Of a stretch of 64,000 nt of DNA, positions 1-64,000 are shown piece by piece. The stretch is from Comamonadaceae bacterium OS-4 (lineage in GTDB: Bacteria > Pseudomonadota > Gammaproteobacteria > Burkholderiales > Burkholderiaceae_C), in the NCBI GenBank assembly GCA_027924025.1, contig AP026970.1, positions 2,936,501-3,000,500 on the forward strand. The letters run 5' to 3'. The position numbers and the translations under genes were made by a program. The number at the start of each line of letters is the position of its first letter. The stretch's first letter is position 1. Under the pieces are notes generated by a model, which saw nothing but the letters and a program-made list of their open reading frames with translations, had not been told where the DNA came from and did no database searches.

Positions 1-187
1 TTGCTGCCATAGGCCCCAAAAAGGCCTTTTTTGGTAGGTTTGCGATGGTACCGCACCGCCTATACACGGGCTTTTCTAATGGAAACCCCTGACCAATCGG
101 TCAGAAACCCTGGTGTGTAATCAGAGTGACACAAAATTGAAATGAAGCACCCATAAAGTGGTGCCATTCGTCCCTCAGGAAAAACCC
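1..187. other. Left-edge region upstream of ugpB
   Basis: No gene is visible here on either strand. It holds a short A/T-flanked palindrome near 15-34 (CCAAAAA, GGCC, TTTTTTGG), which may be the terminator of a gene left of the window, and a 6-bp inverted repeat at 89-104, listed separately. The ugpB promoter must lie here, but I see no convincing -35/-10 pair. Confidence 0.4.
89..104. promoter_or_regulatory. Inverted repeat, possible repressor operator upstream of ugpB
   Basis: CTGACC-AATC-GGTCAG is a perfect 6-bp dyad with a 4-nt centre, 84 bp before the ugpB start. The GACC/GGTC arms resemble operators of TetR-family repressors. That is inference from form alone: no regulator gene is in view, and the usual ugp regulator in enterics is PhoB, whose box I do not see. 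Confidence 0.3.
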
Positions 188-1507
188 ATGTCTATTACCC
201 GCAGAGCACTGTCTATCGCAGCCATTTCCGCTGCCGCATTCTCGATTCCGACACAAGCACAGGCCCAGACCGACATTCAGTGGTGGCACTCCATGACCGC
301 CGTCAACGGTGAATGGGTGAACGACCTGGCCAAAGAGTTCAACGCGAGCCAAAAGGAATACCGCATCCTGCCGACCTTCAAAGGCAGTTATGACGAGTCC
401 ATGACCGCAGCGGTCGCGGCCTTCCGCGCCGGCAATGCCCCGCACATCTTGCAAGTTTTCGAAGTGGGCACGGCCACCATGATGGCGAGCAAAAACGCGA
501 TCGTGCCCGTGGGCAAGGTCATGACCGACGCAGGCTACAAGTTTGATCCCAAGGCCTACGTGCCCGCAGTGGCCGGCTACTACACCGCCCCCAATGGCCA
601 GATGTTGAGCTTCCCGTTCAACAGCTCCACCACCGTGTTTTATTACAACAAGGATGCGTTCAAGTCCGCAGGTCTGGACCCAGAAAAAGCACCTGCCACC
701 TGGGCCGAAGTGGCATTGGCTGGCGCCAAGCTCAAGGCCAGCGGTCACAAGTGCCCGCTGTCCATCGCGTGGCAAGGCTGGACCCAGCTGGAAAGCTTTT
801 CGGCTTGGCACAACGTGGAATTTGCCACCAAGCAAAACGGCTTGGCTGGCTTGGATGCCCGCTTGCGAATCAACTCGCCTTTGCATGTGCGCCACATTGA
901 AAACCTGGCCAACATGGCTAAGCAAGGCATTTTTGTCTACAAGGGCCGCGGCAACGTGCCTGAAGCCAGCTTCGTGTCGGGTGAGTGCGCCATGATGACC
1001 ACCTCCAGCGGCTTCTACGGCAACGTCAAAAAGAACGCCAAGTTCAACTTCGGTTTGGCCCCGCTGCCGCACTACCAAGACGTCCCCGGCGCCCCGCAAA
1101 ACACGGTGATCGGTGGCGCCAGCCTGTGGGTGATGTCAGGCAAAAAAGCAGAAGAATACAAAGGCATTGCCAAGTTCTTCGACTTTTTGTCCAAGCCTGA
1201 AATCCAGTCTGCCAGCCACAAGCGTACCGGCTACCTGCCGATCACGACTGCCGCGTTCCAGTTGACTGAAAAGTCGGGCTTCTACAAAGAGAACCCCGGT
1301 ACTGACGTCGCGGTGAACCAGATGATCCGCAAGGTCACTGACAAATCCCGTGGCATCCGTTTGGGCAACTATGTCCAGATCCGCGCGATCGAGGACGAAG
1401 AGCTCGAACAAGTCTGGGCTGGCAAAAAAACTGCCAAAGAAGCGCTGGACTCCGTCGTGACACGCGGCAATGAACTCCTGGTGCGTTTCGAAAAAGCGAA
1501 CCAGTAA
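188..1507 (+). CDS. ugpB: sn-glycerol-3-phosphate ABC transporter, periplasmic binding protein
   Basis: This is the periplasmic solute-binding protein of the UgpBAEC importer for sn-glycerol-3-phosphate and glycerophosphodiesters. The 439-aa product begins with a Sec signal peptide (MSITRRALSIAAISAAAFS, Ala-rich core, cleavage probably after TQAQA) followed by a family-1 extracellular solute-binding fold starting at DIQWWHSM, as in UgpB. The ATG at 188 is preferred over an in-frame start at 158 because it begins directly at the signal peptide. It is first in a complete ugpB-A-E-C-Q cluster and is separated from ugpA by a strong hairpin, as often seen for highly expressed binding proteins. Assignment rests on sequence and gene order and is secure. 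Confidence 0.95.
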   Translation: MSITRRALSIAAISAAAFSIPTQAQAQTDIQWWHSMTAVNGEWVNDLAKEFNASQKEYRILPTFKGSYDESMTAAVAAFRAGNAPHILQVFEVGTATMMASKNAIVPVGKVMTDAGYKFDPKAYVPAVAGYYTAPNGQMLSFPFNSSTTVFYYNKDAFKSAGLDPEKAPATWAEVALAGAKLKASGHKCPLSIAWQGWTQLESFSAWHNVEFATKQNGLAGLDARLRINSPLHVRHIENLANMAKQGIFVYKGRGNVPEASFVSGECAMMTTSSGFYGNVKKNAKFNFGLAPLPHYQDVPGAPQNTVIGGASLWVMSGKKAEEYKGIAKFFDFLSKPEIQSASHKRTGYLPITTAAFQLTEKSGFYKENPGTDVAVNQMIRKVTDKSRGIRLGNYVQIRAIEDEELEQVWAGKKTAKEALDSVVTRGNELLVRFEKANQ

Positions 1508-1525
1508 GGTTTTTCACTTCCTCAC

Positions 1526-1549
1526 AAGTGGCGGCTTATGCCGCCACTT
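1526..1549 (+). terminator. Intercistronic hairpin between ugpB and ugpA
   Basis: A perfect 10-bp stem (AAGTGGCGGC / GCCGCCACTT) with a TTAT loop follows the ugpB stop by about 20 nt. Only three T residues follow, so it is probably a partial terminator or an mRNA-stabilising 3' structure that raises ugpB transcript relative to the permease genes. Confidence 0.6.
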
Positions 1550-1569
1550 TGCATTTCTGATCGGGACAT

Positions 1570-2457
1570 ATGGCTGCTGAAAAACGCGTCGTTTTCAAAT
1601 CTGCATGGCTGCCCTGGGTGTTGATCGCACCGCAGGTCGCCGTCATCTCCATCTTCTTTTTCTGGCCTGCAGCGCAGGCGCTGCTGCAATCGGTGCAGCA
1701 AAGCGATGCCTTCGGCACCTCGGTGGTGTTTGTCGGGCTCGACAATTTCCGCAATCTCTGGAACGACGCCTCTTACCTCGCCTCCTTCAAAACGACGGCG
1801 ATTTTTTCGTTGCTGGTGGCGGTGCTGGGCTTGACGTTGTCGCTCACCCTAGCCATTTTTGCCGACCGGGTGGTCAAAGGGTCTGGCGTTTACCGTACCT
1901 TTCTGATCTGGCCTTATGCCGTGGCCCCTGCGGTGGCCGGCGTGCTTTGGCTGTTCATGTTTGCGCCCAGCATCGGCATCGTCAGCTATGGCATCCGGGA
2001 GCTCGGCATGTCCTGGGACCCGCTGCTCAACAGTGACCACGCCATGGCGCTGATCGTGATGGCCGCGGTGTGGAAGCAGATTTCTTATAACTTTTTGTTC
2101 TTCCTGGCGGGCCTGCAGTCCATCCCCAAGTCGCTGATAGAGGCGGCTTCCATGGATGGTGCGCGCCCTTGGCGCAGGTTCTGGACAATACAGCTCCCCT
2201 TGCTCTCGCCCACCACCTTCTTTTTGCTGGTCATCAACATCGTGTACGCATTTTTTGACACCTTCGCGATTGTGGATGCGGCCACCAAAGGCGGCCCGGG
2301 CAAAGACACCGCCATCCTGGTCTACAAGGTGTATTTCGACGGTTTCAAGGCCATGGACCTGGGCGGCTCAGCGGCCCAGTCTGTGGTGCTGATGATCATC
2401 GTCATCGCCCTGACGGTGGTGCAATTTAGATTCGTAGAGAAAAAGGTGAATTACTGA
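1570..2457 (+). CDS. ugpA: sn-glycerol-3-phosphate ABC transporter permease UgpA
   Basis: Inner-membrane permease subunit (295 aa) of the Ugp importer. About six hydrophobic helices are visible, the first at about residues 15-35 ([19 protein letters not shown]). The EAA loop that contacts the ATPase is present as [20 protein letters not shown]. The ATG at 1570 follows GGGA. The stop codon overlaps the ugpE start by one base (TGATG), indicating translational coupling. Pairs with UgpE to form the channel. Confidence 0.95.
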
Positions 2458-3308
2458 TGGTCGAACGACGCCCCTGGCTGGACTTTTTGTCGCACGCCAT
2501 TCTGATCATCGGGGTGCTCATCGTGGCATTCCCGATCTACATCACTTTTGTGGCTTCTACTCACACTGCCGATGCGGTGGTGCAGTCGCCCATGCCGCTG
2601 CTGCCCGGCAGCCACTTGCTCGACAACTACGCCACCGCGTTGGGTGGCGAGCGTCAAGGCTCGGGGTCGCACGCCTCGGTCGGCCGCATGATGGTGGTCA
2701 GCCTGATCACGGCCTTGACCATCTCCATCGGCAAGATCGCGATCTCGCTGCTCTCGGCGTTTGCCATCGTGTACTTCCGCTTCCCGTTCCGCATGGGTTT
2801 CTTCTGGGCCATTTTTGTGACCCTGATGCTGCCGGTCGAGGTGCGTATTGGCCCGACCTACCAGGTGGTGGCGGATTTGGGCCTGCTCAACAGCTACGCG
2901 GGCCTGACGATTCCCCTGATTGCCTCGGCCACCGCCACCTTTTTGTTCCGCCAGTTTTTCCTGACGGTGCCTGAAGAGCTGGTCGAAGCCGCCCGGGTCG
3001 ATGGCGCAGGGCCCATGCGCTTTTTCAAGGACATTCTGGTGCCCTTGTCCCGTACCAGCATTGCCGCCCTGTTTGTGATTCAGTTCATTTACGGCTGGAA
3101 CCAGTACCTCTGGCCCCTGCTGGTCACCACCGAAGAAAACATGTACCCCGTGGTGATCGGCATCAAGCAAATGATTTCTGGTGGCGATGCGCAAACCGAG
3201 TGGAACATCGTCATGGCAACGGCCATGTTGGCCATGATTCCCCCGGCATTCGTCGTCATGTTGATGCAAAAGTGGTTCGTCAAAGGCTTGGTGGACACCG
3301 AGAAATAA
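2457..3308 (+). CDS. ugpE: sn-glycerol-3-phosphate ABC transporter permease UgpE
   Basis: Second permease subunit (283 aa) of the Ugp importer, MalG-like. The N-terminal helix lies at about residues 12-32 and the EAA loop reads EAARVDGAGPMRFFKDILVP. The later segment with YGWNQYLWPLL is typical of UgpE. It starts on the last base of ugpA and is followed after 49 bp by ugpC. Normal length for the family. Confidence 0.95.
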   Translation: MVERRPWLDFLSHAILIIGVLIVAFPIYITFVASTHTADAVVQSPMPLLPGSHLLDNYATALGGERQGSGSHASVGRMMVVSLITALTISIGKIAISLLSAFAIVYFRFPFRMGFFWAIFVTLMLPVEVRIGPTYQVVADLGLLNSYAGLTIPLIASATATFLFRQFFLTVPEELVEAARVDGAGPMRFFKDILVPLSRTSIAALFVIQFIYGWNQYLWPLLVTTEENMYPVVIGIKQMISGGDAQTEWNIVMATAMLAMIPPAFVVMLMQKWFVKGLVDTEK

Positions 3309-3357
3309 GTCCTCGCCACCCCGACGTCCCCTCTTACAACCCCAATTACGGTAATTT

Positions 3358-4395
3358 ATGGCTTCCATCGAACTCCACAACATCATCAAACGCTATGGGC
3401 ATGGCAAAACGGCCAACCAGGTCATCCACGGGGTGAATGCCCAAATTCAGGATGGTGAATTCATCGTCATCGTCGGCCCCAGCGGCTGCGGCAAATCCAC
3501 GCTATTGCGCATGGTGGCCGGCCTAGAAGAAGTGAGCGAAGGCCAAATCTCCATCGGCGGGCGCGTGGTCAACGACCTGGAGCCCAGCGAGCGCGACATT
3601 GCCATGGTGTTCCAGAACTATGCGCTTTACCCGCACATGAGCGTGTTCGAGAATATGGCCTATGGCCTCAAGATCGCCAATGTGCCCATGGACGAGATCA
3701 AGCGCCGCGTCGACAAAGCCGCCAAGATTCTCGAACTCGCCCCCTACCTCGAGCGCAAGCCCAAAGCCCTGTCAGGTGGTCAGCGCCAGCGTGTGGCCAT
3801 GGGCCGCGCCATCGTGCGCCAGCCCCAGGTGTTTTTGTTTGACGAGCCGCTCTCCAACCTGGATGCCAAGCTGCGCGCCCAGACGCGACTGGAGATTCAG
3901 AAGCTGCACCGCGAGCTGGGCATTACCAGCCTGTTTGTGACGCACGACCAGGTCGAGGCCATGACCCTGGCCCAGCGCATGATCGTGATGAACGGCGGCG
4001 TGATGGAGCAGTTCGGCACGCCCGAAGAGGTCTACACCCGCCCGGCCAGCACCTTTGTGGCCAGCTTCATTGGCAGCCCGCCCATGAACCTGCTCAAGAA
4101 CGCACCAGACGCCAAGGCGGGTGTGATCACCGGCATCCGCCCCGAGCATCTGGACATCACCCCTGGCGGCTGGGCCCTGCAAGTAGAAGCTGTCGAAATG
4201 CTGGGTGCCGAGCGTCTGATCTACGGCAAATGGGCGCACAAATTGAATGCTGCGGATGCAGATGAGACGGTCATCATCCGTATCGAGGAATCGCAGCCGG
4301 CACCCGCTCTGGGCACCACGCTGCATGTGACGCCGCGCGCTGACCGCATTCACCACTTCAATGCTACGACCGGCAAGCGGTTGGAGTCGGTATGA
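3358..4395 (+). CDS. ugpC: sn-glycerol-3-phosphate ABC transporter ATP-binding protein UgpC
   Basis: Cytoplasmic ATPase (345 aa) that powers the Ugp importer. Walker A is GPSGCGKST (about residues 41-49), the Q-loop follows in [14 protein letters not shown], the ABC signature is [14 protein letters not shown], Walker B is [12 protein letters not shown], and the switch histidine is in VTHDQ. The C-terminal regulatory OB-like domain (TOBE/MalK type) fills the last ~100 residues. It overlaps ugpQ by 4 bases (ATGA). Close MalK/UgpC relatives are told apart here by the neighbours. Confidence 0.95.
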
Positions 4396-5210
4396 CGGCA
4401 GAGAACGTGTTCGACCTGCCCGCATGGCCCTACCCCCGCTGGGTCGCCCACCGGGGAGCCGGCAAGCTGGCGCCCGAGAACACGCTGGCCGCCTTCCGCC
4501 TGGGTGCCAGCCACGGCTACCGCATGTTCGAATGCGACGTGAAGCTCAGCGCCGACGGCGTGCCGTTTCTACTGCACGACGCCACCCTTACCCGTACCAC
4601 CAATGCATCAAAAAGGCCTCTAGCGCTCGTAGATATTGCGCAAGTAGCTATCAAAGATGTAGCAAATGAGGCTATCGCAGGCAACCACTCGTGGGCCACG
4701 TTGAGCCAGCTCGATGCCGGCGCTTGGCACAGCCGTGCCTATGCGGGCGAGACCATTCCCACGCTGGACGGCATTGCCGCCTATTGCATCCGCAACGGCT
4801 ACTTGCTGAACATCGAGATCAAGCCCACCCCCGGCACCGAGCGCCACACCGGCGAGGTGGTAGCTCTCCACGCTGCTCGGCTGTGGGCGGGCCAGGCCGT
4901 GCCACCGCTGCTCACCTCGTTCAGCCCCGACGCACTGGAAGGCGCGCGGGCCATGCAGCCCGAGTTGCCCCGCGGCCTGTTGCTCGACACCCTATGGACC
5001 GGCTGGCTGGAAACCGCGCTGCGCCTGGGCTGCCAAGCCATTGTGTGCAACCACGCCCTATGGGACTGCCGCACCGTCACCCAGGCCAAAGCGGCCGGCA
5101 TGCGCACCCTGAGCTACACGGTGAACGACGAGTGGGCCGCCCAGCGCCTGATCGACCTGGATACCGACGGCATCATCACCGACCGCGTGGATTTGTTCAG
5201 CCCGGTGTAA
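4392..5210 (+). CDS. ugpQ: Glycerophosphodiester phosphodiesterase
   Basis: Hydrolyses glycerophosphodiesters to glycerol-3-phosphate plus alcohol, in the cytoplasm after Ugp uptake. GDPD-family motifs are visible: [33 protein letters not shown] and the downstream NIEIKPTPG. Between LTRTTN and [11 protein letters not shown] there are about 30 residues where relatives have about 8-10. That extra segment ([19 protein letters not shown]) is encoded by a dispersed repeat lying in-frame (4611-4667). The frame and catalytic residues are preserved, so the enzyme is probably active. Confidence 0.93.
4611..4667 (+). repeat. Dispersed ~50-bp repeat, copy 1 (in-frame inside ugpQ)
   Basis: It shares CTCTAGCGCTC, TATTGCGC, AGCTA and GTAGCAAAT-type blocks in the same order and spacing as the intergenic copy at 14496-14548, about three quarters identical over ~50 bp by eye. 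The element is partly palindromic (TAGCGC with GCGCAAGTAGCTA). It is translated as part of UgpQ. Confidence 0.7.
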
Positions 5211-5282
5211 ACACGCCCCTGCGGCGAGCGCGCTACAGGAATGCCCTCTTGCGCGCGGGCTGCCGGGTTCTACACTACCCCG

Positions 5283-6068
5283 ATGACGACAGACGACTCC
5301 GCCAGCCCCGGCCGTCCCAGCAGGCGCACATGGCTGCTATCGGCGGCCGCCCTGGCTATCGCTACGGGCAGCACAACGAGCCGCGCCAAAGACACGCGAA
5401 CTTTCAAGTTTGTGTATGCCGACAACTTTCCGCCCCTCTCCTACCTGGACAAGGGCGTGCTGCGCGGCACCTCGCCCCGCATCGTCGAGGAGCTGTTCAA
5501 CAAGCGGCTCCAACTGGGCGTTACCCACTATGCATACCCGTGGGCCCGGGCGCAATCCATGGTGCAACACGGCGAGGCGGATGGTTTTGTGAGCGCAGCC
5601 ACTCCGGCGCGTCTGGAATACACCGTGGCGAGCACCGAGCCGCTGCTGCAAGCGCGGTTGAGCGCCTACGCACGCGTGGACCACCCTCAGTTTGCCAAGT
5701 ACCTCAAGTTCCAAGCGAATACCGATCTCGCAGGCCTCAAGCTCGGCAGCATCTTGGGCAACAGCTGGACCAAAGCCACCCTGGGCTCCCAGCACGTGGA
5801 ATACGTGCGGGACCGGGAGCAGGCCTTCCGCATGCTGCTGGCTGGCCGGTTCGATGTGTTTGTGGAAGTCGAGGATGTCGCGGAGCCCGCACTCAAGGCC
5901 CTCGGGCTGGACGATGGCATCAAGGCCATTCCGCTGGTGCTCGCTACGGATGATGTGAAGGTTTGCATCGGCAAGCATTCCCCCCTGGTCGGGCGCATGC
6001 GCGAGATCGACGAGACGATCCGCGCCATGCGCAAAGACGGCACCATGGCCCGCTTGCGCAAGCCCTGA
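5283..6068 (+). CDS. Orphan periplasmic solute-binding protein (family 3-like)
   Basis: A 261-aa secreted protein of the amino-acid-type (family 3) extracellular binding fold, without adjacent permease or ATPase. The N-terminus SRRTWLLSAAALAIATG carries twin arginines before a hydrophobic core, so export may be by Tat or Sec. The mature part opens with FKFVYADNFPPLSYLDKGVLR, the usual ligand-site start, and ends RKDGTMARL, typical of family 3. The ATG at 5283 is chosen because it directly precedes the signal peptide; an ATG at 5241 is possible. Such orphans can serve as sensors or recruit distant permeases. Ligand unknown. Confidence 0.75.
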   Translation: MTTDDSASPGRPSRRTWLLSAAALAIATGSTTSRAKDTRTFKFVYADNFPPLSYLDKGVLRGTSPRIVEELFNKRLQLGVTHYAYPWARAQSMVQHGEADGFVSAATPARLEYTVASTEPLLQARLSAYARVDHPQFAKYLKFQANTDLAGLKLGSILGNSWTKATLGSQHVEYVRDREQAFRMLLAGRFDVFVEVEDVAEPALKALGLDDGIKAIPLVLATDDVKVCIGKHSPLVGRMREIDETIRAMRKDGTMARLRKP

Positions 6069-6089
6069 GCCGTGCCGGGGCTTAGCGAC

Positions 6090-6749
6090 TCAGCGGCCCA
6101 GCACCCAATCCACCGCCGACTGCATATCAGGCAACACGATGGTGGCAGCCCGGAAGTCTTGGCCCGCCGACATCGGGGTTGGAATCGCCACACAGGCCAG
6201 CCCCGCCGCCACGGCAGCGGCTACACCGTGCTCGGTGTCCTCAAAGGCCACCGCCTCATGGGCCTGCAAGCCCATGTGCTGCAGCGCCAGCAGGTAGCAA
6301 TCGGGCGCGGGCTTGCTGTGCACCACCTCATCGGCAGATACCACCACTTCAAACTCCGGCGCCATGGCGTGTGATCGCAGGGTGGCAGCAATGGCAAACA
6401 TGCGCGCGCCAGTGACCACGCCTTTGCGCAGACCGGCAGCGTTCAGGCGCGCCAGTGATTCGCGCACGCCGGGCATCAGCGGGAAGGCGTGGGTTTGCAG
6501 ATACACCGCTGCCGCGCTGTTTTTGGCCTCTGCCAAGGCCTCGGCGCTGGGCGACAAGCCGTAGCGCTGCCGCACATCTTCCCCATTGGCCAAGGCGGGC
6601 ACGCCGGAGTAATGCTGCATGTACACGTCCCGCGGAATCTCTACGCCATAGGGCTGGAGCACCTGGTTCCACAAAGCGTGGTGCACCGCCTCGGAATCAA
6701 CCAAGGTGCCGTCGTGGTCAAACAAAACCGCCTTGAACCGTGAAGACAT
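6090..6749 (-). CDS. HAD-superfamily sugar-phosphatase / phosphoglucomutase-like hydrolase
   Basis: A 219-aa cytoplasmic haloacid-dehalogenase enzyme of the beta-phosphoglucomutase/GPP subfamily. Motif I is FDHDGTLVDS near the N-terminus with the nucleophile and acid/base aspartates, motif II is GVVTGA, the lysine motif is in EVVHSKPAPDCYL, and motif III is AVAFEDTEHGVAAAVAAG. The alpha-helical cap lies between. The ATG at 6749 (MSSRFKAVLFDHDG) is chosen over one 66 bp upstream because it gives the canonical start. Substrate cannot be read from the sequence. Confidence 0.88.
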   Translation of the reverse strand: MSSRFKAVLFDHDGTLVDSEAVHHALWNQVLQPYGVEIPRDVYMQHYSGVPALANGEDVRQRYGLSPSAEALAEAKNSAAAVYLQTHAFPLMPGVRESLARLNAAGLRKGVVTGARMFAIAATLRSHAMAPEFEVVVSADEVVHSKPAPDCYLLALQHMGLQAHEAVAFEDTEHGVAAAVAAGLACVAIPTPMSAGQDFRAATIVLPDMQSAVDWVLGR

Positions 6750-6793
6750 AGAACTCCGGGGAAAAAAGAGGCAAAAAAAGAGGCCGCAGCGCT

Positions 6794-7072
6794 TCAGCGG
6801 CGCATTGCCCACCACTGGCTGGCGGCACAGGCCAGCACCATGGCGGCGTAGCTGAGCATCTTGCCGTCGCGTCCGAAGAACACGAGGCCGCCCACCAAGG
6901 CGACCAGACCCGCTACAAAATTGATAGCTACCTGCGCACGCAGACCGTGAGCCACTGGCACTTTTTTATACAAAAGTGGGGCGAGAAGGGCCAGCAGCAG
7001 CCCCACAAACAAGGCGGGGGCCGCAAAATTCAACAGGTGGTTCAGGAGATCGAGTGGGCCCATGGCGGTCAT
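6794..7072 (-). CDS. Small conserved-looking inner-membrane protein, unknown function
   Basis: A 92-aa protein with three hydrophobic segments (around LLNFAAPALFVGLLLALLAP, VAINFVAGLVALVGGLVFF and YAAMVLACAASQWWAM). I do not recognise a family. It lies divergent to hemA, 67 bp apart. Part of the second segment (RAQVAINFVAG) is encoded by a half copy of the dispersed repeat, in the same reading frame as the copies in ugpQ and rmlD. The start is uncertain (7072 or 7063). Confidence 0.6.
   Translation of the reverse strand: MTAMGPLDLLNHLLNFAAPALFVGLLLALLAPLLYKKVPVAHGLRAQVAINFVAGLVALVGGLVFFGRDGKMLSYAAMVLACAASQWWAMRR
6911..6944 (-). repeat. Dispersed repeat, half copy (inside small membrane-protein gene)
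   Basis: Read on the minus strand it gives GCGCAGGTAGCTATCAA followed by TTTTGTAGC. This matches the right half of the ugpQ copy (GCGCAAGTAGCTATCAA then GATGTAGC), and it is translated in the equivalent frame (AQVAI). Confidence 0.55.
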
Positions 7073-7119
7073 TGCAAAGGCCAATCTAGGATTTGGCGGG
7101 GTGGGTAGACGCTGGATTT

Positions 7120-7125
7120 TATAAT
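7120..7125 (+). promoter_or_regulatory. Candidate hemA -10 element
   Basis: A perfect TATAAT hexamer lies 15 bp before the hemA ATG. No good -35 sits at 16-18 bp, so the transcript would have a very short leader and the promoter call is tentative. Confidence 0.4.
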
Positions 7126-7139
7126 CGGCGTCTAAACAT

Positions 7140-8399
7140 ATGGCAGTCTGGGCATTAGGCATCAATCACACCACCGCACCGCTGGATATGCGGGGCCGGT
7201 TTGCGTTCGCCAGTGACCAGATCGCACCGCAGCTCCACGGGCTGCGCCAGAGCATGGCCCGCCCCCCGGAAGCGGCCATCGTCTCCACCTGCAACCGCAC
7301 CGAGATCTACTGCGCAGGCGATGAAGCCGCGCTGGACCATACCCTCGCCTGGCTGGCCCAGAGCGGCGGCATCTCGGCCAACGAACTGCGCTCCCACACC
7401 TACCGCCTGGAAGACCAGGAAGCCGCCCGCCATGCTTTCCGCGTGGCCAGTGGCCTAGACAGCATGGTGCTAGGCGAGCCCCAAATCCTGGGGCAGCTCA
7501 AAGACGCGGTGCGAGTGGCTGACGAGGCAGGCGCTTTGGGCACCACGCTCTCCCAGCTTTTCCAACGCTCGTTCGCAGTCGCCAAAGAGGTGCGCACCTC
7601 CACCGAGATCGGCGCGCACAGCATCAGCATGGCCGCTGCCGCAGTGCGCCTGGCCGGCAATTTGTTTGAAGACTTGGCCAAAGTGAAAGTGCTGTTTGTG
7701 GGTGCGGGCGAGATGATCGAGCTCTGCGCTACGCACTTTGCCGCCAAGAACCCCAAAGCCATCGCGATTGCCAATCGCACGCTAGAGCGGGGCGAAAAGC
7801 TGGCCAGCCGCTTCGGCGGCGAGGTCATGCGCCTGGCCGACTTGCCCGAGCGGCTGCACGAGTTTGACGCTGTCATCAGCTGCACCGCCAGCACCCTGCC
7901 CATCATCGGCTTGGGCGCGGTGGAGCGGGCACTGAAAAAACGCAAGCACCGCCCCATGTTCATGGTGGACCTCGCCGTGCCGCGCGACATCGAACCCGAA
8001 GTCAAAGCGCTGGGAGATGTGTACCTTTACACCGTGGACGACTTGGCCGGCGTGGTGCAAACCGCCCAAGCGAACCGCCAGGCCGCCGTGGCCCAAGCGG
8101 AGGCTATTGTGGACGCCGGGGTGCAAAGCTTTATGCACTGGGTAGACCAGCGCAGCGCCGTGCCCCTGATCCAGCAGCTCAACGCCCAAGCCGAAGAATG
8201 GCGCGCCATGGAACTGGCCCGCGCCCGCAAGATGCTGGCCAAGGGCGAAGATGTGGACGCCGTGCTCGAAGCCCTGGCCAAAGGCCTGAGCCAGAAGATG
8301 CTGCATGGCGCCATGGCCGAGCTGCATGCCGGGGATGCTGCGGCGCGTGAAAGGGCGGGCAACGCGATTTCGCACTTTTTCTTGCGGAACAAGCGTTAG
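7140..8399 (+). CDS. hemA: Glutamyl-tRNA reductase
   Basis: First step of C5-pathway tetrapyrrole synthesis: NADPH-dependent reduction of glutamyl-tRNA(Glu) to glutamate-1-semialdehyde in the cytoplasm. The 419-aa product has the N-terminal catalytic domain with ISTCNRTE-type motif ([11 protein letters not shown], catalytic Cys near residue 50), [19 protein letters not shown], an NADP-binding domain ([14 protein letters not shown]) and a C-terminal dimerisation domain. It heads a hemA-prfA pair. Confidence 0.97.
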
Positions 8400-8437
8400 C
8401 TGGGGTCACAGTCTGGGTTCACCCCACTCTCCCCCAG

Positions 8438-8465
8438 CCCCTCTCGCCCCGCTGGGCGAGAGGGG
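8438..8465. repeat. Perfect 12-bp inverted repeat between hemA and prfA
   Basis: CCCCTCTCGCCC and GGGCGAGAGGGG flank a CGCT loop. There is no T-run, so it is not a standard intrinsic terminator. C-rich sequence precedes it (8421-8437). It could be an mRNA-stability hairpin or a short mobile palindrome. Confidence 0.6.
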
Positions 8466-8547
8466 AGCTAAACAGCCACATTTTGTTTTCTCGCTTCGAC
8501 CAAGCTTCTACGGTCGTCGCATTCATCGCCTCACCATTTAGCCACTC

Positions 8548-9669
8548 ATGAAACCGTTTCTTCGCCAACAGCTTGCTAAGTACAAAGACCGCCAAGGGGA
8601 GCTGGAGTTTTTGCTTTCGCGCGAGGACATCATGAAAGACATGGAGCAGTTCCTCAAGCTGTCGCGCGAGCACACCGATGTGGCGGCGGTAGCTGGGCGT
8701 TGGGAGCGTTTCCAGCAGCGTGAGGCCGATCTGGCCACGGGGCAGGAGATGCTGGGTGATGCGGCGGGCGATGAAGACATGCTCGCCATGGCGCAAGAAG
8801 AGATTGACGGCGCCACTGCCGAGATGGCCCAGTTAGAGGCCGAGCTGCAGCGCATGTTGCTGCCGAAGGACCCGGACGATGCGCGCCCCGCGTTTGTGGA
8901 AATCCGCGCGGGCACGGGGGGTGACGAATCCGCCCTGTTTGCCGCTGACTTGGCCCGCATGTACACCCGCTACTGCGATGCCAAGGGCTTGCGCACCGAG
9001 ATCATGAGCGCGTCTGAGAGCGAGCTGGGCGGCTACAAGGAAGTGGTGCTGCGCATTGAAGGCAGTACCACCACCAGCGCAGGCTCCTGCGGTGCCTACG
9101 GCATGTTGAAGTTCGAGTCAGGCGGCCACCGGGTGCAGCGGGTGCCAGCCACTGAAACCCAAGGCCGCATTCACACCAGCGCCTGCACAATTGCCGTGCT
9201 GGCCGAGCAGGACGAGGCGGAGGCCATCAAGATCAACCCCTCGGATCTGCGCATCGACACCTACCGCGCCAGCGGCGCCGGTGGCCAGCACATCAACAAG
9301 ACCGACTCGGCGGTGCGTATCACGCACATCCCCACCGGCATCGTGGCCGAATGCCAAGATGGCCGCAGCCAGCACAGCAACAAGGCCCAGGCCCTAAAAG
9401 TGCTGACCGCCCGCATCCACGAAAAAGACCGCTCTGAGCGCGCCGCCAAAGATGCGGCCGAACGCAAGAGCCTGGTGGGCAGCGGCGACCGCAGCGACCG
9501 CATCCGCACTTACAACTACCCGCAAGGCCGGCTGACCGACCACCGCATCAACCTCACGCTGTACAAGCTGGACCGCGCAATGGAAGGTGATTTGGACGAT
9601 GTGATCGAGGCACTGCAAGCCTATGAAGCTGCGCAGCAACTGGCGGCGTTGGAAAACAGCTTGAAGTGA
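8548..9669 (+). CDS. prfA: Peptide chain release factor 1
   Basis: Terminates translation at UAA and UAG. The 373-aa product has the GGQ loop ([20 protein letters not shown]) that triggers peptidyl-tRNA hydrolysis and the class-1 PAT tripeptide region ([16 protein letters not shown]) characteristic of RF1 rather than RF2. Its GGQ glutamine is normally methylated by PrmC, encoded 4 kb downstream rather than adjacent. No clear Shine-Dalgarno precedes the ATG. Confidence 0.97.
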
Positions 9670-9684
9670 GTTTGCTTACGGGTT

Positions 9685-9821
9685 GGAGTTGGGGCGGCTG
9701 GGCGCTTTGCTCCGTGTCCCCCGCCCGCTTTGCGGGCTCCTCCTTGACCTGCGCAAAACGCCCAGCCGCCCCAACTCCCGGTGCCTGATGCATACGCCTC
9801 CGAGAGACACGGAGCAAAGCG
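9685..9821. repeat. Interlocking inverted repeats after prfA
   Basis: Two perfect inverted repeats interlock. Arm A (9685-9704) pairs with 9759-9778 (20 bp, GGAGTTGGGGCGGCTGGGCG). Arm B (9703-9718) pairs with 9806-9821 (16 bp, CGCTTTGCTCCGTGTC). Arm B starts inside arm A and its partner lies outside the A stem, so the two stems form either a pseudoknot or alternative folds. A small CCCG/CGGG hairpin (9724-9736) lies in the loop. It sits between the convergent prfA and chemoreceptor genes; there is no T-run. Confidence 0.75.
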
Positions 9822-9875
9822 CTCTGCAGCCCAAACGCTCGGCCACGCCCCAAAGCACCCAGACTCTCGCAAAAG

Positions 9876-10590
9876 TCAGAGCTTAAACACCCCCACCACC
9901 TGCACTAAGTCGTTGGCCTGACTCTTCAAGCTACTGGCCGCAGCAGCCATCTCTTCCACCAAGGCGGCGTTCTGCTGCGTCGCTTGGTCCATCGAAGTCA
10001 CCGCCTCACCCACTTGAGCCACACCGGCACTTTGCTCGTTGCTGGCAGCGCTGATCTCGCCCATGATGTCGGTCACCCGGCGAATGCTGCTGACCACTTC
10101 GGTCATGGTTTCGCCCGCCTTGTCGACCAAAGCCGTGCCCTGCTCCACGCGCTCGACGCTGGCGTTGATCAGGCTTTTGATTTCTTTGGCGGCTTCGGCA
10201 CTGCGGCCGGCAAGTGAGCGGACTTCGCTCGCCACCACCGCAAATCCACGCCCTTGCTCCCCGGCGCGGGCGGCTTCCACCGCTGCATTCAAGGCAAGAA
10301 TGTTGGTCTGGAAGGCGATGCCGTCGATGACACTGATGATGTCGCTGATCTTGCGGCTGGCCTCGTTAATGCCCTTCATGGTGTCCACCACCTGGCTCAC
10401 CACTTCGCCACCCTGCACCGCGACCGTAGAAGCGCTCATGGCCAGCTGGTTGGCCTGGCGTGCGTTGTCGGCGTTTTGTTTGACGGTGCTGTTGAGTTCT
10501 TCCATGCTGGCGGCCGTTTGCTCCAGCGCGCTGGCCTGGTGCTCGGTGCGGGCGCTCAGGTCGTTGTTGCCTTGGGCAATTTCGGCACTC
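9876..10590 (-). repeat. Direct repeat, copy A: shared chemoreceptor signalling module
   Basis: About 715 bp encoding the signalling domain, nearly identical at nucleotide level to 11503-12217 (constant offset of 1627 bp). The stretch around 10381-10500 matches without visible differences. Similarity ends abruptly upstream of AEIAQGNN. Confidence 0.85.
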
Positions 10591-11414
10591 GCGGTAGACA
10601 CACTTTCTGAGCCCTGGCGCACGTTCGACACCACCGTCACGAGGCTTGTCTGCATATCACGCAAGTTGGACATCAAATAGCCCACCTCATCAGCACGATC
10701 TATCTGAACCTGCCCTGTCAAATCCCCGGAAGATATCTTCTTGGCAAGTGCGCTGGCTTGGGTCAGAGGTTGCGTAATCGAGCCCGAGAGCACCACCGCA
10801 CAAGCCACGCTCAACAACAAACTCACGGTCGCCAGCCCGATCATCAAGAGCCTGCTGCTTTGGTAGTTGTTCTGGATGTCGCCAGCCAAGGCATCTACTG
10901 CCTGCCGCTGCTGCTGCAAAAGGGCATCCATTTTCGAGAGGTAAATCTTGGAGGCAGGAATGAACTTCTGCTCCAAGACTTTCAGCGCTTCCTCGCCCTT
11001 GCCTTCTTTTTTCAGGGCCACGATTTCGTCGCGCGCTGCGATGTAAATTTTGCGTTGGTCCCCGATTTCCTTGAACAAGGTTTTCTCGATATCGGTCTTC
11101 ATCAGATCTTCGAGCGCCTTTTGCAACTCACCTGAGCTCTTGCTGGAGGCGGCTTGGTCTTCTGCAAAAAACTCCGCCAACGCGGGGTCCGCACTGCGCG
11201 CGATGGCGCCGGTTCTGCGCACACCCGTGTGGACATTTCGGTACCAGTCACTGACCAGCCGCTCGGTTTTGACGGGGTCATTCACCAAGGTTTCAGTCGC
11301 ACTGGCAACAGAACTCAGCCGCGCAATGCTCACAAAAATGGTGAACAAGGACAGGGCCAAGATCAAGGCAAAGCCCAAGCCAAGGCGCTTGGCAATCGAT
11401 AGATTTTTAAGCAT
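9876..11414 (-). CDS. Methyl-accepting chemotaxis protein (four-helix-bundle sensor)
   Basis: A 512-aa transmembrane chemoreceptor. TM1 is at about residues 10-32 ([18 protein letters not shown]), followed by a periplasmic four-helix-bundle domain to about 190, TM2 ([20 protein letters not shown]), HAMP, and the methylation/signalling coiled coil with the hairpin tip [20 protein letters not shown]. The C-terminus (VVGVFKL) lacks a NWETF-type CheR-docking pentapeptide. The last ~240 residues are nearly identical to the adjacent receptor. Ligand unknown. Confidence 0.93.
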
Positions 11415-11502
11415 AGGTTTTCTCCCGTTTTGGGGAATAGAGTGAAATTTCTTTGGTCGGTTTCGTCAAGCTGGTAAGCACCTAGCGACCCGATCGCGCA
11501 GC

Positions 11503-12217
11503 TCAGAGCTTGAACACGCCGACTACTTGCACCAGCTCGTTGGCCTGACTCTTCAAGCTGCTGGCCGCCGCAGCCATCTCTTCCACCAAGGCGGCGTTCT
11601 GCTGCGTCGCTTGGTCCATCGAAGTCACCGCCTCACCCACTTGAGCCACACCGGCGCTTTGCTCATTGCTGGCCGCACTGATCTCGCCCATGATGTCCGT
11701 CACCCGGCGAATGCTGCTGACCACTTCGGTCATGGTTTCACCCGCCTTGTCGACCAGTGCGGTGCCCTGCTCCACCCGCTCCACGCTGGCGTTGATCAGG
11801 CTTTTGATTTCTTTGGCGGCTTCGGCACTGCGGCCGGCAAGTGAGCGGACTTCGCTCGCCACCACCGCGAAACCGCGACCTTGCTCCCCGGCGCGGGCGG
11901 CTTCCACCGCCGCATTCAAGGCCAGGATGTTGGTCTGGAAGGCGATACCATCGATCACGCTAATGATGTCACTGATCTTGCGGCTGGCATCAACGATGCC
12001 TTTCATGGTGTCCACCACCTGGCTCACCACTTCGCCACCCTGCACCGCGACCGTAGAAGCGCTCATGGCCAGCTGGTTGGCCTGGCGTGCGTTGTCGGCG
12101 TTTTGTTTGACGGTGCTGTTGAGTTCTTCCATGCTGGCGGCGGTTTCTTCCAGCGCGCTGGCCTGGTGCTCGGTGCGGGCGCTCAGGTCGTTATTGCCTT
12201 GGGCTATTTCGGCGCTG
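11503..12217 (-). repeat. Direct repeat, copy B: shared chemoreceptor signalling module
   Basis: Partner of 9876-10590. The sensor halves of the two receptors are unrelated, while the cytoplasmic halves are nearly identical even at synonymous positions, which suggests recent duplication or gene conversion. Confidence 0.85.
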
Positions 12218-13467
12218 GCATTGGCCACGCTGTCAGCACTGCCGCGCACTTGCGCCAAGACGCCGTGAATTTTGGCCACAAACTGGTTGAAGCCGTTGCC
12301 GATGGCGGCCAGCTCGTCGTTGCCATGAACCGCGATTTTGGTGCGCAAATCCGCGTCGCCGCTGGATACCTCGGCCATGGCCCGGCTCAGGGCCCGCAGG
12401 GGCTGCATCAAGCGCGACACCACGGTCACCAAAATAACCGCTGTGGCGAGTGCGCACAGCAGTGCTACGCCTAGTGTGTAAAAAGTCAGCTGCCGGGAAG
12501 ACGCCGTCGCCACACTGTCCGGAAAGCTCATGCGCACAGCCCATGGCGCCGTGTCGGGGTAGATCGCGACCGGCTGCAACAGGTGGTTGACGTTGCTGCT
12601 ATCGGTGTACTCATACGGCTGGCCCTTTTGCACGGCCTCCAGCCCCGCAGCCGGGATGTCTTCGGCCTTTTTGTTCACCAGGGCGGCGTCCGGGTTGGTG
12701 GCGTACAGGCCCCCATTGGAGATCAGTGCAATGCTGCCCCCACCCAGCACTTTCACCTCCGCCAAGATGGTGCTGAGCTGGGTCAGGGCGAAATCGGCAC
12801 TGGCGGTGCCGAGGAACTTGCCGTCCACCACAATCGGCGACACCAGCGAGGCCATCAATACGTCTTTGCCCTCAATCGGGTACAGGTATGGCTCTGTGAA
12901 GAACACCTTGCCCGTTTTCTTGGGGATGTCGTACCAGTCGTTCGCTCCCGGCGCGGGGTCAAACACGATGGGGTCCACATGGAAGGCGCCGCCCGGCTTT
13001 CGGGTCCAGTAGGGCATGTGGCGGCCGGTTGCGTCGTACTCGGGCGCTTTGCCGGCGAATTCAGCGTCTTTGCCATCGAGGGCATTGGGCTCCCAGGTGA
13101 CTGCCGCGCCCACAAAATCCGGCGAACTGACCAGCGTGGACTTCACCATCGCATCGATTTGCGGGCGCAGGAGCGGAAGATTGCCCGCCTTGGTCGTCGC
13201 CATGGCTCCTGCCAGCCCCATCACCGAGTACAAATTGGCCTTGATCCGCGACTGGACAGAGCCTGCAGCCTCCCGCGCCGACGTTCGGGCCAGCTCCATC
13301 GTGGCACTCTCGGCAGTGGCGCTGCTGCGAAAACCAATCACCGTGGCGGTGATGGCCAGGCTGGCCACCACCAAGGCGGTGGCGGCGGCGCATATTTTGG
13401 TATTGAGGGAAAAGCTTTGGCGACCCGACCGGGGACCAGACGTGCCGGAAGACAATAACAGGCTCAT
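11503..13467 (-). CDS. Methyl-accepting chemotaxis protein (dCache-type sensor)
   Basis: A 654-aa chemoreceptor. TM1 is at about residues 27-48 ([20 protein letters not shown]), followed by a large periplasmic region to about residue 330 with dCache_1-type features ([46 protein letters not shown]), then TM2 ([20 protein letters not shown]), HAMP and signalling domain. dCache receptors often bind amino acids, amines or carboxylates; the ligand here is not determined. The C-terminal module is a near copy of the neighbour's. Confidence 0.93.
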
Positions 13468-13634
13468 ACACTTGGATTCCTGAAGAAATGCGCCTCACCA
13501 ACGCGTGCTCCGGCCAACTTGGGCCTGTATGTTGTTGTGAACTCAATGTACTTTGTTTGCTACCCATACGCAAAGCAAAATAAGCTGGTGTTTGGGACAT
13601 TTAGGCGCTTAGCCCTTGCGTAACTTGCACTACC

Positions 13635-13656
13635 CGCTATCAAATTTAGAGCAAAT
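13635..13656 (+). repeat. Dispersed repeat, half copy immediately before prmC
   Basis: GCTATCAAATTTAGAGCAAAT matches the right half of the family (AGCTATCAAA...GTAGCAAAT) and abuts the prmC ATG, so it replaces the expected Shine-Dalgarno region. The same gene is followed by a full copy at 14496. Confidence 0.5.
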
Positions 13657-14490
13657 ATGCCCTCCATATCGCAAACCATCGCTACTCTGCAAACGCGGGG
13701 CCTGGATCTGACAGACAGCCGCCTGCTCCTGTTGCACGCACTGGGTCAGCCGCGGGCAGGGAGGGCCTGGTTGCTCGCCCACGACACGGACCTGGTCAGC
13801 GAAGCGGTCAACACCTCGCTACAGGGCTATGTTGCGCGCCGCTTGGCCGGCGAGCCGGTGGCTTACATCGTGGGGCACAAGGAGTTTTACGGGCTGAACC
13901 TGCAGGTCAACTCCGATGTACTGGTGCCCCGCCCTGACACCGAAACGCTGGTCGACTGGGCGCTCGATGTGTTGGAGCCCACGCCCGACGCCCGGGTGGT
14001 GGACCTGGGCACCGGTAGCGGCGCGATTGCGCTGGCGCTCAAGGCCACGCGGCCTGCACTGAAAGTGGAGGCGGTGGACTACAGCCACGCCGCACTGGCC
14101 ATCGCACAAGCCAATGCGCAGCGGCTGGGGTTGGCGGTGACCTTCAGCCAAGGCTCCTGGCTCAGTGGCACGGAGGGCGTGTTTCAGGCCATCGTCTCCA
14201 ACCCGCCCTATATCCGCGAGGACGACGAACACCTACCCGCCCTGCGCTTTGAGCCGCGCCAGGCGCTCACCGCGGGCAATGACGGGCTGGACGACATCCG
14301 CACCATCATTGACCAAGCCAAAACCCACCTGCAGCCCGGCGGCTGGCTGCTGCTGGAGCACGGCTATGACCAAGCCGCTGACGTGCGGGCGCTCTTGGAG
14401 GCTGCAGACTTCGCCAACGTGCAAAGCCGCCAGGACTTGGCCGGGATCGAGCGCTGCAGCGGCGGCCAGTGGACTGCCCCAAATTTATAA
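13657..14490 (+). CDS. prmC: Peptide chain release factor N5-glutamine methyltransferase
   Basis: SAM-dependent methylation of the GGQ glutamine of RF1/RF2. The 277-aa product has an N-terminal helical domain, the VVDLGTGSGAIALALK SAM-binding motif and the catalytic NPPY motif in VSNPPYIRED. It is usually encoded next to prfA; here two chemoreceptor genes on the opposite strand intervene. A half repeat abuts its start and a full repeat follows its stop. Confidence 0.96.
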   Translation: MPSISQTIATLQTRGLDLTDSRLLLLHALGQPRAGRAWLLAHDTDLVSEAVNTSLQGYVARRLAGEPVAYIVGHKEFYGLNLQVNSDVLVPRPDTETLVDWALDVLEPTPDARVVDLGTGSGAIALALKATRPALKVEAVDYSHAALAIAQANAQRLGLAVTFSQGSWLSGTEGVFQAIVSNPPYIREDDEHLPALRFEPRQALTAGNDGLDDIRTIIDQAKTHLQPGGWLLLEHGYDQAADVRALLEAADFANVQSRQDLAGIERCSGGQWTAPNL

Positions 14491-14495
14491 GAAAT

Positions 14496-14548
14496 TGAGC
14501 TCTAGCGCTCATATTTATTGCGCTAGCAGCTACTGAATTGATAGCAAA
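14496..14548 (+). repeat. Dispersed ~50-bp repeat, copy 2 (prmC-phnA spacer)
   Basis: A full-length intergenic copy containing CTCTAGCGCTC, TATTGCGCTAGCAGCTA and GATAGCAAAT. The TAGCGC and GCGCTA blocks can pair, giving a hairpin with a downstream TAGCA motif. It occupies nearly the whole 70-bp spacer and leaves little room for a separate promoter. Confidence 0.75.
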
Positions 14549-14560
14549 TAGAAAGAATCC

Positions 14561-14899
14561 ATGCCCACAACTCCCGCCTGCCCGCAATGCACCCTGGAAA
14601 ACACCTACCCCGACGGCAGCAACTTTGTCTGCGCCGACTGCGGCTTTGAATGGCCACAGGCTGTTGCAGCGGCGGATGACGAAGACAACGCAGTCGTCCA
14701 AGACTCCAACGGTCAGGTGCTGCAGGACGGCGATGCGGTGGTGCTGATCAAAGACCTGAAAGTCAAAGGCAGCTCCACCGTGCTCAAGCAGGGCACCAAG
14801 GTCAAAAGCATCCGGCTGGTAGGCGGCGACCACGAGGTGGACTGCAAGATGGACGGCGGCAGCTTCATGCTCAAAGCCTGCTTCCTGAAAAAGGCGTAA
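14561..14899 (+). CDS. PhnA/YjdM-family zinc-ribbon protein
   Basis: A 112-aa cytoplasmic protein of the PhnA (YjdM) family. The N-terminal zinc ribbon is visible as CPQC and CADCGFEW, followed by the PhnA domain with GDAVVLIKDLKVKGSS and KVKSIRLVGGDHEVDCK. Despite the gene name, the family is not a proven phosphonoacetate hydrolase; its role remains unclear. Start at 14561 is supported by GAAAG upstream. It sits between prmC and a toxin-antitoxin pair. Confidence 0.88.
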   Translation: MPTTPACPQCTLENTYPDGSNFVCADCGFEWPQAVAAADDEDNAVVQDSNGQVLQDGDAVVLIKDLKVKGSSTVLKQGTKVKSIRLVGGDHEVDCKMDGGSFMLKACFLKKA

Positions 14900-14947
14900 A
14901 CACTTGCCATATACAATGCGCCATATCCCAATTCGAGGAGGCGCATC

Positions 14948-15181
14948 ATGTCCACCAGCACCGTTTTCACCAACAACCGCAGCCAGGCGATTCGACTCCC
15001 GGCTGACATGCGCTTGCCCGCCTCGGTGAAGCGCGTCAGCGTCAGGGCGCGCGGACTGGAGCGCATCATCACGCCGGTAGAAAACACCTGGGACAGCTTT
15101 TTTATCGACTCGGAACCTGTACCCAACGACTTTCTGGCCGAGCGCGCCAGCCAGGAGCAAGCTGAGCGCGAAAGCCTGTGA
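14948..15181 (+). CDS. vapB: VapB-type antitoxin (AbrB/MazE fold)
   Basis: A 77-aa protein with an N-terminal swapped-hairpin AbrB-like DNA-binding motif (FTNNRSQAIRLPADMRLP) and an acidic C-terminal tail expected to bind and block the toxin. A good ribosome site (GAGGAG) lies 8 bp before the ATG. The stop overlaps the toxin start (TGATG), the usual antitoxin-first arrangement, and the pair probably autoregulates its own promoter. Confidence 0.88.
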   Translation: MSTSTVFTNNRSQAIRLPADMRLPASVKRVSVRARGLERIITPVENTWDSFFIDSEPVPNDFLAERASQEQAERESL

Positions 15182-15582
15182 TGCTGAAGTACCTGCTGGA
15201 CACCAACATCGCCATCTACGTCATCAAGCGCAAGCCGATGGCGGCGCTGCAGCATTTCAATGCCTATGCCGGGCACTTGGCCATCTCTTCCATCACTTTC
15301 GCAGAACTATTGCACGGTGCCGAGAAAAGCAGCGCACCTGCAAAAACCTTGGCAGTCGTGGAAGACTTTTGCAGCCGCTTGGAAATTTTGAGCTACGGCC
15401 CCAAAGCTGCCCAGCACTATGGCCAGATCCGCGCAACGCTGGAAAAAGCAGGTACACCCATCGGCGTGAATGACCTGCACATCGCAGCGCACGCGCGCAG
15501 CGAAGGTTTGGTACTTGTCAGTAACAACTTGCGCGAATTTGAACGCGTACCGGCGCTGCAGTTCGAAAACTGGGTCGAGTAA
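15181..15582 (+). CDS. vapC: VapC-type PIN-domain ribonuclease toxin
   Basis: A 133-aa PIN-domain endoribonuclease. Acidic active-site residues are visible in YLLDTNIAIYVI (Asp7), SSITFAELLHGAEKS (Glu near 42) and GVNDLHIAAHA (Asp near 99); the end FERVPALQFENW is typical of VapC. The known target of several homologues is initiator tRNA, but the target here is not shown. ATG at 15181 (overlapping the vapB stop) is preferred over GTG at 15178. Confidence 0.9.
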   Translation: MLKYLLDTNIAIYVIKRKPMAALQHFNAYAGHLAISSITFAELLHGAEKSSAPAKTLAVVEDFCSRLEILSYGPKAAQHYGQIRATLEKAGTPIGVNDLHIAAHARSEGLVLVSNNLREFERVPALQFENWVE

Positions 15583-15638
15583 AGCGATCGAGGCCGGTGA
15601 GGTCCGATCGCTACCTCACCCACGCATCCTCAACAACG

Positions 15639-17378
15639 TTACGCCGCAACAGGCTCCGCCGCACCCACATCCACCAGCCCCAAGCGGTTTACGCCGCTGA
15701 TCAAGGCCTTGACCGAGGCGGTCACGATGTTGGTGTCCATGCCCACACCGAAACGCTCGCCGCCCTTGCCGGTGTCGCCGTTCGTCGCCACCAGCTCCAA
15801 GAAGGCACAGGCTTGTGCATCACCCGCGTCGGTGCTGGCTTTGGTGCTGCGCTCTTCATAGCTGCGCACCTGCACTTTGACGCCAATGGTTTGCAAAGCG
15901 TGCACTGCTGCGTCGATAGGGCCGTTGCCTTCGCCGGTAATCAGCATAGGCTGGCCATCCACTTCCACGCCGATGCGTATGCCCTGCACATGGGCTTTGC
16001 CGGTCTGGCCGGGGTGGTCAAACAGGTGGTGCTCCACATAACGCACTTTGGCGTCTGCTGCGTTCAGGTAGGTGGCGTCAAACAGGTCCCAGATGTTTTG
16101 CGCACTCATTTCGCCACCATGGCTGTCGGTGTAAGCCTGCACTTCGCCGGAAAACTCGACCTGCAGGCGGCGCGGCATGACCACGCCGAACTCGGCTTCC
16201 ATCAAATAGGCCACACCGCCCTTGCCGCTCTGACTGTTCACGCGGATCACCGAGTCGTAGCTGCGGCCCACGTCGGCGGGGTCGATGGGCATGTAGGGCA
16301 CATTCCACATCGCATCCGGGCCGGCCGCCTTTTGGGCGGCAAAGCCTTTCTTGATGGCATCCTGGTGGGAGCCACTGAACGCGGTGAACACCAGGTCACC
16401 CACATACGGGTGGCGTGGGTGGATGGGCAGCTGGTTGCAATGCTCGACGGTGCGGGCAATGGCGTTGATGTCCGAAAAATCGAGGCCGGGGCTGACACCC
16501 TGGGTGTACATGTTGAGGGCAAGGGTCACCAGGTCCACGTTGCCGGTGCGCTCGCCGTTGCCGAACAAGCAGCCTTCGACGCGGTCGGCGCCGGCCATCA
16601 TGCCCAGCTCAGCCGCCGCCACGCCAGTACCGCGGTCGTTGTGCGGGTGCAGGCTCAGGATGATGCTGTCGCGGCGCGCCAAATGGGTGTGCATCCACTC
16701 GATCTGGTCGGCATAGATGTTGGGGGTAGACACTTCCACGGTGGCTGGCAAGTTGAGGATCACCTTGTTGGCGGGCGTGGCGCCCCACTCGGCGGTGACG
16801 GCGTCACACACTTCGCAGGCGAATTCGAGTTCGGTGCTGGTGAATACCTCGGGGCTGTACTGCAACACCCACTCGGTCTCAGGCATGGTGGCGGTAATCT
16901 CTTTGATCAAGCGCACCGAAGACACGGCCAGCTCTTTGACCTCGGGCTTGCTCATGCCGAACACTACGTCGCGGAACACAGGGGCAGTGGCGTTGTATAC
17001 GTGCACGATGGCGCGGCGGGCGCCCTTGAGCGACTCGATGGTGCGGCGGATCAGGTGCTCGCGGGATTGGGTGAGCACCTCGATGGTCACGTCGTTCGGC
17101 ACATGGCCGCCTTCGATCAACTCGCGCACAAAGTCAAAGTCGGTTTGCGAGGCGCTGGGGAAGCCGACCTCGATCTCTTTGAATCCCACTTGCAGCAGCG
17201 TGCGGAACATGCGCATCTTGCGCTCCGCATTCATGGGCTCAAACAGGGATTGGTTGCCGTCCCGCAGGTCCGTGCTCATCCAAATGGGCGGCTGGGTGAT
17301 GCTGCGCGTGGGCCACTGCCGATTCGGCAAGTCAATGGCGGGGAAGGCGCGGTATTTGGTAGCGGGGTTGGACAACAC
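15639..17378 (-). CDS. leuA: 2-isopropylmalate synthase
   Basis: First committed step of leucine synthesis: acetyl-CoA plus 2-oxoisovalerate to 2-isopropylmalate. The ~579-aa product is of the long LeuA type ([16 protein letters not shown] start). The TIM-barrel has [13 protein letters not shown] and the metal-binding [10 protein letters not shown] motif, and the C-terminal LeuA regulatory domain ([14 protein letters not shown]) gives leucine feedback inhibition. I chose a GTG start at 17378 because AGGAG lies 8 nt upstream and it gives the usual N-terminus. It stands alone, with no other leucine genes in view. Confidence 0.95.
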
Positions 17379-17546
17379 GGCAAAAACTCCTGAAGGGCAT
17401 GACACCAATATCTAGACTGGTATCTTAGCCCCGCAGGTCAGGCAGCCGATTGCGCAGTTTGCCTATTTTTGAAATTTATTGGCAGATCGTGCCAACAAAA
17501 CAGCCCCTCAAGAAATTCAAGGAGGCTGGCGATTCAAATCTCGCAA
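17379..17546. other. leuA-slyD spacer with no recognised feature
   Basis: About 170 bp between two minus-strand genes. I see no convincing leader peptide with leucine codons, no T-box and no clear terminator; the leuA promoter is not identifiable by eye. Confidence 0.4.
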
Positions 17547-18023
17547 TCAGTGGTGGTGCCCGTGCGCACCATGCACGTGGCCGTGTGCCACTTCTTCTTC
17601 GCTGGCAGCACGCACTTCCAGCACCTTCAGCGCAAAGCGCAGCGTTTTGCCGGCCAAAGCGTGGTTGCCATCCAAATGCACCACCGGGCCCTTGATCTTG
17701 ACCACGTTGAAGACGATGCTTTGACCGTCTTCCGAGCGACCTTCCAACTGGCCGCCGACCTTGACGCCCGGGGGAAACTGGGTCTTGGGGATGGTTTGCA
17801 ACAGTGCTTCGTTGTACTCACCAAATGCATCGGCGGGTGCGAGCTCGATGGTGGTGGCAAATCCGGCAGCCTGGCCTTCCAACGCCTCTTCGATCTTGGG
17901 GAAAGTGTTTCCGTAGCCGCCGTGCAGGTAGGCGATCGGCTCCTGGCTTTGGTCCAGCAACTTGCCGGCGGTGTCGGAAATCTTGAATTGCAGGGTGACT
18001 GCGGTGTTTTTGGTGATGTTCAT
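17547..18023 (-). CDS. slyD: SlyD-like FKBP-type peptidyl-prolyl isomerase
   Basis: A 158-aa cytoplasmic prolyl isomerase and chaperone. The split FKBP domain is visible (MNITKNTAVTLQFKISDTAG, then YLHGGYGNTFPKIEEALEG) with the inserted-flap chaperone region and LDGNHALAGKTLRFALKVLEV. The C-terminal tail is short but His-rich (HGHVHGAHGHHH), consistent with nickel binding as in E. coli SlyD, though lacking the Cys-rich extension. Confidence 0.93.
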   Translation of the reverse strand: MNITKNTAVTLQFKISDTAGKLLDQSQEPIAYLHGGYGNTFPKIEEALEGQAAGFATTIELAPADAFGEYNEALLQTIPKTQFPPGVKVGGQLEGRSEDGQSIVFNVVKIKGPVVHLDGNHALAGKTLRFALKVLEVRAASEEEVAHGHVHGAHGHHH

Positions 18024-18139
18024 GGGCTTGATTATCCTAAAAAGCGGTCAAGGGGGTGCATCGTTCGCCCGTACCGACGACAGGCAAATGCGATGGTGAA
18101 ATAATCGGGGTATCTAACTATCTACTTGGAAGCACTGAC

Positions 18140-18466
18140 ATGAGCGACGCACAACAACGTATTGACGAACTGGTGAAATCCAACGACATCCTGCTTTTCA
18201 TGAAGGGCAACGCCAGCTTCCCGCAGTGCGGCTTTTCCGGCCGGGCCATCCAGATCCTCAAGGCCTGTGGCGTGGACACCAAAACTGTCAAGACCGTGAA
18301 CGTGCTGGAAGACGACGGCATTCGCCAAGGCATCAAGGAATACAGCAACTGGCCCACCATTCCCCAGCTCTACATCAAGGGCGAGTTCATCGGCGGCTCG
18401 GACATCATGATGGAAATGTACGAATCCGGCGAGCTGGTGCAAGTGCTGGGCACCCAAGCCGGCTGA
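18140..18466 (+). CDS. grxD: Monothiol glutaredoxin, Grx4 family
   Basis: A 108-aa glutaredoxin with the monothiol active site CGFS in FPQCGFSGRAIQIL (Cys near residue 30), which carries or transfers [2Fe-2S] clusters rather than reducing disulfides. The glutathione-binding motif WPTIPQLYIKGEFIGG is present. ATG at 18140 is the canonical start (MSDAQQRIDELV). In related genomes grxD commonly sits directly after prmC. Confidence 0.96.
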   Translation: MSDAQQRIDELVKSNDILLFMKGNASFPQCGFSGRAIQILKACGVDTKTVKTVNVLEDDGIRQGIKEYSNWPTIPQLYIKGEFIGGSDIMMEMYESGELVQVLGTQAG

Positions 18467-18537
18467 ATTCACCTGCGGACAGCCCGGCACCTTAGACCGG
18501 GCACTGCAGATTTATTGCGTGTTGCAGGGAGTCTGCC

Positions 18538-20412
18538 GTGTCTACCGCGTTCACCGACGAGATCGAAGACATCGAAATTCGCAGGCGTCGGGTTTTTCAA
18601 TTCGGGCTGCTGGTTTTCATTGCCTTCACCGGCACGGCGATCCAGTACAGCATGCAGTCCCGCTGGGACGTAGTGATCGCGCTCACTGTGGGTGCGGCCA
18701 TGATGCCTCCCTGCCAGTGGCTGAATTACCGGGGCCATCACGAAACCGCTGCAGGGCTGGTGCTGGGCACCGCGACCCTGTCCCTGTTCAGCATCATGTG
18801 GTTCAGCGATGGCTTGCGGGACTCATCGCTCCTAGGTTACCCGGTCATTCTGATCGGCGCAGGCCAGTTGCTCAAGCCACGGCACTTCTGGGCGCTGCTG
18901 GCCCTGATGCTGGCGTGTGTATTGGCCCTCGGTTTGGGCACGCTGCACGGCTGGCGAACCGGCGTCACTCCGGGCACCGATATGGACCGGCTCTCGGACA
19001 GCCTGTCGATATTGCTGGTGAACGGCTTTCTGATCTGGTTTCTGACCTATGACATGCAAAACGCATTGGTGCGCCTGCGCTCCCAGATTGCGCGGTTCCA
19101 TGCCTCAGAAAAAAACCTCACCTACCTTGCGCAGCATGACGGGCTGACACGTTTGCCTAACCGCTTGTTAGGCAATGCCCTGCTGACCGACGCCATGCGG
19201 CAAGCCGCACTGAACGGCACCCATGTCGCCTTGCTCTTTGTGGATCTGGACAACTTCAAGGATGTGAATGACTCGGCGGGTCATTCGGCGGGCGATGATT
19301 TCCTGGTTCAGGTCGCCCAGCGCCTGCGTGAGACGGTGCGGCAGAGTGACGTGGTGTGCCGCCAGGGCGGAGACGAGTTTCTGATCGGCCTGACCGAACT
19401 CACCAGCGCCGACGATATCGCGCTGGTGAGCGAACAAGTGCTCCACAAAATGCAAGCCCCCTTTCGCCTGCGGGGCGAAGAGGTGCTGGCATCGTGCTCG
19501 ATAGGTGTGGCGATTTACCCCGCCCAAGGCACTACCTTTGACGAGTTGCTGCGCCATGCGGATCTCGCCATGTACGAGGCCAAGAAAGCGGGCCGAAACA
19601 CCTACCGGATCTTCAGCGAAGACATTCGCAGCAGCATCACGGAAAGCCTTCACCTGATCTCCAGCTTGCGCCAAGCGGTCGCGCAAGAAGAATTCGTGTT
19701 GCACTACCAGCCGGTGCTGGACCTACGCACCGGCGCGCTCATCGGAGCAGAGGCATTGGTCCGCTGGCAAAACCCCAAGCTGGGGATGGTGTCGCCGGGA
19801 CTATTCATTGCCTTGGCAGAAAAGTCCGGCCTGATTGTGGATATCGGCCAGTGGGTGCTCAACGAGGCCTGCCGCCAGATGCAGGCCTGGCGAACCATGG
19901 GCGCAGGCCCGCTGTTCGTGTCGGTCAACCTCTCACCGGTGCAATTCAGTCGCGGCAATATTGAAGCAGTGATTGCCCACGCCCTGCAGACCACCGGTCT
20001 GGACCCTGGCCAGTTGGAGCTTGAAGTCACCGAATCCACCCTGATTGCCGACACCGAGAAGTTCATTGCGACCCTCTCGCGGATTCAGGCCTCGGGGATC
20101 CGGCTGGCGATTGATGACTTTGGCACAGGCTATTCAAACCTGTCGTATCTGCAGCGGTTTCCGGTGCACAAGCTCAAAATCGACCAGTCCTTTGTTCGCC
20201 GCTTGCTGCAAGGCGAAAAAGACGTCGCCATGGTCAGCGCCATCATCCACTTGGCTGACAGCCTGGGACTCAAGGTCACCGCAGAGGGGGTTGAAAACGA
20301 AGCGACCTCCGAGGCCCTGCGTGGCATGGGCTGCGACCAGGGGCAAGGCTACTTGTATGCGAGGCCCATGCCCGCCGATGACTTTGAGGGCTATTGGCGC
20401 GCTCGGGCCTAA
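18538..20412 (+). CDS. Membrane-anchored GGDEF-EAL cyclic-di-GMP protein
   Basis: A 624-aa c-di-GMP enzyme. About five hydrophobic helices fill residues 15-165, a possible membrane sensor I cannot name. The GGDEF domain follows (RQGGDEFLIGL, preceded by DLDNFKDVNDSAGHSAGDDF, with signature intact) and then the EAL domain (IGAEALVRWQNPKLG, DDFGTGYSNLSYLQRFPVHKLKID, ENEATSEALRGMGCDQGQGY), also with its main metal residues. It could make or break c-di-GMP. GTG start at 18538 after CAGGGAG. It ends tail-to-tail (4-bp overlap) with the lytic transglycosylase gene. Confidence 0.93.
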   Translation: MSTAFTDEIEDIEIRRRRVFQFGLLVFIAFTGTAIQYSMQSRWDVVIALTVGAAMMPPCQWLNYRGHHETAAGLVLGTATLSLFSIMWFSDGLRDSSLLGYPVILIGAGQLLKPRHFWALLALMLACVLALGLGTLHGWRTGVTPGTDMDRLSDSLSILLVNGFLIWFLTYDMQNALVRLRSQIARFHASEKNLTYLAQHDGLTRLPNRLLGNALLTDAMRQAALNGTHVALLFVDLDNFKDVNDSAGHSAGDDFLVQVAQRLRETVRQSDVVCRQGGDEFLIGLTELTSADDIALVSEQVLHKMQAPFRLRGEEVLASCSIGVAIYPAQGTTFDELLRHADLAMYEAKKAGRNTYRIFSEDIRSSITESLHLISSLRQAVAQEEFVLHYQPVLDLRTGALIGAEALVRWQNPKLGMVSPGLFIALAEKSGLIVDIGQWVLNEACRQMQAWRTMGAGPLFVSVNLSPVQFSRGNIEAVIAHALQTTGLDPGQLELEVTESTLIADTEKFIATLSRIQASGIRLAIDDFGTGYSNLSYLQRFPVHKLKIDQSFVRRLLQGEKDVAMVSAIIHLADSLGLKVTAEGVENEATSEALRGMGCDQGQGYLYARPMPADDFEGYWRARA

Positions 20413-21053
20413 CCAGCCCAGTCCCAGAGGCGCTTGTTCGCCATGACGGCATTGGGATAAGGCGCCTTGCCACGCGAGCCGTTGTAGCGCCCCAAAGCCA
20501 AAAACATATCACCCCGCTCGCGCTCCAGGTAATGGCGCAAGATTACACAGCCAAAACGTAGGTTGGTTTGCATGTGAAATAGTTTGCCCGCGTCGCCGTC
20601 GCCGAGCACCCGCGTCCAGAACGGCATCACTTGCATATACCCGCGAGCCCCCACGCTACTCACAGCAAACTTGCGGAAGTTGCTCTCCACCTGAATCAGG
20701 CCCATTACCAGCGACACATCCAGACCTGCGCGCTTGCTCTCGTACCAGACGGTCTGCAAGAACTCCCGCCGTACATCCCACTCTGGCTTTTTCTTTTTGA
20801 GTCGCTCGCTCATGGCACCCAGCCAGCGCAAGTAATTCAAGCGCGACTCAGTGTCCTGGAACTCAGGAATCGGCGGTGCCGAGTTGGAGATGGCAGACGA
20901 CAGCGCAGTGCGCACCGAGTCCACCAAGGGCTCTTCCAGTTGCTTGCCTGCCCAAGCCTTCTGCTGCGAGAACGATAGCAAGCCGCCTAATAAAAATAAG
21001 CGCTGCAGCCCGATCCGGCGGGTAACGCCGGATGTGGCTACCGGTCTATTCAT
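20409..21053 (-). CDS. Lytic transglycosylase, SLT domain
   Basis: A 214-aa exported muramidase-type enzyme that cleaves peptidoglycan with 1,6-anhydro product formation. It has an N-terminal signal peptide ([22 protein letters not shown]), then the goose-lysozyme-like SLT domain with catalytic Glu in [19 protein letters not shown] and GYMQVMP, ending in [18 protein letters not shown]. Its start overlaps the proS stop by 4 bases (ATGA), so it is co-transcribed with proS. Confidence 0.92.
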
Positions 21054-22792
21054 GCCCTCAACTTGCCCAGCAACAGCGCAGCAATGTCGGCGACCGCCAC
21101 GCTGGTGGCCGCGCTTTCGCGGCGGTGCTGGTACTCGACCACACCCTCTTTCAAACCGCGATCACCAATGTTCACACGGTGGGGCACACCAATCAGCTCC
21201 CAGTCTGCAAACATGGCGCCGGGGCGCTCGTTGCGATCATCCAGAATCACGTCCACACCCGCAGCCAACAGCTCTTCGTAGAGCTTGTCAGCGGCTGCCT
21301 TGACGTCGGGAAAACGGTCCGGGTTGATCGGGCACAGCACCACCGTAAAAGGTGCCAGTGCGTCGGGCCAGATGATGCCCTTGTCATCGTGGTTCTGCTC
21401 AACTGCCGCGGCAGGCAGGCGGGTGATCCCGATGCCGTAGCAACCCATTTCCATGAACTGGGGCTTGCCGTTCACATCCAGGAAGGTCGCATTCATCGCC
21501 TTGCTGTACTTGGTACCCAAGTAAAACACGTGGCCGACTTCGATGCCGCGCTCAATCGCCAGCACCCCTTTGCCATCGGGAGAGGCATCGCCCTCCACCA
21601 CATTGCGCAAATCGGCCACCACATCCGGCTCGGGGATATCGCGCCCCCAGTTCACACCGGTCAAGTGGAAATCAACTTCGTTGGCGCCGCAAATCATGTC
21701 GGCCATGAATGCCACTTCGCGGTCTGCCACCACCTTCAGAGGCTTCTTGAGACCAACCGGGCCAAGGTAGCCCGGCTCGCAACCGAAGTGCTCGTCAATC
21801 TCGGCCAGCGTGGCAAAGCGGAAGTCTGCCAAGCCAGGAATCTTGCCGACCTTGACTTCGTTCATGCTGCGGTCGCCACGCATCAACAGCAACCATACGA
21901 CCGACTTCACGATCTCGCCTTTGTCGTTGAAGACATCGGTGGCCACCACCAAAGACTTCAAGGTATTTTCCAAAGGCAACGTCAGGTATTCAGCAACATC
22001 GGCGCAGGTGCTCTTGCCGGGAGTCGCCACTTTGGCGATGGTTTGCAATGCTGCGACACGCGGACCCGCGGGCGCCAACGACTCTGCTTTCTCCATATTC
22101 GCCGCGTATTCACTGGTCGGGCAATACACGATCGCGTCTTCACCGGTAGCTGCGATCACCTGAAACTCTTCGCTCAAATCCCCACCGATGGCGCCGCTGT
22201 CTGCCGCAACTGCGCGGTACGTCAGCCCGAAGCGGTCGAAAATGCGGCGATAGGCCTTGGCCATGACTTGGTAGCTGGCCTTGGCAGAGTCCTGGTCGCG
22301 GTCAAAGCTGTACGCGTCCTTCATGATGAATTCACGGCCACGCATCAGGCCGAAGCGGGGGCGGCGCTCGTCGCGGAACTTGGTCTGGATCTGGTACAGG
22401 TTTTTGGGCAGCTGCTTGTAGCTCTTGATTTCCTGGCGGGCGATGTCGGTCACCACCTCTTCGCTGGTGGGCTGCACTACGTAGTCGCGGTCGTGGCGGT
22501 CCTTGATGCGCAGCAGCTCGGGGCCCATCTTGTCAAAGCGGCCGGTCTCTTGCCACAGCTCCGCAGGCTGGACAACGGGCATCGTCAATTCGACGGCGCC
22601 AGCCCGGTTCATTTCTTCACGAACGATGGCTTCCACCTTGCGGATCACCCGCAAGCCCATAGGCATGTAGTTGTAAATGCCAGCACCCAGCTTTTTGATC
22701 ATGCCCGCACGCATCATGAGCTTGTGGCTCACCACTTCGGCATCGGTGGGTGCTTCTTTGAGGGTGGAAATCAGAAATTGGGAGGCTTTCAT
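21050..22792 (-). CDS. proS: Prolyl-tRNA synthetase
   Basis: Class II aminoacyl-tRNA synthetase (580 aa) of the bacterial type with a large editing insertion. Motif 1 lies in the N-terminal [20 protein letters not shown] region, motif 2 near [25 protein letters not shown], the INS editing domain in the middle (removes mischarged Ala-tRNA(Pro)), motif 3 at [10 protein letters not shown], and the anticodon-binding domain is C-terminal. Divergent from rppH. Confidence 0.97.
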
Positions 22793-22883
22793 GGGTCGCT
22801 CGGTGAACTACAGGGAGCTTCAGACCTTGATGCACCGCATTCGCTGTGCATAATGAATGAAGTTTAAAAATTGGGGTTTGATT

Positions 22884-23510
22884 ATGCTTGACCGGGACGG
22901 ATTTCGGCCCAATGTCGGCATCGTCCTGCTCAACCAGAAAAATCAGGTATTTTGGGGCAAACGCATACGCACACACTCGTGGCAGTTCCCGCAGGGTGGC
23001 ATTGACCGGGGGGAAACTCCCGAGCAGGCCATGTTCCGGGAGTTGCATGAAGAGGTGGGCCTCCAACCGGAGCATGTGAGCATTGTTGCCCGTACCCGCG
23101 ACTGGTTGCGCTACGAGGTGCCGGACCGATTTGTCCGCAGAGATGCTCGCGGACATTACAAAGGGCAAAAGCAGATCTGGTTTCTTCTGCAGCTGGTGGG
23201 CCACGACTGGGATTTGAACCTGCGTGCCACTGACCACCCGGAGTTCGATGCCTGGCGGTGGAACGACTATTGGGTCCCGCTGGACGCCGTGGTGGAATTC
23301 AAACGGGGCGTCTATGAAATGGCGCTGACCGAGTTGTCTCGCTACTTGCCGCGTCATGAGAGTCGCAACCGCTATCTGCGGCATGGCGGCAACCGCACGC
23401 GTGATGCAGACAGCGGTTTCGACCGGCTGCAGCCCAACCATATGGAATTGCCACCGGGAGCGTCTTTCGAGCCGGACCCGGGGACCAATGCACCCACACA
23501 CCATGATTAA
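22884..23510 (+). CDS. rppH: RNA pyrophosphohydrolase
   Basis: Removes pyrophosphate from 5'-triphosphorylated mRNA, starting RNase E decay. The 208-aa product starts [17 protein letters not shown], the canonical RppH start (ATG at 22884, not the in-frame ATG at 22857). The Nudix box is [20 protein letters not shown] followed by VGL. The C-terminal ~50 residues are a low-complexity extension longer than in E. coli. Its stop overlaps the next gene by 8 bp. Confidence 0.95.
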
Positions 23511-24024
23511 CTTGCGATCCGCCCTGGCCCTCCTGATTTTCGGAGGGTGCATGGGCTTTGCGGGTGCCCAGAACACGCTGGACAACCCTGACTGGACCGA
23601 GGAAAAAGAGCCCCCGGCTCCCGCGTTTTCCACGACCAAGGTGCTGCCGCTGGATATGCCCAGCTTTGTGACCGTCAAAGTCGGCATTGATCCGTCCACC
23701 ATCATGGTCGGGGGCGACGGCGTGGTGCGTTACGTGGCGGTCATGACCAACGCCACCGGAACCAGCAACGCGATGTACGAAGGTATCCGCTGCCTCACCG
23801 GCGAGGTCAAAACCTATGCCCGGGCAGGCTCATCCGGCAACTGGTCTGTGGTGAGCACCCCGGTTTGGCGGGATGTGATGGGCAACCTGCCATCCCCCCA
23901 CGCCCGCGTTTTTGCCCGCCAAGCTGCGTGCGACTCGCGGGTCGCGGGCAGCAAAGCCGAGATTCTCAATGCGTTGAAATTCGGAAAAAACTCGCCGAAC
24001 TACCGGGCGCCCAGCGAGCAATAG
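23503..24024 (+). CDS. CNP1-like exported protein
   Basis: A 173-aa secreted protein with a signal peptide ([20 protein letters not shown]) and the CNP1-like family core ([25 protein letters not shown], then [16 protein letters not shown]). The family is found in Burkholderiales after rppH; its function is unknown. ATG at 23503 overlaps the rppH stop; an ATG at 23488 is an alternative. The Cys in GGCMG could hint at a lipoprotein, but the lipobox is poor. Confidence 0.82.
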
Positions 24025-24042
24025 TCACAGCGCCGGCGAGCC

Positions 24043-24060
24043 GGAGGCAGACTTGCCTCC
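24043..24060. terminator. Hairpin between convergent CNP1-like gene and proB
   Basis: GGAGGCA and TGCCTCC (7 bp perfect) around GACT, wedged between the two stops. No T-run, so its strength as an intrinsic terminator is doubtful. Confidence 0.45.
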
Positions 24061-25197
24061 TTAGCGGGTGAGTACCAGGTTATCGCGGTGGAGCATTTCC
24101 GGCTCTGCTGCGTAACCGAGCAGGCGCTCAAACTCTGCAGAAGGCTTGCGGCACAGCAGGCGGGCTTCGGCGCTGGCGTAGTTGGCCAAGCCACGGGCGA
24201 TCTCGAGGCCAGTTTCGTCGCGCACAGCGATCACATCACCACGCGAAAACTCGCCTTCGACCTGCAGCATGCCAATAGGCAGCAGGCTCTTGCCCTCATC
24301 CCGCACTTTGGCAGCTGCACCCGCATCCACCACCACGGCGCCGCGCATTTGCAGATGGTCAGCCATCCACTGCTTGCGGGCCTGATTCTTTTGGGTCTGG
24401 GCTATTAGTAAGGTGCCAATCGCATCGCCCTGCGTCAGGCGGATCAAGGCATCCGGCTCACGCCCCCAGGCAATAACGGTCGATGCGCCAGAACCAGCGG
24501 CCCGCTTGGCCGCCAAAATCTTGGTCAGCATTCCGCCACGGCCAATGCTGCTCCCGGCGCCACCTGCCATCAACTCCAAGGCCGGGTCGCCTGCCTTTGC
24601 TTCGCTCACAAAAGTGGCGGCAGGGTCTTTGCGGGGATCCGCGGTAAACAGGCCTTTTTGGTCGGTGAGGATGACCAAGGCGTCCGCTTCCACCAAATTG
24701 GCCACCAAGGCCCCCAAGGTGTCGTTATCGCCAAACTTGATCTCATCGTTCACGACCGTGTCGTTCTCATTGATCACCGGCACAACACCCAGCTTTAACA
24801 AGGTCAGCAAGGTCGAGCGGGCATTCAAGTAGCGCTCCCGGTCGGCAAGGTCGGCATGGGTCAACAACACCTGGGCGCTGCCCAAGTCGTTGGCGCGCAG
24901 CTTGGTCTCATACATCTGAGCCAAGCCCATCTGACCCACGGCCGCAGCCGCTTGCAGCTCCTGCACCGCTTTCGGCCGAGTCGCCCAGCCCAAACGCTTC
25001 ATGCCTTCGGCAATGGCACCGCTCGACACCATGATGACCTCACGGCCATCACGAATCAAATGCGCCAACTGGCGGCACCACTCACCAATAGCCTGCTCAT
25101 CCAAACCGCGGCCATCGTTGGTGACCAGACTGGAGCCGACTTTGACCACCACACGGCGTGCATCACGCAGAACAGATGAGCTGAATTGTTGGTTCAT
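24061..25197 (-). CDS. proB: Glutamate 5-kinase
   Basis: First step of proline synthesis: ATP-dependent phosphorylation of glutamate, feedback-inhibited by proline. The 378-aa product has an amino-acid-kinase domain ([61 protein letters not shown]) and a C-terminal PUA domain. Downstream partner of obgE in the usual rplU-rpmA-obgE-proB order; a dispersed-repeat copy lies in the obgE-proB gap. Confidence 0.96.
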
Positions 25198-25204
25198 TAA
25201 TGCC

Positions 25205-25253
25205 TGTAGCCCTAGTCAAATATGCGTGAGCAGCTATAAAAAACGTAGCAATA
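25205..25253 (+). repeat. Dispersed repeat, diverged copy (obgE-proB spacer)
   Basis: GCCCTAGTC, ATATGCGTGAGCAGCTATAA and CGTAGCAATAA follow the order and spacing of copies 1 and 2. It fills most of the 79-bp gap upstream of proB. Confidence 0.55.
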
Positions 25254-25276
25254 ACCAAAGGATCCGAGGATCAGGT

Positions 25277-26380
<1,104 letters not shown>

Positions 26381-26391
26381 TTAGAAATGAA

Positions 26392-26418
26392 AAACCCCGC
26401 GCGGAAGGCGCAGGGTTT
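26392..26418 (-). terminator. Intrinsic terminator after rplU-rpmA
   Basis: Read on the minus strand: AAACCC and GGGTTT arms extended by GCGC/GCGC with one mismatch, a 5-nt loop and a following T-run. It lies between rpmA and obgE and would limit read-through from the ribosomal genes into obgE-proB. Confidence 0.7.
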
Positions 26419-26438
26419 CTCGGGGGAGCCAGTGCAGA

Positions 26439-26696
26439 TTACGCTGCAGTGATGCTCACTGTGTGCTTGTTCAACGCACCCTTGACCGCGAACGACACTT
26501 TGCCGTCCACCAGTGCAAACAGGGTGTGGTCCACGCCCATGCCGACGTTGTCGCCAGCGTGGAACTTGGTGCCGCGTTGACGCACGATGATGGAACCAGC
26601 GCTGATCAACTCACCGCCAAAAGCCTTCACACCGAGCATCTTTGGCTTGGAATCACGTCCGTTGCGCGTAGAGCCGCCGCCTTTTTTCTGTGCCAT
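26439..26696 (-). CDS. rpmA: 50S ribosomal protein L27
   Basis: An 85-aa ribosomal protein whose N-terminal tail reaches the peptidyl-transferase centre. The start [16 protein letters not shown] and the motif [15 protein letters not shown] are diagnostic. Eleven bases downstream of rplU, in the same transcript. Confidence 0.98.
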
Positions 26697-26707
26697 GACC
26701 TATTCCT

Positions 26708-27019
26708 TTAAGCCTTGATCGCGCCGATTTGCAGTTCGGTGAACTGCTGACGGTGACCTTGACGTTTCTGGTAGTGCTTACGACGACGCATCTTGAAGAT
26801 ACGCACTTTGTCGTGCTTTCCGTGGGAAATTACTGTGACCGTAACGGTCGCACCGGACACCAAGGGTGTGCCGACTTTCAGTTCAGCGCCGTTTCCGACT
26901 GCCAGAACCTGGTCGATCACGATCTCTTGGCCTACGTCCGCAGCAATCTGTTCTACTTTAATTTTTTCGCCAGCAGCAACACGATATTGCTTGCCGCCGG
27001 TTTTTATGACCGCGTACAT
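26708..27019 (-). CDS. rplU: 50S ribosomal protein L21
   Basis: A 103-aa ribosomal protein binding 23S r[23 protein letters not shown] at the N-terminus and [20 protein letters not shown] at the C-terminus are diagnostic. ATG at 27019 is used rather than an upstream in-frame start at 27109, which would cover the promoter. Confidence 0.98.
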
Positions 27020-27071
27020 GTTGACCTCTTCGACTAGGAAATTCTGCAAATGAATTTTTACAGAGCCTAGG

Positions 27072-27099
27072 AGTATAACATTTCCCTGTAATTCGTCAA
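27072..27099 (-). promoter_or_regulatory. rplU promoter, sigma70-type
   Basis: On the minus strand TTGACG, a 16-bp spacer and TATACT, with the -10 ending 53 bp before the rplU ATG. Good match to the housekeeping consensus. Confidence 0.65.
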
Positions 27100-27141
27100 A
27101 GCAGCCCAAGACCGCGCAGAGCAGGCCCTATCGGGCGTCCC

Positions 27142-27147
27142 TATAAT
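27142..27147 (+). promoter_or_regulatory. Candidate ispB -10 element
   Basis: A perfect TATAAT hexamer lies 27 bp before the ispB start. No clear -35 at standard spacing, so tentative. Confidence 0.4.
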
Positions 27148-27173
27148 CCATCAAAACAAACCGGTCTAACGCC

Positions 27174-28157
27174 TTGCAAGTCTCTACTCCTGCTTCTTCG
27201 ACGGGGCTCTCCATCGTCGAACCCGACATGCGCGAAGTTGACGGGGTCATCGCTCACAGATTGGACTCCGGCGTACCCCTGGTGGGCAGCGTATCCCAGT
27301 ACATCATTTCTGCCGGTGGCAAGCGCCTGCGCCCCGCCTTGCTGCTGCTGTGCTGCGGAGCCTTGGGATACACCGGCACCCAGCGCTTCAACATGGCGGC
27401 TGTGGTCGAATTCATTCACACCGCTACTTTGCTACACGACGACGTGGTGGACGAATCCGAGCTGCGCCGTGGTGCCCCCACCGCCAACGCCCGGTTCGGC
27501 AACCCGGCCAGCGTACTGGTAGGCGACTTCTTGTACTCGCGCGCTTTCCAGATGATGGTCGAGGCCCAAAGCATGCGCATCATGCAAGTGCTGGCCGATG
27601 CCACCAACATCATTTCTGAAGGCGAAGTGATGCAGTTGATGAACATGCACAACGCCGCGCTCGATGAAGCCGGCTACCTGCAAGTCATCCGCTCCAAAAC
27701 TGCCAAACTTTTCGAGGCCAGCGCACGCGTGGGCGCCATACTGTCGGGTGCAACACCCGCACAGGAAGAGGCTTGCGCCGAATACGGACAGGCCATGGGC
27801 ACTGCGTTTCAAGTGATTGACGATGTGCTCGACTACGCGGGCGATGCCGCCGTCATGGGCAAAAACCTTGGCGACGATTTGCGTGAAGGCAAAACCACCC
27901 TCCCCTTGATTGCCGCCATGCAGCGTGGCACCGACGCAGAGCGCGCCACCATCCAAACCGCGATTGAAACTGGCGACATCAACATGCTGGACGCCGTGGT
28001 GGCCATCGTGCACAAAACCGGCGCTCTCGATGTTGCCAAGGCCTCTGCCCGCAGCGAGGCGGAGCGCGCCATTGCAGCAGCCAAACAATTGCCAGCCAAT
28101 GCGTATTCCGCTTGCCTGGTCAGCCTTGCCAGCCAACTGCTGGAGCGCAACCACTGA
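27174..28157 (+). CDS. ispB: Octaprenyl (polyprenyl) diphosphate synthase
   Basis: Trans-prenyltransferase (327 aa) making the ubiquinone side chain from IPP and an allylic diphosphate. The first Asp-rich motif is DDVVDESELRRG, the second DDVLDYAGD, with GGKRLRPALLLL upstream. A TTG start at 27174 fits the usual N-terminal length; an ATG at 27228 is a shorter option. Divergent from rplU, as in many proteobacteria, and followed by a strong terminator. Confidence 0.94.
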   Translation: MQVSTPASSTGLSIVEPDMREVDGVIAHRLDSGVPLVGSVSQYIISAGGKRLRPALLLLCCGALGYTGTQRFNMAAVVEFIHTATLLHDDVVDESELRRGAPTANARFGNPASVLVGDFLYSRAFQMMVEAQSMRIMQVLADATNIISEGEVMQLMNMHNAALDEAGYLQVIRSKTAKLFEASARVGAILSGATPAQEEACAEYGQAMGTAFQVIDDVLDYAGDAAVMGKNLGDDLREGKTTLPLIAAMQRGTDAERATIQTAIETGDINMLDAVVAIVHKTGALDVAKASARSEAERAIAAAKQLPANAYSACLVSLASQLLERNH

Positions 28158-28183
28158 GCTGCGCTCAACCCACCCACCATGTA

Positions 28184-28213
28184 AAAAGGGCCTGTCAATC
28201 GACAGGCCCTTTT
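28184..28213. terminator. Bidirectional intrinsic terminator after ispB and the PEP-CTERM gene
   Basis: Perfect 13-bp stem (AAAAGGGCCTGTC / GACAGGCCCTTTT) with an AATC loop and T-runs on both strands, placed between the two convergent genes. Confidence 0.9.
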
Positions 28214-28233
28214 GCATGAAGCGAGCGTACTGA

Positions 28234-28746
28234 TTAAGCAGCTTGCTTGCGGCGGCGGGCGATAGCACCCATCACGCCCAGACCGGCCAACAACATGGCG
28301 TAGGTTTCTGGCTCAGGTACAGGAGCTGCAGTCAAGGCAACACCGTAAGTACCACCGTTGATGCCAGTCGCAACGCCTGTGATGTCGATGTGGTAGTTGC
28401 CAGCAGCAGGCAGGTTGAAGGTGTAACCGGTGCCATTGCCAGCAAACGAGCCGTAGTTGACGCTGCCGTTAGGGTGGCTGTTGTTCCACAGGTTCACGGT
28501 CAAATTGGCGATATCCAAAAAGGTCAACGATGCAAAAGACAGCTTCAGGCTCGTCGCAGCGCCAGTCAGGTTCGAAGGAGCTGCGATAGAGAAGTTGATG
28601 GTGTCTTGAAAGGAGCCTACTGTATGGATGAACGATTGTGAAGTCGTTCCGATCACGCCAGCGTTAAAGGTGGTAGCTTGTGCGGAGCCAGCTGCCAAGG
28701 CGGACACAGCAATGGCCAAAGCCACGCTAGTTTTTGTGAAGTTCAT
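28234..28746 (-). CDS. PEP-CTERM sorting-signal protein (FxDxF type)
   Basis: A 170-aa exported protein with an N-terminal signal peptide (TSVALAIAVSALAAGSAQA) and a textbook C-terminal PEP-CTERM signal: VPEPETYAMLLAGLGVMG followed by the basic stop ARRRK. The early GSFQDTINFSI motif matches the FxDxF family. It is expected to be cut and surface-sorted by an exosortase, presumably XrtB encoded at 39.3 kb. ATG at 28746 is chosen because the signal peptide starts there. An exact 21-bp element upstream is shared with the epsA promoter region. Low-complexity Thr/Gly/Asn content suits a matrix protein. Confidence 0.9.
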   Translation of the reverse strand: MNFTKTSVALAIAVSALAAGSAQATTFNAGVIGTTSQSFIHTVGSFQDTINFSIAAPSNLTGAATSLKLSFASLTFLDIANLTVNLWNNSHPNGSVNYGSFAGNGTGYTFNLPAAGNYHIDITGVATGINGGTYGVALTAAPVPEPETYAMLLAGLGVMGAIARRRKQAA

Positions 28747-28900
28747 GTTTATCCCTGTAATGTTGATTGCGACAGCGACAGAATTTGCCGCTGCTCGCAA
28801 GCCCATTATCAAAAACATCCGCCAATCAATCGATAGTCCAATCCGACTACAAGTTGGTCAAAAGCGTGAAAAAAGTCACACTTTTTGACCCTCAGCAGCA
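28747..28900. other. Spacer between manC and the PEP-CTERM gene
   Basis: AT-richer, about 150 bp. Besides the 21-bp dyad (listed separately) it has, on the minus strand, TTGACC-N17-GACTAT as a weak sigma70-type candidate and TGG-N8-TTG at 28826-28840, a degenerate sigma54-like spacing lacking the invariant GC. Confidence 0.35.
28863..28883 (-). promoter_or_regulatory. CRP/FNR-like dyad, copy upstream of the PEP-CTERM gene
   Basis: On the minus strand it contains TGTGA-N6-TCACG, one base from the CRP half-site pair TGTGA-N6-TCACA. All 21 bases are identical to 31658-31678 in front of epsA. It lies 117 bp from the start codon. Confidence 0.65.
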
Positions 28901-30349
28901 TCAACGACCGTACACATCCTCGAATCGCACAATGTCGTCTTCACCCAGATAGCTGCCCGACTGCACTTCAATCATTTCCAGCGCCAGCTTGCCCGGGTTT
29001 TCCAGTCGGTGCGTCGTACCCAGGGGGATATAGGTCGACTCGTTTTCCGAGAGCAACAGGGTCTTTTCGCCCACCGTCACCTTGGCCGTGCCACTCACCA
29101 CAATCCAATGCTCGGCGCGATGGTGGTGCATTTGCAATGACAAGGCAGCCCCCGGCTTCACCACGATCCGCTTCACCTGGAAGCGCTCGCCATGGTCAAT
29201 GCTGTCGTACCAGCCCCATGGACGAAACACCTTGCGGTGCGCCTGCCCCTCACTGCGGCCGGCTTGCTTCAGGCGGTCCACAATCTTCTTCACGTCCTGG
29301 GTTTTGTTTTTATGGGCGACCAGAATCGCATCCGCCGTCTCAACCACAATCAAATCGTCCAAACCCACACAGGCAATCAAGCGCCCCTCCGACAAGGCCA
29401 GGGTATTGCGGCTGTCTTGCATCAGCACATCGCCTTGCGCCACATTGCCCGCATCGTCCTTGGGGAGCACGTTCCACAAAGCTTCCCATGCCCCGACGTC
29501 CGACCAACCGGCAGACAGGGGAATCACCACCCCCGTAGGCAAACCTTCAAGCACTGCACCGCTCTGGCCAGCGAGCCGCTCCATCACCGCGTAGTCAATC
29601 GAGTCACTGGGGCAGGCGCTAAAAGCCTCTTTGCCCACACGCACAAACTCACCGTCCGCACGCCCCTCGCTCCAGGCCGTCGCACAAGCCTGGGCAATAT
29701 CAGGGCGGCAGCGCTCCATGGCCGCCAACCACACCGACGCTTTCATCATGAACAAGCCACTGTTCCAGGAGTACGTGCCTTCATCCAAGTACGCCTGCGC
29801 GGTTTGCAAATCAGGCTTTTCCACAAAGCGTGCAATTTGCTTGGCACCGTCTGTGCCAAAAGCTGCGCCTGACTGGATGTAGCCATAGCCCGTTTCAGGC
29901 GCGTCCGGGGTGATGCCAAAAGTCACCACCGCACCCGCTTGCGCCAACTGCGCCCCCTTGACCACCGCAACCCGGAAAGCCGCGCCATCCATGATCACGT
30001 GGTCTGCCGGCATCACCAGCAGCACCGGGTCCGCTCCGTTTTTAATAGCAGCGTGCGCAGCAATGGTGAGGGCTGGAGCCGTATTTCGCCCCAAAGGCTC
30101 CAACACCACCGTCCCCGGCTTGCCCATCAGACGCATCTGCTCGGCGATCACAAAACGGTACTCCTCGTTGCACACCACCATCGGCGCCGCCAGCTCTACA
30201 CCGGCAATCCCCTCGACGCGGCGCACCGTCGCCTGCAACAGCGAATCCTCGCCAATCAAAGGCAGCAATTGCTTGGGGTACTTCTCGCGGGACAAAGGCC
30301 ACAAACGGGTGCCGGAGCCGCCCGACAAAACCACGGGTTGAATCAACAT
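28901..30349 (-). CDS. manC: Mannose-1-phosphate guanylyltransferase / mannose-6-phosphate isomerase
   Basis: Bifunctional type II enzyme (482 aa) making GDP-mannose from mannose-1-phosphate, with a C-terminal cupin phosphomannose isomerase domain. The N-terminal GGSGTRLWPLSREKYPKQ pyrophosphorylase motif and FVEKPD are clear; the isomerase cupin shows the metal-binding QMHHHRAEHWIVVSGTA motif. ATG at 30349. It follows the nucleotidyltransferase gene by 24 bp on the same strand. Supplies GDP-mannose for gmd/fcl and mannosyltransferases. Confidence 0.95.
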   Translation of the reverse strand: MLIQPVVLSGGSGTRLWPLSREKYPKQLLPLIGEDSLLQATVRRVEGIAGVELAAPMVVCNEEYRFVIAEQMRLMGKPGTVVLEPLGRNTAPALTIAAHAAIKNGADPVLLVMPADHVIMDGAAFRVAVVKGAQLAQAGAVVTFGITPDAPETGYGYIQSGAAFGTDGAKQIARFVEKPDLQTAQAYLDEGTYSWNSGLFMMKASVWLAAMERCRPDIAQACATAWSEGRADGEFVRVGKEAFSACPSDSIDYAVMERLAGQSGAVLEGLPTGVVIPLSAGWSDVGAWEALWNVLPKDDAGNVAQGDVLMQDSRNTLALSEGRLIACVGLDDLIVVETADAILVAHKNKTQDVKKIVDRLKQAGRSEGQAHRKVFRPWGWYDSIDHGERFQVKRIVVKPGAALSLQMHHHRAEHWIVVSGTAKVTVGEKTLLLSENESTYIPLGTTHRLENPGKLALEMIEVQSGSYLGEDDIVRFEDVYGR

Positions 30350-30373
30350 TACCAATCCTTCACAAGTCAAAAA

Positions 30374-31477
30374 TCAGGCGCGGGCATCGCCCCAGCGCAG
30401 GCGCGAGGTGTCGTCGCCGGCATACAGCGTCTCGCCATAGCGGTTCACGCAATACAAGCGCGAAACAATCATTTCGTGGAAGTGCATATCCGGCGCAATC
30501 CGGGTGTACTCGAACAAAATGCCCCGCGTAATGCGCGCCCCCGAGCGGATCACACTGCCGTGCCCGATCCAGGCCGGCCCGATGATGGTGGCGCCCTCTT
30601 CAATCTTCACGCTGGAGCCGATGTACACCGGCCCCTCAATCTTCACCTTGCCCCACGGAATGCTGGTGTTCAGGCCCACCCACACACCGGGCTGGACCTG
30701 TTTGCCGGGCATCGGCATGTTTTCCACCTCGCCCTTCAAAACCCGCTGTAGCACCGTCCAGTAATCACTGACCCGGCCGATATCAATCCAGTGAAACGGT
30801 CGGTTCTGCACATAAAACGGCGATCCATCCTGCGCAAGTCGCGGAAACAGCTCCGAGCCGATGTCGTACACCGTGTCCTTGGGCACTTTTTCCAGGATTT
30901 CGGGCTCAAAAATATAGATGCCGGTGCTCGCCAAAGTGGACTTGGCATCCTCCGGCTTGGGCTTTTCCTGAAACGAGCGAATCCGCCCATCCTCATCCGC
31001 TACCACCATGCCGTAGTTCTGCACCTCTTGCAGCGGCACCTCCAGCGCCACCACACTGGCCAGCGCGCCTTTGGCTTTGTGCTCGGCAATGGCGGCGGTA
31101 ATGTCGAGGTCGATCAGCGCATCCCCGCACAGCACCAAGGTGGTTTCATCAAAGAAACCGCTGAAATCCTGAATCCGCCGCATACCGCCCGCCGAGCCCA
31201 TGGGGCGCGGCAATATATCGCCATGCTCGCGCACCCCCTCGTAGGAGTAGGCAATCTCCACCCCCCAGCGGCTTCCATCGCCAAAATACTGCTCGATCCG
31301 CTGGTGGTGATACGCCACGTTGATGATGATTTCGCGGATGCCATGCCGCGCCAGGTGCTCGATCAAATACTCCATCACCGGCTTGCCCAAAATAGGCACC
31401 ATCGGTTTGGGCAAGTCTTTGGTGAGCGGGCGAACCCGTGTGCCCTGGCCTGCAGCCAAGATCATTCCTTTTGCCAT
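30374..31477 (-). CDS. NDP-sugar nucleotidyltransferase with left-handed beta-helix domain
   Basis: A 367-aa sugar-1-phosphate nucleotidyltransferase. The N-terminal catalytic domain has LAAGQGTRVRPLTKDLPKPM, GSAGGMRRIQDF and FQEKPKPEDAK; residues after about 250 form hexapeptide-type repeats (GPVYIGSSVKIEEGATIIGP). It resembles eukaryote-like mannose-1-phosphate guanylyltransferases (GMPP type) and glucose-1-phosphate enzymes; the sugar cannot be fixed from motifs. It is divergent from epsA and upstream of manC, so a role in precursor supply for the polysaccharide is likely. Confidence 0.85.
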   Translation of the reverse strand: MAKGMILAAGQGTRVRPLTKDLPKPMVPILGKPVMEYLIEHLARHGIREIIINVAYHHQRIEQYFGDGSRWGVEIAYSYEGVREHGDILPRPMGSAGGMRRIQDFSGFFDETTLVLCGDALIDLDITAAIAEHKAKGALASVVALEVPLQEVQNYGMVVADEDGRIRSFQEKPKPEDAKSTLASTGIYIFEPEILEKVPKDTVYDIGSELFPRLAQDGSPFYVQNRPFHWIDIGRVSDYWTVLQRVLKGEVENMPMPGKQVQPGVWVGLNTSIPWGKVKIEGPVYIGSSVKIEEGATIIGPAWIGHGSVIRSGARITRGILFEYTRIAPDMHFHEMIVSRLYCVNRYGETLYAGDDTSRLRWGDARA

Positions 31478-31657
31478 TTTTACTCCCGTGATCTGATGTA
31501 ACTCGCTCCACAAAGCGCGCGCTTCATACCTCAAAAGTGTAATGGGTCGGGCATCGCTCTTTCGACCCCATTTGCGCACTTTCAGCCCTCATCCGGCCGC
31601 TATACGCGCGACACCCAAGCGATACAAAGCCGACACAAAAGTCAAAATTCTCTAGGT

Positions 31658-31678
31658 AAGTGTGACTTTTTTCACGCT
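31658..31678 (+). promoter_or_regulatory. CRP/FNR-like dyad, copy upstream of epsA
   Basis: TGTGA-CTTTTT-TCACG within a 21-bp block identical (opposite orientation in the window, same orientation relative to its gene) to 28863-28883. It lies 129 bp before the epsA ATG and 180 bp before the divergent nucleotidyltransferase start, so it could serve either. Confidence 0.65.
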
Positions 31679-31778
31679 GATGGAACTTCAATTGTCAAAA
31701 ATTAGGGGATTCACCCATTTGGGGGATAGGCCTAATCATTCGGACTACGTAACATCGCGGCTTCGCTGTCACCCTAGC

Positions 31779-31795
31779 AATAACCCTCGGTTATT
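31779..31795 (+). promoter_or_regulatory. Hairpin in the epsA leader
   Basis: AATAACC-CTC-GGTTATT (7-bp perfect stem) followed by TTGTT, ending 12 bp before the epsA ATG where a Shine-Dalgarno would be expected; none is seen. It may be a regulator half-site dyad or a translation-limiting structure. Confidence 0.45.
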
Positions 31796-31807
31796 TTGTT
31801 ACATAAA

Positions 31808-32611
31808 ATGTCTTTGTTGCCCTCGCTCTCTACCGAGGATCTCCATCACTACCACCGCGTGGTCACCCACTCGGTGGAGGTGCGCAGCCATTTCGACATG
31901 CTCATCTGGCTGCAGGGAGACATGCAGAAATACCTGCCACACGACATCCTGATCGCAGCTTGGGGTGATTTCAGCAGCGGCCATGTGCAGCACGACATCA
32001 TCTCCGCCCTGTCCGGCGTGCGCTCGCATGCGGCGCAGTCCGAGTTTTTGTCACCGCTCATGGTCAATCTGTTCAACCGGTGGAATGAATTCGGCAAAAA
32101 GCCTTTCAGCCTCAATGCCGGCGACTCCGGCTTCTCGCTGGACGAGTTCGGCCTCAAAAGCGCCCTGGGCGGCGCACTGCTCAGAATGCGCAGCGCCACC
32201 ATCCACGGCATTACCGATGAGCGCGGCAGCCATGACTGCGTCTATGTCGTCTTCAGCGCCCGCAATCAGTTCACCGACCTGGAGCGCAATGCCATGGCCA
32301 TGGTCTTGCCGTATATCGATACCGCGCTGCGCCAAGTCGAACACCTGCCCCACCAGTCCGGCGTCACCTCGTCCGCACCGGCCAGCCAGGCACCCGAAAC
32401 AAAAATGCCCGAGCCCGATGTCCTCACCGAGCGCGAAGCCGAAATCCTGAAGTGGGTCGCCCTGGGCAAAACCAACCCCGAAATCGGCAGCATCCTCGAC
32501 ATCAGCGCGTTCACCGTCAAAAACCACATGCAACGTGTTTTCAAAAAACTCGATGTCTCCAACCGCGCCCAAGCCGTGGGCAAATTCCGGGCATGGGTCA
32601 ACCATGTCTAA
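31808..32611 (+). CDS. epsA: LuxR-family transcriptional regulator EpsA of the XrtB/PEP-CTERM locus
   Basis: A 267-aa regulator. Residues 1-190 form an EpsA-type N-terminal domain (FDMLIWLQGDMQKYLPHDILIAAWG) without visible autoinducer-domain or phospho-acceptor signatures. The C-terminal LuxR/FixJ helix-turn-helix is clear (LTEREAEILKWVALGKTNPE, ISAFTVKNHMQRVFKKLDV). ATG at 31808 gives MSLLPSLS; a TTG at 31796 is possible. It overlaps epsB by 8 bp and heads the operon, so it probably controls it and perhaps itself. Confidence 0.9.
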   Translation: MSLLPSLSTEDLHHYHRVVTHSVEVRSHFDMLIWLQGDMQKYLPHDILIAAWGDFSSGHVQHDIISALSGVRSHAAQSEFLSPLMVNLFNRWNEFGKKPFSLNAGDSGFSLDEFGLKSALGGALLRMRSATIHGITDERGSHDCVYVVFSARNQFTDLERNAMAMVLPYIDTALRQVEHLPHQSGVTSSAPASQAPETKMPEPDVLTEREAEILKWVALGKTNPEIGSILDISAFTVKNHMQRVFKKLDVSNRAQAVGKFRAWVNHV

Positions 32612-34025
32612 GGCGCACATTACCTTTTCGGCGGCAGAGTTCAACCGCAGCACCGAACACGCCTCCATGGGCCGCGACAACCTGCTCGGCATCCTGGAAA
32701 CCTGCCTGTGCCCTACCGCGCTAGTCGGCTCGCTCTGGGTGCTGGCGTATTGGTTCGAGGGCAGCCTGCCCCCCGCCTACCTGCTGCTCGCCGTGCTCGC
32801 GTTTGCGCTCACCTTCCCCGGCGAGCCCCGCCTGCAAGCCAGCAAATCCGGCAGCCTGCTCGACATCTGCTTCAACTGGGTGTGGATCGCGGCCCTGCTC
32901 GGGCTCACCGGCTACGCCACCGGCTACATCCGCCAATTCGACCTGCAGGCCCTGACCGCCTGGTTGTGGGCAGCCCCCGCCACCGAAATTGCGCTCACCT
33001 TTGGCCTGCGTGTCGCCGCCCCCGTCATCATCAGCCTGCAAGGCCCCAAGCAGCGCGCCTTGATCGTCGGCATGAACGAGCAAGGCCTGGCCCTTGCCGA
33101 AAAACTCAAAAGCTCCCCCTACTCCAGGGTGGAACTCGCCGGTTTTGTCGACAGCCGCAGCACCGACCGCCTGAACGCCAGCGCCCCGGTCCCGCTGCTC
33201 GGCAAACTCGACCAACTGGCCACCCTGGCCAAATGCAACCGCATTCAGGTTATTTACCTGTCGCTCCCGATGGCATCGCAGCCCCGGATCCTGCAAGTGC
33301 TGGACGAGCTCAAAGACACCACCGCGTCGATTTACTTTGTGCCAGACATGTTTGTCACCGACCTGATCCAAGGTCAGCCCAGCTCCGTCTGCGGCATGCC
33401 CGTGATATCGGTCTGCGAAACCCCCTTCCGCGGGACCAACGGCATCGTCAAACGCTTGAGCGACATCGTGTTCTCGCTCGGCATCCTTGCGCTGATTGCG
33501 CCAGTGTTGCTGGCCATTTCGGCAGCTGTCAAATTCACCTCGCCCGGGCCCATCATCTTCAAGCAACGCCGCTATGGCCTCGACGGCGAAGAAATCCTGG
33601 TCTACAAGTTCCGCTCCATGAGCGTGACGGAGGACGGCGGTGTCGTCCCCCAAGCCACCAAAAACGACAGCCGCATCACGCCCTTGGGCGCTTTTTTGCG
33701 TAAGACCTCGCTGGACGAGCTGCCCCAGTTCATCAACGTGCTGCAAGGCCGCATGAGCATTGTGGGCCCCCGCCCCCATGCGGTGGCCCACAACGAGCTG
33801 TACCGCAAACTCATCAAAGGCTATATGGTCCGCCACAAGGTCAAACCCGGCATTACCGGCTGGGCGCAAGTCAACGGCTACCGCGGCGAGACCGACACCC
33901 TCGACAAAATGCAAGGCCGTATCGACTATGACCTTGACTACCTCCGCAACTGGTCACTCCGGCTGGACATTCACATCATCTTGCGCACCGTGCGCTTGGT
34001 GGCCAAAGACCAACAAGCCTATTAA
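32604..34025 (+). CDS. epsB: Undecaprenyl-phosphate sugar phosphotransferase (initiating transferase)
   Basis: A 473-aa polyprenyl sugar-1-phosphate transferase of the WcaJ/WbaP class that loads the first sugar onto undecaprenyl phosphate at the inner membrane. Four N-terminal helices are followed by a CoA-binding-like domain (ALIVGMNEQGLALAEKL), a fifth hydrophobic segment (IVFSLGILALIAPVLLAIS) and the catalytic core (FKQRRYGLDGEEILVYKFRS, TSLDELPQFINVL, MSIVGPRPHA). Start at 32604 overlaps epsA. Usually glucose-1-phosphate is transferred, but this is not proven. Confidence 0.93.
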   Translation: MSKAHITFSAAEFNRSTEHASMGRDNLLGILETCLCPTALVGSLWVLAYWFEGSLPPAYLLLAVLAFALTFPGEPRLQASKSGSLLDICFNWVWIAALLGLTGYATGYIRQFDLQALTAWLWAAPATEIALTFGLRVAAPVIISLQGPKQRALIVGMNEQGLALAEKLKSSPYSRVELAGFVDSRSTDRLNASAPVPLLGKLDQLATLAKCNRIQVIYLSLPMASQPRILQVLDELKDTTASIYFVPDMFVTDLIQGQPSSVCGMPVISVCETPFRGTNGIVKRLSDIVFSLGILALIAPVLLAISAAVKFTSPGPIIFKQRRYGLDGEEILVYKFRSMSVTEDGGVVPQATKNDSRITPLGAFLRKTSLDELPQFINVLQGRMSIVGPRPHAVAHNELYRKLIKGYMVRHKVKPGITGWAQVNGYRGETDTLDKMQGRIDYDLDYLRNWSLRLDIHIILRTVRLVAKDQQAY

Positions 34026-34028
34026 TCC

Positions 34029-35228
34029 ATGCGCAGCTCCCTCTTTTTATTGCCGGCCAGCCTGGCACTGCTGGGCTCGGCCCCGGTTTTCTCGCAGCAA
34101 GACCCGCTGACCTTGAGCGCGGGCTACTCGATGCAAACCGACAGCAACCTCTTTCGCCTGCCCTCTGGCACCAATTTGCAAAACACCATCGGCAAAAGCA
34201 GCGCCGCAGAAACCATCGGCGTGACCACCTTGGGCCTGGGTTTCAACACCCGCCAAAGCCTGCAAACCCTGTCCCTCAACCTGAACCTGGTGGACTACAG
34301 CTACCAAAACTTCAGCTACCTCAGCTTCACGGCCAACAACTACAACGCCGCCTGGGAATGGGCTGTCACCCCGAAGTTCACCGGCAAACTCAGCACCGAC
34401 CGCAAAGAAACGCTCAACAGCTTTTCAGACTTCAGCGGCTACCGCCAGCGCAACCTGCGGTTGGACACCACCACCCGCTTTGACGCCAGCTACTCGCTCG
34501 ACGGCCCGTGGCGCCTGATCGCAGGTGCCAGCACCACCCGCCAAGAGAACCAAGCTGCCCTGGTCACCGGGAGCGACTTCACCACCAACGCGGTAGACGG
34601 CGGCGTGCGCTATCTGTTTGCCTCCGGCAGCTCTTTGAGCTACCTGATGCGCACCAACAAAGGCAGCTACCTCAACCGGCCGGTGCCCAACACCGGCGCG
34701 TTTGACGACCAATTCACCCAGCTCGACAACGACCTGCGCCTGCGCTGGCTCATGGGCACCGGCAGCACCGTCAACGCCAACTTGACCCACATCAACCGCA
34801 CCCACCCCCGCTACGGCCAGCGCGACTACAACGGCTTTAACTTCGGCGCCGGAGTCGACTGGGCCTTGACCGGCAAAACCAGCCTCAGCACCAGCATCAG
34901 CCACACGCTGGATGCCTATGCCACTAACAACAGCAACTACAGCAGCACCGACAAAATCAGTGTGTCGGCCGGCTGGCAAATCAGCCCCAAAGTTGGCTTG
35001 CGCCTGAAAAACGACTGGGCGCAGGTGAGCTACTTGGGTAGCCCCAGCACCGCCGCCAGCAGCAACCGCCAAGACATCACCCGCGACACCACCTTGTCGG
35101 TGAACTGGCAAGCCCACGAACAACTGGCCTTGAGCGCTTCCCTGCAGCAAAGCAGCCGTGGTGTGAACCAAGCCAACCTCGATTACGACAGCACCATGCT
35201 GTTCTTTACCGCACAACTCACTTACTAA
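34029..35228 (+). CDS. epsL: Outer-membrane beta-barrel protein EpsL
   Basis: A 399-aa exported protein: signal peptide (LFLLPASLALLGSAPVFSQ) then alternating beta-strand pattern with aromatic ends, finishing in a C-terminal ...MLFFTAQLTY strand typical of outer-membrane barrels. Position and character match the EpsL protein of XrtB loci, thought to act in polymer export. Low sequence conservation in the family makes the name depend partly on position. Confidence 0.85.
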   Translation: MRSSLFLLPASLALLGSAPVFSQQDPLTLSAGYSMQTDSNLFRLPSGTNLQNTIGKSSAAETIGVTTLGLGFNTRQSLQTLSLNLNLVDYSYQNFSYLSFTANNYNAAWEWAVTPKFTGKLSTDRKETLNSFSDFSGYRQRNLRLDTTTRFDASYSLDGPWRLIAGASTTRQENQAALVTGSDFTTNAVDGGVRYLFASGSSLSYLMRTNKGSYLNRPVPNTGAFDDQFTQLDNDLRLRWLMGTGSTVNANLTHINRTHPRYGQRDYNGFNFGAGVDWALTGKTSLSTSISHTLDAYATNNSNYSSTDKISVSAGWQISPKVGLRLKNDWAQVSYLGSPSTAASSNRQDITRDTTLSVNWQAHEQLALSASLQQSSRGVNQANLDYDSTMLFFTAQLTY

Positions 35229-35240
35229 CCGGACCGCACC

Positions 35241-36203
35241 ATGAACACCACACGCTTTACCGCCACCGTGTTGGCAGCCGCCATCGCCCTGACCCTGGTC
35301 GCCTGCGGCGACAAAAAAGACACCAAAGTCGCCACCCAGGTAGCTGCCAAAGTCGGCAGCGAAGAAATCTCGGTGCACCAGATCAACCAGGTTCTGAGCC
35401 GCACCAACACCAGCGGTGCTAGCGCAGAGCAAGTGCAAGCCATGAGCCGCGAAGTGCTCGAAAAGCTGATCGACCAACAACTCGCGGTCGACCAGGCCAC
35501 CGAGAACAAACTCAACCGCTCACCCGATGTGGTGTCCCAGATCGAGGCCGCCCGCCGCGACATCCTGGCCCGTGCCTATATCCAGCAAATCAGTGCCGGC
35601 GTGGCCAAACCCAGCCCTGAAGACATCAAAAAATACTACGCCAGCAACCCCCAGCTGTTCAGCGAGCGCCGCATTTTCAATGTGCAAGAAATCGTGGCGC
35701 CCAACGCGCCGGGCGTAGCAGCCACCCTCAAGGAACTGGTAGCCGCCGGCAAAAGCGCCGAAGAAATGGCCGCAGCCCTGAAGGCAAAAAACATCCAGTT
35801 CAATGGCGGTGGCGCCACCCGCGCGGCGGAACAGATCCCGCTGGATGTGCTGCCCAAAATCCACGCCCTCAAAGACGGCCAAGCCACCGTGATTGAGTCC
35901 CCCCAGGCCGTCACCATGGTGCGGGTGGTGTCGTCCCAGCAGTCTGCAGTGCCCGAGGCCGCTGCACTTCCCCGTATCGAGCAATTTTTGACCAACCAGC
36001 GCGCTGGCGAGGCGGTGGCCGCCAACCTCAAGCAGCTGCGCAGCAACACCAAAATCAGCTACATGGGCGAGTTTGACAAGGCTGCTGCACCGGCACCCGC
36101 CGCTGCAGCAGACCCTGTTTTGCCCGCTGAGCCGGTGCTGGCCCCCTCTGTAGATGACAAGGCCAAAGCCGTTATCGACAAAGGCATCTCCGGCCTGAAA
36201 TAA
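35241..36203 (+). CDS. epsD: EpsD-family peptidyl-prolyl isomerase-like lipoprotein
   Basis: A 320-aa lipoprotein: signal peptide with lipobox LVAC (ALTLVACGDKK), then a SurA/parvulin-like architecture with an N-terminal helical chaperone segment (EVLEKLIDQQLAVDQATENK) and a divergent parvulin domain (RRIFNVQEIVAP...). Expected on the periplasmic side, assisting assembly of the export machinery. The C-terminus is Ala/Pro-rich. 13 bp after epsL, 45 bp before epsE. Confidence 0.9.
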   Translation: MNTTRFTATVLAAAIALTLVACGDKKDTKVATQVAAKVGSEEISVHQINQVLSRTNTSGASAEQVQAMSREVLEKLIDQQLAVDQATENKLNRSPDVVSQIEAARRDILARAYIQQISAGVAKPSPEDIKKYYASNPQLFSERRIFNVQEIVAPNAPGVAATLKELVAAGKSAEEMAAALKAKNIQFNGGGATRAAEQIPLDVLPKIHALKDGQATVIESPQAVTMVRVVSSQQSAVPEAAALPRIEQFLTNQRAGEAVAANLKQLRSNTKISYMGEFDKAAAPAPAAAADPVLPAEPVLAPSVDDKAKAVIDKGISGLK

Positions 36204-36247
36204 GCCCCAACGGCCCTGTAACCCTGCCACCCGAGGTTTTCCCCACC

Positions 36248-37051
36248 ATGAACAAGCTTTTACAACTCCTGACCGCCGGCCTGCTGGCCTTGGGTGCTTT
36301 CGCGGCCCATGCGCAAGACGGCAAAGCCGACTACCCCTTGGGCGCGGGCGACACCATCCGGGTGCAGGTGTTTCAAAACCCCGACCTGACGATTGAGACC
36401 CGCGTGTCTGAGAGCGGCGTTATCACGTACCCGCTGATCGGCGCTGTGCCCTTGGGTGGCCTTTCGGTGGCTGCGGCTGAAAAGAAAATTGCAGACGCCC
36501 TGCAAACCGGAGGCTTCATTCAAAAACCGCAAGTCAACATTGCACTGATCCAGATCCGTGGCAACCAAGTGTCTGTGCTGGGCCAAGTGGCACGGCCCGG
36601 CCGCTTTCCGCTGGAAACGGTGAACACCCGCCTGAGCGACATGCTGGCCAACGCCGGTGGCGCTACCGCCGGTGGTGACGACGTGGTGGTGGTGAGTGGC
36701 GTGCGCGACGGCAAGCCCTTCCGCAAAGAGATTGACATCCCCAACATCTTTTTGAGCAACAAAACCCAAGACAACCTGCTGCTCCAGGGCGGCGACACCA
36801 TTTATGTGCACCGCGCTCCGGTGTTCTTTATTTACGGTGAAGTGCAGCGCCCCGGCTCGTTCCGCATTGAGCGCGACATGACCATCATGCAAGCCTTGGC
36901 CCAAGGCGGCGGCCCCAACGCCCGTGGCTCTGAAAAGCGCCTGCGCCTGCACCGCAAACTGCCCAACGGCAGCGTGCAACAAATCGAGCCCCAGCTGACC
37001 GACGCTGTGCAAGCGAACGACGTGCTCTACGTCAAAGAAAGCATCTTCTAA
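36248..37051 (+). CDS. epsE: Polysaccharide export protein (Wza-like) EpsE
   Basis: A 267-aa exported protein of the outer-membrane polysaccharide export family. Signal peptide (LLQLLTAGLLALGAFAAHAQ), Poly_export domain (YPLGAGDTIRVQVFQNPDLT) and SLBB beta-grasp domains (GNQVSVLGQVARPGRFPLE; FFIYGEVQRPGSFRIERDM). It lacks a lipobox Cys and the long C-terminal helix of E. coli Wza, so it probably works with another outer-membrane partner such as EpsL. Confidence 0.93.
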   Translation: MNKLLQLLTAGLLALGAFAAHAQDGKADYPLGAGDTIRVQVFQNPDLTIETRVSESGVITYPLIGAVPLGGLSVAAAEKKIADALQTGGFIQKPQVNIALIQIRGNQVSVLGQVARPGRFPLETVNTRLSDMLANAGGATAGGDDVVVVSGVRDGKPFRKEIDIPNIFLSNKTQDNLLLQGGDTIYVHRAPVFFIYGEVQRPGSFRIERDMTIMQALAQGGGPNARGSEKRLRLHRKLPNGSVQQIEPQLTDAVQANDVLYVKESIF

Positions 37052-37067
37052 ACCGGGCCCCCAGACC

Positions 37068-38444
37068 ATGACACTCCAACAATTTCTGCTCATCTTGCGG
37101 GCCCGCTGGATGATCGCCCTGCTCGCCTTTGCGCTCACGGTAGCCGCTACCGTGACCGTAAGCCTGTTAATGGCCAAGCAATACACCGCCAGCGCAGCTG
37201 TGGTGCTCGACGTGCGCTCCCCCGACCCTGTCAGCGGCCTCATGCTGCAAGGCATGATGGCGCCCGGCTACATGGCCACTCAGGTGGACATCATCAACAG
37301 CGACCGCGTCGCCCAAGCCGTGGTGAAAAACCTGCGCATGGAAAGCAGCCCCGCAGTACAAGCCCAGTGGCAAGAAGCCACCCAGGGCAAAGGCCTGCTG
37401 CGCGACTGGCTGGCTGCTGCGTTGCAAAAGAACCTGGACGTCAAGCCCAGCCGCGAGAGCAACGTCATCAACATCAACTACACCGGCGCAGACCCCCAGT
37501 TTGCAGCAGCCATTGCCAACGCATTTGCCCAAGCGTATATGGACGTGAACCTGGACTTGCGCGTCGCCCCAGCCCGCCAGTTTGCTGCGTTTTTTGAAGA
37601 GCAAACCAAAACCGCCCGCGGCCGCCTGGAGGCCGCGCAGCAAGCCCTGTCTGACTACCAGCAAACCAACGGCATTACCTCTGCCGACGAGCGCATGGAC
37701 TTTGAAACCGCCAAACTCAATGAAACCAGCAGCCAGCTCACCGGCGTGCAAGCCATGACGACTGACAGCCAAAGCAAGCGCCAAAACAGCAAATCCGACA
37801 CCGTGGCCGAGGTGATGCAAAGCCCGCTGATCAACGGCCTGAAAGCCGACATTGCCCGCCTGGAAGCCAAGATCACCGAAACCAGCGGCAACCTGGGCAA
37901 AAACCACCCGCAAATTCAGCGCAGCGAGGCCGAGCTCGCCACCCTGAAAGCCCAGCTGGACGCCGAGACCCGCAAAATCACGGCCTCTATCGACACCACC
38001 TACCAGGTCGGCAAACAGCGCGAGGCCCAGTTGCAAGGCGCCCTTGCCGCCCAAAAAGCCCGTGTTCTGGAACTCAACAAACAGCGCGACGAGCTCAATG
38101 TGCTGCGCCGCGACATCGAGTCCGCGCAACGGGCTTTCGAGATCGTGAGCCAGCGCGCATCGCAAACCAATATTGAGAGCCAAACCAACCAAACCAACAT
38201 TGCGGTGCTCAACCCCGCCAGCCCGCCACCAGACCCTTCCAAACCCCGTGTGTTGATCAACGTGCTGGTATCGGTGTTTTTGGGCACGCTGTTGGGTGTT
38301 GGCCTGGCACTGCTGCTGGAGTTGATGAACCGCCGTGTCCGCTCTACCGAGGACCTGGTCGAGGCTCTGGAGCTGCCTGTGCTGGGCGCCATCAGCTCGG
38401 CATCGGGCATGTTTAAACGCACCGCCCTGGGAGCCCGCGCATGA
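37068..38444 (+). CDS. epsF: Chain-length determinant protein EpsF (Wzz/PCP family)
   Basis: A 458-aa inner-membrane polysaccharide co-polymerase that sets chain length. TM1 at about residues 15-37, a long periplasmic coiled-coil region (residues 150-390, rich in Gln/Ala/Glu), then a Pro-rich NPASPPPDPSKP motif before TM2 (LINVLVSVFLGTLLGVGLALLLE). No fused kinase domain; the ATPase partner is EpsG, whose start overlaps by 4 bp. Confidence 0.93.
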   Translation: MTLQQFLLILRARWMIALLAFALTVAATVTVSLLMAKQYTASAAVVLDVRSPDPVSGLMLQGMMAPGYMATQVDIINSDRVAQAVVKNLRMESSPAVQAQWQEATQGKGLLRDWLAAALQKNLDVKPSRESNVININYTGADPQFAAAIANAFAQAYMDVNLDLRVAPARQFAAFFEEQTKTARGRLEAAQQALSDYQQTNGITSADERMDFETAKLNETSSQLTGVQAMTTDSQSKRQNSKSDTVAEVMQSPLINGLKADIARLEAKITETSGNLGKNHPQIQRSEAELATLKAQLDAETRKITASIDTTYQVGKQREAQLQGALAAQKARVLELNKQRDELNVLRRDIESAQRAFEIVSQRASQTNIESQTNQTNIAVLNPASPPPDPSKPRVLINVLVSVFLGTLLGVGLALLLELMNRRVRSTEDLVEALELPVLGAISSASGMFKRTALGARA

Positions 38445-39292
38445 ACAACAGCACCAAAACCATTGGCGACATTCTGGTTGCCACCGGCCGCCTGACGGTG
38501 GAAGACGCCGCCCGCATCGTCGAGCGCCAGCGCAAAGACCAGGTGCAGTTTGGTGAGGCAGCCCTTGCCCTGAAGGTGCTGAGCAAAGACGATATCGACT
38601 TTGCACTGAGCAAGCAGTTTGACTACTCCTACCTCAGCGACCAAGACCAAAGCGTCAGCCCTGAGCTGGTAGCCGCCTACAAACCCTTCAGCCGCGTGGG
38701 CGAAAACCTGCGCGCCGTGCGCAGCCAGCTCATGCTGCGCTGGTTCAACACCGACCCCGCCCGCAAAGTTATGGCCATCGTGAGCCCCGGCAATGGCGAA
38801 GGCCGCAGCTTTGTGGCAGCCAACCTGGCGATTGTGTTTGCCCAGCAAGGCGAGCGCACATTGTTGATTGATGCGGACATGCGCTCCAAGCCCGAGCGCG
38901 GGCAGCAAGCCCTGTTCAAGCTCGGCAAGAGCGCCGGGTTATCGGCCATTCTGGCCAACCGCGCGGGCCTGGAGTCCGCACAGCTGATCCCCGGCCTGCC
39001 GGGCCTGGCAGTGCTGCCCGCAGGCGCCACCCCACCCAACCCCCAAGAGCTGCTGGGTCGACCCGCCTTTGGCGACTTGCTGCGCGCCGCCAGCCAGCAG
39101 TTTGATGTGATCATCATCGACACCCCTGCCGGCAGCGACTTTGCCGACGCTGAAATCACCGCCGCCCGCGCCGGTGCTGCCCTCTTGGTGGCCCGCCAGC
39201 ATGTGAGCCTAGTGCCCCGCGCCACCCAACTGGCCCGCCGCCTGCAAGACAGTGGTGTTGCGCTGGTGGGCTCGGTACTCAACGACGCATGA
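38441..39292 (+). CDS. epsG: Chain-length tyrosine-kinase-like ATPase EpsG
   Basis: A 283-aa cytoplasmic BY-kinase-like ATPase partner of EpsF. An N-terminal ~80-residue segment resembles the GspE/PilB N-domain (GDILVATGRLTVEDAARIVE). The kinase part has a Walker A-like VSPGNGEGRSFVAANLA, Walker A' TLLIDADMRSKP and Walker B-like VIIIDTPAGSDFADAE. I see no tyrosine cluster at the C-terminus, so classical autophosphorylation is doubtful. Overlaps epsF and xrtB by 4 bp each. Confidence 0.9.
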   Translation: MNNSTKTIGDILVATGRLTVEDAARIVERQRKDQVQFGEAALALKVLSKDDIDFALSKQFDYSYLSDQDQSVSPELVAAYKPFSRVGENLRAVRSQLMLRWFNTDPARKVMAIVSPGNGEGRSFVAANLAIVFAQQGERTLLIDADMRSKPERGQQALFKLGKSAGLSAILANRAGLESAQLIPGLPGLAVLPAGATPPNPQELLGRPAFGDLLRAASQQFDVIIIDTPAGSDFADAEITAARAGAALLVARQHVSLVPRATQLARRLQDSGVALVGSVLNDA

Positions 39293-40197
39293 GCCCCACC
39301 ATGAATCACGCTGATACCGGCAAACCCACGCTACCCGCAAAGCTACTGGCCTGGCTACCCGTCATGCTGGGGCTGGCGGCGCTGTACCTGCCCAGCCTGT
39401 ACGACTTGTTTACCGGCATCTGGGCGAATGATGCCCAGATGCACGGCCCTATCGTGCTGGGCATTTCGTGTTGGCTCATTTACCGCAACTGGCCCGCGAT
39501 GTTGGAGGCCAGCCGCGGCGAACAACCCAGCGCATGGGGTTGGCCGGTGTTTGTGTTCGGGCTGCTGCTCTATGCGCTGGGCCGCTCGCAAGACATTTTG
39601 ATTTTTGAAATCGGCTCGGTCATCTGGCTGCTGATAGGCCTTGCCCTGCTCAACTTTGGCCCCAAGGCGCTAAAGGCGCAGTGGTTTGCGCTGTTTTTTA
39701 TGTTGTTTATGGTGCCCTTGCCCGGTGCTGTGGTGGACACCGTGACCATGCCCATGAAGATGGCTGTGTCTTATGTGGCAGAGCATGTGCTGTTTTGGGT
39801 GGGCTACCCCATTGGCCGCAGCGGTGTGATTTTGCAAATCGGGCAATACATGTTGCTGGTGGCAGATGCCTGCGCTGGCCTGCACACCCTACTGACGCTA
39901 GAGGCACTGGGCCTGCTGTACCTGAACCTGGTGCGCCGCGATTCATTGTTTCGTAACGTGGGCCTTGCAATATTGATCGTGCCGATTTCGTTTACCGCCA
40001 ACGTGATCCGCGTGATGGCACTCAGCTTGATCACCTACCACTTTGGCGACGAGGCCGGACAAGGCTTTTTGCACGGCTTTGCCGGCATGGTTTTGTTTTT
40101 AAGTGCGTTGTTGCTGATCATCGGATTTGACGGCTTGCTGGTCACTTTTGAGCAATTCAAAAGCGGCCGAAAAGTAGCTGCAAAGGGTATGGCATGA
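39289..40197 (+). CDS. xrtB: Exosortase B
   Basis: A 302-aa multi-span membrane transpeptidase-like protease that processes PEP-CTERM proteins. About eight helices are visible. The catalytic triad is present: Cys195 in ADACAGLHTLLTLEALGLLY, Arg241 in TANVIRVMALSLI, and His262 in FLHGFAGMVLF. The likely substrate in view is the PEP-CTERM protein at 28.2 kb. ATG at 39289 overlaps the epsG stop; an ATG at 39301 is an alternative. The gene overlaps epsI by 4 bp. Confidence 0.95.
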   Translation: MSPTMNHADTGKPTLPAKLLAWLPVMLGLAALYLPSLYDLFTGIWANDAQMHGPIVLGISCWLIYRNWPAMLEASRGEQPSAWGWPVFVFGLLLYALGRSQDILIFEIGSVIWLLIGLALLNFGPKALKAQWFALFFMLFMVPLPGAVVDTVTMPMKMAVSYVAEHVLFWVGYPIGRSGVILQIGQYMLLVADACAGLHTLLTLEALGLLYLNLVRRDSLFRNVGLAILIVPISFTANVIRVMALSLITYHFGDEAGQGFLHGFAGMVLFLSALLLIIGFDGLLVTFEQFKSGRKVAAKGMA

Positions 40198-40871
40198 AAC
40201 TGCAATTCAAGAGTCTGTTGATGCTCGCGCTCATGGTGGGTGCAGCCTGGATTGCACACGCCAGCAAGCCCACAGAGCTGATGGCGAAAAACCGTGGCAA
40301 CCCGAAGCTCGAGTCCATCGTGCCTGCCGCCTTCGGGCCATGGCGGCAACTGCAGCAGTCTGCGGGGCAAGTGGTGAACCCCCAGCAAACTGCACTGCTG
40401 GAGAGCCTGTATTCCCAGACACTGACCCGCACCTATGTGAATGCGGATGGCGGCATCATCATGTTGTCGATTGCGTATGGTGAAAACCAAAGCGATGGCC
40501 TCGCACTGCACTACCCTGATGTGTGCTACCCCGCTCAGGGCTTCAGACTTAACAGCAGCGCTAATAGCGTGCTGAGTACCAAGTATGGCGATATACCGGT
40601 GCGGCGGCTGCAAACCGAGCTGGGTCAGCGCAAAGAGCCCCTCACCTATTGGTCCACCATCGGCAACAAAGCGGTGCAAGGTGGCACCGCACGCAAGCTA
40701 GAGCAAATGCGCTACGGCTTCCATGGTCAAATTCCGGACGGCCTGATTTTTCGGGTCTCCAGTATCACCGGCAACACTCCGTTGGCCTTTGAATTGCAGG
40801 CGCAGTTCATCAGCGACCTGCTGGACGCCGTTCAACCCACACAACGTCAATTTTTATCGGGTCTTTTGTAA
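40194..40871 (+). CDS. epsI: Exosortase-associated protein EpsI
   Basis: A 225-aa exported or membrane-anchored protein with an N-terminal hydrophobic segment (LLMLALMVGAAWIAHA) and the EpsI-family core (MLSIAYGENQSDGLALHYPDVCYPAQGF). EpsI proteins accompany, or are fused to, exosortases; biochemical role unknown. It closes the conserved core of the locus; gmd follows after 9 bp. Confidence 0.93.
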   Translation: MKLQFKSLLMLALMVGAAWIAHASKPTELMAKNRGNPKLESIVPAAFGPWRQLQQSAGQVVNPQQTALLESLYSQTLTRTYVNADGGIIMLSIAYGENQSDGLALHYPDVCYPAQGFRLNSSANSVLSTKYGDIPVRRLQTELGQRKEPLTYWSTIGNKAVQGGTARKLEQMRYGFHGQIPDGLIFRVSSITGNTPLAFELQAQFISDLLDAVQPTQRQFLSGLL

Positions 40872-40880
40872 GCACACACT

Positions 40881-41996
40881 ATGAAAAAAGTAGCACTCAT
40901 CACCGGCGTGACCGGCCAAGACGGTTCTTATTTGGCAGAGCTTTTGCTCAAAAAAGGTTATGAGGTGCATGGCATCAAGCGCCGGGCATCGAGCTTTAAC
41001 ACCGACCGTATCGACCACCTGTACCAAGACCCCCATGTCTCGGCACGCAACTTCACACTGCACTACGGCGACCTGACCGACAGCAGCAACTTGATTCGCA
41101 TCATCCAGCAGGTGCAGCCGGACGAGATTTACAACCTGGGCGCCATGAGCCATGTGGCGGTGTCGTTTGAGTCGCCCGAGTACACCGCAGACGCCGACGG
41201 TATGGGCACCCTGCGTATGCTGGAAGCCATCCGTATCCTGGGCCTGGAAAAGAAAACACGCTTTTACCAAGCGTCTACCTCGGAGCTGTATGGCCTGGTG
41301 CAAGAAATCCCCCAAAAGGAAACCACACCCTTCTACCCCCGCAGCCCCTATGCCGTGGCCAAGATGTATGCCTACTGGATCACGGTGAACTACCGCGAAG
41401 CCTATGGCATGTATGCCTGCAACGGCATCTTGTTTAACCACGAGAGCCCGCTGCGCGGCGAAACGTTTGTCACCCGCAAAATCACACGCGCTATCAGCCG
41501 GATTGCGCTGGGCCTGCAAGACTGCCTGTACCTGGGCAACATGAGCGCCCTGCGCGATTGGGGCCACGCCCGCGACTATGTAGAAATGCAATGGCTGATG
41601 CTGCAGCAAGACAAGGCAGAAGACTTTGTGATCGCCACTGGCGTGCAATACAGCGTGCGCCAGTTTGTGGAGTTTGCAGCGGCTGAGCTAGGCATTCAGT
41701 TGGCCTGGAGCGGCGAGGCTGAAAACGAAATCGGCACCGTGGTGGCCATTACTGGGTCTGAGGCCAAGTGCAAAGTGGGCGATGTGATTGTGAAGGTAGA
41801 CCCCCGCTACTACCGACCCACCGAAGTGGAAACCCTGTTGGGCGACCCCACCAAGGCTAAAGAAAAGCTGGGCTGGGTGCCCACGACCAGCCTGCAAGAG
41901 CTGGTGGCTGAAATGGTGCAAGCCGACTTTACCGCTGCCAAGCGCGATGCGCTGGTCAAGCTGGCCGGCTTCCAGACCTACGACCACCACGAGTAA
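40881..41996 (+). CDS. gmd: GDP-mannose 4,6-dehydratase
   Basis: Converts GDP-mannose to GDP-4-keto-6-deoxymannose, the first step to GDP-L-fucose. The 371-aa SDR-type enzyme has the Rossmann motif [16 protein letters not shown], the catalytic Ser/Thr region [16 protein letters not shown] and YxxxK in [15 protein letters not shown]. The GDP-binding [21 protein letters not shown] end is canonical. Forms a gmd-fcl pair. Confidence 0.97.
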
Positions 41997-42007
41997 GCCA
42001 CGCCGCC

Positions 42008-42979
42008 ATGGACAAGAACGCAAAAATCTATGTAGCGGGTCACCGTGGACTGGTGGGCTCGGCGATTGTGCGCAACCTGCAGGCTGCGGGTTACACCAAC
42101 CTGCTGCTGCGCACCCACGCGGAGCTGGACCTGACCAACCAGGTTGACACCGCCGCTTTCTTTGAGGCTGAGAAGCCGGACTACGTGTTTCTGGCTGCCG
42201 CCAAAGTGGGCGGTATTGTTGCCAACAACACCTACCCGGCGGAGTTCATCCGCGATAACTTGCTCATCCAGAGCAACATCATCCACGCGGCCTATGTGAA
42301 CCAGGTCAAGCGGCTGCTGTTTTTAGGCTCGAGCTGCATTTACCCCAAGCTGGCCCCCCAGCCCATGCGCGAAGAGCACCTGCTGACCGGCCCGCTGGAG
42401 CCCACCAACCGCCCTTACGCCTTGGCCAAAATCGCCGGGGTAGAGATGTGCTGGAGCTACAACCGCCAATACGGCACCAAGTACTTGGCCGCCATGCCCA
42501 CCAACCTATATGGCCCGGGCGACAACTATCACCCCGAAAACAGCCACGTGATCCCCGCGCTGATACGCAAGTTTCATGAAGCCAAGGTCAGTGGCGCCAG
42601 CACCGTGACCGTGTGGGGCACAGGTACACCAAAGCGTGAATTCATGTACAGCGACGACATGGCGGCAGCATGTGTGTATTTGATGAATCTATCTGATGAA
42701 AGCTACGGAAATCTGCTCGGTAGTGACGAATCCAAGACCGGAAAATTTGAACCTCCACTCATAAACATTGGAGTTGGGATGGACGTTTCGATATCTGAGC
42801 TGGCAGGATTAGTAAAGGAAGTTGTAGGTTTCAGCGGAGATATCGCCTTCGACACTACGAAACCAGACGGTACTCCTCGAAAACTATTGGATGTTTCACG
42901 ACTGTCAGGAACAGGCTTTGAAACTAAAGTTCCATTGAAATCGGGATTGGCTCACGCATATGCGAGCTTTCTGATTTGA
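42008..42979 (+). CDS. fcl: GDP-L-fucose synthase
   Basis: Epimerase-reductase (323 aa) making GDP-L-fucose from the Gmd product. Rossmann motif [16 protein letters not shown]; catalytic [13 protein letters not shown] and [12 protein letters not shown] (YxxxK). Up to about 42,670 the DNA is GC-rich like gmd, but the last ~300 bp turn AT-rich with different codon use, although the protein remains normal. This suggests a recombination joint inside the gene at the edge of the variable cassette. Confidence 0.95.
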
Positions 42980-43010
42980 AGTTGCCCAGCAGAAAGTACA
43001 TCCAGTGCGC

Positions 43011-44243
43011 ATGAAAGCGGGTATCGCCTCAGCAATTGATCAAGCCTTGCTGAGTGCCCTAAACCTAGCAATATCTTTTGCTTTCATACGCTTTGCGGCA
43101 AAGGATGAATACGGAATTTACTTGCTTCTGATGACGCCTTTGTACCTCGCCTTAGGGGTTCAAAATGCCCTGGTACTGTCGCCAATAGCCACAGTATTTC
43201 CGAGTGCACCAGAAAAGGACAAAGACACTGTTTATGCCACAGCAGTGGGAGCGCAGTTCTTGTTCGTATCAGCAAGCGCTGTCATCGGCAGTATTGGATT
43301 GGCTGCATATTGGTACTTTGTCCACGGTGAAGTTAACGCTGTCTTAATAGTGGGATTTGGTCTTGCAATAGCCGGGCTTTGCACCAGGGAAGGTGCGCGC
43401 ACGCTTTTTTATACGCGAAACAATGCGGTGGGTGCGCTGAAATCTGATTTTATATATGCATTAGGATTAACTATTGCAATAGGTGTCCTTTGCTATTTTC
43501 AAATTCTCAAATCTGACAACGCACTTCTGGCAACTGGTATAGCAGCACTATGGCCTTATATTAATAGATATTCAAAACTAAGTCTTTTTCTTCTTGACAA
43601 AGAAGTTCTCCTCAAGTTTTGGGCTTGTGGGCGATGGGCTCTGATAGGTGTACTTGTCACTTGGATTAATTTGAATGCTTATCCATTGATTGTTGGTATA
43701 AGCCTCTCCACAGAAGCAGTCGCAGACATCAACGTAGCAAGATTATTCTTGATGCCTGTAGGGCTCTGTGTAACGGCTTGGGCAAATTTATATCGCCCGC
43801 AAATCAGTGGATGGGCTTCTCAGAATCAAATGAAAAAGATCAAGCAGATTACGCTGAAATCTCTTTTATGGGGTCTATTGCTTCTTGGAATTTTCACTCT
43901 TGCAGTTGCAGAGGCTTATCCATACATCCAAATACTACTCGGCTCCAACTACCACGGCCTATTGCCTCTAGTAGTTTTATGGAGTGTATTTTTTGGTGTT
44001 AGTCTGGTGAGAAATATGCTGATGGCAACCTTAATGACTGAACCCAATGGTTACCGAGAATTGCAGAGCGTAAGCTGGTTTGCACTTATTGTCAGCATGT
44101 CTGGTTTGTGGATTTTCAGCTCTAAGGGAGCCGGCTGGGTCATCGGCGTACTGATAGCAGTAGAAGCTGTTCAGTTAATACTGATTGGGATTAAGGCCAA
44201 TCGCCGCTGGAGCGTCACCAATCTAGGTACACCCAATGTCTGA
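43011..44243 (+). CDS. wzx: Polysaccharide flippase (Wzx-like)
   Basis: A 410-aa integral membrane protein with about 10-12 hydrophobic segments and no soluble domain, resembling the MVF/PST flippase superfamily (FAAKDEYGIYLLLMTPLYLAL near the N-terminus). It would flip lipid-linked repeat units across the inner membrane. Low GC compared with the eps core. ATG at 43011 is used; GTG at 43005 is possible. The family assignment is by topology and context rather than strict motifs. Confidence 0.75.
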   Translation: MKAGIASAIDQALLSALNLAISFAFIRFAAKDEYGIYLLLMTPLYLALGVQNALVLSPIATVFPSAPEKDKDTVYATAVGAQFLFVSASAVIGSIGLAAYWYFVHGEVNAVLIVGFGLAIAGLCTREGARTLFYTRNNAVGALKSDFIYALGLTIAIGVLCYFQILKSDNALLATGIAALWPYINRYSKLSLFLLDKEVLLKFWACGRWALIGVLVTWINLNAYPLIVGISLSTEAVADINVARLFLMPVGLCVTAWANLYRPQISGWASQNQMKKIKQITLKSLLWGLLLLGIFTLAVAEAYPYIQILLGSNYHGLLPLVVLWSVFFGVSLVRNMLMATLMTEPNGYRELQSVSWFALIVSMSGLWIFSSKGAGWVIGVLIAVEAVQLILIGIKANRRWSVTNLGTPNV

Positions 44244-45168
44244 GAAAATTTACCCCAGTGTGAGTATCTGCATCTGTAGCTACAAGCGTCCCGAAATGCT
44301 TACGGCACTTTTGCGGAGCTTAGTTGAGCAGCAGTTCCCCTCAGAGCAAATGCAAATCGTGGTTGTTGACAACGACGAAGCGGGATCAGCAGCACAAAGT
44401 GTTGCAGACTTTGAAAAAGCCAACCCTGACACCAAAATTCTTTACTTAGTTGAACCCGTTCAAGGCATTGCATATGCACGCAACCGAACAGTTATGTATG
44501 CGACTGCAGATCTCTTGGCGTTTGTCGACGATGACGAGGAAGTAACTCCCCAATGGCTCGCCCTACTCTGCGAGTGCATGGAAGCTCATAATGCCGATGC
44601 TGTACTCGGTCCTGTATTGGCCAAATACCCGATGGATACGCCAAAGTGGATCAAAGCCAGTGGTTTTTTTGAGCGAAAGCGCTTTAAAACAGGTTCATCA
44701 ATGACTTGGGGCGATGGTCACACTGGCAATGCACTAGTCAAGGGCAAATGGTTGCGCGAAAGAAAACCCAACCCCTTCGACGTTTCATTGGCGCAGTCTG
44801 GTGGAGAAGACACCAACTTCTTTAAATGGATGCAATCTCGGAACGGCAGTCTTATTTGGTGCGATGAGGCAGAAGTATATGAAGAAGTAGCGCATCAAAG
44901 ACAAAGCTTATTTTTTATCCTTAAGCGAAGCTTTATTACATCAGTAACCTATTGGCGCCCTCGCTTTGTAGGTAAATCGATGACTTGGTGCGCTTATCAA
45001 GCTCTCATTGGTCTTGCTAGGGGTATTGCACTTTCGATTTACGGCTTCATGCAACTCCCCTTAGGACTGCAATATTCTGTGATTTCATGGGCCACCAGTG
45101 CAAAAAGCTTTGGTCGCATGGCTGCGTTGACGCGAGCCAATGTAATCAATTATGGTAAGACGGAATGA
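44236..45168 (+). CDS. Family 2 glycosyltransferase
   Basis: A 310-aa GT-A fold glycosyltransferase. VSICICSYKRPEMLTALL opens the nucleotide-binding fold, DND lies in IVVVDNDEAGSA, and the metal-binding DxD-like motif is FVDDDEEVTPQWL. The Q/E region SGGEDTNFFKW resembles the catalytic base segment. A C-terminal hydrophobic stretch suggests membrane association. Overlaps wzx by 8 bp and the next gene by 4 bp. Donor and acceptor unknown. Confidence 0.88.
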   Translation: MSEKIYPSVSICICSYKRPEMLTALLRSLVEQQFPSEQMQIVVVDNDEAGSAAQSVADFEKANPDTKILYLVEPVQGIAYARNRTVMYATADLLAFVDDDEEVTPQWLALLCECMEAHNADAVLGPVLAKYPMDTPKWIKASGFFERKRFKTGSSMTWGDGHTGNALVKGKWLRERKPNPFDVSLAQSGGEDTNFFKWMQSRNGSLIWCDEAEVYEEVAHQRQSLFFILKRSFITSVTYWRPRFVGKSMTWCAYQALIGLARGIALSIYGFMQLPLGLQYSVISWATSAKSFGRMAALTRANVINYGKTE

Positions 45169-46532
45169 ATGAAATTCTTGCTTATGCCATAGGGCTTGGA
45201 CCTTATGTTTTGTTGGCACTAACTGCTGGCATAGCTGTTCCCGCGGCGATGCCATGGGCATGGAAAAATCCTGAAAAATGGCTCTTTTGGATTATTTTCG
45301 CCCTGAGTTTTGGATTGGCAAGCGGCGATCCTTCTGCCGAAGGCAGTGTACTCAAACAAACCACTTGGGGAACCTTTTTTTTAGCAGTTACAGCATTACT
45401 GCTATTCAGCCAAAAAAGTGAAGGAAAGTTAACACTCAAACATATTCCAACCGCGCTAACCGTATTGATCATTTGGATATTCGCATCTGCATTGTGGTCA
45501 CCCGAACATTTTGTTTCTACAAAGCGAGCAATACAAGCATTGGGCGTAGTGCTTGTCTCATTGTTAATTGGTCGGATTGCGCTAAAAGGAAAAAATTTAT
45601 TTCAGTTAATCGCCATACCATCCATAGCATTGATCTACATCGGACTAGTCACGGCTGTAATGATGCATTCAGTAGCCTTCGACACAGACGGAAGTTTTCG
45701 TGGAATAACGTCACACAAAAACTCATGGGGGCAGGTGTCTTTAATTGCCAGCCTGGTTTCGCTATTCCTTTGGATGGACACACGGAGAAAATTAGTGTTT
45801 TTCTTCTTTGTATTATTTCCATCCGTCGTATCCCTTATTTTGACGCGAAGCACAACCAGCTTACTAGCTTTTTTACTGATCGCTGGCGGTGTAATACTGT
45901 GGCAGCTGATTTTCACCAAGGGAACCATAGGTAAAGTGTTTTTATTGCTTAACGCGATGGGAATGTGTATTGCCTTTTTGGTCTACCTCGTTTACACAGG
46001 TGATTGGCCACTTGATGTATTGTCTGATTTTATTTACAAAACCTCCGGCAAAGATCAGTCATTAACCGGTCGCAAATACCTTTGGGAGCTCATGTTCCTC
46101 GAAATATCTAAACACCCGTGGATCGGTATCGGTTACGGGGGATTTTGGACTAATGGAATAGGCGCGAGTTCGGCACTAGTTGCCAAACTAAACTGGGGTC
46201 CGCCAGTGCAAGCACATAGTGGCTACATAGACATTGTCAATGATATCGGAATCATTGGGGCCAGTATCTTCTTCGTTTTATTGCTTCTTCATTCGAAAAA
46301 TATCTATCGGCTTGCACAAATTTCTTCAGATCGATCAGCTTTGTTTCATTTAGCAATATTGATATCAGCCCTGTTGATTAACTATGCTGAATCATCACTA
46401 TTAAGAACGACTCACTTATGGTGGATGCTTGTATGTGCTTCCATAGTTGAAGTGCATTTACTCACGCAAGCGCCGAAAGCTGCAACCAACTCGGTACTCC
46501 GTACCACGACAACTACAGCTTTGTATGCATAA
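45165..46532 (+). CDS. O-antigen ligase/polymerase-like membrane protein (Wzy candidate)
   Basis: A 455-aa polytopic protein with about 10-12 helices and a large periplasmic loop (LTGRKYLWELMFLEISKHPW, GYGGFWTNGIGASSAL) typical of the Wzy_C/O-antigen-ligase superfamily. In an EPS cluster with a Wzx-like flippase and Wzz-like EpsF it most likely polymerises repeat units. Distinctly AT-rich. The ligase and polymerase roles cannot be separated by sequence. Confidence 0.82.
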   Translation: MNEILAYAIGLGPYVLLALTAGIAVPAAMPWAWKNPEKWLFWIIFALSFGLASGDPSAEGSVLKQTTWGTFFLAVTALLLFSQKSEGKLTLKHIPTALTVLIIWIFASALWSPEHFVSTKRAIQALGVVLVSLLIGRIALKGKNLFQLIAIPSIALIYIGLVTAVMMHSVAFDTDGSFRGITSHKNSWGQVSLIASLVSLFLWMDTRRKLVFFFFVLFPSVVSLILTRSTTSLLAFLLIAGGVILWQLIFTKGTIGKVFLLLNAMGMCIAFLVYLVYTGDWPLDVLSDFIYKTSGKDQSLTGRKYLWELMFLEISKHPWIGIGYGGFWTNGIGASSALVAKLNWGPPVQAHSGYIDIVNDIGIIGASIFFVLLLLHSKNIYRLAQISSDRSALFHLAILISALLINYAESSLLRTTHLWWMLVCASIVEVHLLTQAPKAATNSVLRTTTTTALYA

Positions 46533-47892
46533 CGCTCAGCTATTCATCAAAGCTCAATTTCTGGCAACGTGGTGCTTGTGCTGCATGAATTCGGCACAGG
46601 CAGCCCCTTTCGCCGTGGAACCTGTGCTGACAAACCTGCCGATTCATGCAAGTGGCGATCAGAATGTATTTGCCACGCCATTTGATTATCAGAATGGCAT
46701 CGTATTCACAGTGCATGTTGAGGCAGGTGATGGCTCCGGCAGAGCGGGTGTCAACTTGCACACAATCGTTCGCAAAGGCGTGAGACGTGCAGATGCAACT
46801 TGGACGTGGGAAAGTCACGTGGTTGAAACGCGGACAATTCTGGACACTTGGCACACCCAGGCATCAATCGCTGTAGACAAGCTGGGCTACGTGCATGTTG
46901 CGTACAACATGCACAACTTCCCTTGGCAGTACGCTGTGTCGGACAGACCCTATGACATCAGTTCATTCACCTTCAAAGGCCAGCCCGTAAGCCAACAAGA
47001 GATTGATCGGTCGAAATTTGAAAATAAAACGAATTTTCCGGACATAGGCACCGCAGCCATCCCGGGAAACCAAATCACATATCCATCGTTTGCTAAAGAC
47101 CGTAACGGTGAACTCTATGTGACGTACCGATTTGCTGTGCGCCCTAATCGAGCATTTGAAGAGCGAGCTTTTGGAGCAGGCATTGCTCGCTATGACACCA
47201 GTTTACGCACTTGGCATTCCATCGGTGGTGAAGTAACCATGGAAGCCAAAGACGCTAAGCTCAACGCCCAAGGCGTGACCGTTCAGCGGCCATTTGCATT
47301 TGAGGATCGATACACGGTGTACCTGCCGACCATCGGTTTTGACAGTGCCAACAAAATGCACATCGTGTGGAATTGGCGCCGAGGCGAAGCCGGGATGGAG
47401 ACCTTCCGCCCCAGCTATGCCATGGGCAGCACGGATAAAACTTTTGTGGACCCCACAGGTACCAAACTTGCGCTGCCTATTGATGTCATTCACTCGTTTC
47501 CTGTCACAGGCAAAAGGGATGAAGAGCAGTTTTATGCCCCGAAAGTCATCGCTTTCACAACGCAAGATACCCCCGTAGTATTAATGCAACCGCTCACACC
47601 CGGACGACAAATTTGGACTCTCAACAAATCGAGAGCTGTGTTCGAAAAGGAAGAGTCGCCGGCAGCAGCATCCGCTCTGGTTGTGGACAAACAAGGGCGC
47701 CAATGGGCCTTTGCAACTGGACTGCGCGTCTTTATGCGCCCCGAGGGGGTGACGCGTTGGGAGGACATGGGCGAAATCGGCCCCAATATTTGTGCCCCCA
47801 AGGTTGCTTACTATCCTGCGGAATCTCGCTTTGTCGTGCACGCTAAAAGCTGCACTGGCGACCGAGCCCACATATTCACTTTCAGGCGCTAG
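46525..47892 (+). CDS. Exported BNR-repeat protein
   Basis: A 455-aa secreted protein with an N-terminal hydrophobic segment ending MNSAQAAPFA, then a beta-propeller-like region with BNR/Asp-box character. LHTIVRKGVRRADATWTWES, SIAVDKLGYVHVAYNMH and YPSFAKDRNGELYVTYR are repeated blades, as in the BNR_4 family, which includes sialidase-like proteins and some polysaccharide lyases. Inside a polymer cluster it may trim, bind or degrade the product. Catalytic residues cannot be assigned. Start overlaps the upstream gene by 8 bp. Confidence 0.72.
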   Translation: MHNAQLFIKAQFLATWCLCCMNSAQAAPFAVEPVLTNLPIHASGDQNVFATPFDYQNGIVFTVHVEAGDGSGRAGVNLHTIVRKGVRRADATWTWESHVVETRTILDTWHTQASIAVDKLGYVHVAYNMHNFPWQYAVSDRPYDISSFTFKGQPVSQQEIDRSKFENKTNFPDIGTAAIPGNQITYPSFAKDRNGELYVTYRFAVRPNRAFEERAFGAGIARYDTSLRTWHSIGGEVTMEAKDAKLNAQGVTVQRPFAFEDRYTVYLPTIGFDSANKMHIVWNWRRGEAGMETFRPSYAMGSTDKTFVDPTGTKLALPIDVIHSFPVTGKRDEEQFYAPKVIAFTTQDTPVVLMQPLTPGRQIWTLNKSRAVFEKEESPAAASALVVDKQGRQWAFATGLRVFMRPEGVTRWEDMGEIGPNICAPKVAYYPAESRFVVHAKSCTGDRAHIFTFRR

Positions 47893-47897
47893 TTCCT

Positions 47898-48830
47898 GTG
47901 GACACTAATTCATACCCCTTAGGGCCCGTCGCAATTTTTGTCTTCAAGCGCCCAGCACACACACGGCGCTTACTCGAGAGTTTGCAAACCAATCCGGAGT
48001 TTTCTAAAAGTCCGGTTTATATATTTGCAGACGGTGCTCGCAACCCCAAAGAGCAGGCGGATGTGGACGCCGTTCGGCATGTGGTTGCAGAGTTTGCGCA
48101 CCCCCACAAAACCGTTGTACTCGCTCCTGCTAACCAGGGGCTGGCCAAATCTATTACGCAAGGCGTCACACAGTTATGTGCTGAATACGGCCGGGCCATC
48201 GTGGTGGAAGATGACCTTGTAGTGGCCCCCAGTTTTCTCAGCTACATGAATACGGCACTTGCACGCTATGCCGATGCCATGCAAGTCATGCAGGTTTCCG
48301 GTCACATGTTTCCGGTCGATTTGCAGGCCACCACAGACGCTGTGCTAATGCCCGTGACCACCTCTTGGGGTTGGGCCACTTGGCAGCGTGCTTGGGCGCA
48401 TATGGCAGAGGCTCCGGCGGACGCCACTGCCCACCTGGCAAGCCGCAAGTGGCGGTTCCAGTTTGATCTGCGTGGCACGTTTCCCTACGCACGCATGCTA
48501 GCTCAGCGCCTGCAGCGCAAAAATCACTCATGGGCCATATGGTGGTATTACCAAGTATTCACACACGGCGGCTTGGTGCTCCACCCTACACGGTCCCTTG
48601 TGAACAACGAAGGATTCGATGGCAGTGGCACCCACTGTGCTGATAAAGATGTAGTTCAAATGACTTTGCTGGACACGCACGTATCCAGCTACCCCCACGA
48701 AATCGCAGCCAACACAGCAGCCTTCAAGCGCTATGGCCAATTTTTAGTGGCGGACAGAGGCATCAAAAAATACACATTCGACTGCCTATGGCGTTTGTTT
48801 TTTTCTACCAAGTTACTGCATGCGCGCTGA
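47898..48830 (+). CDS. GNT-I-like glycosyltransferase
   Basis: A 310-aa GT-A-fold transferase. The start AIFVFKRPAHTRRLLESL, the middle ADGARNPKEQADVDAVR and the metal motif VVEDDLVVAPSFLSYMN (EDD) resemble the bacterial GNT1-like group; TSWGWATWQRAW is a typical later motif. GTG start at 47898. Overlaps the next gene by 11 bp. Sugar specificity unknown. Confidence 0.82.
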   Translation: MDTNSYPLGPVAIFVFKRPAHTRRLLESLQTNPEFSKSPVYIFADGARNPKEQADVDAVRHVVAEFAHPHKTVVLAPANQGLAKSITQGVTQLCAEYGRAIVVEDDLVVAPSFLSYMNTALARYADAMQVMQVSGHMFPVDLQATTDAVLMPVTTSWGWATWQRAWAHMAEAPADATAHLASRKWRFQFDLRGTFPYARMLAQRLQRKNHSWAIWWYYQVFTHGGLVLHPTRSLVNNEGFDGSGTHCADKDVVQMTLLDTHVSSYPHEIAANTAAFKRYGQFLVADRGIKKYTFDCLWRLFFSTKLLHAR

Positions 48831-49566
48831 GCTCAAAGTCCATCTGAAACGTGCATTGGCCGCGCACCCCTTGGTTGCCTTGTGGTTTGCGGGGCTCCGC
48901 GCGCGGGTATTGGGCCTGATTGCGCTTCCCTACCGGCTGCGCTTTCTGGCCAAAGCCAGCGTGCCATGGAGCGTCAAACTCATCGGTATCCATCGTATTG
49001 CGATTGGCGGGAACACCGTCATCGGCGCGCGATCCTGGCTCAACGTCAACGACCACACCAGCTCGGGATATGCGTTGCGCATTGGCGACCACTGCTTTAT
49101 TGGTATTGATAATTTCTTTAGTGTTGGTCAGGCAATTGCAATCGGTGATTATGTGTTGACCACTAAGGACTGTGCATTTATAGGTGCAGGCCATACATAC
49201 GATGACCCTTTTGTACCGTACACATCTGCTGGTGTGTCTGCCGGCGGCAATATTGTCGTTGGAGCGAACTGCTTTTTTGGCATAGGCGCCAAGGTCATTG
49301 GCAACCTGACTATCGGGCACGGCAGTGTGATTGGCGCAGGTGCTGTGGTGCAGGCGGACGTACCCCCGTTCTCGTTGGTGGTGGGAGCGCCCGCCCGCAT
49401 CATCAAGCGGTACGACTTTGCCAAATGTGAGTGGGTGCGTTGGCCCGCTGACGACTACACCGATGGCCCAAGCGAAGACATTTACCTGCGCCAGCTCAAG
49501 GCGAAGCACGGTGCGCCAGTGCACCACATCTCCGCAGCGGGTGGCGCCGGATATGACGTTGCCTGA
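48820..49566 (+). CDS. Hexapeptide acyltransferase (LbH fold)
   Basis: A 248-aa protein whose residues ~60-190 form a left-handed beta-helix with hexapeptide repeats (IAIGGNTVIGARSWLNV, IGIDNFFSVGQAIAIGDYV, IGAGAVVQADVPPFSLVVGA) and a catalytic-type His in IGAGHTYDD. Similar to WcaF/maltose-type O-acetyltransferases, so it probably acetylates a sugar of the repeat unit. No transmembrane segment. Confidence 0.87.
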   Translation: MRAELKVHLKRALAAHPLVALWFAGLRARVLGLIALPYRLRFLAKASVPWSVKLIGIHRIAIGGNTVIGARSWLNVNDHTSSGYALRIGDHCFIGIDNFFSVGQAIAIGDYVLTTKDCAFIGAGHTYDDPFVPYTSAGVSAGGNIVVGANCFFGIGAKVIGNLTIGHGSVIGAGAVVQADVPPFSLVVGAPARIIKRYDFAKCEWVRWPADDYTDGPSEDIYLRQLKAKHGAPVHHISAAGGAGYDVA

Positions 49567-49596
49567 TGGCAATACAAAATTATTGGGAACTCTAAG

Positions 49597-50535
49597 TTGA
49601 CTATTTTTCTGACAGGTGCCCATGGCTTCATCGGGCACCATACAGCGCAACATTTATCCGCCAATGGCAAAACCGTAATTGGTCTGGGCCATGGAGCCTG
49701 GGTTGAGGCAGATTACCGCCGTATCGGTCTGAGTGACTGGCTTAACGGCGAAGTCAGCCATGCCAATTTGGATGCCCTGGCCGCCAAGCATGGTGCGCCG
49801 GAATGCGTCATTCACCTGGCTGGCGGGAGTGCTGTTGGCCCGTCATTTGCAGCACCTGCCGAAGACTTCAGGCGCACGGTGATAGGCACCTCCGACCTGG
49901 CTGAGTGGGTCCGTTTGCGAGCGCCACAAGCCCCGGTGGTAATGGCGTCCAGCGCCGCTGTCTATGGGGCCAGTCACACAGCAGCTATTCCAGAAAATGC
50001 TCGCTGTGTCCCCTACTCGCCATACGGCTACCACAAGCACATGGCAGAGCTTTCCTTAGCCTCTTATGCGCACAGCTTCGGACTGAAGGTAGCGTGCGTC
50101 CGGCTCTTTTCCGTGTACGGCGCTGGCCTTAAAAAACAACTTCTCTGGGACGCCTGCACCAAATTGGCTGGCAACATTGATGTGCTGGCCCTCGGCGGAC
50201 ACGGCACCGAGCTGCGCGACTGGCTGCACGTGGACGATGCAGCCCGGCTATTGAGCTTGGCCGCAACGCATGCCAGTGAGCAATGTCCCATCGTCAACTG
50301 CGGCACGGGCGAAGCCACATCGGTTCGGGAGGTTGCAAGCCATTTGGTGGCTTGCTGGGGTGGATCCACATCAGTGTCCTTTAGTGGCGCAGCACGCGCA
50401 GGTGACCCCCAGAGCCTCGTTGCAGACGCAAACCTCGCCGCCACATGGGGTTGGACTGCGAAGCAGACATGGAAATCAGGTCTACAAGATTACGTCGCCT
50501 GGTTCAAATCCACACAAACTCGGGTGGCGCTATGA
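49597..50535 (+). CDS. NAD-dependent sugar epimerase/dehydratase
   Basis: A 312-aa extended SDR enzyme. The glycine-rich motif IFLTGAHGFIGHHTAQHL opens the protein; active-site residues lie in MASSAAVYGASHTAA and YSPYGYHKHMAEL (YxxxK). A TTG start at 49597 gives the canonical N-terminus; no ATG is near. It probably makes a modified NDP-sugar for the polymer; reaction not determinable. Overlaps the next gene by 4 bp. Confidence 0.85.
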   Translation: MTIFLTGAHGFIGHHTAQHLSANGKTVIGLGHGAWVEADYRRIGLSDWLNGEVSHANLDALAAKHGAPECVIHLAGGSAVGPSFAAPAEDFRRTVIGTSDLAEWVRLRAPQAPVVMASSAAVYGASHTAAIPENARCVPYSPYGYHKHMAELSLASYAHSFGLKVACVRLFSVYGAGLKKQLLWDACTKLAGNIDVLALGGHGTELRDWLHVDDAARLLSLAATHASEQCPIVNCGTGEATSVREVASHLVACWGGSTSVSFSGAARAGDPQSLVADANLAATWGWTAKQTWKSGLQDYVAWFKSTQTRVAL

Positions 50536-51719
50536 AAGTCGCATTCAGTGTGTTCGGTGGGACGGGGTGGACAGGCGGCATTAACTACTTGCGAAACCTG
50601 TTATCCGCAGTATCGGAATTACCCGGCAATCCGATAGAGCCTGTGCTTTTCATCGCGCCAGAAACATCGCATGAGAGCGTAGCCATGCTCACACCATATT
50701 TGGCGCAACCACCCGTTGTGGTCAAAGGCTGGAGTGCGAGTAAGTGGAGCAGACTTCAACGCCTCGCGGGAAGTGCATTGCTGCAGCGGGACTTTGTATC
50801 TGAGGCTGCATTCCGCCGCGAAGGCATAGATGTCGTTTTTCAACATGCGGCTTGGTACGGCATGTTGTTCGGACTGCCGACGTTGGCTTGGATTGCAGAC
50901 TTTCAGCACAAGCACTTGCCACACATGTTCAGCAAGGCTAACAACATCAAACGCGATCTTGGGTACTGGGCTCTGAGCTATTCAGCCACGCAAGTCATGC
51001 TGAGCAGCCAGGATGCCCTGCGCGACTGTGAGCATTTTTTCCCCAGTACACGCGACAAAACTGCGGTACTGCCATTTTGTGTGCAGCTGCCATCTCACGC
51101 CCAGGCTATAACAGCTGACGAATTGCGCTCGCAATACCAATTGCCTGACCGCTATTTTTACCTTCCCAACCAGCTCTGGAAACACAAGAACCATCTGGCG
51201 GTGATTGAAGCCTTGCGCATCCTTAAGCAGCGCTACCCAAATCTGGTGATAGTGGCCACCGGCAATCCATCGGATGCCCGTAACCCCGCACACCCCGAAG
51301 CAGTGTTGGCCAAAGTCCAGCAATACGGGCTGAGCTCGAGTTTTCGTTTTCTGGGCCTTGTGCCATACGCACACATCATGCCCCTGATGCGCGGTGCGGT
51401 TGCGGTAGTCAATCCCTCACTGTTTGAAGGATGGAGCACCACGGTGGAAGAAGCCAAGGCGATGGGGGTTCCCCTGTTGCTGTCCAACATTGGCGTGCAT
51501 CTGGAGCAAGCCACCACCGATGCATCGTTTTTTGACCCTTCGCAACCCGAGTCCATTGCCGAGTGCTTGGGAAGTTTCTGGGACCAGTATGACCCAAGCC
51601 ATCGCACAGCAACAGAGCAACTGGCTACCGAAGCCTACCGCCTCAAGCGTGTCGAGTTTGCTCAGAATTTTGTCGACATCGTGTCAAAAACATCACAGCG
51701 AGCAACACACCCGTCTTAA
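50532..51719 (+). CDS. Family 4 (GT-B) glycosyltransferase
   Basis: A 395-aa GT-B transferase. The N-terminus MKVAFSVFGGTGWTGGINYL is a GT4-type start; the C-terminal half has YFYLPNQLWKHKNHLAVIEA and the EX7E-like donor motif in NPSLFEGWSTTVEEAKAMGV. Cytoplasmic face of the membrane. ATG at 50532 overlaps the epimerase stop. Confidence 0.9.
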   Translation: MKVAFSVFGGTGWTGGINYLRNLLSAVSELPGNPIEPVLFIAPETSHESVAMLTPYLAQPPVVVKGWSASKWSRLQRLAGSALLQRDFVSEAAFRREGIDVVFQHAAWYGMLFGLPTLAWIADFQHKHLPHMFSKANNIKRDLGYWALSYSATQVMLSSQDALRDCEHFFPSTRDKTAVLPFCVQLPSHAQAITADELRSQYQLPDRYFYLPNQLWKHKNHLAVIEALRILKQRYPNLVIVATGNPSDARNPAHPEAVLAKVQQYGLSSSFRFLGLVPYAHIMPLMRGAVAVVNPSLFEGWSTTVEEAKAMGVPLLLSNIGVHLEQATTDASFFDPSQPESIAECLGSFWDQYDPSHRTATEQLATEAYRLKRVEFAQNFVDIVSKTSQRATHPS

Positions 51720-51766
51720 TTGACCTGTAACGCAAACAAAGTACCTGCGAATCATTGAGAACACAC

Positions 51767-52639
51767 GTGAATATTCACTCTATTCTGAAGCAATTGTTTT
51801 ACAGAGCGCCCTTAGCTGATGAGGCCGGAGGTCAGGTAATACGAGCCACGCTGGAAAGTCGCCGCCCCGCCATGATTGCCCGATTTGGATCAGTAGAGAT
51901 CAAAGGGGTTCTGTACCCCATGACGCCTTCGGTGCTGAGGCCCATTTTCCGCAACCGCGTTTTTACTGACATGAAAAACAATGCGGGCTTTTTTTCGGTG
52001 AGCGAACACAGCCTGGACGTCTTCTCCTCAATGATGGTGGAAGACATGAGACTTCTTGATGTATTGGGGTCTTGGCGCGCTGAGGAGAGGCTGTTAGAAA
52101 AAGAATTTTCAAATGCGCACCGTGTGGATTTGAAATGCTTGGAGCCATATTTATCCAAAAACCCTTGGTCAGAAATGTTGACAGGCAAGAAGGTGTTGGT
52201 GGTTCACCCTTTCAGTCGAACTATCGAGCACCAGTATTTTGAGAAACGAGCTTTGCTATTCCAAGACCAACGTGTGCTGCCTAAATTCCAAAGCCTTCAG
52301 ACCATCAAAGCAGTGCAGACAGTGGCCGGTGGGAATGGGGGATTTGCCACCTGGTTTGAAGCTTTGGGCTTCATGAAGTCGCAAATCGATTCCAAAGATT
52401 TCGATGTTGCCATCCTAGGCTGCGGTGCGTATGGATTTCCCTTGGCGGCACATATCAAACGCATGGGTAAGCAAGCTGTGCACATGGGCGGGTCAACCCA
52501 AATTCTTTTTGGCATCAAAGGTAATCGGTGGGATCACCACCCTGTGATTTCCAAACTCTATAACGACTATTGGGTAAGGCCGACCGCAGACGATAGGCCA
52601 GCGAATGCTGAAAAAGTGGAAAACGGGTGCTACTGGTAG
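51767..52639 (+). CDS. GT-D-fold-like putative glycosyltransferase
   Basis: A 290-aa protein of uncertain family. MIARFGSVEIKGVL (residues ~30-43) and CGAYGFPLAAHIKRMGKQ followed by AVHMGGSTQILFGIKG resemble the DUF1792/GT-D glycosyltransferase pattern (IARFGDGE..., G.yg..la...k..g). No membrane segment. GTG start at 51767 is chosen over TTG at 51755. Intermediate GC between its neighbours. The activity is inferred from weak motif likeness and context only. Confidence 0.55.
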   Translation: MNIHSILKQLFYRAPLADEAGGQVIRATLESRRPAMIARFGSVEIKGVLYPMTPSVLRPIFRNRVFTDMKNNAGFFSVSEHSLDVFSSMMVEDMRLLDVLGSWRAEERLLEKEFSNAHRVDLKCLEPYLSKNPWSEMLTGKKVLVVHPFSRTIEHQYFEKRALLFQDQRVLPKFQSLQTIKAVQTVAGGNGGFATWFEALGFMKSQIDSKDFDVAILGCGAYGFPLAAHIKRMGKQAVHMGGSTQILFGIKGNRWDHHPVISKLYNDYWVRPTADDRPANAEKVENGCYW

Positions 52640-52695
52640 TTCTAGTTTGAAAAAACAAAAAATAAGAGCATCCTGTCACGTAATTAAAGAAAGCT

Positions 52696-53850
52696 ATGAA
52701 CCCCAATCTGTCTTCATTTTTAAACATGTCGCGTTGGTTAGCGGCTTTCTTGGTTGTGATTGCTCATATCCGACATTTGATATGGGTGGACTACGCAGAA
52801 GTGGTTCAGAAAACAGTGCTAGTTAAGGGCATCTACTTTGTTACTGGTCTAGGACACGAGGCGGTCGTTATTTTTTTTGTGATTTCAGGTTTTTTAGTGG
52901 GGGGGCTAACGCTAAGCAAATGGTTAGAAAGTGAACCTGACTTGGGAGCCTACGCAAGCGCTAGGGTTAGCCGCATATATATTGTTTTTATTCCTGCTCT
53001 TTTTATCGGACTTGGATTGGATTGGTTTGGGTTGCATTGGTTCAATACTAGCGAACTGTATACAGACGCGGCAAAGTACAGCATGTCAGTGCATCCAGAT
53101 ATTGCGGCGGACATGACGTTTACAACACTGGTCGGCAACTTGTTCATGATGCAAAACATTCTTGTCGGCACATTTGGAAGCAACGCCCCACTTTGGAGTC
53201 TGGCTTATGAATGGTGGTATTACTGCCTATTTGGACTTTTCGCTTTTACATTTACAGCCAAAAGTAACTCAAGAATTGTATTTGGACTGCTAGGTATTAC
53301 TCTGACTTTTTTATTACCCTCAAAAATATTGCTATGGGGCTGTATTTGGGCACTCGGATTAGTTGCACATATATGGCTCAAATCAAAGGCCTGGCGTCCC
53401 TCGGCTTGGTTAGGCATTGGTACTTTCTGTATCACAATGATTGCATCACGCCTCAGTCACAGCTCGGAGAATACAACCGATACAAACTCATATTTGATTG
53501 AATTTAGTCGAGATTTTTTTCTCGCAACCGGATTCGTTGTCGCTTTAGTAAGCACGAGTCGACTGGACATGAAAATGCCACTATCAAAACTAAGCGCTTG
53601 GCTTGCTGAGTTCTCATACAGCACATACTTGATTCATTTTCCAGTGTTGCTCTTGATTGTCGCCTTTTGTTTTCAAGTATTTGACTTGAAATTCCAGGTG
53701 CAACCCAGTTCATTGGGTTTTATCTATATGACAGCACTAACTTTCCTGGTGTATGTCGTTTGTTACTTTTTTGCGTGGCTTACTGAACGGCATACTCACA
53801 TTATCCGAAAGAAATTAGACCGACTTTTGGTGCAGTCTTCCCATGCGTGA
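52696..53850 (+). CDS. Acyltransferase family 3 membrane protein
   Basis: A 384-aa integral membrane acyltransferase (OafA/NodX type) with about ten helices. The N-terminal RWLAAFLVVIAHIRHLIW carries the R...H motif, VIFFVISGFLVGG is diagnostic, and the mid-protein LWSLAYEWWYYCLFGL is the conserved W-S-L-x-x-E-W block. It would O-acetylate the polymer. Markedly AT-rich (repeated ATTT/AATA codons), unlike the GC-rich gene that follows. Confidence 0.9.
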   Translation: MNPNLSSFLNMSRWLAAFLVVIAHIRHLIWVDYAEVVQKTVLVKGIYFVTGLGHEAVVIFFVISGFLVGGLTLSKWLESEPDLGAYASARVSRIYIVFIPALFIGLGLDWFGLHWFNTSELYTDAAKYSMSVHPDIAADMTFTTLVGNLFMMQNILVGTFGSNAPLWSLAYEWWYYCLFGLFAFTFTAKSNSRIVFGLLGITLTFLLPSKILLWGCIWALGLVAHIWLKSKAWRPSAWLGIGTFCITMIASRLSHSSENTTDTNSYLIEFSRDFFLATGFVVALVSTSRLDMKMPLSKLSAWLAEFSYSTYLIHFPVLLLIVAFCFQVFDLKFQVQPSSLGFIYMTALTFLVYVVCYFFAWLTERHTHIIRKKLDRLLVQSSHA

Positions 53851-54643
53851 GCTGTCAACTCATTGGCCACAAATTCTTATGACCCCGAAACGAAAAATTA
53901 CGTCAGTCTTGACTGCACCCATTGATGTTTTAACTTGGGATGACGCGGTTTCGCGTTTGGCACGTTGGTCTGTCGCGCACGAGAGCCGCTATGTGTGTAT
54001 TTGCAATGCGCACTCGGTGGTTACTGCCGGGCAAGACCCGGCCTTTGGCGCCGTGGTGGAACAAGCCGATATGGCAACACCCGATGGGGCCCCGGTAGCC
54101 TGGATGATGCGCAAGCTGGGGTTCGCAAACCAGCAGCGCATTAACGGGCCGGACCTGATGTGGAAATACTGTGCAGAGGCGGCCGGGCGCAACGAGTCGA
54201 TTTACTTATACGGCGGCACCGAAGAAACGCTCACCATATTGCAAGCCAAGCTGGCAGCGACTTACCCGGCACTGCGGGTGGCGGGGGCATATTCGCCGCC
54301 GTTTCGCGCACTCACCGCCGAGGAAGATGCGGCGGTGGTAGAGCGCATCAACACATCGGGCGCTGGCACGGTGTGGGTGAGCTTGGGTTGCCCCAAGCAA
54401 GAGCTGTGGATGGCTGCGCACCGCGGGCGCATTCACGCGGTGATGATTGGGGTGGGCGCTGCGTTTGATTACCACGCAGGCACGATTCAGCGGGCACCGC
54501 TGTGGATGCAAAACGCAGGCTTGGAGTGGCTGCACCGCTTGGTGTCTGAGCCCCGCCGCTTGTGGCGACGGTACTTGGTGACCAACACTTTGTTTATTGC
54601 GGGTGCTGCCCGCCAACTGCTGACGCGCCGCCATGCTGAGTAA
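53843..54643 (+). CDS. WecG/TagA/CpsF-family glycosyltransferase (GT26)
   Basis: A 266-aa GT26 enzyme adding a ManNAc/ManNAcA- or Glc-type residue to lipid-linked intermediates. Core motifs: CNAHSVVTAGQDPAF, ADMATPDGAPVAWMMRKLG, YLYGGTEETLTILQAKL and WVSLGCPKQELWMA. Its first ~130 bp are AT-richer and the rest is GC-rich like the rml genes, so the right border of the variable cassette seems to fall inside it. Start at 53843 or 53879. Confidence 0.9.
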   Translation: MRELSTHWPQILMTPKRKITSVLTAPIDVLTWDDAVSRLARWSVAHESRYVCICNAHSVVTAGQDPAFGAVVEQADMATPDGAPVAWMMRKLGFANQQRINGPDLMWKYCAEAAGRNESIYLYGGTEETLTILQAKLAATYPALRVAGAYSPPFRALTAEEDAAVVERINTSGAGTVWVSLGCPKQELWMAAHRGRIHAVMIGVGAAFDYHAGTIQRAPLWMQNAGLEWLHRLVSEPRRLWRRYLVTNTLFIAGAARQLLTRRHAE

Positions 54644-55112
54644 AGACGTTTTTTTGGGCGTAGTAGACGCGGCACCCTTGGTAGCCATGGACCTGGTGGT
54701 GGTGCGCGGTGGCACCGAGATATTGCTGGGCTTGCGCAACAACCGGCCGGCGCAGGGCTTTTGGTTTGTGCCGGGTGGTCGCATCCGCAAAAACGAAACC
54801 ATGCAGGCGGCCTTGGCCCGGGTGGCGCATGACGAGTTGGGCCTGCAGCTGGCTGATTTGCCGGTGCCGCCCCGTCATATGGGTGCCTTTGAGCACTTTT
54901 ACACTGACTGTTTTGCGGGGGATGTGGGGGTGTCTACCCACTATGTGGTGATGGGCAACCTGGTTGCATTGCCAGCTGGCACCGAGCTTGCTGCGGCAGA
55001 CGCCCAGCACAGCGCGCTGCGCTGGTGGCCGCTGGCTGAGGCACAAGCCTCTGCCGAGGTGCACCGCTTTACCAAAGACTATGTGGATGCCATTTTGCTA
55101 TCAAAAATATAG
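54633..55112 (+). CDS. gmm: GDP-mannose mannosyl hydrolase
   Basis: A Nudix-like enzyme (159 aa) hydrolysing GDP-mannose to GDP and mannose, found with colanic-acid-type loci. NNRPAQGFWFVPGGRIRKNE is the Gmm signature; as in true Gmm the Nudix box is atypical (VAHDELGL rather than REUXEE). It overlaps the GT26 gene by 11 bp. The last codons and the TAG stop (LLSKI) are supplied by a copy of the dispersed repeat. Confidence 0.9.
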   Translation: MLSKDVFLGVVDAAPLVAMDLVVVRGGTEILLGLRNNRPAQGFWFVPGGRIRKNETMQAALARVAHDELGLQLADLPVPPRHMGAFEHFYTDCFAGDVGVSTHYVVMGNLVALPAGTELAAADAQHSALRWWPLAEAQASAEVHRFTKDYVDAILLSKI

Positions 55113-55153
55113 CTGGTAGCGCAGGCGATATGTGCGCTACAGGCCTTTTTTAT
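55094..55153 (-). repeat. Dispersed ~50-bp repeat, copy on minus strand (gmm-ugd junction)
   Basis: Read on the minus strand: AAAAGGCCTGTAGCGCAC, then GCGCTACCAGCTATA and TTGATAGCAAAA, in the same order as the ugpQ copy (AAAAGGCCTCTAGCGCTC...). The GTAGCGC/GCGCTAC blocks form a hairpin. It overlaps the last 19 bp of gmm. Confidence 0.7.
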
Positions 55154-55176
55154 TTAAATTAGAGAGGGAGTGAGAG

Positions 55177-56499
55177 ATGAAAATTACAGTGATTGGGACC
55201 GGATACGTGGGCCTGGTGTCAGGCGCGTGTTTTGCCGATGTTGGCAACGATGTGCTGTGCCTCGATGTGGACCCGGCCAAGATCAAGATTTTGGAAGACG
55301 GCGGCATCCCCATCTACGAGCCGGGCCTGCAAGAGATGGTCAAGCGCAATGTGGCGGCGGGCCGCTTGCACTTCACTACCGATGTGGAAAAAGCTGCGCA
55401 CTTTGGCACGGTGCAGTTCATTGCGGTGGGCACCCCGCCGGATGAAGATGGCTCGGCCGACATGAAATATGTGATTGCGGCCGCCCGCAATATCGGCAAA
55501 TACATGACCGACTACAAGGTGGTGGTAGACAAGAGCACCGTGCCCGTGGGCACTGCAGACCGGGTGAAAGCCGCCATTGCCGATGAGCTGGCCAAGCGTG
55601 GTGTGAACACTCCTTTCAGCGTGGTGAGCAACCCCGAGTTTTTGAAAGAAGGGGCCGCCATTGACGACTTTATGCGCCCCGACCGGATTGTGGTGGGCTG
55701 CGAGGACGAGCAGGCCGCGCTCAATATGCGCGCGCTGTATGCGCCGATCCAGCGCAACCACGACCGCTTGATCGTGATGGATATCCGCAGTGCGGAGCTG
55801 ACCAAATACGCCGCGAACGCCATGCTGGCCACCCGCATCAGCTTTATGAATGAGCTGGCCAACCTGGCCGAAAAGCTGGGTGCCGATATTGAAAACGTGC
55901 GCAAGGGCATTGGCTCGGACCCGCGCATTGGCTACGACTTTTTGTATGCCGGCGCGGGTTATGGCGGCTCGTGCTTTCCCAAAGATGTGCAGGCCCTGGT
56001 GAAAACCGCGCAAGACGATGCAGGCATTCACCTGCAGGTGCTGACTGCGGTAGAAGCCGCCAACGACGCCCAAAAGCGCGTGCTGGGCGGCAAGGTGCTC
56101 AAGCGCTTTGGTACCGATTTGACGGGCAAGCACTTTGCGCTGTGGGGCTTGGCCTTCAAGGCCAACACCGACGACATGCGCAAGGCCACCAGCCGCGATG
56201 TGATTCAAGATTTGCTGGATGCGGGGGCCACGATCACGGCCTATGACCCGGTGGCGATGAAAGAGGCGCAGCATTGCTTTCCGGACGAAACCCGCCTCAC
56301 CTATGCCGACAGCCAGACCGCTGCGCTGGAGGGGGCGGATGCGCTGATCATCGTGACCGAGTGGCGCGAGTTCCGCAGCCCGGACTTTGAAAACATCAAA
56401 TCCAAGCTCAAGCAGCCTGTGATTTTTGATGGTCGCAACCTGTACGACCCCAAGCTGGTGCGCAGCATGGGCATTGAGTACCAAGCTATCGGACGCTAA
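55177..56499 (+). CDS. ugd: UDP-glucose 6-dehydrogenase
   Basis: Oxidises UDP-glucose to UDP-glucuronate, giving the polymer its acidic sugar. The 440-aa product begins [20 protein letters not shown] (NAD-binding), has [12 protein letters not shown] and [20 protein letters not shown], and the catalytic Cys in [15 protein letters not shown]-terminal UDP-binding domain with GRNLYDP. RBS GAGAGGGAGTGAGAG. Confidence 0.97.
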
Positions 56500-56503
56500 C
56501 GCC

Positions 56504-57940
56504 ATGACCGTGTTGACCCTGCAAGATTTAGCCATCCAATCCGGCGTGGCATTTGGCACCAGTGGTGCGCGCGGCAAGGTGGTGGATATGACCCCGGGCT
56601 TGTGTCACGCCTACACCACCGCTTTTTTGAATGCCGTAGTGCCCAAGGCCACGACCATTGTGCTGGGCCACGATTTGCGCCCCAGCAGCCCGGCGATTGC
56701 GGCGGCCTGCGCGGCAGCGATTCAGAGCTTGGGAATGCAGGTGGTGTATGGCGGCGCCCTGCCCACGCCGGCGCTGGCGCTGTATGCGGCCCAGTTGGGC
56801 GCGCCGGCGATTGTGGTCACGGGCAGCCATATCCCGTTTGACCGCAATGGCATCAAGTTTTACCGCGAAGAAGGCGAGATCACCAAAGCCGATGAGCGCG
56901 CCATGTTGGACTTTTTGGTGGGCGTGCCCCGGGACTTGAAGCTCCCTGCCCTGCCCGACCCCGACCCGCGGGTGGAGCAAGCCTATGTGCGCCGGTATGT
57001 GGATTTCTTTGGCACCGCCGCGCTGGCGGGCGAAACGATTGCGGTCTATGAGCACAGCAGTGTGGCGCGTGATGTGCTGCGCACCATTTTGGAGGCGCTG
57101 GGCGCAGAGGTGATAACGCTGGGGCGCACCGATGTGTTTGTGCCCATCGACACCGAGGCGGTGCGCCATGAAGACATTGAGCAGGCCCGCGAGTGGGCGG
57201 AGTTGCATGACTTTGATGCGCTGGTGTCTACCGACGGCGATGCCGACCGCCCCCTGATTGGCGACGAGCGCGGCGAGTGGCTGCGCGGCGATGTGGTGGG
57301 CATTTTGACGGCGCAGCAGCTGCAGGCGACTGCGGTGGTCACCCCGGTGAGCAGCAATAGCGCACTGGAGAGCACCCAGAGTTTTGCGCAGGTGGTGCGC
57401 ACCCGGATTGGCTCGCCCTATGTGATTGAAGGCATGCAAAACGCCGCCAAGGCGGGCGCAGAGCTGGTGGTGGGTTTTGAGGCCAATGGCGGCTTTTTGC
57501 TGGGCAGCCAGGTGCTGCGGGACGGCCGCCGCCTGGGGCCTTTGCCCACCCGCGATGCGGTGTTGCCGATGCTGGCCTTGCTGTGCGGCGCCAAAGCGGG
57601 CAAGCTGAAAATGTCAGAGGTGGGTTACCGCCTGCCTAAGCGGTTTACCGCCAGCGACCGGATTCAAAACTTTGCCACGGCCAGCAGCCTGGCGCTGATC
57701 GTGCGGTTGCGCATGGATCACGCTGCCTTGCGCGAGCTGCTGGCCCCCCAGGCGGGCGATGTGGTGTCGATCGACGAGACCGATGGTTTGCGGGTGCTGT
57801 TTGCATCAGGCGACATCGTCCACCTGCGCCCCAGCGGCAATGCCCCCGAGCTGCGCTGCTACGCAGAGAGCACCACCGTCGATCAGGCCAAGCAGTTGTG
57901 CGATGACTGCCTGCTGCGGGTTCTGAAGGCGGCTGCGTAA
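56504..57940 (+). CDS. manB: Phosphomannomutase
   Basis: Interconverts mannose-6-phosphate and mannose-1-phosphate for ManC. The 478-aa alpha-D-phosphohexomutase has a variant phosphoserine loop VVTGSHIPFDRNGIKFY (TGSHIP instead of TASHNP), the metal loop STDGDADRPLIGDE, and the sugar loop near GFEANGGFLLG. C-terminal phosphate-binding loop RPSGNAPELRCYAES. ATG at 56504. Phosphoglucomutase activity is possible, but GDP-mannose context favours manB. Confidence 0.9.
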   Translation: MTVLTLQDLAIQSGVAFGTSGARGKVVDMTPGLCHAYTTAFLNAVVPKATTIVLGHDLRPSSPAIAAACAAAIQSLGMQVVYGGALPTPALALYAAQLGAPAIVVTGSHIPFDRNGIKFYREEGEITKADERAMLDFLVGVPRDLKLPALPDPDPRVEQAYVRRYVDFFGTAALAGETIAVYEHSSVARDVLRTILEALGAEVITLGRTDVFVPIDTEAVRHEDIEQAREWAELHDFDALVSTDGDADRPLIGDERGEWLRGDVVGILTAQQLQATAVVTPVSSNSALESTQSFAQVVRTRIGSPYVIEGMQNAAKAGAELVVGFEANGGFLLGSQVLRDGRRLGPLPTRDAVLPMLALLCGAKAGKLKMSEVGYRLPKRFTASDRIQNFATASSLALIVRLRMDHAALRELLAPQAGDVVSIDETDGLRVLFASGDIVHLRPSGNAPELRCYAESTTVDQAKQLCDDCLLRVLKAAA

Positions 57941-58020
57941 AGCAGCCCTAACCCAGCCAGCAACAAGGCATAGGTTTCGGGCTCGGGTACCGGGCTGATG
58001 GTGAGGGCGGGTGCGCCTAG
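57941..58020 (-). pseudogene. Remnant of a PEP-CTERM protein gene (C-terminal tail only)
   Basis: Minus-strand translation reads GAPALTISPVPEPETYALLL followed by AGLGLL, an unmistakable PEP-CTERM sorting signal (VPEPETY at 57970-57990). There is no start codon or body: a stop lies just upstream, and the basic end runs into the manB 3' end. Nucleotides resemble the tail of the intact gene at 28.2 kb. It is a leftover of a deletion or of manB-rml insertion. Confidence 0.8.
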
Positions 58021-58062
58021 AAAGATAATCAGTCAATTGATGAACTCAAAGGGATGTGAGAA

Positions 58063-59157
58063 ATGACAATTTTGGTTACCGGCGGCGCCGGCTTTATCGG
58101 CAGCAACTTTGTGCTGGACTGGCTGGCCGAGTCCCACGAAACGGTGGTCAACCTGGACAAGCTGACTTACGCCGGCAACCTGCAAAACCTGGCGTCGGTG
58201 GCTGATAACCCCGCTCACCTTTTTGTGCAAGGCGACATTGGTGACGCGGAGCTGATCACCCGATTGCTGCAAGAACACCAGCCCCGGGCTGTGCTGAATT
58301 TTGCTGCTGAGAGCCATGTGGACCGCTCTATCCACGGGCCTGGGGAGTTCATTCAGACCAATATTGTGGGTACCTTTCACTTGCTGGAAAGCGTGCGGGC
58401 CTACTGGGGTGCTCTCGGGGCAGAGGCCAAGGCAGCATTCCGGTTTTTACATGTCTCTACGGACGAGGTGTACGGCTCTCTGGCCAAAACCGACCCAGCC
58501 TTTGCAGAAACCAACCGCTACGAGCCCAACAGCCCCTACAGCGCGAGCAAGGCGGCCAGCGACCACTTGGTGCGCGCGTATCACCATACCTATGGCCTGC
58601 CGGTGCTAACCACCAACTGCAGCAATAACTACGGGCCCTACCACTTCCCGGAAAAGCTGATTCCGCTTTTGATCGTCAATGCGCAAGCCGGCAAGCCTTT
58701 GCCGGTGTATGGGGACGGTCAGCAAATCCGCGATTGGCTGTATGTCAAGGACCACTGCAGCGCTATTCGCCGCGTGCTCGAAGCGGGTGTACTGGGTGAA
58801 ACCTACAACGTGGGTGGCTGGAACGAGAAGCCGAACCTGGATATCGTGCACACCGTCTGCGCACTGCTGGATGAGCTCAAGCCCCGCGCGGACGGCAAGC
58901 CGTACCAGGCGCAAATCACTTTTGTGACCGACCGGCCCGGCCATGACCGCCGCTACGCGATTGACGCCCGCAAAATTGAACAGCAATTGGGCTGGAAGCC
59001 GGCAGAGACGTTTGAGACTGGTATCCGTAAAACGGTGCAGTGGTACCTGGACAACCCGCAATGGGTGGATAACGTGTTGAGCGGCGGCTACCGGGAATGG
59101 GTTAGCAAGCAATATGGCGCGACTGGCGCAGCACCTATCGCCATGGCGGCAACATGA
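58063..59157 (+). CDS. rmlB: dTDP-glucose 4,6-dehydratase
   Basis: Second step of dTDP-L-rhamnose synthesis. The 364-aa SDR enzyme has [19 protein letters not shown], the catalytic [13 protein letters not shown] and [15 protein letters not shown] (YxxxK), and [15 protein letters not shown]. First gene of rmlBDAC; overlaps rmlD by 4 bp. RBS GGGATGTGAG. Confidence 0.97.
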
Positions 59158-60059
59158 AGATTTTGTTGTTGGGTCGTGGCGGCCAAGTGGGCTGGGAGTT
59201 ACAGCGGTCTTTGAGCGTGCTGGGTGTGGTGGTGGCGCTGGACTTTGACGCGAGCCAGAACCCGCAAGGCCTGTGCGGCGACTTTACCGACTTGGCGGGC
59301 TTGGAACGCACGGTAGAGGCAGTGCGCCCAGACGTGATCGTCAACGCTGCGGCACACACGGCTGTCGACAAAGCCGAGAGCGAGCCGGAACTTGCTAGAA
59401 CCATTAATTCCCTAGCCCCTGCTGCTCTTGCGCAAGCAGCTATCAAAACAGGAGCATGGCTGATTCACTACAGCACCGACTATGTGTTTGATGGCAGTGG
59501 CAACAGCCCTTGGACTGAGGCTGATGCCACAGGCCCTTTGAGTGTGTACGGCCAGACCAAGCTCGAAGGCGAACAGGCCGTTGCCCTGAACCCCAAGCAT
59601 TTGATTTTGCGCACCAGCTGGGTATATGCCACCCGGGGCGGCAATTTTGCCAAGACCATGTTGCGCTTGGCGGGTGAGCGCGAGTCGCTGACGGTGATTA
59701 ACGACCAATTCGGGGCCCCGACCTCGGCGGAGTTGCTGGCCGATGTGACGGCACACGCCCTCCGCACCTTGCAGACCCACCCCGATTTGGCGGGCCTGTA
59801 CCACTGCATTGCCGCCGGAGAGACCACGTGGCACGGCTACGCACAGTTTGTACTGGCTGAGGCGGCGGCTTTGGGCCTGCCACTCAAAGCCACTGCAGAC
59901 AAGGTGGCGCCCACCACCACCAGCAATTACCCCACGCCGGCCAAACGGCCGTTGAACTCGCGCCTGAACACCCGCAAGCTGCAAGCCGCGTTTGGCTTGA
60001 CCCTGCCCCACTGGCAAGCGGGCGTGAAGCGCATGTTGATCGAAATTTCAGGGAAGTAA
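59154..60059 (+). CDS. rmlD: dTDP-4-dehydrorhamnose reductase
   Basis: Final step of dTDP-L-rhamnose synthesis. The 301-aa enzyme has [46 protein letters not shown] and [11 protein letters not shown] (YxxxK). The stretch [17 protein letters not shown], of normal length for the family, is encoded by sequence closely matching the dispersed repeat (59409-59456). Confidence 0.96.
59409..59456 (+). repeat. Dispersed repeat-like segment (in-frame inside rmlD)
   Basis: CCCTAGCCCCTGCTGCTC then TTGCGCAAGCAGCTATCAAA and GGAGCA follow the ugpQ copy, with 19 of 20 bases identical across the TTGCGCAAG-AGCTATCAAA block. It is read in the same frame as in ugpQ (AQxAIK). Unlike ugpQ, RmlD is not lengthened here. 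Confidence 0.5.
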
Positions 60060-60063
60060 AACC

Positions 60064-60975
60064 ATGAGTAATCCATCGCACGACACCGAGGCTAAAGCCC
60101 GCAAAGGCATCATTCTGGCTGGCGGATCCGGCACACGCCTGTACCCCGCGACACAGGCCGTCAGCAAGCAGCTGCTGCCCATCTACGACAAGCCCATGAT
60201 TTACTACCCCTTGAGTGTGCTGCTGCTGGCAGGCATCAAGGAGGTGCTGGTGATCAGCACTCCGCAAGACACCCCCCGGTTTGAGCAGCTCTTGGGCAAC
60301 GGTAGCCAATGGGGTGTTCACATTGAGTACGCAGTGCAACCGTCGCCGGACGGGCTGGCCCAGGCGTTTTTAATTGGCGAAAAGTTTCTGGACGGGGCAC
60401 CTAGTGCGCTGGTCTTGGGCGATAACATTTTTTATGGCCATGACTTTGCGGGATTGTTGCAAAGCGCGACAACTCAAACGAGCGGCGCCACCGTGTTTGC
60501 CTATGCGGTCAATGACCCGGAGCGCTATGGCGTGGTGGAGTTTGACGCGGCAGGCAAGGCGATCAGCCTGGAAGAAAAGCCCAAGGCCCCTAAGTCGCGC
60601 TACGCAGTGACCGGCCTGTATTTTTACGACGCCAACGTGGTGGAGATGGCCAAGCAGGTGAAGCCCTCTGCCCGGGGCGAGTTGGAGATTACCGACCTGA
60701 ACCGCATGTACCTGGATCGCGGCACCCTGGATGTGCAGACCATGGGCCGTGGCTACGCTTGGCTGGACACAGGAACCCATGAATCGATGCTGGAGGCGAG
60801 CCAGTTCATCCACACCATTGAGAACCGCCAAGGCTTGAAGGTGGCCTGCCCCGAGGAGATTGCGTGGCGCAGCGGGTGGATTGACGATGCGCAACTACAA
60901 CTGTTGGCTCAGCCGCTGGCAAAGTCCGGCTACGGGCAGTACCTGCTGCGTTTGTTGAAAGAAAAGGTTTTTTGA
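60064..60975 (+). CDS. rmlA: Glucose-1-phosphate thymidylyltransferase
   Basis: First step of dTDP-L-rhamnose synthesis. The 303-aa product has [20 protein letters not shown], the active-site [26 protein letters not shown], and [20 protein letters not shown]. Its stop overlaps the rmlC start (TGATG). Confidence 0.97.
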
Positions 60976-61511
60976 TGCAAGTTACCCGAACCGCTATTGC
61001 CGATGTGTTGCTGCTGGAGCCCAAAGTGTTTGGCGATGAGCGCGGCTTTTTCTTTGAAAGTTTTAACGAGCGCGTGTTTCGTGAAGTCACCGGAGTGACC
61101 TTGCCCTTTGTGCAAGACAACCACTCCAAGTCGGGCTACGGCGTGCTGCGCGGGCTGCATTACCAAACCCAAAACCCCCAAGGCAAATTGGTGCGGGTAG
61201 CCCAGGGCGAGGTGTTTGATGTGGCTGTGGATATTCGACCTGAATCTCCGACCTACGGAAAATGGGTGGGCGAAATACTCTCGGCCTCCAACAAGCGGCA
61301 ACTGTGGGTACCACCGGGACTGGCGCATGGCTTTGTGGTGTTGTCGGAAACAGCCGAGTTTTTGTACAAAACCACCGACTACTACGCACCTGCTTTTGAG
61401 AAATGTATTGCCTGGAATGACCCCACTTTGGCGATCGAATGGCCGGCTATGTCGATAGCACCCAAGTTGTCGGCGAAGGACCTGGCCGGGGATTCTTTCA
61501 CCTCGGTGTGA
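60975..61511 (+). CDS. rmlC: dTDP-4-dehydrorhamnose 3,5-epimerase
   Basis: Third step of dTDP-L-rhamnose synthesis. The 178-aa cupin has FGDERGFFFESFNERVF, the catalytic His in VLRGLHYQTQNPQGKLVRV, and WVPPGLAHGFVVLSETAEF. ATG at 60975 is preferred. Last gene of the polysaccharide region; pilB begins 88 bp later. Confidence 0.97.
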   Translation: MQVTRTAIADVLLLEPKVFGDERGFFFESFNERVFREVTGVTLPFVQDNHSKSGYGVLRGLHYQTQNPQGKLVRVAQGEVFDVAVDIRPESPTYGKWVGEILSASNKRQLWVPPGLAHGFVVLSETAEFLYKTTDYYAPAFEKCIAWNDPTLAIEWPAMSIAPKLSAKDLAGDSFTSV

Positions 61512-61598
61512 AAAGCGCCACGGTTGGGGGGCGAAAATTCGTAACCGGGTGATTCCGGCGCCCTGCGAATGCGTGGCTTGCGCTATCCTTCACGGCTT

Positions 61599-63332
61599 AT
61601 GGCATCCGCTGAATCATTGACCCGCGACCCCGCTTCTGTTGCCCTGCCGGGAATTGGCAGGGCGCTGGTGCTAGCCGGCAAACTCCCCCAGCAAACCGCT
61701 GAAGAAATTTACCGCAAAGCGCTGTTGAGCAAAAACAGTTTTATGGCGGAACTGGTGGGGTCGGCGGCGGTGTCGTCGCTGGATCTGGCGCAAACCCTGT
61801 CTGCGGCGTTTGCAGCACCGCTGCTGGACTTGGACGCAGTCGATGTGCAGCGCCTGCCCAAGGGCCTGCTGGACGCCAAGATTTGCACGGAATTCAGGGT
61901 GTTGGTGCTGAGCAAGCGCGGTAACCGCTTGATCATTGCCACCGCAGACCCCTCAGACCAACAGGCTGCGGAGCGCATCAAGTTTGCGACCCAGATGGGG
62001 TTTGACTGGGTGATTGCCGAGTACGACAAGCTCTCCAAGATTGTGGACGCCAATACGGTCACCGCGACCGAGGCGATGGAAGAGATCATTGGCGGCGACT
62101 TCGAGTTTGATGAAGCGGCTGCTGAATCCGCCGTGGAGACCACCCAGGCGGCGACCGCTGATGTGGAAGACGCGCCGGTGGTGCGTTTCCTGCACAAAAT
62201 GCTGATGGATGCGTTCAGCATGCGGGCCTCGGATTTGCACTTTGAGCCCTATGAGCACCAGTACCGGGTGCGCTTCCGTATTGACGGAGAGTTGCGCGAA
62301 ATAGCCAGCCCGCCGATTGCGATCAAAGACAAGCTAGCCTCGCGGATCAAGGTGATCTCGCGGATGGATATTTCTGAAAAGCGGGTCCCGCAAGACGGCC
62401 GCATGAAGCTCAAGGTGGGCGCGGACCGGGTGATTGACTTCCGGGTCAGCACACTGCCGACGCTGTTTGGCGAGAAGATTGTGATCCGTATCCTGGACCC
62501 GAGCAGCGCCAAGCTGGGTATTGATGCACTGGGTTACGAGGCTGAGGAAAAAGAACGCCTTCTGAAGGCGATCGGCCGGCCTTACGGGATGATTCTGGTC
62601 ACCGGGCCAACGGGTTCCGGCAAAACGGTGTCGCTCTACACCTGCCTGAATATGCTGAACCAGCCCGGGGTGAACATTGCCACGGCGGAGGACCCGTCCG
62701 AAATCAACTTGCCGGGTGTCAACCAGGTGAACGTGAATGAAAAGGCGGGGCTGACCTTTGCTGCGGCGCTGAAGTCGTTTTTGCGGCAGGATCCGGACAT
62801 CATCATGGTGGGTGAAATCCGGGACTTGGAAACAGCGGACATTTCAATCAAGGCGGCGCAAACCGGCCACTTGGTGCTATCGACCTTGCACACCAACGAT
62901 GCCCCGACCACGCTCACGCGGATGCGGAACATGGGCATTCAGCCGTTCAACATCGCATCGAGCGTCATTTTGATCACGGCGCAGCGCTTGGCGCGGCGTT
63001 TGTGCGGGCAATGCAAGCAACCTGCCGATGTACCGGAACTAGCGCTGCTGGATGCAGGATTCAAGCAGGCTGATCTGGATGGGAGCTGGAAGCCCTATCG
63101 GGCGGTGGGTTGCTCGGCTTGCAACAACGGATACAAGGGCCGGGTGGGTATCTATCAGGTGATGCCCATCAGTGACGAGATTCAACGCATTATTTTGCGT
63201 GATGGCAGTGCAATGGATATCGCCGCCCAGTCGGAGCTGGAGGGCGTGCGCTCGCTGCGTCAGTCCGGCTTGCACAAAGTGAAACAAGGGCTGACTTCGT
63301 TGGAAGAAGTGCTTGCTGTGACCAACGAATAA
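61599..63332 (+). CDS. pilB: Type IV pilus extension ATPase
   Basis: Hexameric cytoplasmic ATPase (577 aa) that drives pilin assembly. The N-terminal T2SSE_N region lies at about residues 20-160, followed by the catalytic core: Walker A GPTGSGKT near residues 336-343, Asp box, Walker B DPDIIMVGEIRD and the His box HLVLSTLHTNDAP. The tetracysteine zinc motif CGQC...CSAC is present. ATG at 61599 fits the usual start. Next gene is pilC. Confidence 0.95.
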   Translation: MASAESLTRDPASVALPGIGRALVLAGKLPQQTAEEIYRKALLSKNSFMAELVGSAAVSSLDLAQTLSAAFAAPLLDLDAVDVQRLPKGLLDAKICTEFRVLVLSKRGNRLIIATADPSDQQAAERIKFATQMGFDWVIAEYDKLSKIVDANTVTATEAMEEIIGGDFEFDEAAAESAVETTQAATADVEDAPVVRFLHKMLMDAFSMRASDLHFEPYEHQYRVRFRIDGELREIASPPIAIKDKLASRIKVISRMDISEKRVPQDGRMKLKVGADRVIDFRVSTLPTLFGEKIVIRILDPSSAKLGIDALGYEAEEKERLLKAIGRPYGMILVTGPTGSGKTVSLYTCLNMLNQPGVNIATAEDPSEINLPGVNQVNVNEKAGLTFAAALKSFLRQDPDIIMVGEIRDLETADISIKAAQTGHLVLSTLHTNDAPTTLTRMRNMGIQPFNIASSVILITAQRLARRLCGQCKQPADVPELALLDAGFKQADLDGSWKPYRAVGCSACNNGYKGRVGIYQVMPISDEIQRIILRDGSAMDIAAQSELEGVRSLRQSGLHKVKQGLTSLEEVLAVTNE

Positions 63333-63353
63333 AAGGGCATCCCCGGGAGATCT

Positions 63354-64000
63354 ATGGCAACAGGAAAATCGGCGCCCACCAAAGACGTGGTTTTTGAATG
63401 GGAAGGCAAAGACCGCAACGGCAAGCAAGTCCGAGGCGAGACGCGGGCCGCGGGTGAAAACCAGGTGAAGTCCATGTTGCGCCGACAAGGCGTGACGCCG
63501 ACCAAAATCAAAAAGCGGCGCATGCGCTCGGGCAAATCGATCAAGCCCAAAGACATGGCGATCTTTACCCGGCAGCTGGCGACGATGATGAAGGCGGGCG
63601 TGCCCTTGCTGCAGGCCTTTGACATTGTGGGTCGCGGTAACCCGAACCCCAGTGTGACTAAGTTGCTGAGCGATATCCGCGCGGATGTGGAAACCGGTAC
63701 CTCGCTGAGTGCGGCCTTCCGCAAGTACCCGCTGTACTTTGACAACCTGTATTGCAACTTGGTAGAAGCTGGCGAGTCGGCCGGTATTCTGGATCAGTTG
63801 CTGGACCGCTTGGCGGTTTATATGGAGAAGACAGAGGCCATCAAATCCAAAATCAAGTCTGCGCTGATGTACCCGATTGCAGTGCTGGTGGTGGCGTTTG
63901 TGGTGGTGTCGGTGATCATGATTTTTGTGATCCCGTCGTTCAAACAGGTCTTCAGCTCTTTCGGTGGAGAGCTGCCGGCGCCCACCTTGTTTGTCATCGC
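63354..64000 (+). CDS. pilC: Type IV pilus inner-membrane platform protein (partial, runs off the window)
   Basis: The first ~215 residues are visible; the gene continues past the right edge. MATGKSAPTKDVVFEWEGKD is followed by the T2SSF domain (AIFTRQLATMMKAGVPLLQA, then LDRLAVYMEKTEAIKSKIKS) and the first membrane helix (PIAVLVVAFVVVSVIMIF). ATG at 63354 follows GGGAGATCT. Directly downstream of pilB, as usual in pilBCD clusters; pilD may lie beyond. Confidence 0.93.
   Translation, partial: MATGKSAPTKDVVFEWEGKDRNGKQVRGETRAAGENQVKSMLRRQGVTPTKIKKRRMRSGKSIKPKDMAIFTRQLATMMKAGVPLLQAFDIVGRGNPNPSVTKLLSDIRADVETGTSLSAAFRKYPLYFDNLYCNLVEAGESAGILDQLLDRLAVYMEKTEAIKSKIKSALMYPIAVLVVAFVVVSVIMIFVIPSFKQVFSSFGGELPAPTLFVI

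Follow-up and report, generated by a model that had tools for sequence, protein, structure and literature searches.

The window, the whole stretch of 64,000 nucleotides analysed here, contains a gene for a PEP-CTERM protein and, on the opposite strand, epsA, which encodes a LuxR-type regulator; two genes related to sugar nucleotide metabolism lie between them, and the exosortase gene xrtB follows downstream of epsA (Table 1). The gene names given by the first-pass annotation proved right, with family matches for the PEP-CTERM protein (NF038126), EpsA (TIGR03020) and XrtB (TIGR03113).

Table 1. Genes and predicted promoter elements of the locus (positions in the window).
Feature	Position	Strand	Details
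PEP-CTERM protein gene, FxDxF family	28234..28746	-	170 aa, signal peptide; NF038126, E 3.2e-30
Predicted -10 hexamer GATAAT	28805..28810	-	matches fixed -10 of aligned promoters; start predicted near 28798
TAGTCC-N4-GGACTA box (TAGTCGGATTGGACTA, 11/12)	28834..28849	-	predicted activator site centred at about -43.5
CRP-like dyad, PEP-CTERM promoter	28863..28883	-	core 28865-28880; centre about 74.5 bp before predicted transcription start
Mannose-1-phosphate guanylyltransferase/mannose-6-phosphate isomerase gene	28901..30370	-	TIGR01479; between both dyads
Sugar-1-phosphate nucleotidyltransferase-like gene	30374..31477	-	divergent from epsA; frame scanned 30374-31579, ATG 31477 by eye
CRP-like dyad, epsA promoter	31658..31678	+	core 31661-31676; centre about 93.5 bp before predicted transcription start
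Box 2, TCACCC-N4-GGGGGA	31711..31726	+	predicted activator site of epsA promoter, centred at about -43.5
Degenerate TAGTCC-like stretch, 7/12	31732..31747	+	between box 2 and -10; possible feedback site
Predicted -10 hexamer TAACAT of epsA	31750..31755	+	distance from box 2 as in TAGTCC promoters; start predicted near 31762
epsA, LuxR-type regulator (GerE HTH)	31808..32611	+	TIGR03020 E 4.9e-76; PF00196; LuxR-type fold matches
xrtB, exosortase B	39289..40197	+	TIGR03113 E 9.3e-127; downstream, same gene cluster

The two dyad stretches, extracted from the window, are identical in 21/21 bases (AAGTGTGACTTTTTTCACGCT, with the core TGTGA-CTTTTT-TCACG), which confirms the earlier observation, and the distances of 117 and 129 bp reported for them to the ATGs at 28746 (-) and 31808 (+) agree within about 1 base. 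The genome scan that the first-pass annotation had proposed, covering 4,068,203 bases in 2 contigs, returned exactly 2 copies, both in the window, even with up to 3 mismatches, while the reversed control gave 0; the widespread occurrence that would have spoken against a dedicated site was not seen. Likewise, the 18-bp core with up to 3 mismatches was observed twice against a mean of 0.05 when the window was shuffled 100 times. Over the whole genome, the looser pattern TGTGA-N6-TCACR occurs at about the chance level (6 matches forward and 7 reverse against 2 and 5 in the control), the same pattern with 1 mismatch gives 8 matches in the window against 6.3 expected, and the majority of six further places examined lie within possible coding frames. 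With 13 matches against 7 in the control, this pattern alone was rejected as the definition of a regulon. Because the consensus by itself is near chance, the function of the dyad is argued here from exact identity, conservation and spacing, and on these grounds both identical sites look like genuine control elements. A chance match, or a functionless trace of recent local duplication, has a negligible probability: a local duplication would leave two nearby copies, but the sharing is confined to the dyad (an ungapped repeat finder extends it no further than 21 bp), relatives hold dyads of differing sequence at the same place, and the dyad was found to be conserved at constant spacing, which speaks against such an origin. 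On these grounds, and on those of the uniqueness of the 21-mer and the shuffles, this origin was rejected.

We explored the promoters of PEP-CTERM genes more widely, taking up 139 PEP-CTERM matches (122, 16 of 17, and one in L083), of which 116 had flanks; a 49-residue frame (L049) and the matches of genomes without fetched flanks were left out, 4 flanks were discarded because the start was poor or the upstream region short, and 20 of the remaining 112 are redundant. Among 4096 hexamer palindromes at each of 9 gaps (0-8), TAGTCC-N4-GGACTA ranks first upstream of PEP-CTERM genes. With at most 1 mismatch it is found in 21/67 and 21/25 nonredundant promoters (42/92, whereas none of 20 shuffles gave any), and 68 of the 112 promoters reach at least 10/12 bases. 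Downstream of the box, A33 and T37 of a -10 hexamer recur in 39 of the 49 boxes of at least 11/12, whereas other offsets (25 to 43) account for at most 6/49. This one fixed distance places the box at about -43.5, the position of a class II activator; correspondingly, a palindrome near -42 to -43 and a sigma-70-type -10 are both present, relative to a predicted transcription start. In this genome, each of the 5 sites that differ from the box in no more than 1 base lies before a PEP-CTERM gene and 9 of the 15 usable PEP-CTERM promoters reach 10/12, while boxes with 2 mismatches show no genome-wide enrichment (66 matches per strand against 205 in the reversed control). When about 85,000 species genomes were scanned, 47 of the 83 TAGTCC sites listed precede a full PEP-CTERM gene and 7 more a signal-peptide gene that is incomplete at the sequence end. 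A strict 15-base pattern matched 2 of 300 genomes in an order-wide scan that included 9 genomes from this family, namely this genome and one other (G353), in which a signal-peptide protein follows the box. Judged from sequence, the TAGTCC box is a mark of many PEP-CTERM promoters in the genus and in other Betaproteobacteria. The first-pass annotation had missed this palindrome, which is common to most of the PEP-CTERM promoters examined.

The only kind of PEP-CTERM regulon that we found described, in the portions of the literature available, is that of PrsR with sigma-54 (PMC1569441), and the first-pass annotation had named a PrsR-like activator as one option for the dyad. That option fell away, with no protein over the TIGR02915 cut-off in this genome (best 327 vs 502.6 bits). 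Control of these genes by PrsR with sigma-54, as Haft et al. 2006 proposed for many PEP-CTERM genes, is highly improbable and was rejected. It has in its favour that PrsR is the published PEP-CTERM regulator (excerpts of PMC1569441 and PMC9850573) and that, according to an excerpt of PMC3333781, Desulfovibrio vulgaris DVUA0057 bound predicted PEP-CTERM targets in DAP-chip. However, PrsR passes the cut-off in only 4/61 genus genomes, this one not among them, of which one (G014) carries a TAGTCC box, so that 18/19 box-bearing genomes have no PrsR over the cut-off. Moreover, -24/-12 matches (TGGCAC-N5-TTGCW) are scattered, with none at a consistent place in the 17 loci of this genome that were scanned and the best (10/11 bases, L036) inside the predicted gene, whereas the -10 is fixed; and the TAGTCC box lacks the terminal TTTACA in which the published motif 1 ends, as given in the accessible text.

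The most likely candidate reader of the TAGTCC box is the locus's own LuxR-type regulator, EpsA. The box occurs in 19 of 61 genus genomes, each of which has an EpsA match with E no higher than 4e-40; 17 of the 19 exceed the EpsA cut-off, and G002 (139 bits) and G040 (150 bits) fall below it. All 39 genus genomes without such a match lack the box, and 3 (G034, G036 and G044) have EpsA-like genes but no box, giving a Fisher p of 5e-13 that is inflated by the relatedness of the 61 genomes. Since EpsA and XrtB belong to one locus, co-occurrence cannot single out EpsA, and only 3 genus genomes show the combination that would discriminate, PEP-CTERM genes in the absence of EpsA. From the wide scan, 38 of 80 loci were chosen by eye, 32 in a betaproteobacterial or PEP-CTERM context (some of these genomes also being in the genus set) and 6 judged to be chance matches; EpsA was found in 28/32 of the former vs 0/6 of the latter, the four lacking a match (G364, G366, G373 and G380) being possibly incomplete records. 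Among the eps-cluster proteins scanned, with some frames outside the scan, EpsA is the sole DNA-binding regulator recognised, 3 of 10 proteins in one scan having no family match, and its recognition helix is conserved between Rhodoferax and Methylobacillus records. The AlphaFold model of EpsA (pLDDT 78.9, pTM 0.61) has as its best Foldseek matches the AHL receptors QscR, RhlR and CviR (TM about 0.4, rmsd about 15), and no Pfam autoinducer domain is among the EpsA matches at E 1 or better.

The promoter of epsA itself carries a second box (box 2), TCACCC-N4-GGGGGA, which differs from the TAGTCC box. It is found at 10/12 or better in 13 of the 15 epsA promoters listed, and in 15 genomes it has 9 to 32 matches per genome vs 0 to 2 for the control, several of them before unrelated genes. 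EpsA could instead be a self-activator acting through box 2, with the TAGTCC box read by another LuxR/NarL-type regulator. This arrangement would account for the activator position of box 2 at epsA and for the 6-4-6 form that the two boxes share; the 4 box-bearing genomes without EpsA and the 9 matches of the EpsA model in this genome (EpsA included, most to the LuxR-type HTH alone) also leave room for another reader. On the other hand, G046 and G047 combine EpsA and many TAGTCC boxes with no perfect box 2 (they do hold 10 and 11 one-mismatch matches) and with no box 2 at epsA (L016, L017), box 2 has numerous matches in each genome, several before unrelated genes, and the TAGTCC boxes track EpsA across the 61 genomes. 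We consider this arrangement unlikely, and EpsA as the reader of box 2 was set aside as a rival only, given the pattern in G046 and G047 and the wide spread of box 2.

The dyad is placed with respect to these boxes at fixed spacings. At epsA it is present in 9 genus genomes including this one, 147-149 bp before the ATG and in 9/9 exactly 50 bp upstream of box 2. In 12 of the 46 PEP-CTERM promoters of group A, the distance from a dyad of at least 7/10 down to the TAGTCC box is exactly 31 bp, the next commonest distance occurring in 3 promoters, and with at least 8/10 the 31-bp spacing is seen in 10/14. None of 22 group B promoters has the dyad at 31 bp (one 8/10 match stands at 42 bp), so the dyad is optional and looks like a helper element. 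The first-pass annotation had predicted one regulator, of CRP/FNR type or PrsR-like, co-controlling the two promoters: the PrsR part did not hold, whereas one site common to the PEP-CTERM gene and the epsA promoter is borne out by this conservation at epsA and by its recurrence at fixed spacing in other PEP-CTERM promoters.

CRP sites have the form TGTGA-N6-TCACA and stand at activating distances, and the half-sites and N6 gap of the dyad are like theirs. The window copies hold 9/10 half-site bases of this consensus, several relatives hold 10/10, and the distances from the predicted starts (Table 1) permit activation. The genome also encodes a CRP-like protein (C1:2761926-2762117), in which the HTH sequence SREMVSR aligns with SRETVGR of E. 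coli CRP and the recognition helix contains R-E-xxx-R, residues that presumably confer CRP-type recognition. A CRP/FNR-type regulator at the dyad, as first suggested, is therefore plausible from half-sites, gap and encoded protein. It is less likely than not, yet a serious contender, that another CRP/FNR paralog or an unrelated repressor binds the dyad in place of the CRP ortholog, since HTH_Crp_2 matches number 4 to 25 per genome in 19 genus genomes searched and 15 in this one, 9 of them examined, and dyads of such form can be used by other dimeric regulators. However, the RE-x-x-x-R pattern is confined, among these 9, to the C1:2761926-2762117 protein, the dyad agrees with CRP sites in its half-site and N6 gap, and its placement suits activation better than repression.

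Read from the sequence, the epsA promoter has three elements in order: the CRP-like dyad, box 2 at a distance of exactly 50 bp downstream, and a hexamer resembling a -10. The PEP-CTERM promoter has the same dyad; its second element is the TAGTCC box, 31 bp downstream of the dyad, and its -10 is spaced from that box as the epsA -10 is from box 2. These are probably activator promoters made of two parts, of which the dyad is the distal one, with the CRP-like protein on the dyad and EpsA on the TAGTCC box. As a plausible mechanism, a CRP-family protein would bind the dyad, which lies 50 bp upstream of box 2 and in most cases 31 bp (in one case 41) upstream of the TAGTCC box, and would assist RNA polymerase in the manner of CRP at sites of class I and III. 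EpsA, with its predicted fold resembling LuxR quorum receptors, would act from the TAGTCC box as a class II activator in contact with the -35 region. Box 2 of epsA would be bound by another regulator with a wider regulon, which together with the CRP-like protein would drive epsA; EpsA would in turn drive the PEP-CTERM genes, with CRP-like help at some promoters, so that under this proposal the exosortase substrates are turned on once epsA itself is on. More tentatively, at somewhat under even confidence, we propose that TAGTCC-N4-GGACTA is the operator of EpsA and defines a dedicated XrtB exosortase regulon across Betaproteobacteria, to which a CRP-type input was added in one branch.

The lux operon has a LuxR-type class II promoter with the dyad at about -42 to -43, a CRP site further up and a weak -35. 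The promoters described here resemble it in the place of the LuxR-type dyad, the upstream CRP-type site and the weak -35, and differ in the sequence of the box and in their targets, which are secreted proteins. CRP/Vfr-type sites share the TGTGA-N6-TCACA dyad at activating distances, whereas the dyad here is paired with a second box at a fixed distance. If the EpsA regulon is real, a CRP-type input at fixed spacing in one branch would combine cyclic-nucleotide with diffusible or surface signals, much as at the lux operon.

Compared with the PrsK/PrsR sigma-54 regulon, as presented in the available part of PMC1569441, the likeness is that a dedicated cis-element precedes many individual PEP-CTERM genes and that a regulator gene often lies near exopolysaccharide genes; the differences here are a -10 type promoter, another palindrome and an EpsA-bearing XrtB locus. 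The RpoN-dependent pepA of Aquincola tertiaricarbonis (excerpt of PMC9850573) is similarly a floc-linked PEP-CTERM gene under specific promoter control, with a -24/-12 promoter there vs a -10 and a predicted class II box here. Excerpted literature on EpsA, exosortase and LuxR, on PEP-CTERM regulons and motifs, on methanolan and epsA, and on PEP-CTERM and CRP yielded no such regulator; a search for TAGTCC with PEP-CTERM matched a 16S rRNA probe, and one for XrtB with exosortase found no text pairing the two in the literature searched. According to the same part of PMC1569441, the authors who defined the system noted that further PEP-CTERM regulators and motifs were still to be discovered.

Environmental bacteria that form flocs and biofilms carry PEP-CTERM proteins in large numbers on their surface. 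A box that marks the promoters of these proteins in sequence offers a testable regulator, a listing of the regulon in any genome and a route to members too short for easy annotation, and it also suggests which signals decide the timing of matrix protein production. At epsA itself, the sugar-1-phosphate nucleotidyltransferase-like gene may share the dyad, and the degenerate TAGTCC-like stretch reaches 10/12 in L004. If the proposal is true, the EpsA regulon would comprise PEP-CTERM genes, small PEP-CTERM-like proteins of 56-57 residues and a stand-alone cyclic-nucleotide-binding protein encoded next to epsA, as well as xrtB in some species.

The first-pass annotation had described two identical copies of a 21-bp CRP-like dyad (core TGTGA-N6-TCACG) and proposed from them a regulator shared by a PEP-CTERM gene and epsA. 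Reading of the window sequence confirmed that both copies are present and identical, and a scan of the 4.07-Mb genome with up to three mismatches returned these two places only. One copy lies upstream of the PEP-CTERM gene (NF038126) and the other upstream of epsA (TIGR03020), the first gene of the eps cluster, which includes xrtB (exosortase B; TIGR03113). The proposal of shared control stands in outline; the specific mark of the regulon, though, appears to be a second element, with the dyad only an optional helper.

This element, TAGTCC-N4-GGACTA (the TAGTCC box), was first suggested by promoter comparison by eye. With at most one mismatch it occurs at five distinct places in this genome, each upstream of a PEP-CTERM gene, while at two mismatches no enrichment is seen in this genome (66 rows per strand versus 205 in the reversed control). 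As an unbiased test set we used 116 PEP-CTERM hits from 15 genomes, with starts picked by signal peptides; 112 were kept, 92 of them nonredundant. When every hexamer palindrome (4096, with gaps of 0 to 8) was ranked, TAGTCC with gap 4 came out on top both in genomes with the dyad at epsA (group A; 21/67 promoters at one mismatch or fewer) and in the other genomes (group B; 21/25). The best listed group A palindrome without overlap to the box reaches 6/67, and TGTGAA-N4-TTCACA, which is the dyad, 4/67 (11/67 allowing two mismatches). Shuffled upstream regions gave 0/92 in each of 20 rounds, compared with 42/92 observed. At 10 or more of 12 bases, the box is found in 68 of the 112 promoters overall and in 9 of 15 in this genome. 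On this sequence evidence, the TAGTCC box is the main element and specific mark of this exosortase regulon; we found no earlier report of it in the open-licence papers searched.

When promoters are aligned on the box, the bases directly after it tend toward TTG and a -10 element occupies a fixed place downstream. The combination of A at position 33 and T at position 37 is found in 39 of the 49 promoters with a box of at least 11/12; shifted to other offsets between 25 and 43, it never exceeds 6 of 49. Given the fixed -10 position, the box centre would lie about 43.5 bp above the predicted transcription start, as expected for a class II activator.

Promoter features in the window and loci with a TAGTCC box before a cyclic-nucleotide-binding gene
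Feature	Position or locus	Strand	Remark
Dyad, PEP-CTERM gene	28863-28883	-	
TAGTCC box, PEP-CTERM promoter	28834-28849		TCG in place of TTG
Predicted -10, PEP-CTERM promoter	28805-28810		GATAAT
Dyad, epsA	31658-31678	+	
Box 2, epsA promoter	31711-31726	+	TCACCC-N4-GGGGGA
epsA	31808-32611	+	LuxR-type regulator (GerE HTH)
Box + cyclic-nucleotide-binding gene	L379 (G046), L382 (G025), L384 = L212 (G012), L389 (G031), L390 (G040), L223		

In 12 of 46 box-bearing group A promoters, some of them mutually orthologous and thus not 12 independent events, the dyad (at least 7/10) is found at a distance of exactly 31 bp upstream of the box; this holds for 0 of 22 in group B, and the next commonest group A distance is shared by three promoters. 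Raising the threshold to 8/10 leaves 14 rows in group A, ten of them at 31 bp and the other four at 21, 32, 41 and 75 bp, and a single row in group B, at 42 bp. Taken with the 50-bp spacing at epsA, the distances of 21, 31 and 41 bp follow one another in steps of about one helical turn. Of 21 epsA-type loci examined, nine, among them that of this genome, have a TGTGA-N6-TCACA-type dyad (at least 9/12 bases of GTGTGA-N6-TCACAC) that starts 147-149 bp before the epsA start codon, with differing sequence (e.g., ATGTGAATTAGTTCACAT); four epsA-type loci (L004, L005, L020, L024) have single weak matches at other positions. The PEP-CTERM gene's dyad sits within a longer imperfect palindrome, GGTCAAAAAGTGTGA...TCACGCTTTTGACC (window about 28850-28890). 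Of the 15 CRP-family hits in this genome, nine were examined and one has a CRP-type recognition helix; this protein aligns to E. coli CRP and is the best candidate for the predicted dyad reader.

Box plus TTG, with at most one mismatch, is found in 19 of the 61 genus genomes, with 72 rows in total versus 6 rows in the reversed control. A wide scan of genomes from 84,980 species for the combination of box, TTG, A33 and T37 yielded 84 stretches, against a chance expectation of about 30 from pattern length alone at equal base frequencies; the examined set comprises the 80 loci listed (L204-L283), which together hold 83 matches. Going by record titles, these are mainly from Rhodoferax, Curvibacter, Pseudorhodoferax, Comamonadaceae, Rhodocyclaceae, Methylobacillus, Gallionella, Nitrosospira, Propionivibrio and Accumulibacter, other phyla being represented by single records. 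By a strict test, a PEP-CTERM gene lies downstream of 44 of the 83. A wider test assigned 47 to PEP-CTERM genes, 7 to genes with a signal peptide cut at the DNA end, 7 to proteins with a membrane tail and no PEP (a full xrtB, L264, and an xrtB piece, L255, among them), one to a further xrtB piece (L270), one to a cyclic-nucleotide-binding protein and 20 to others, of which L217 passed the strict test and L254, L263 and L268 were PEP-CTERM-like in it.

The candidate reader of the TAGTCC box is EpsA, which exceeds the profile cut-off in 18 of the 61 genus genomes. All 19 box-bearing genus genomes have an EpsA match (E <=4e-40; 17 over cut-off), three have a match and no box (G034, G036, G044) and 39 have neither (Fisher p 5e-13, uncorrected for relatedness). 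Among the 23 genomes with PEP-CTERM hits, the box occurs in 19 of 20 with EpsA and 0 of 3 without. Of 38 genomes selected from the wide scan, 32 were judged likely to be true cases and 6 likely to be chance hits; EpsA is present in 28 of the former and none of the latter. In the part of the eps cluster that was scanned, no DNA-binding regulator other than EpsA was recognised, with three proteins giving no family match. Its HTH helix is conserved across 10 aligned proteins, and its predicted fold (pLDDT 78.9) best matches LuxR-type quorum receptors, the overall superposition being low (TM about 0.4). It is less likely that EpsA instead reads box 2 of its own promoter, because G046 and G047 carry EpsA and TAGTCC boxes yet no perfect box 2 (10 and 11 matches, respectively, at one mismatch). 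PrsR, the regulator named as an alternative in the first-pass annotation, is absent from this genome, with no protein over the family cut-off.

Box 2 is present in 13 of the 15 epsA promoters listed, dyad-less ones among them, and lies exactly 50 bp from the upstream dyad in all nine that have one. In the window, its distance to a -10-like TAACAT equals that of the TAGTCC box to its -10. TCACCC-N4-GGGGGAT with at most one mismatch gives 9 to 32 matches per genome versus 0 to 2 in the control (15 genomes), and several lie upstream of other genes, where visual inspection shows a -10-like hexamer at similar spacing. Box 2 may be the sign of a wider regulon, beyond epsA, with its own regulator. 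TAGTCC boxes (11-12 of 12) also lie 169-195 bp upstream of box 2 in three epsA promoters (L003, L005, L009), where they may serve a neighbouring gene.

Unexpected members accompany the PEP-CTERM genes. One box-like site in this genome (C1:195745, L400; 10/12, plus TTG) lies upstream of the gene for a 56-residue protein that has a signal peptide, a membrane tail and RRR, but in which the PEP motif is absent. Relatives lie downstream of boxes at L367 (G033), L369 (G058) and L371 = L279 (G059), and a 57-residue relative at L223; the tail of these tiny proteins is PEP-CTERM-like, without the motif. A stand-alone cyclic-nucleotide-binding protein (173-174 residues, no HTH; PF00027 domain tested on the L382 protein) lies downstream of a box that matches in 14 or more of 15 bases, TTG included, in five genus genomes and at L223; in G025, G031 and G046 the locus is about 2 kb or less downstream of epsA. 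In some relatives xrtB itself has the box immediately upstream, as a full-length gene at L264 and as incomplete pieces at L255 and L270 (one isolate). In Pseudorhodoferax (L209, L221, L240), box-bearing genes encode 110-120-residue proteins with a PEP-CTERM-like tail and no PEP.
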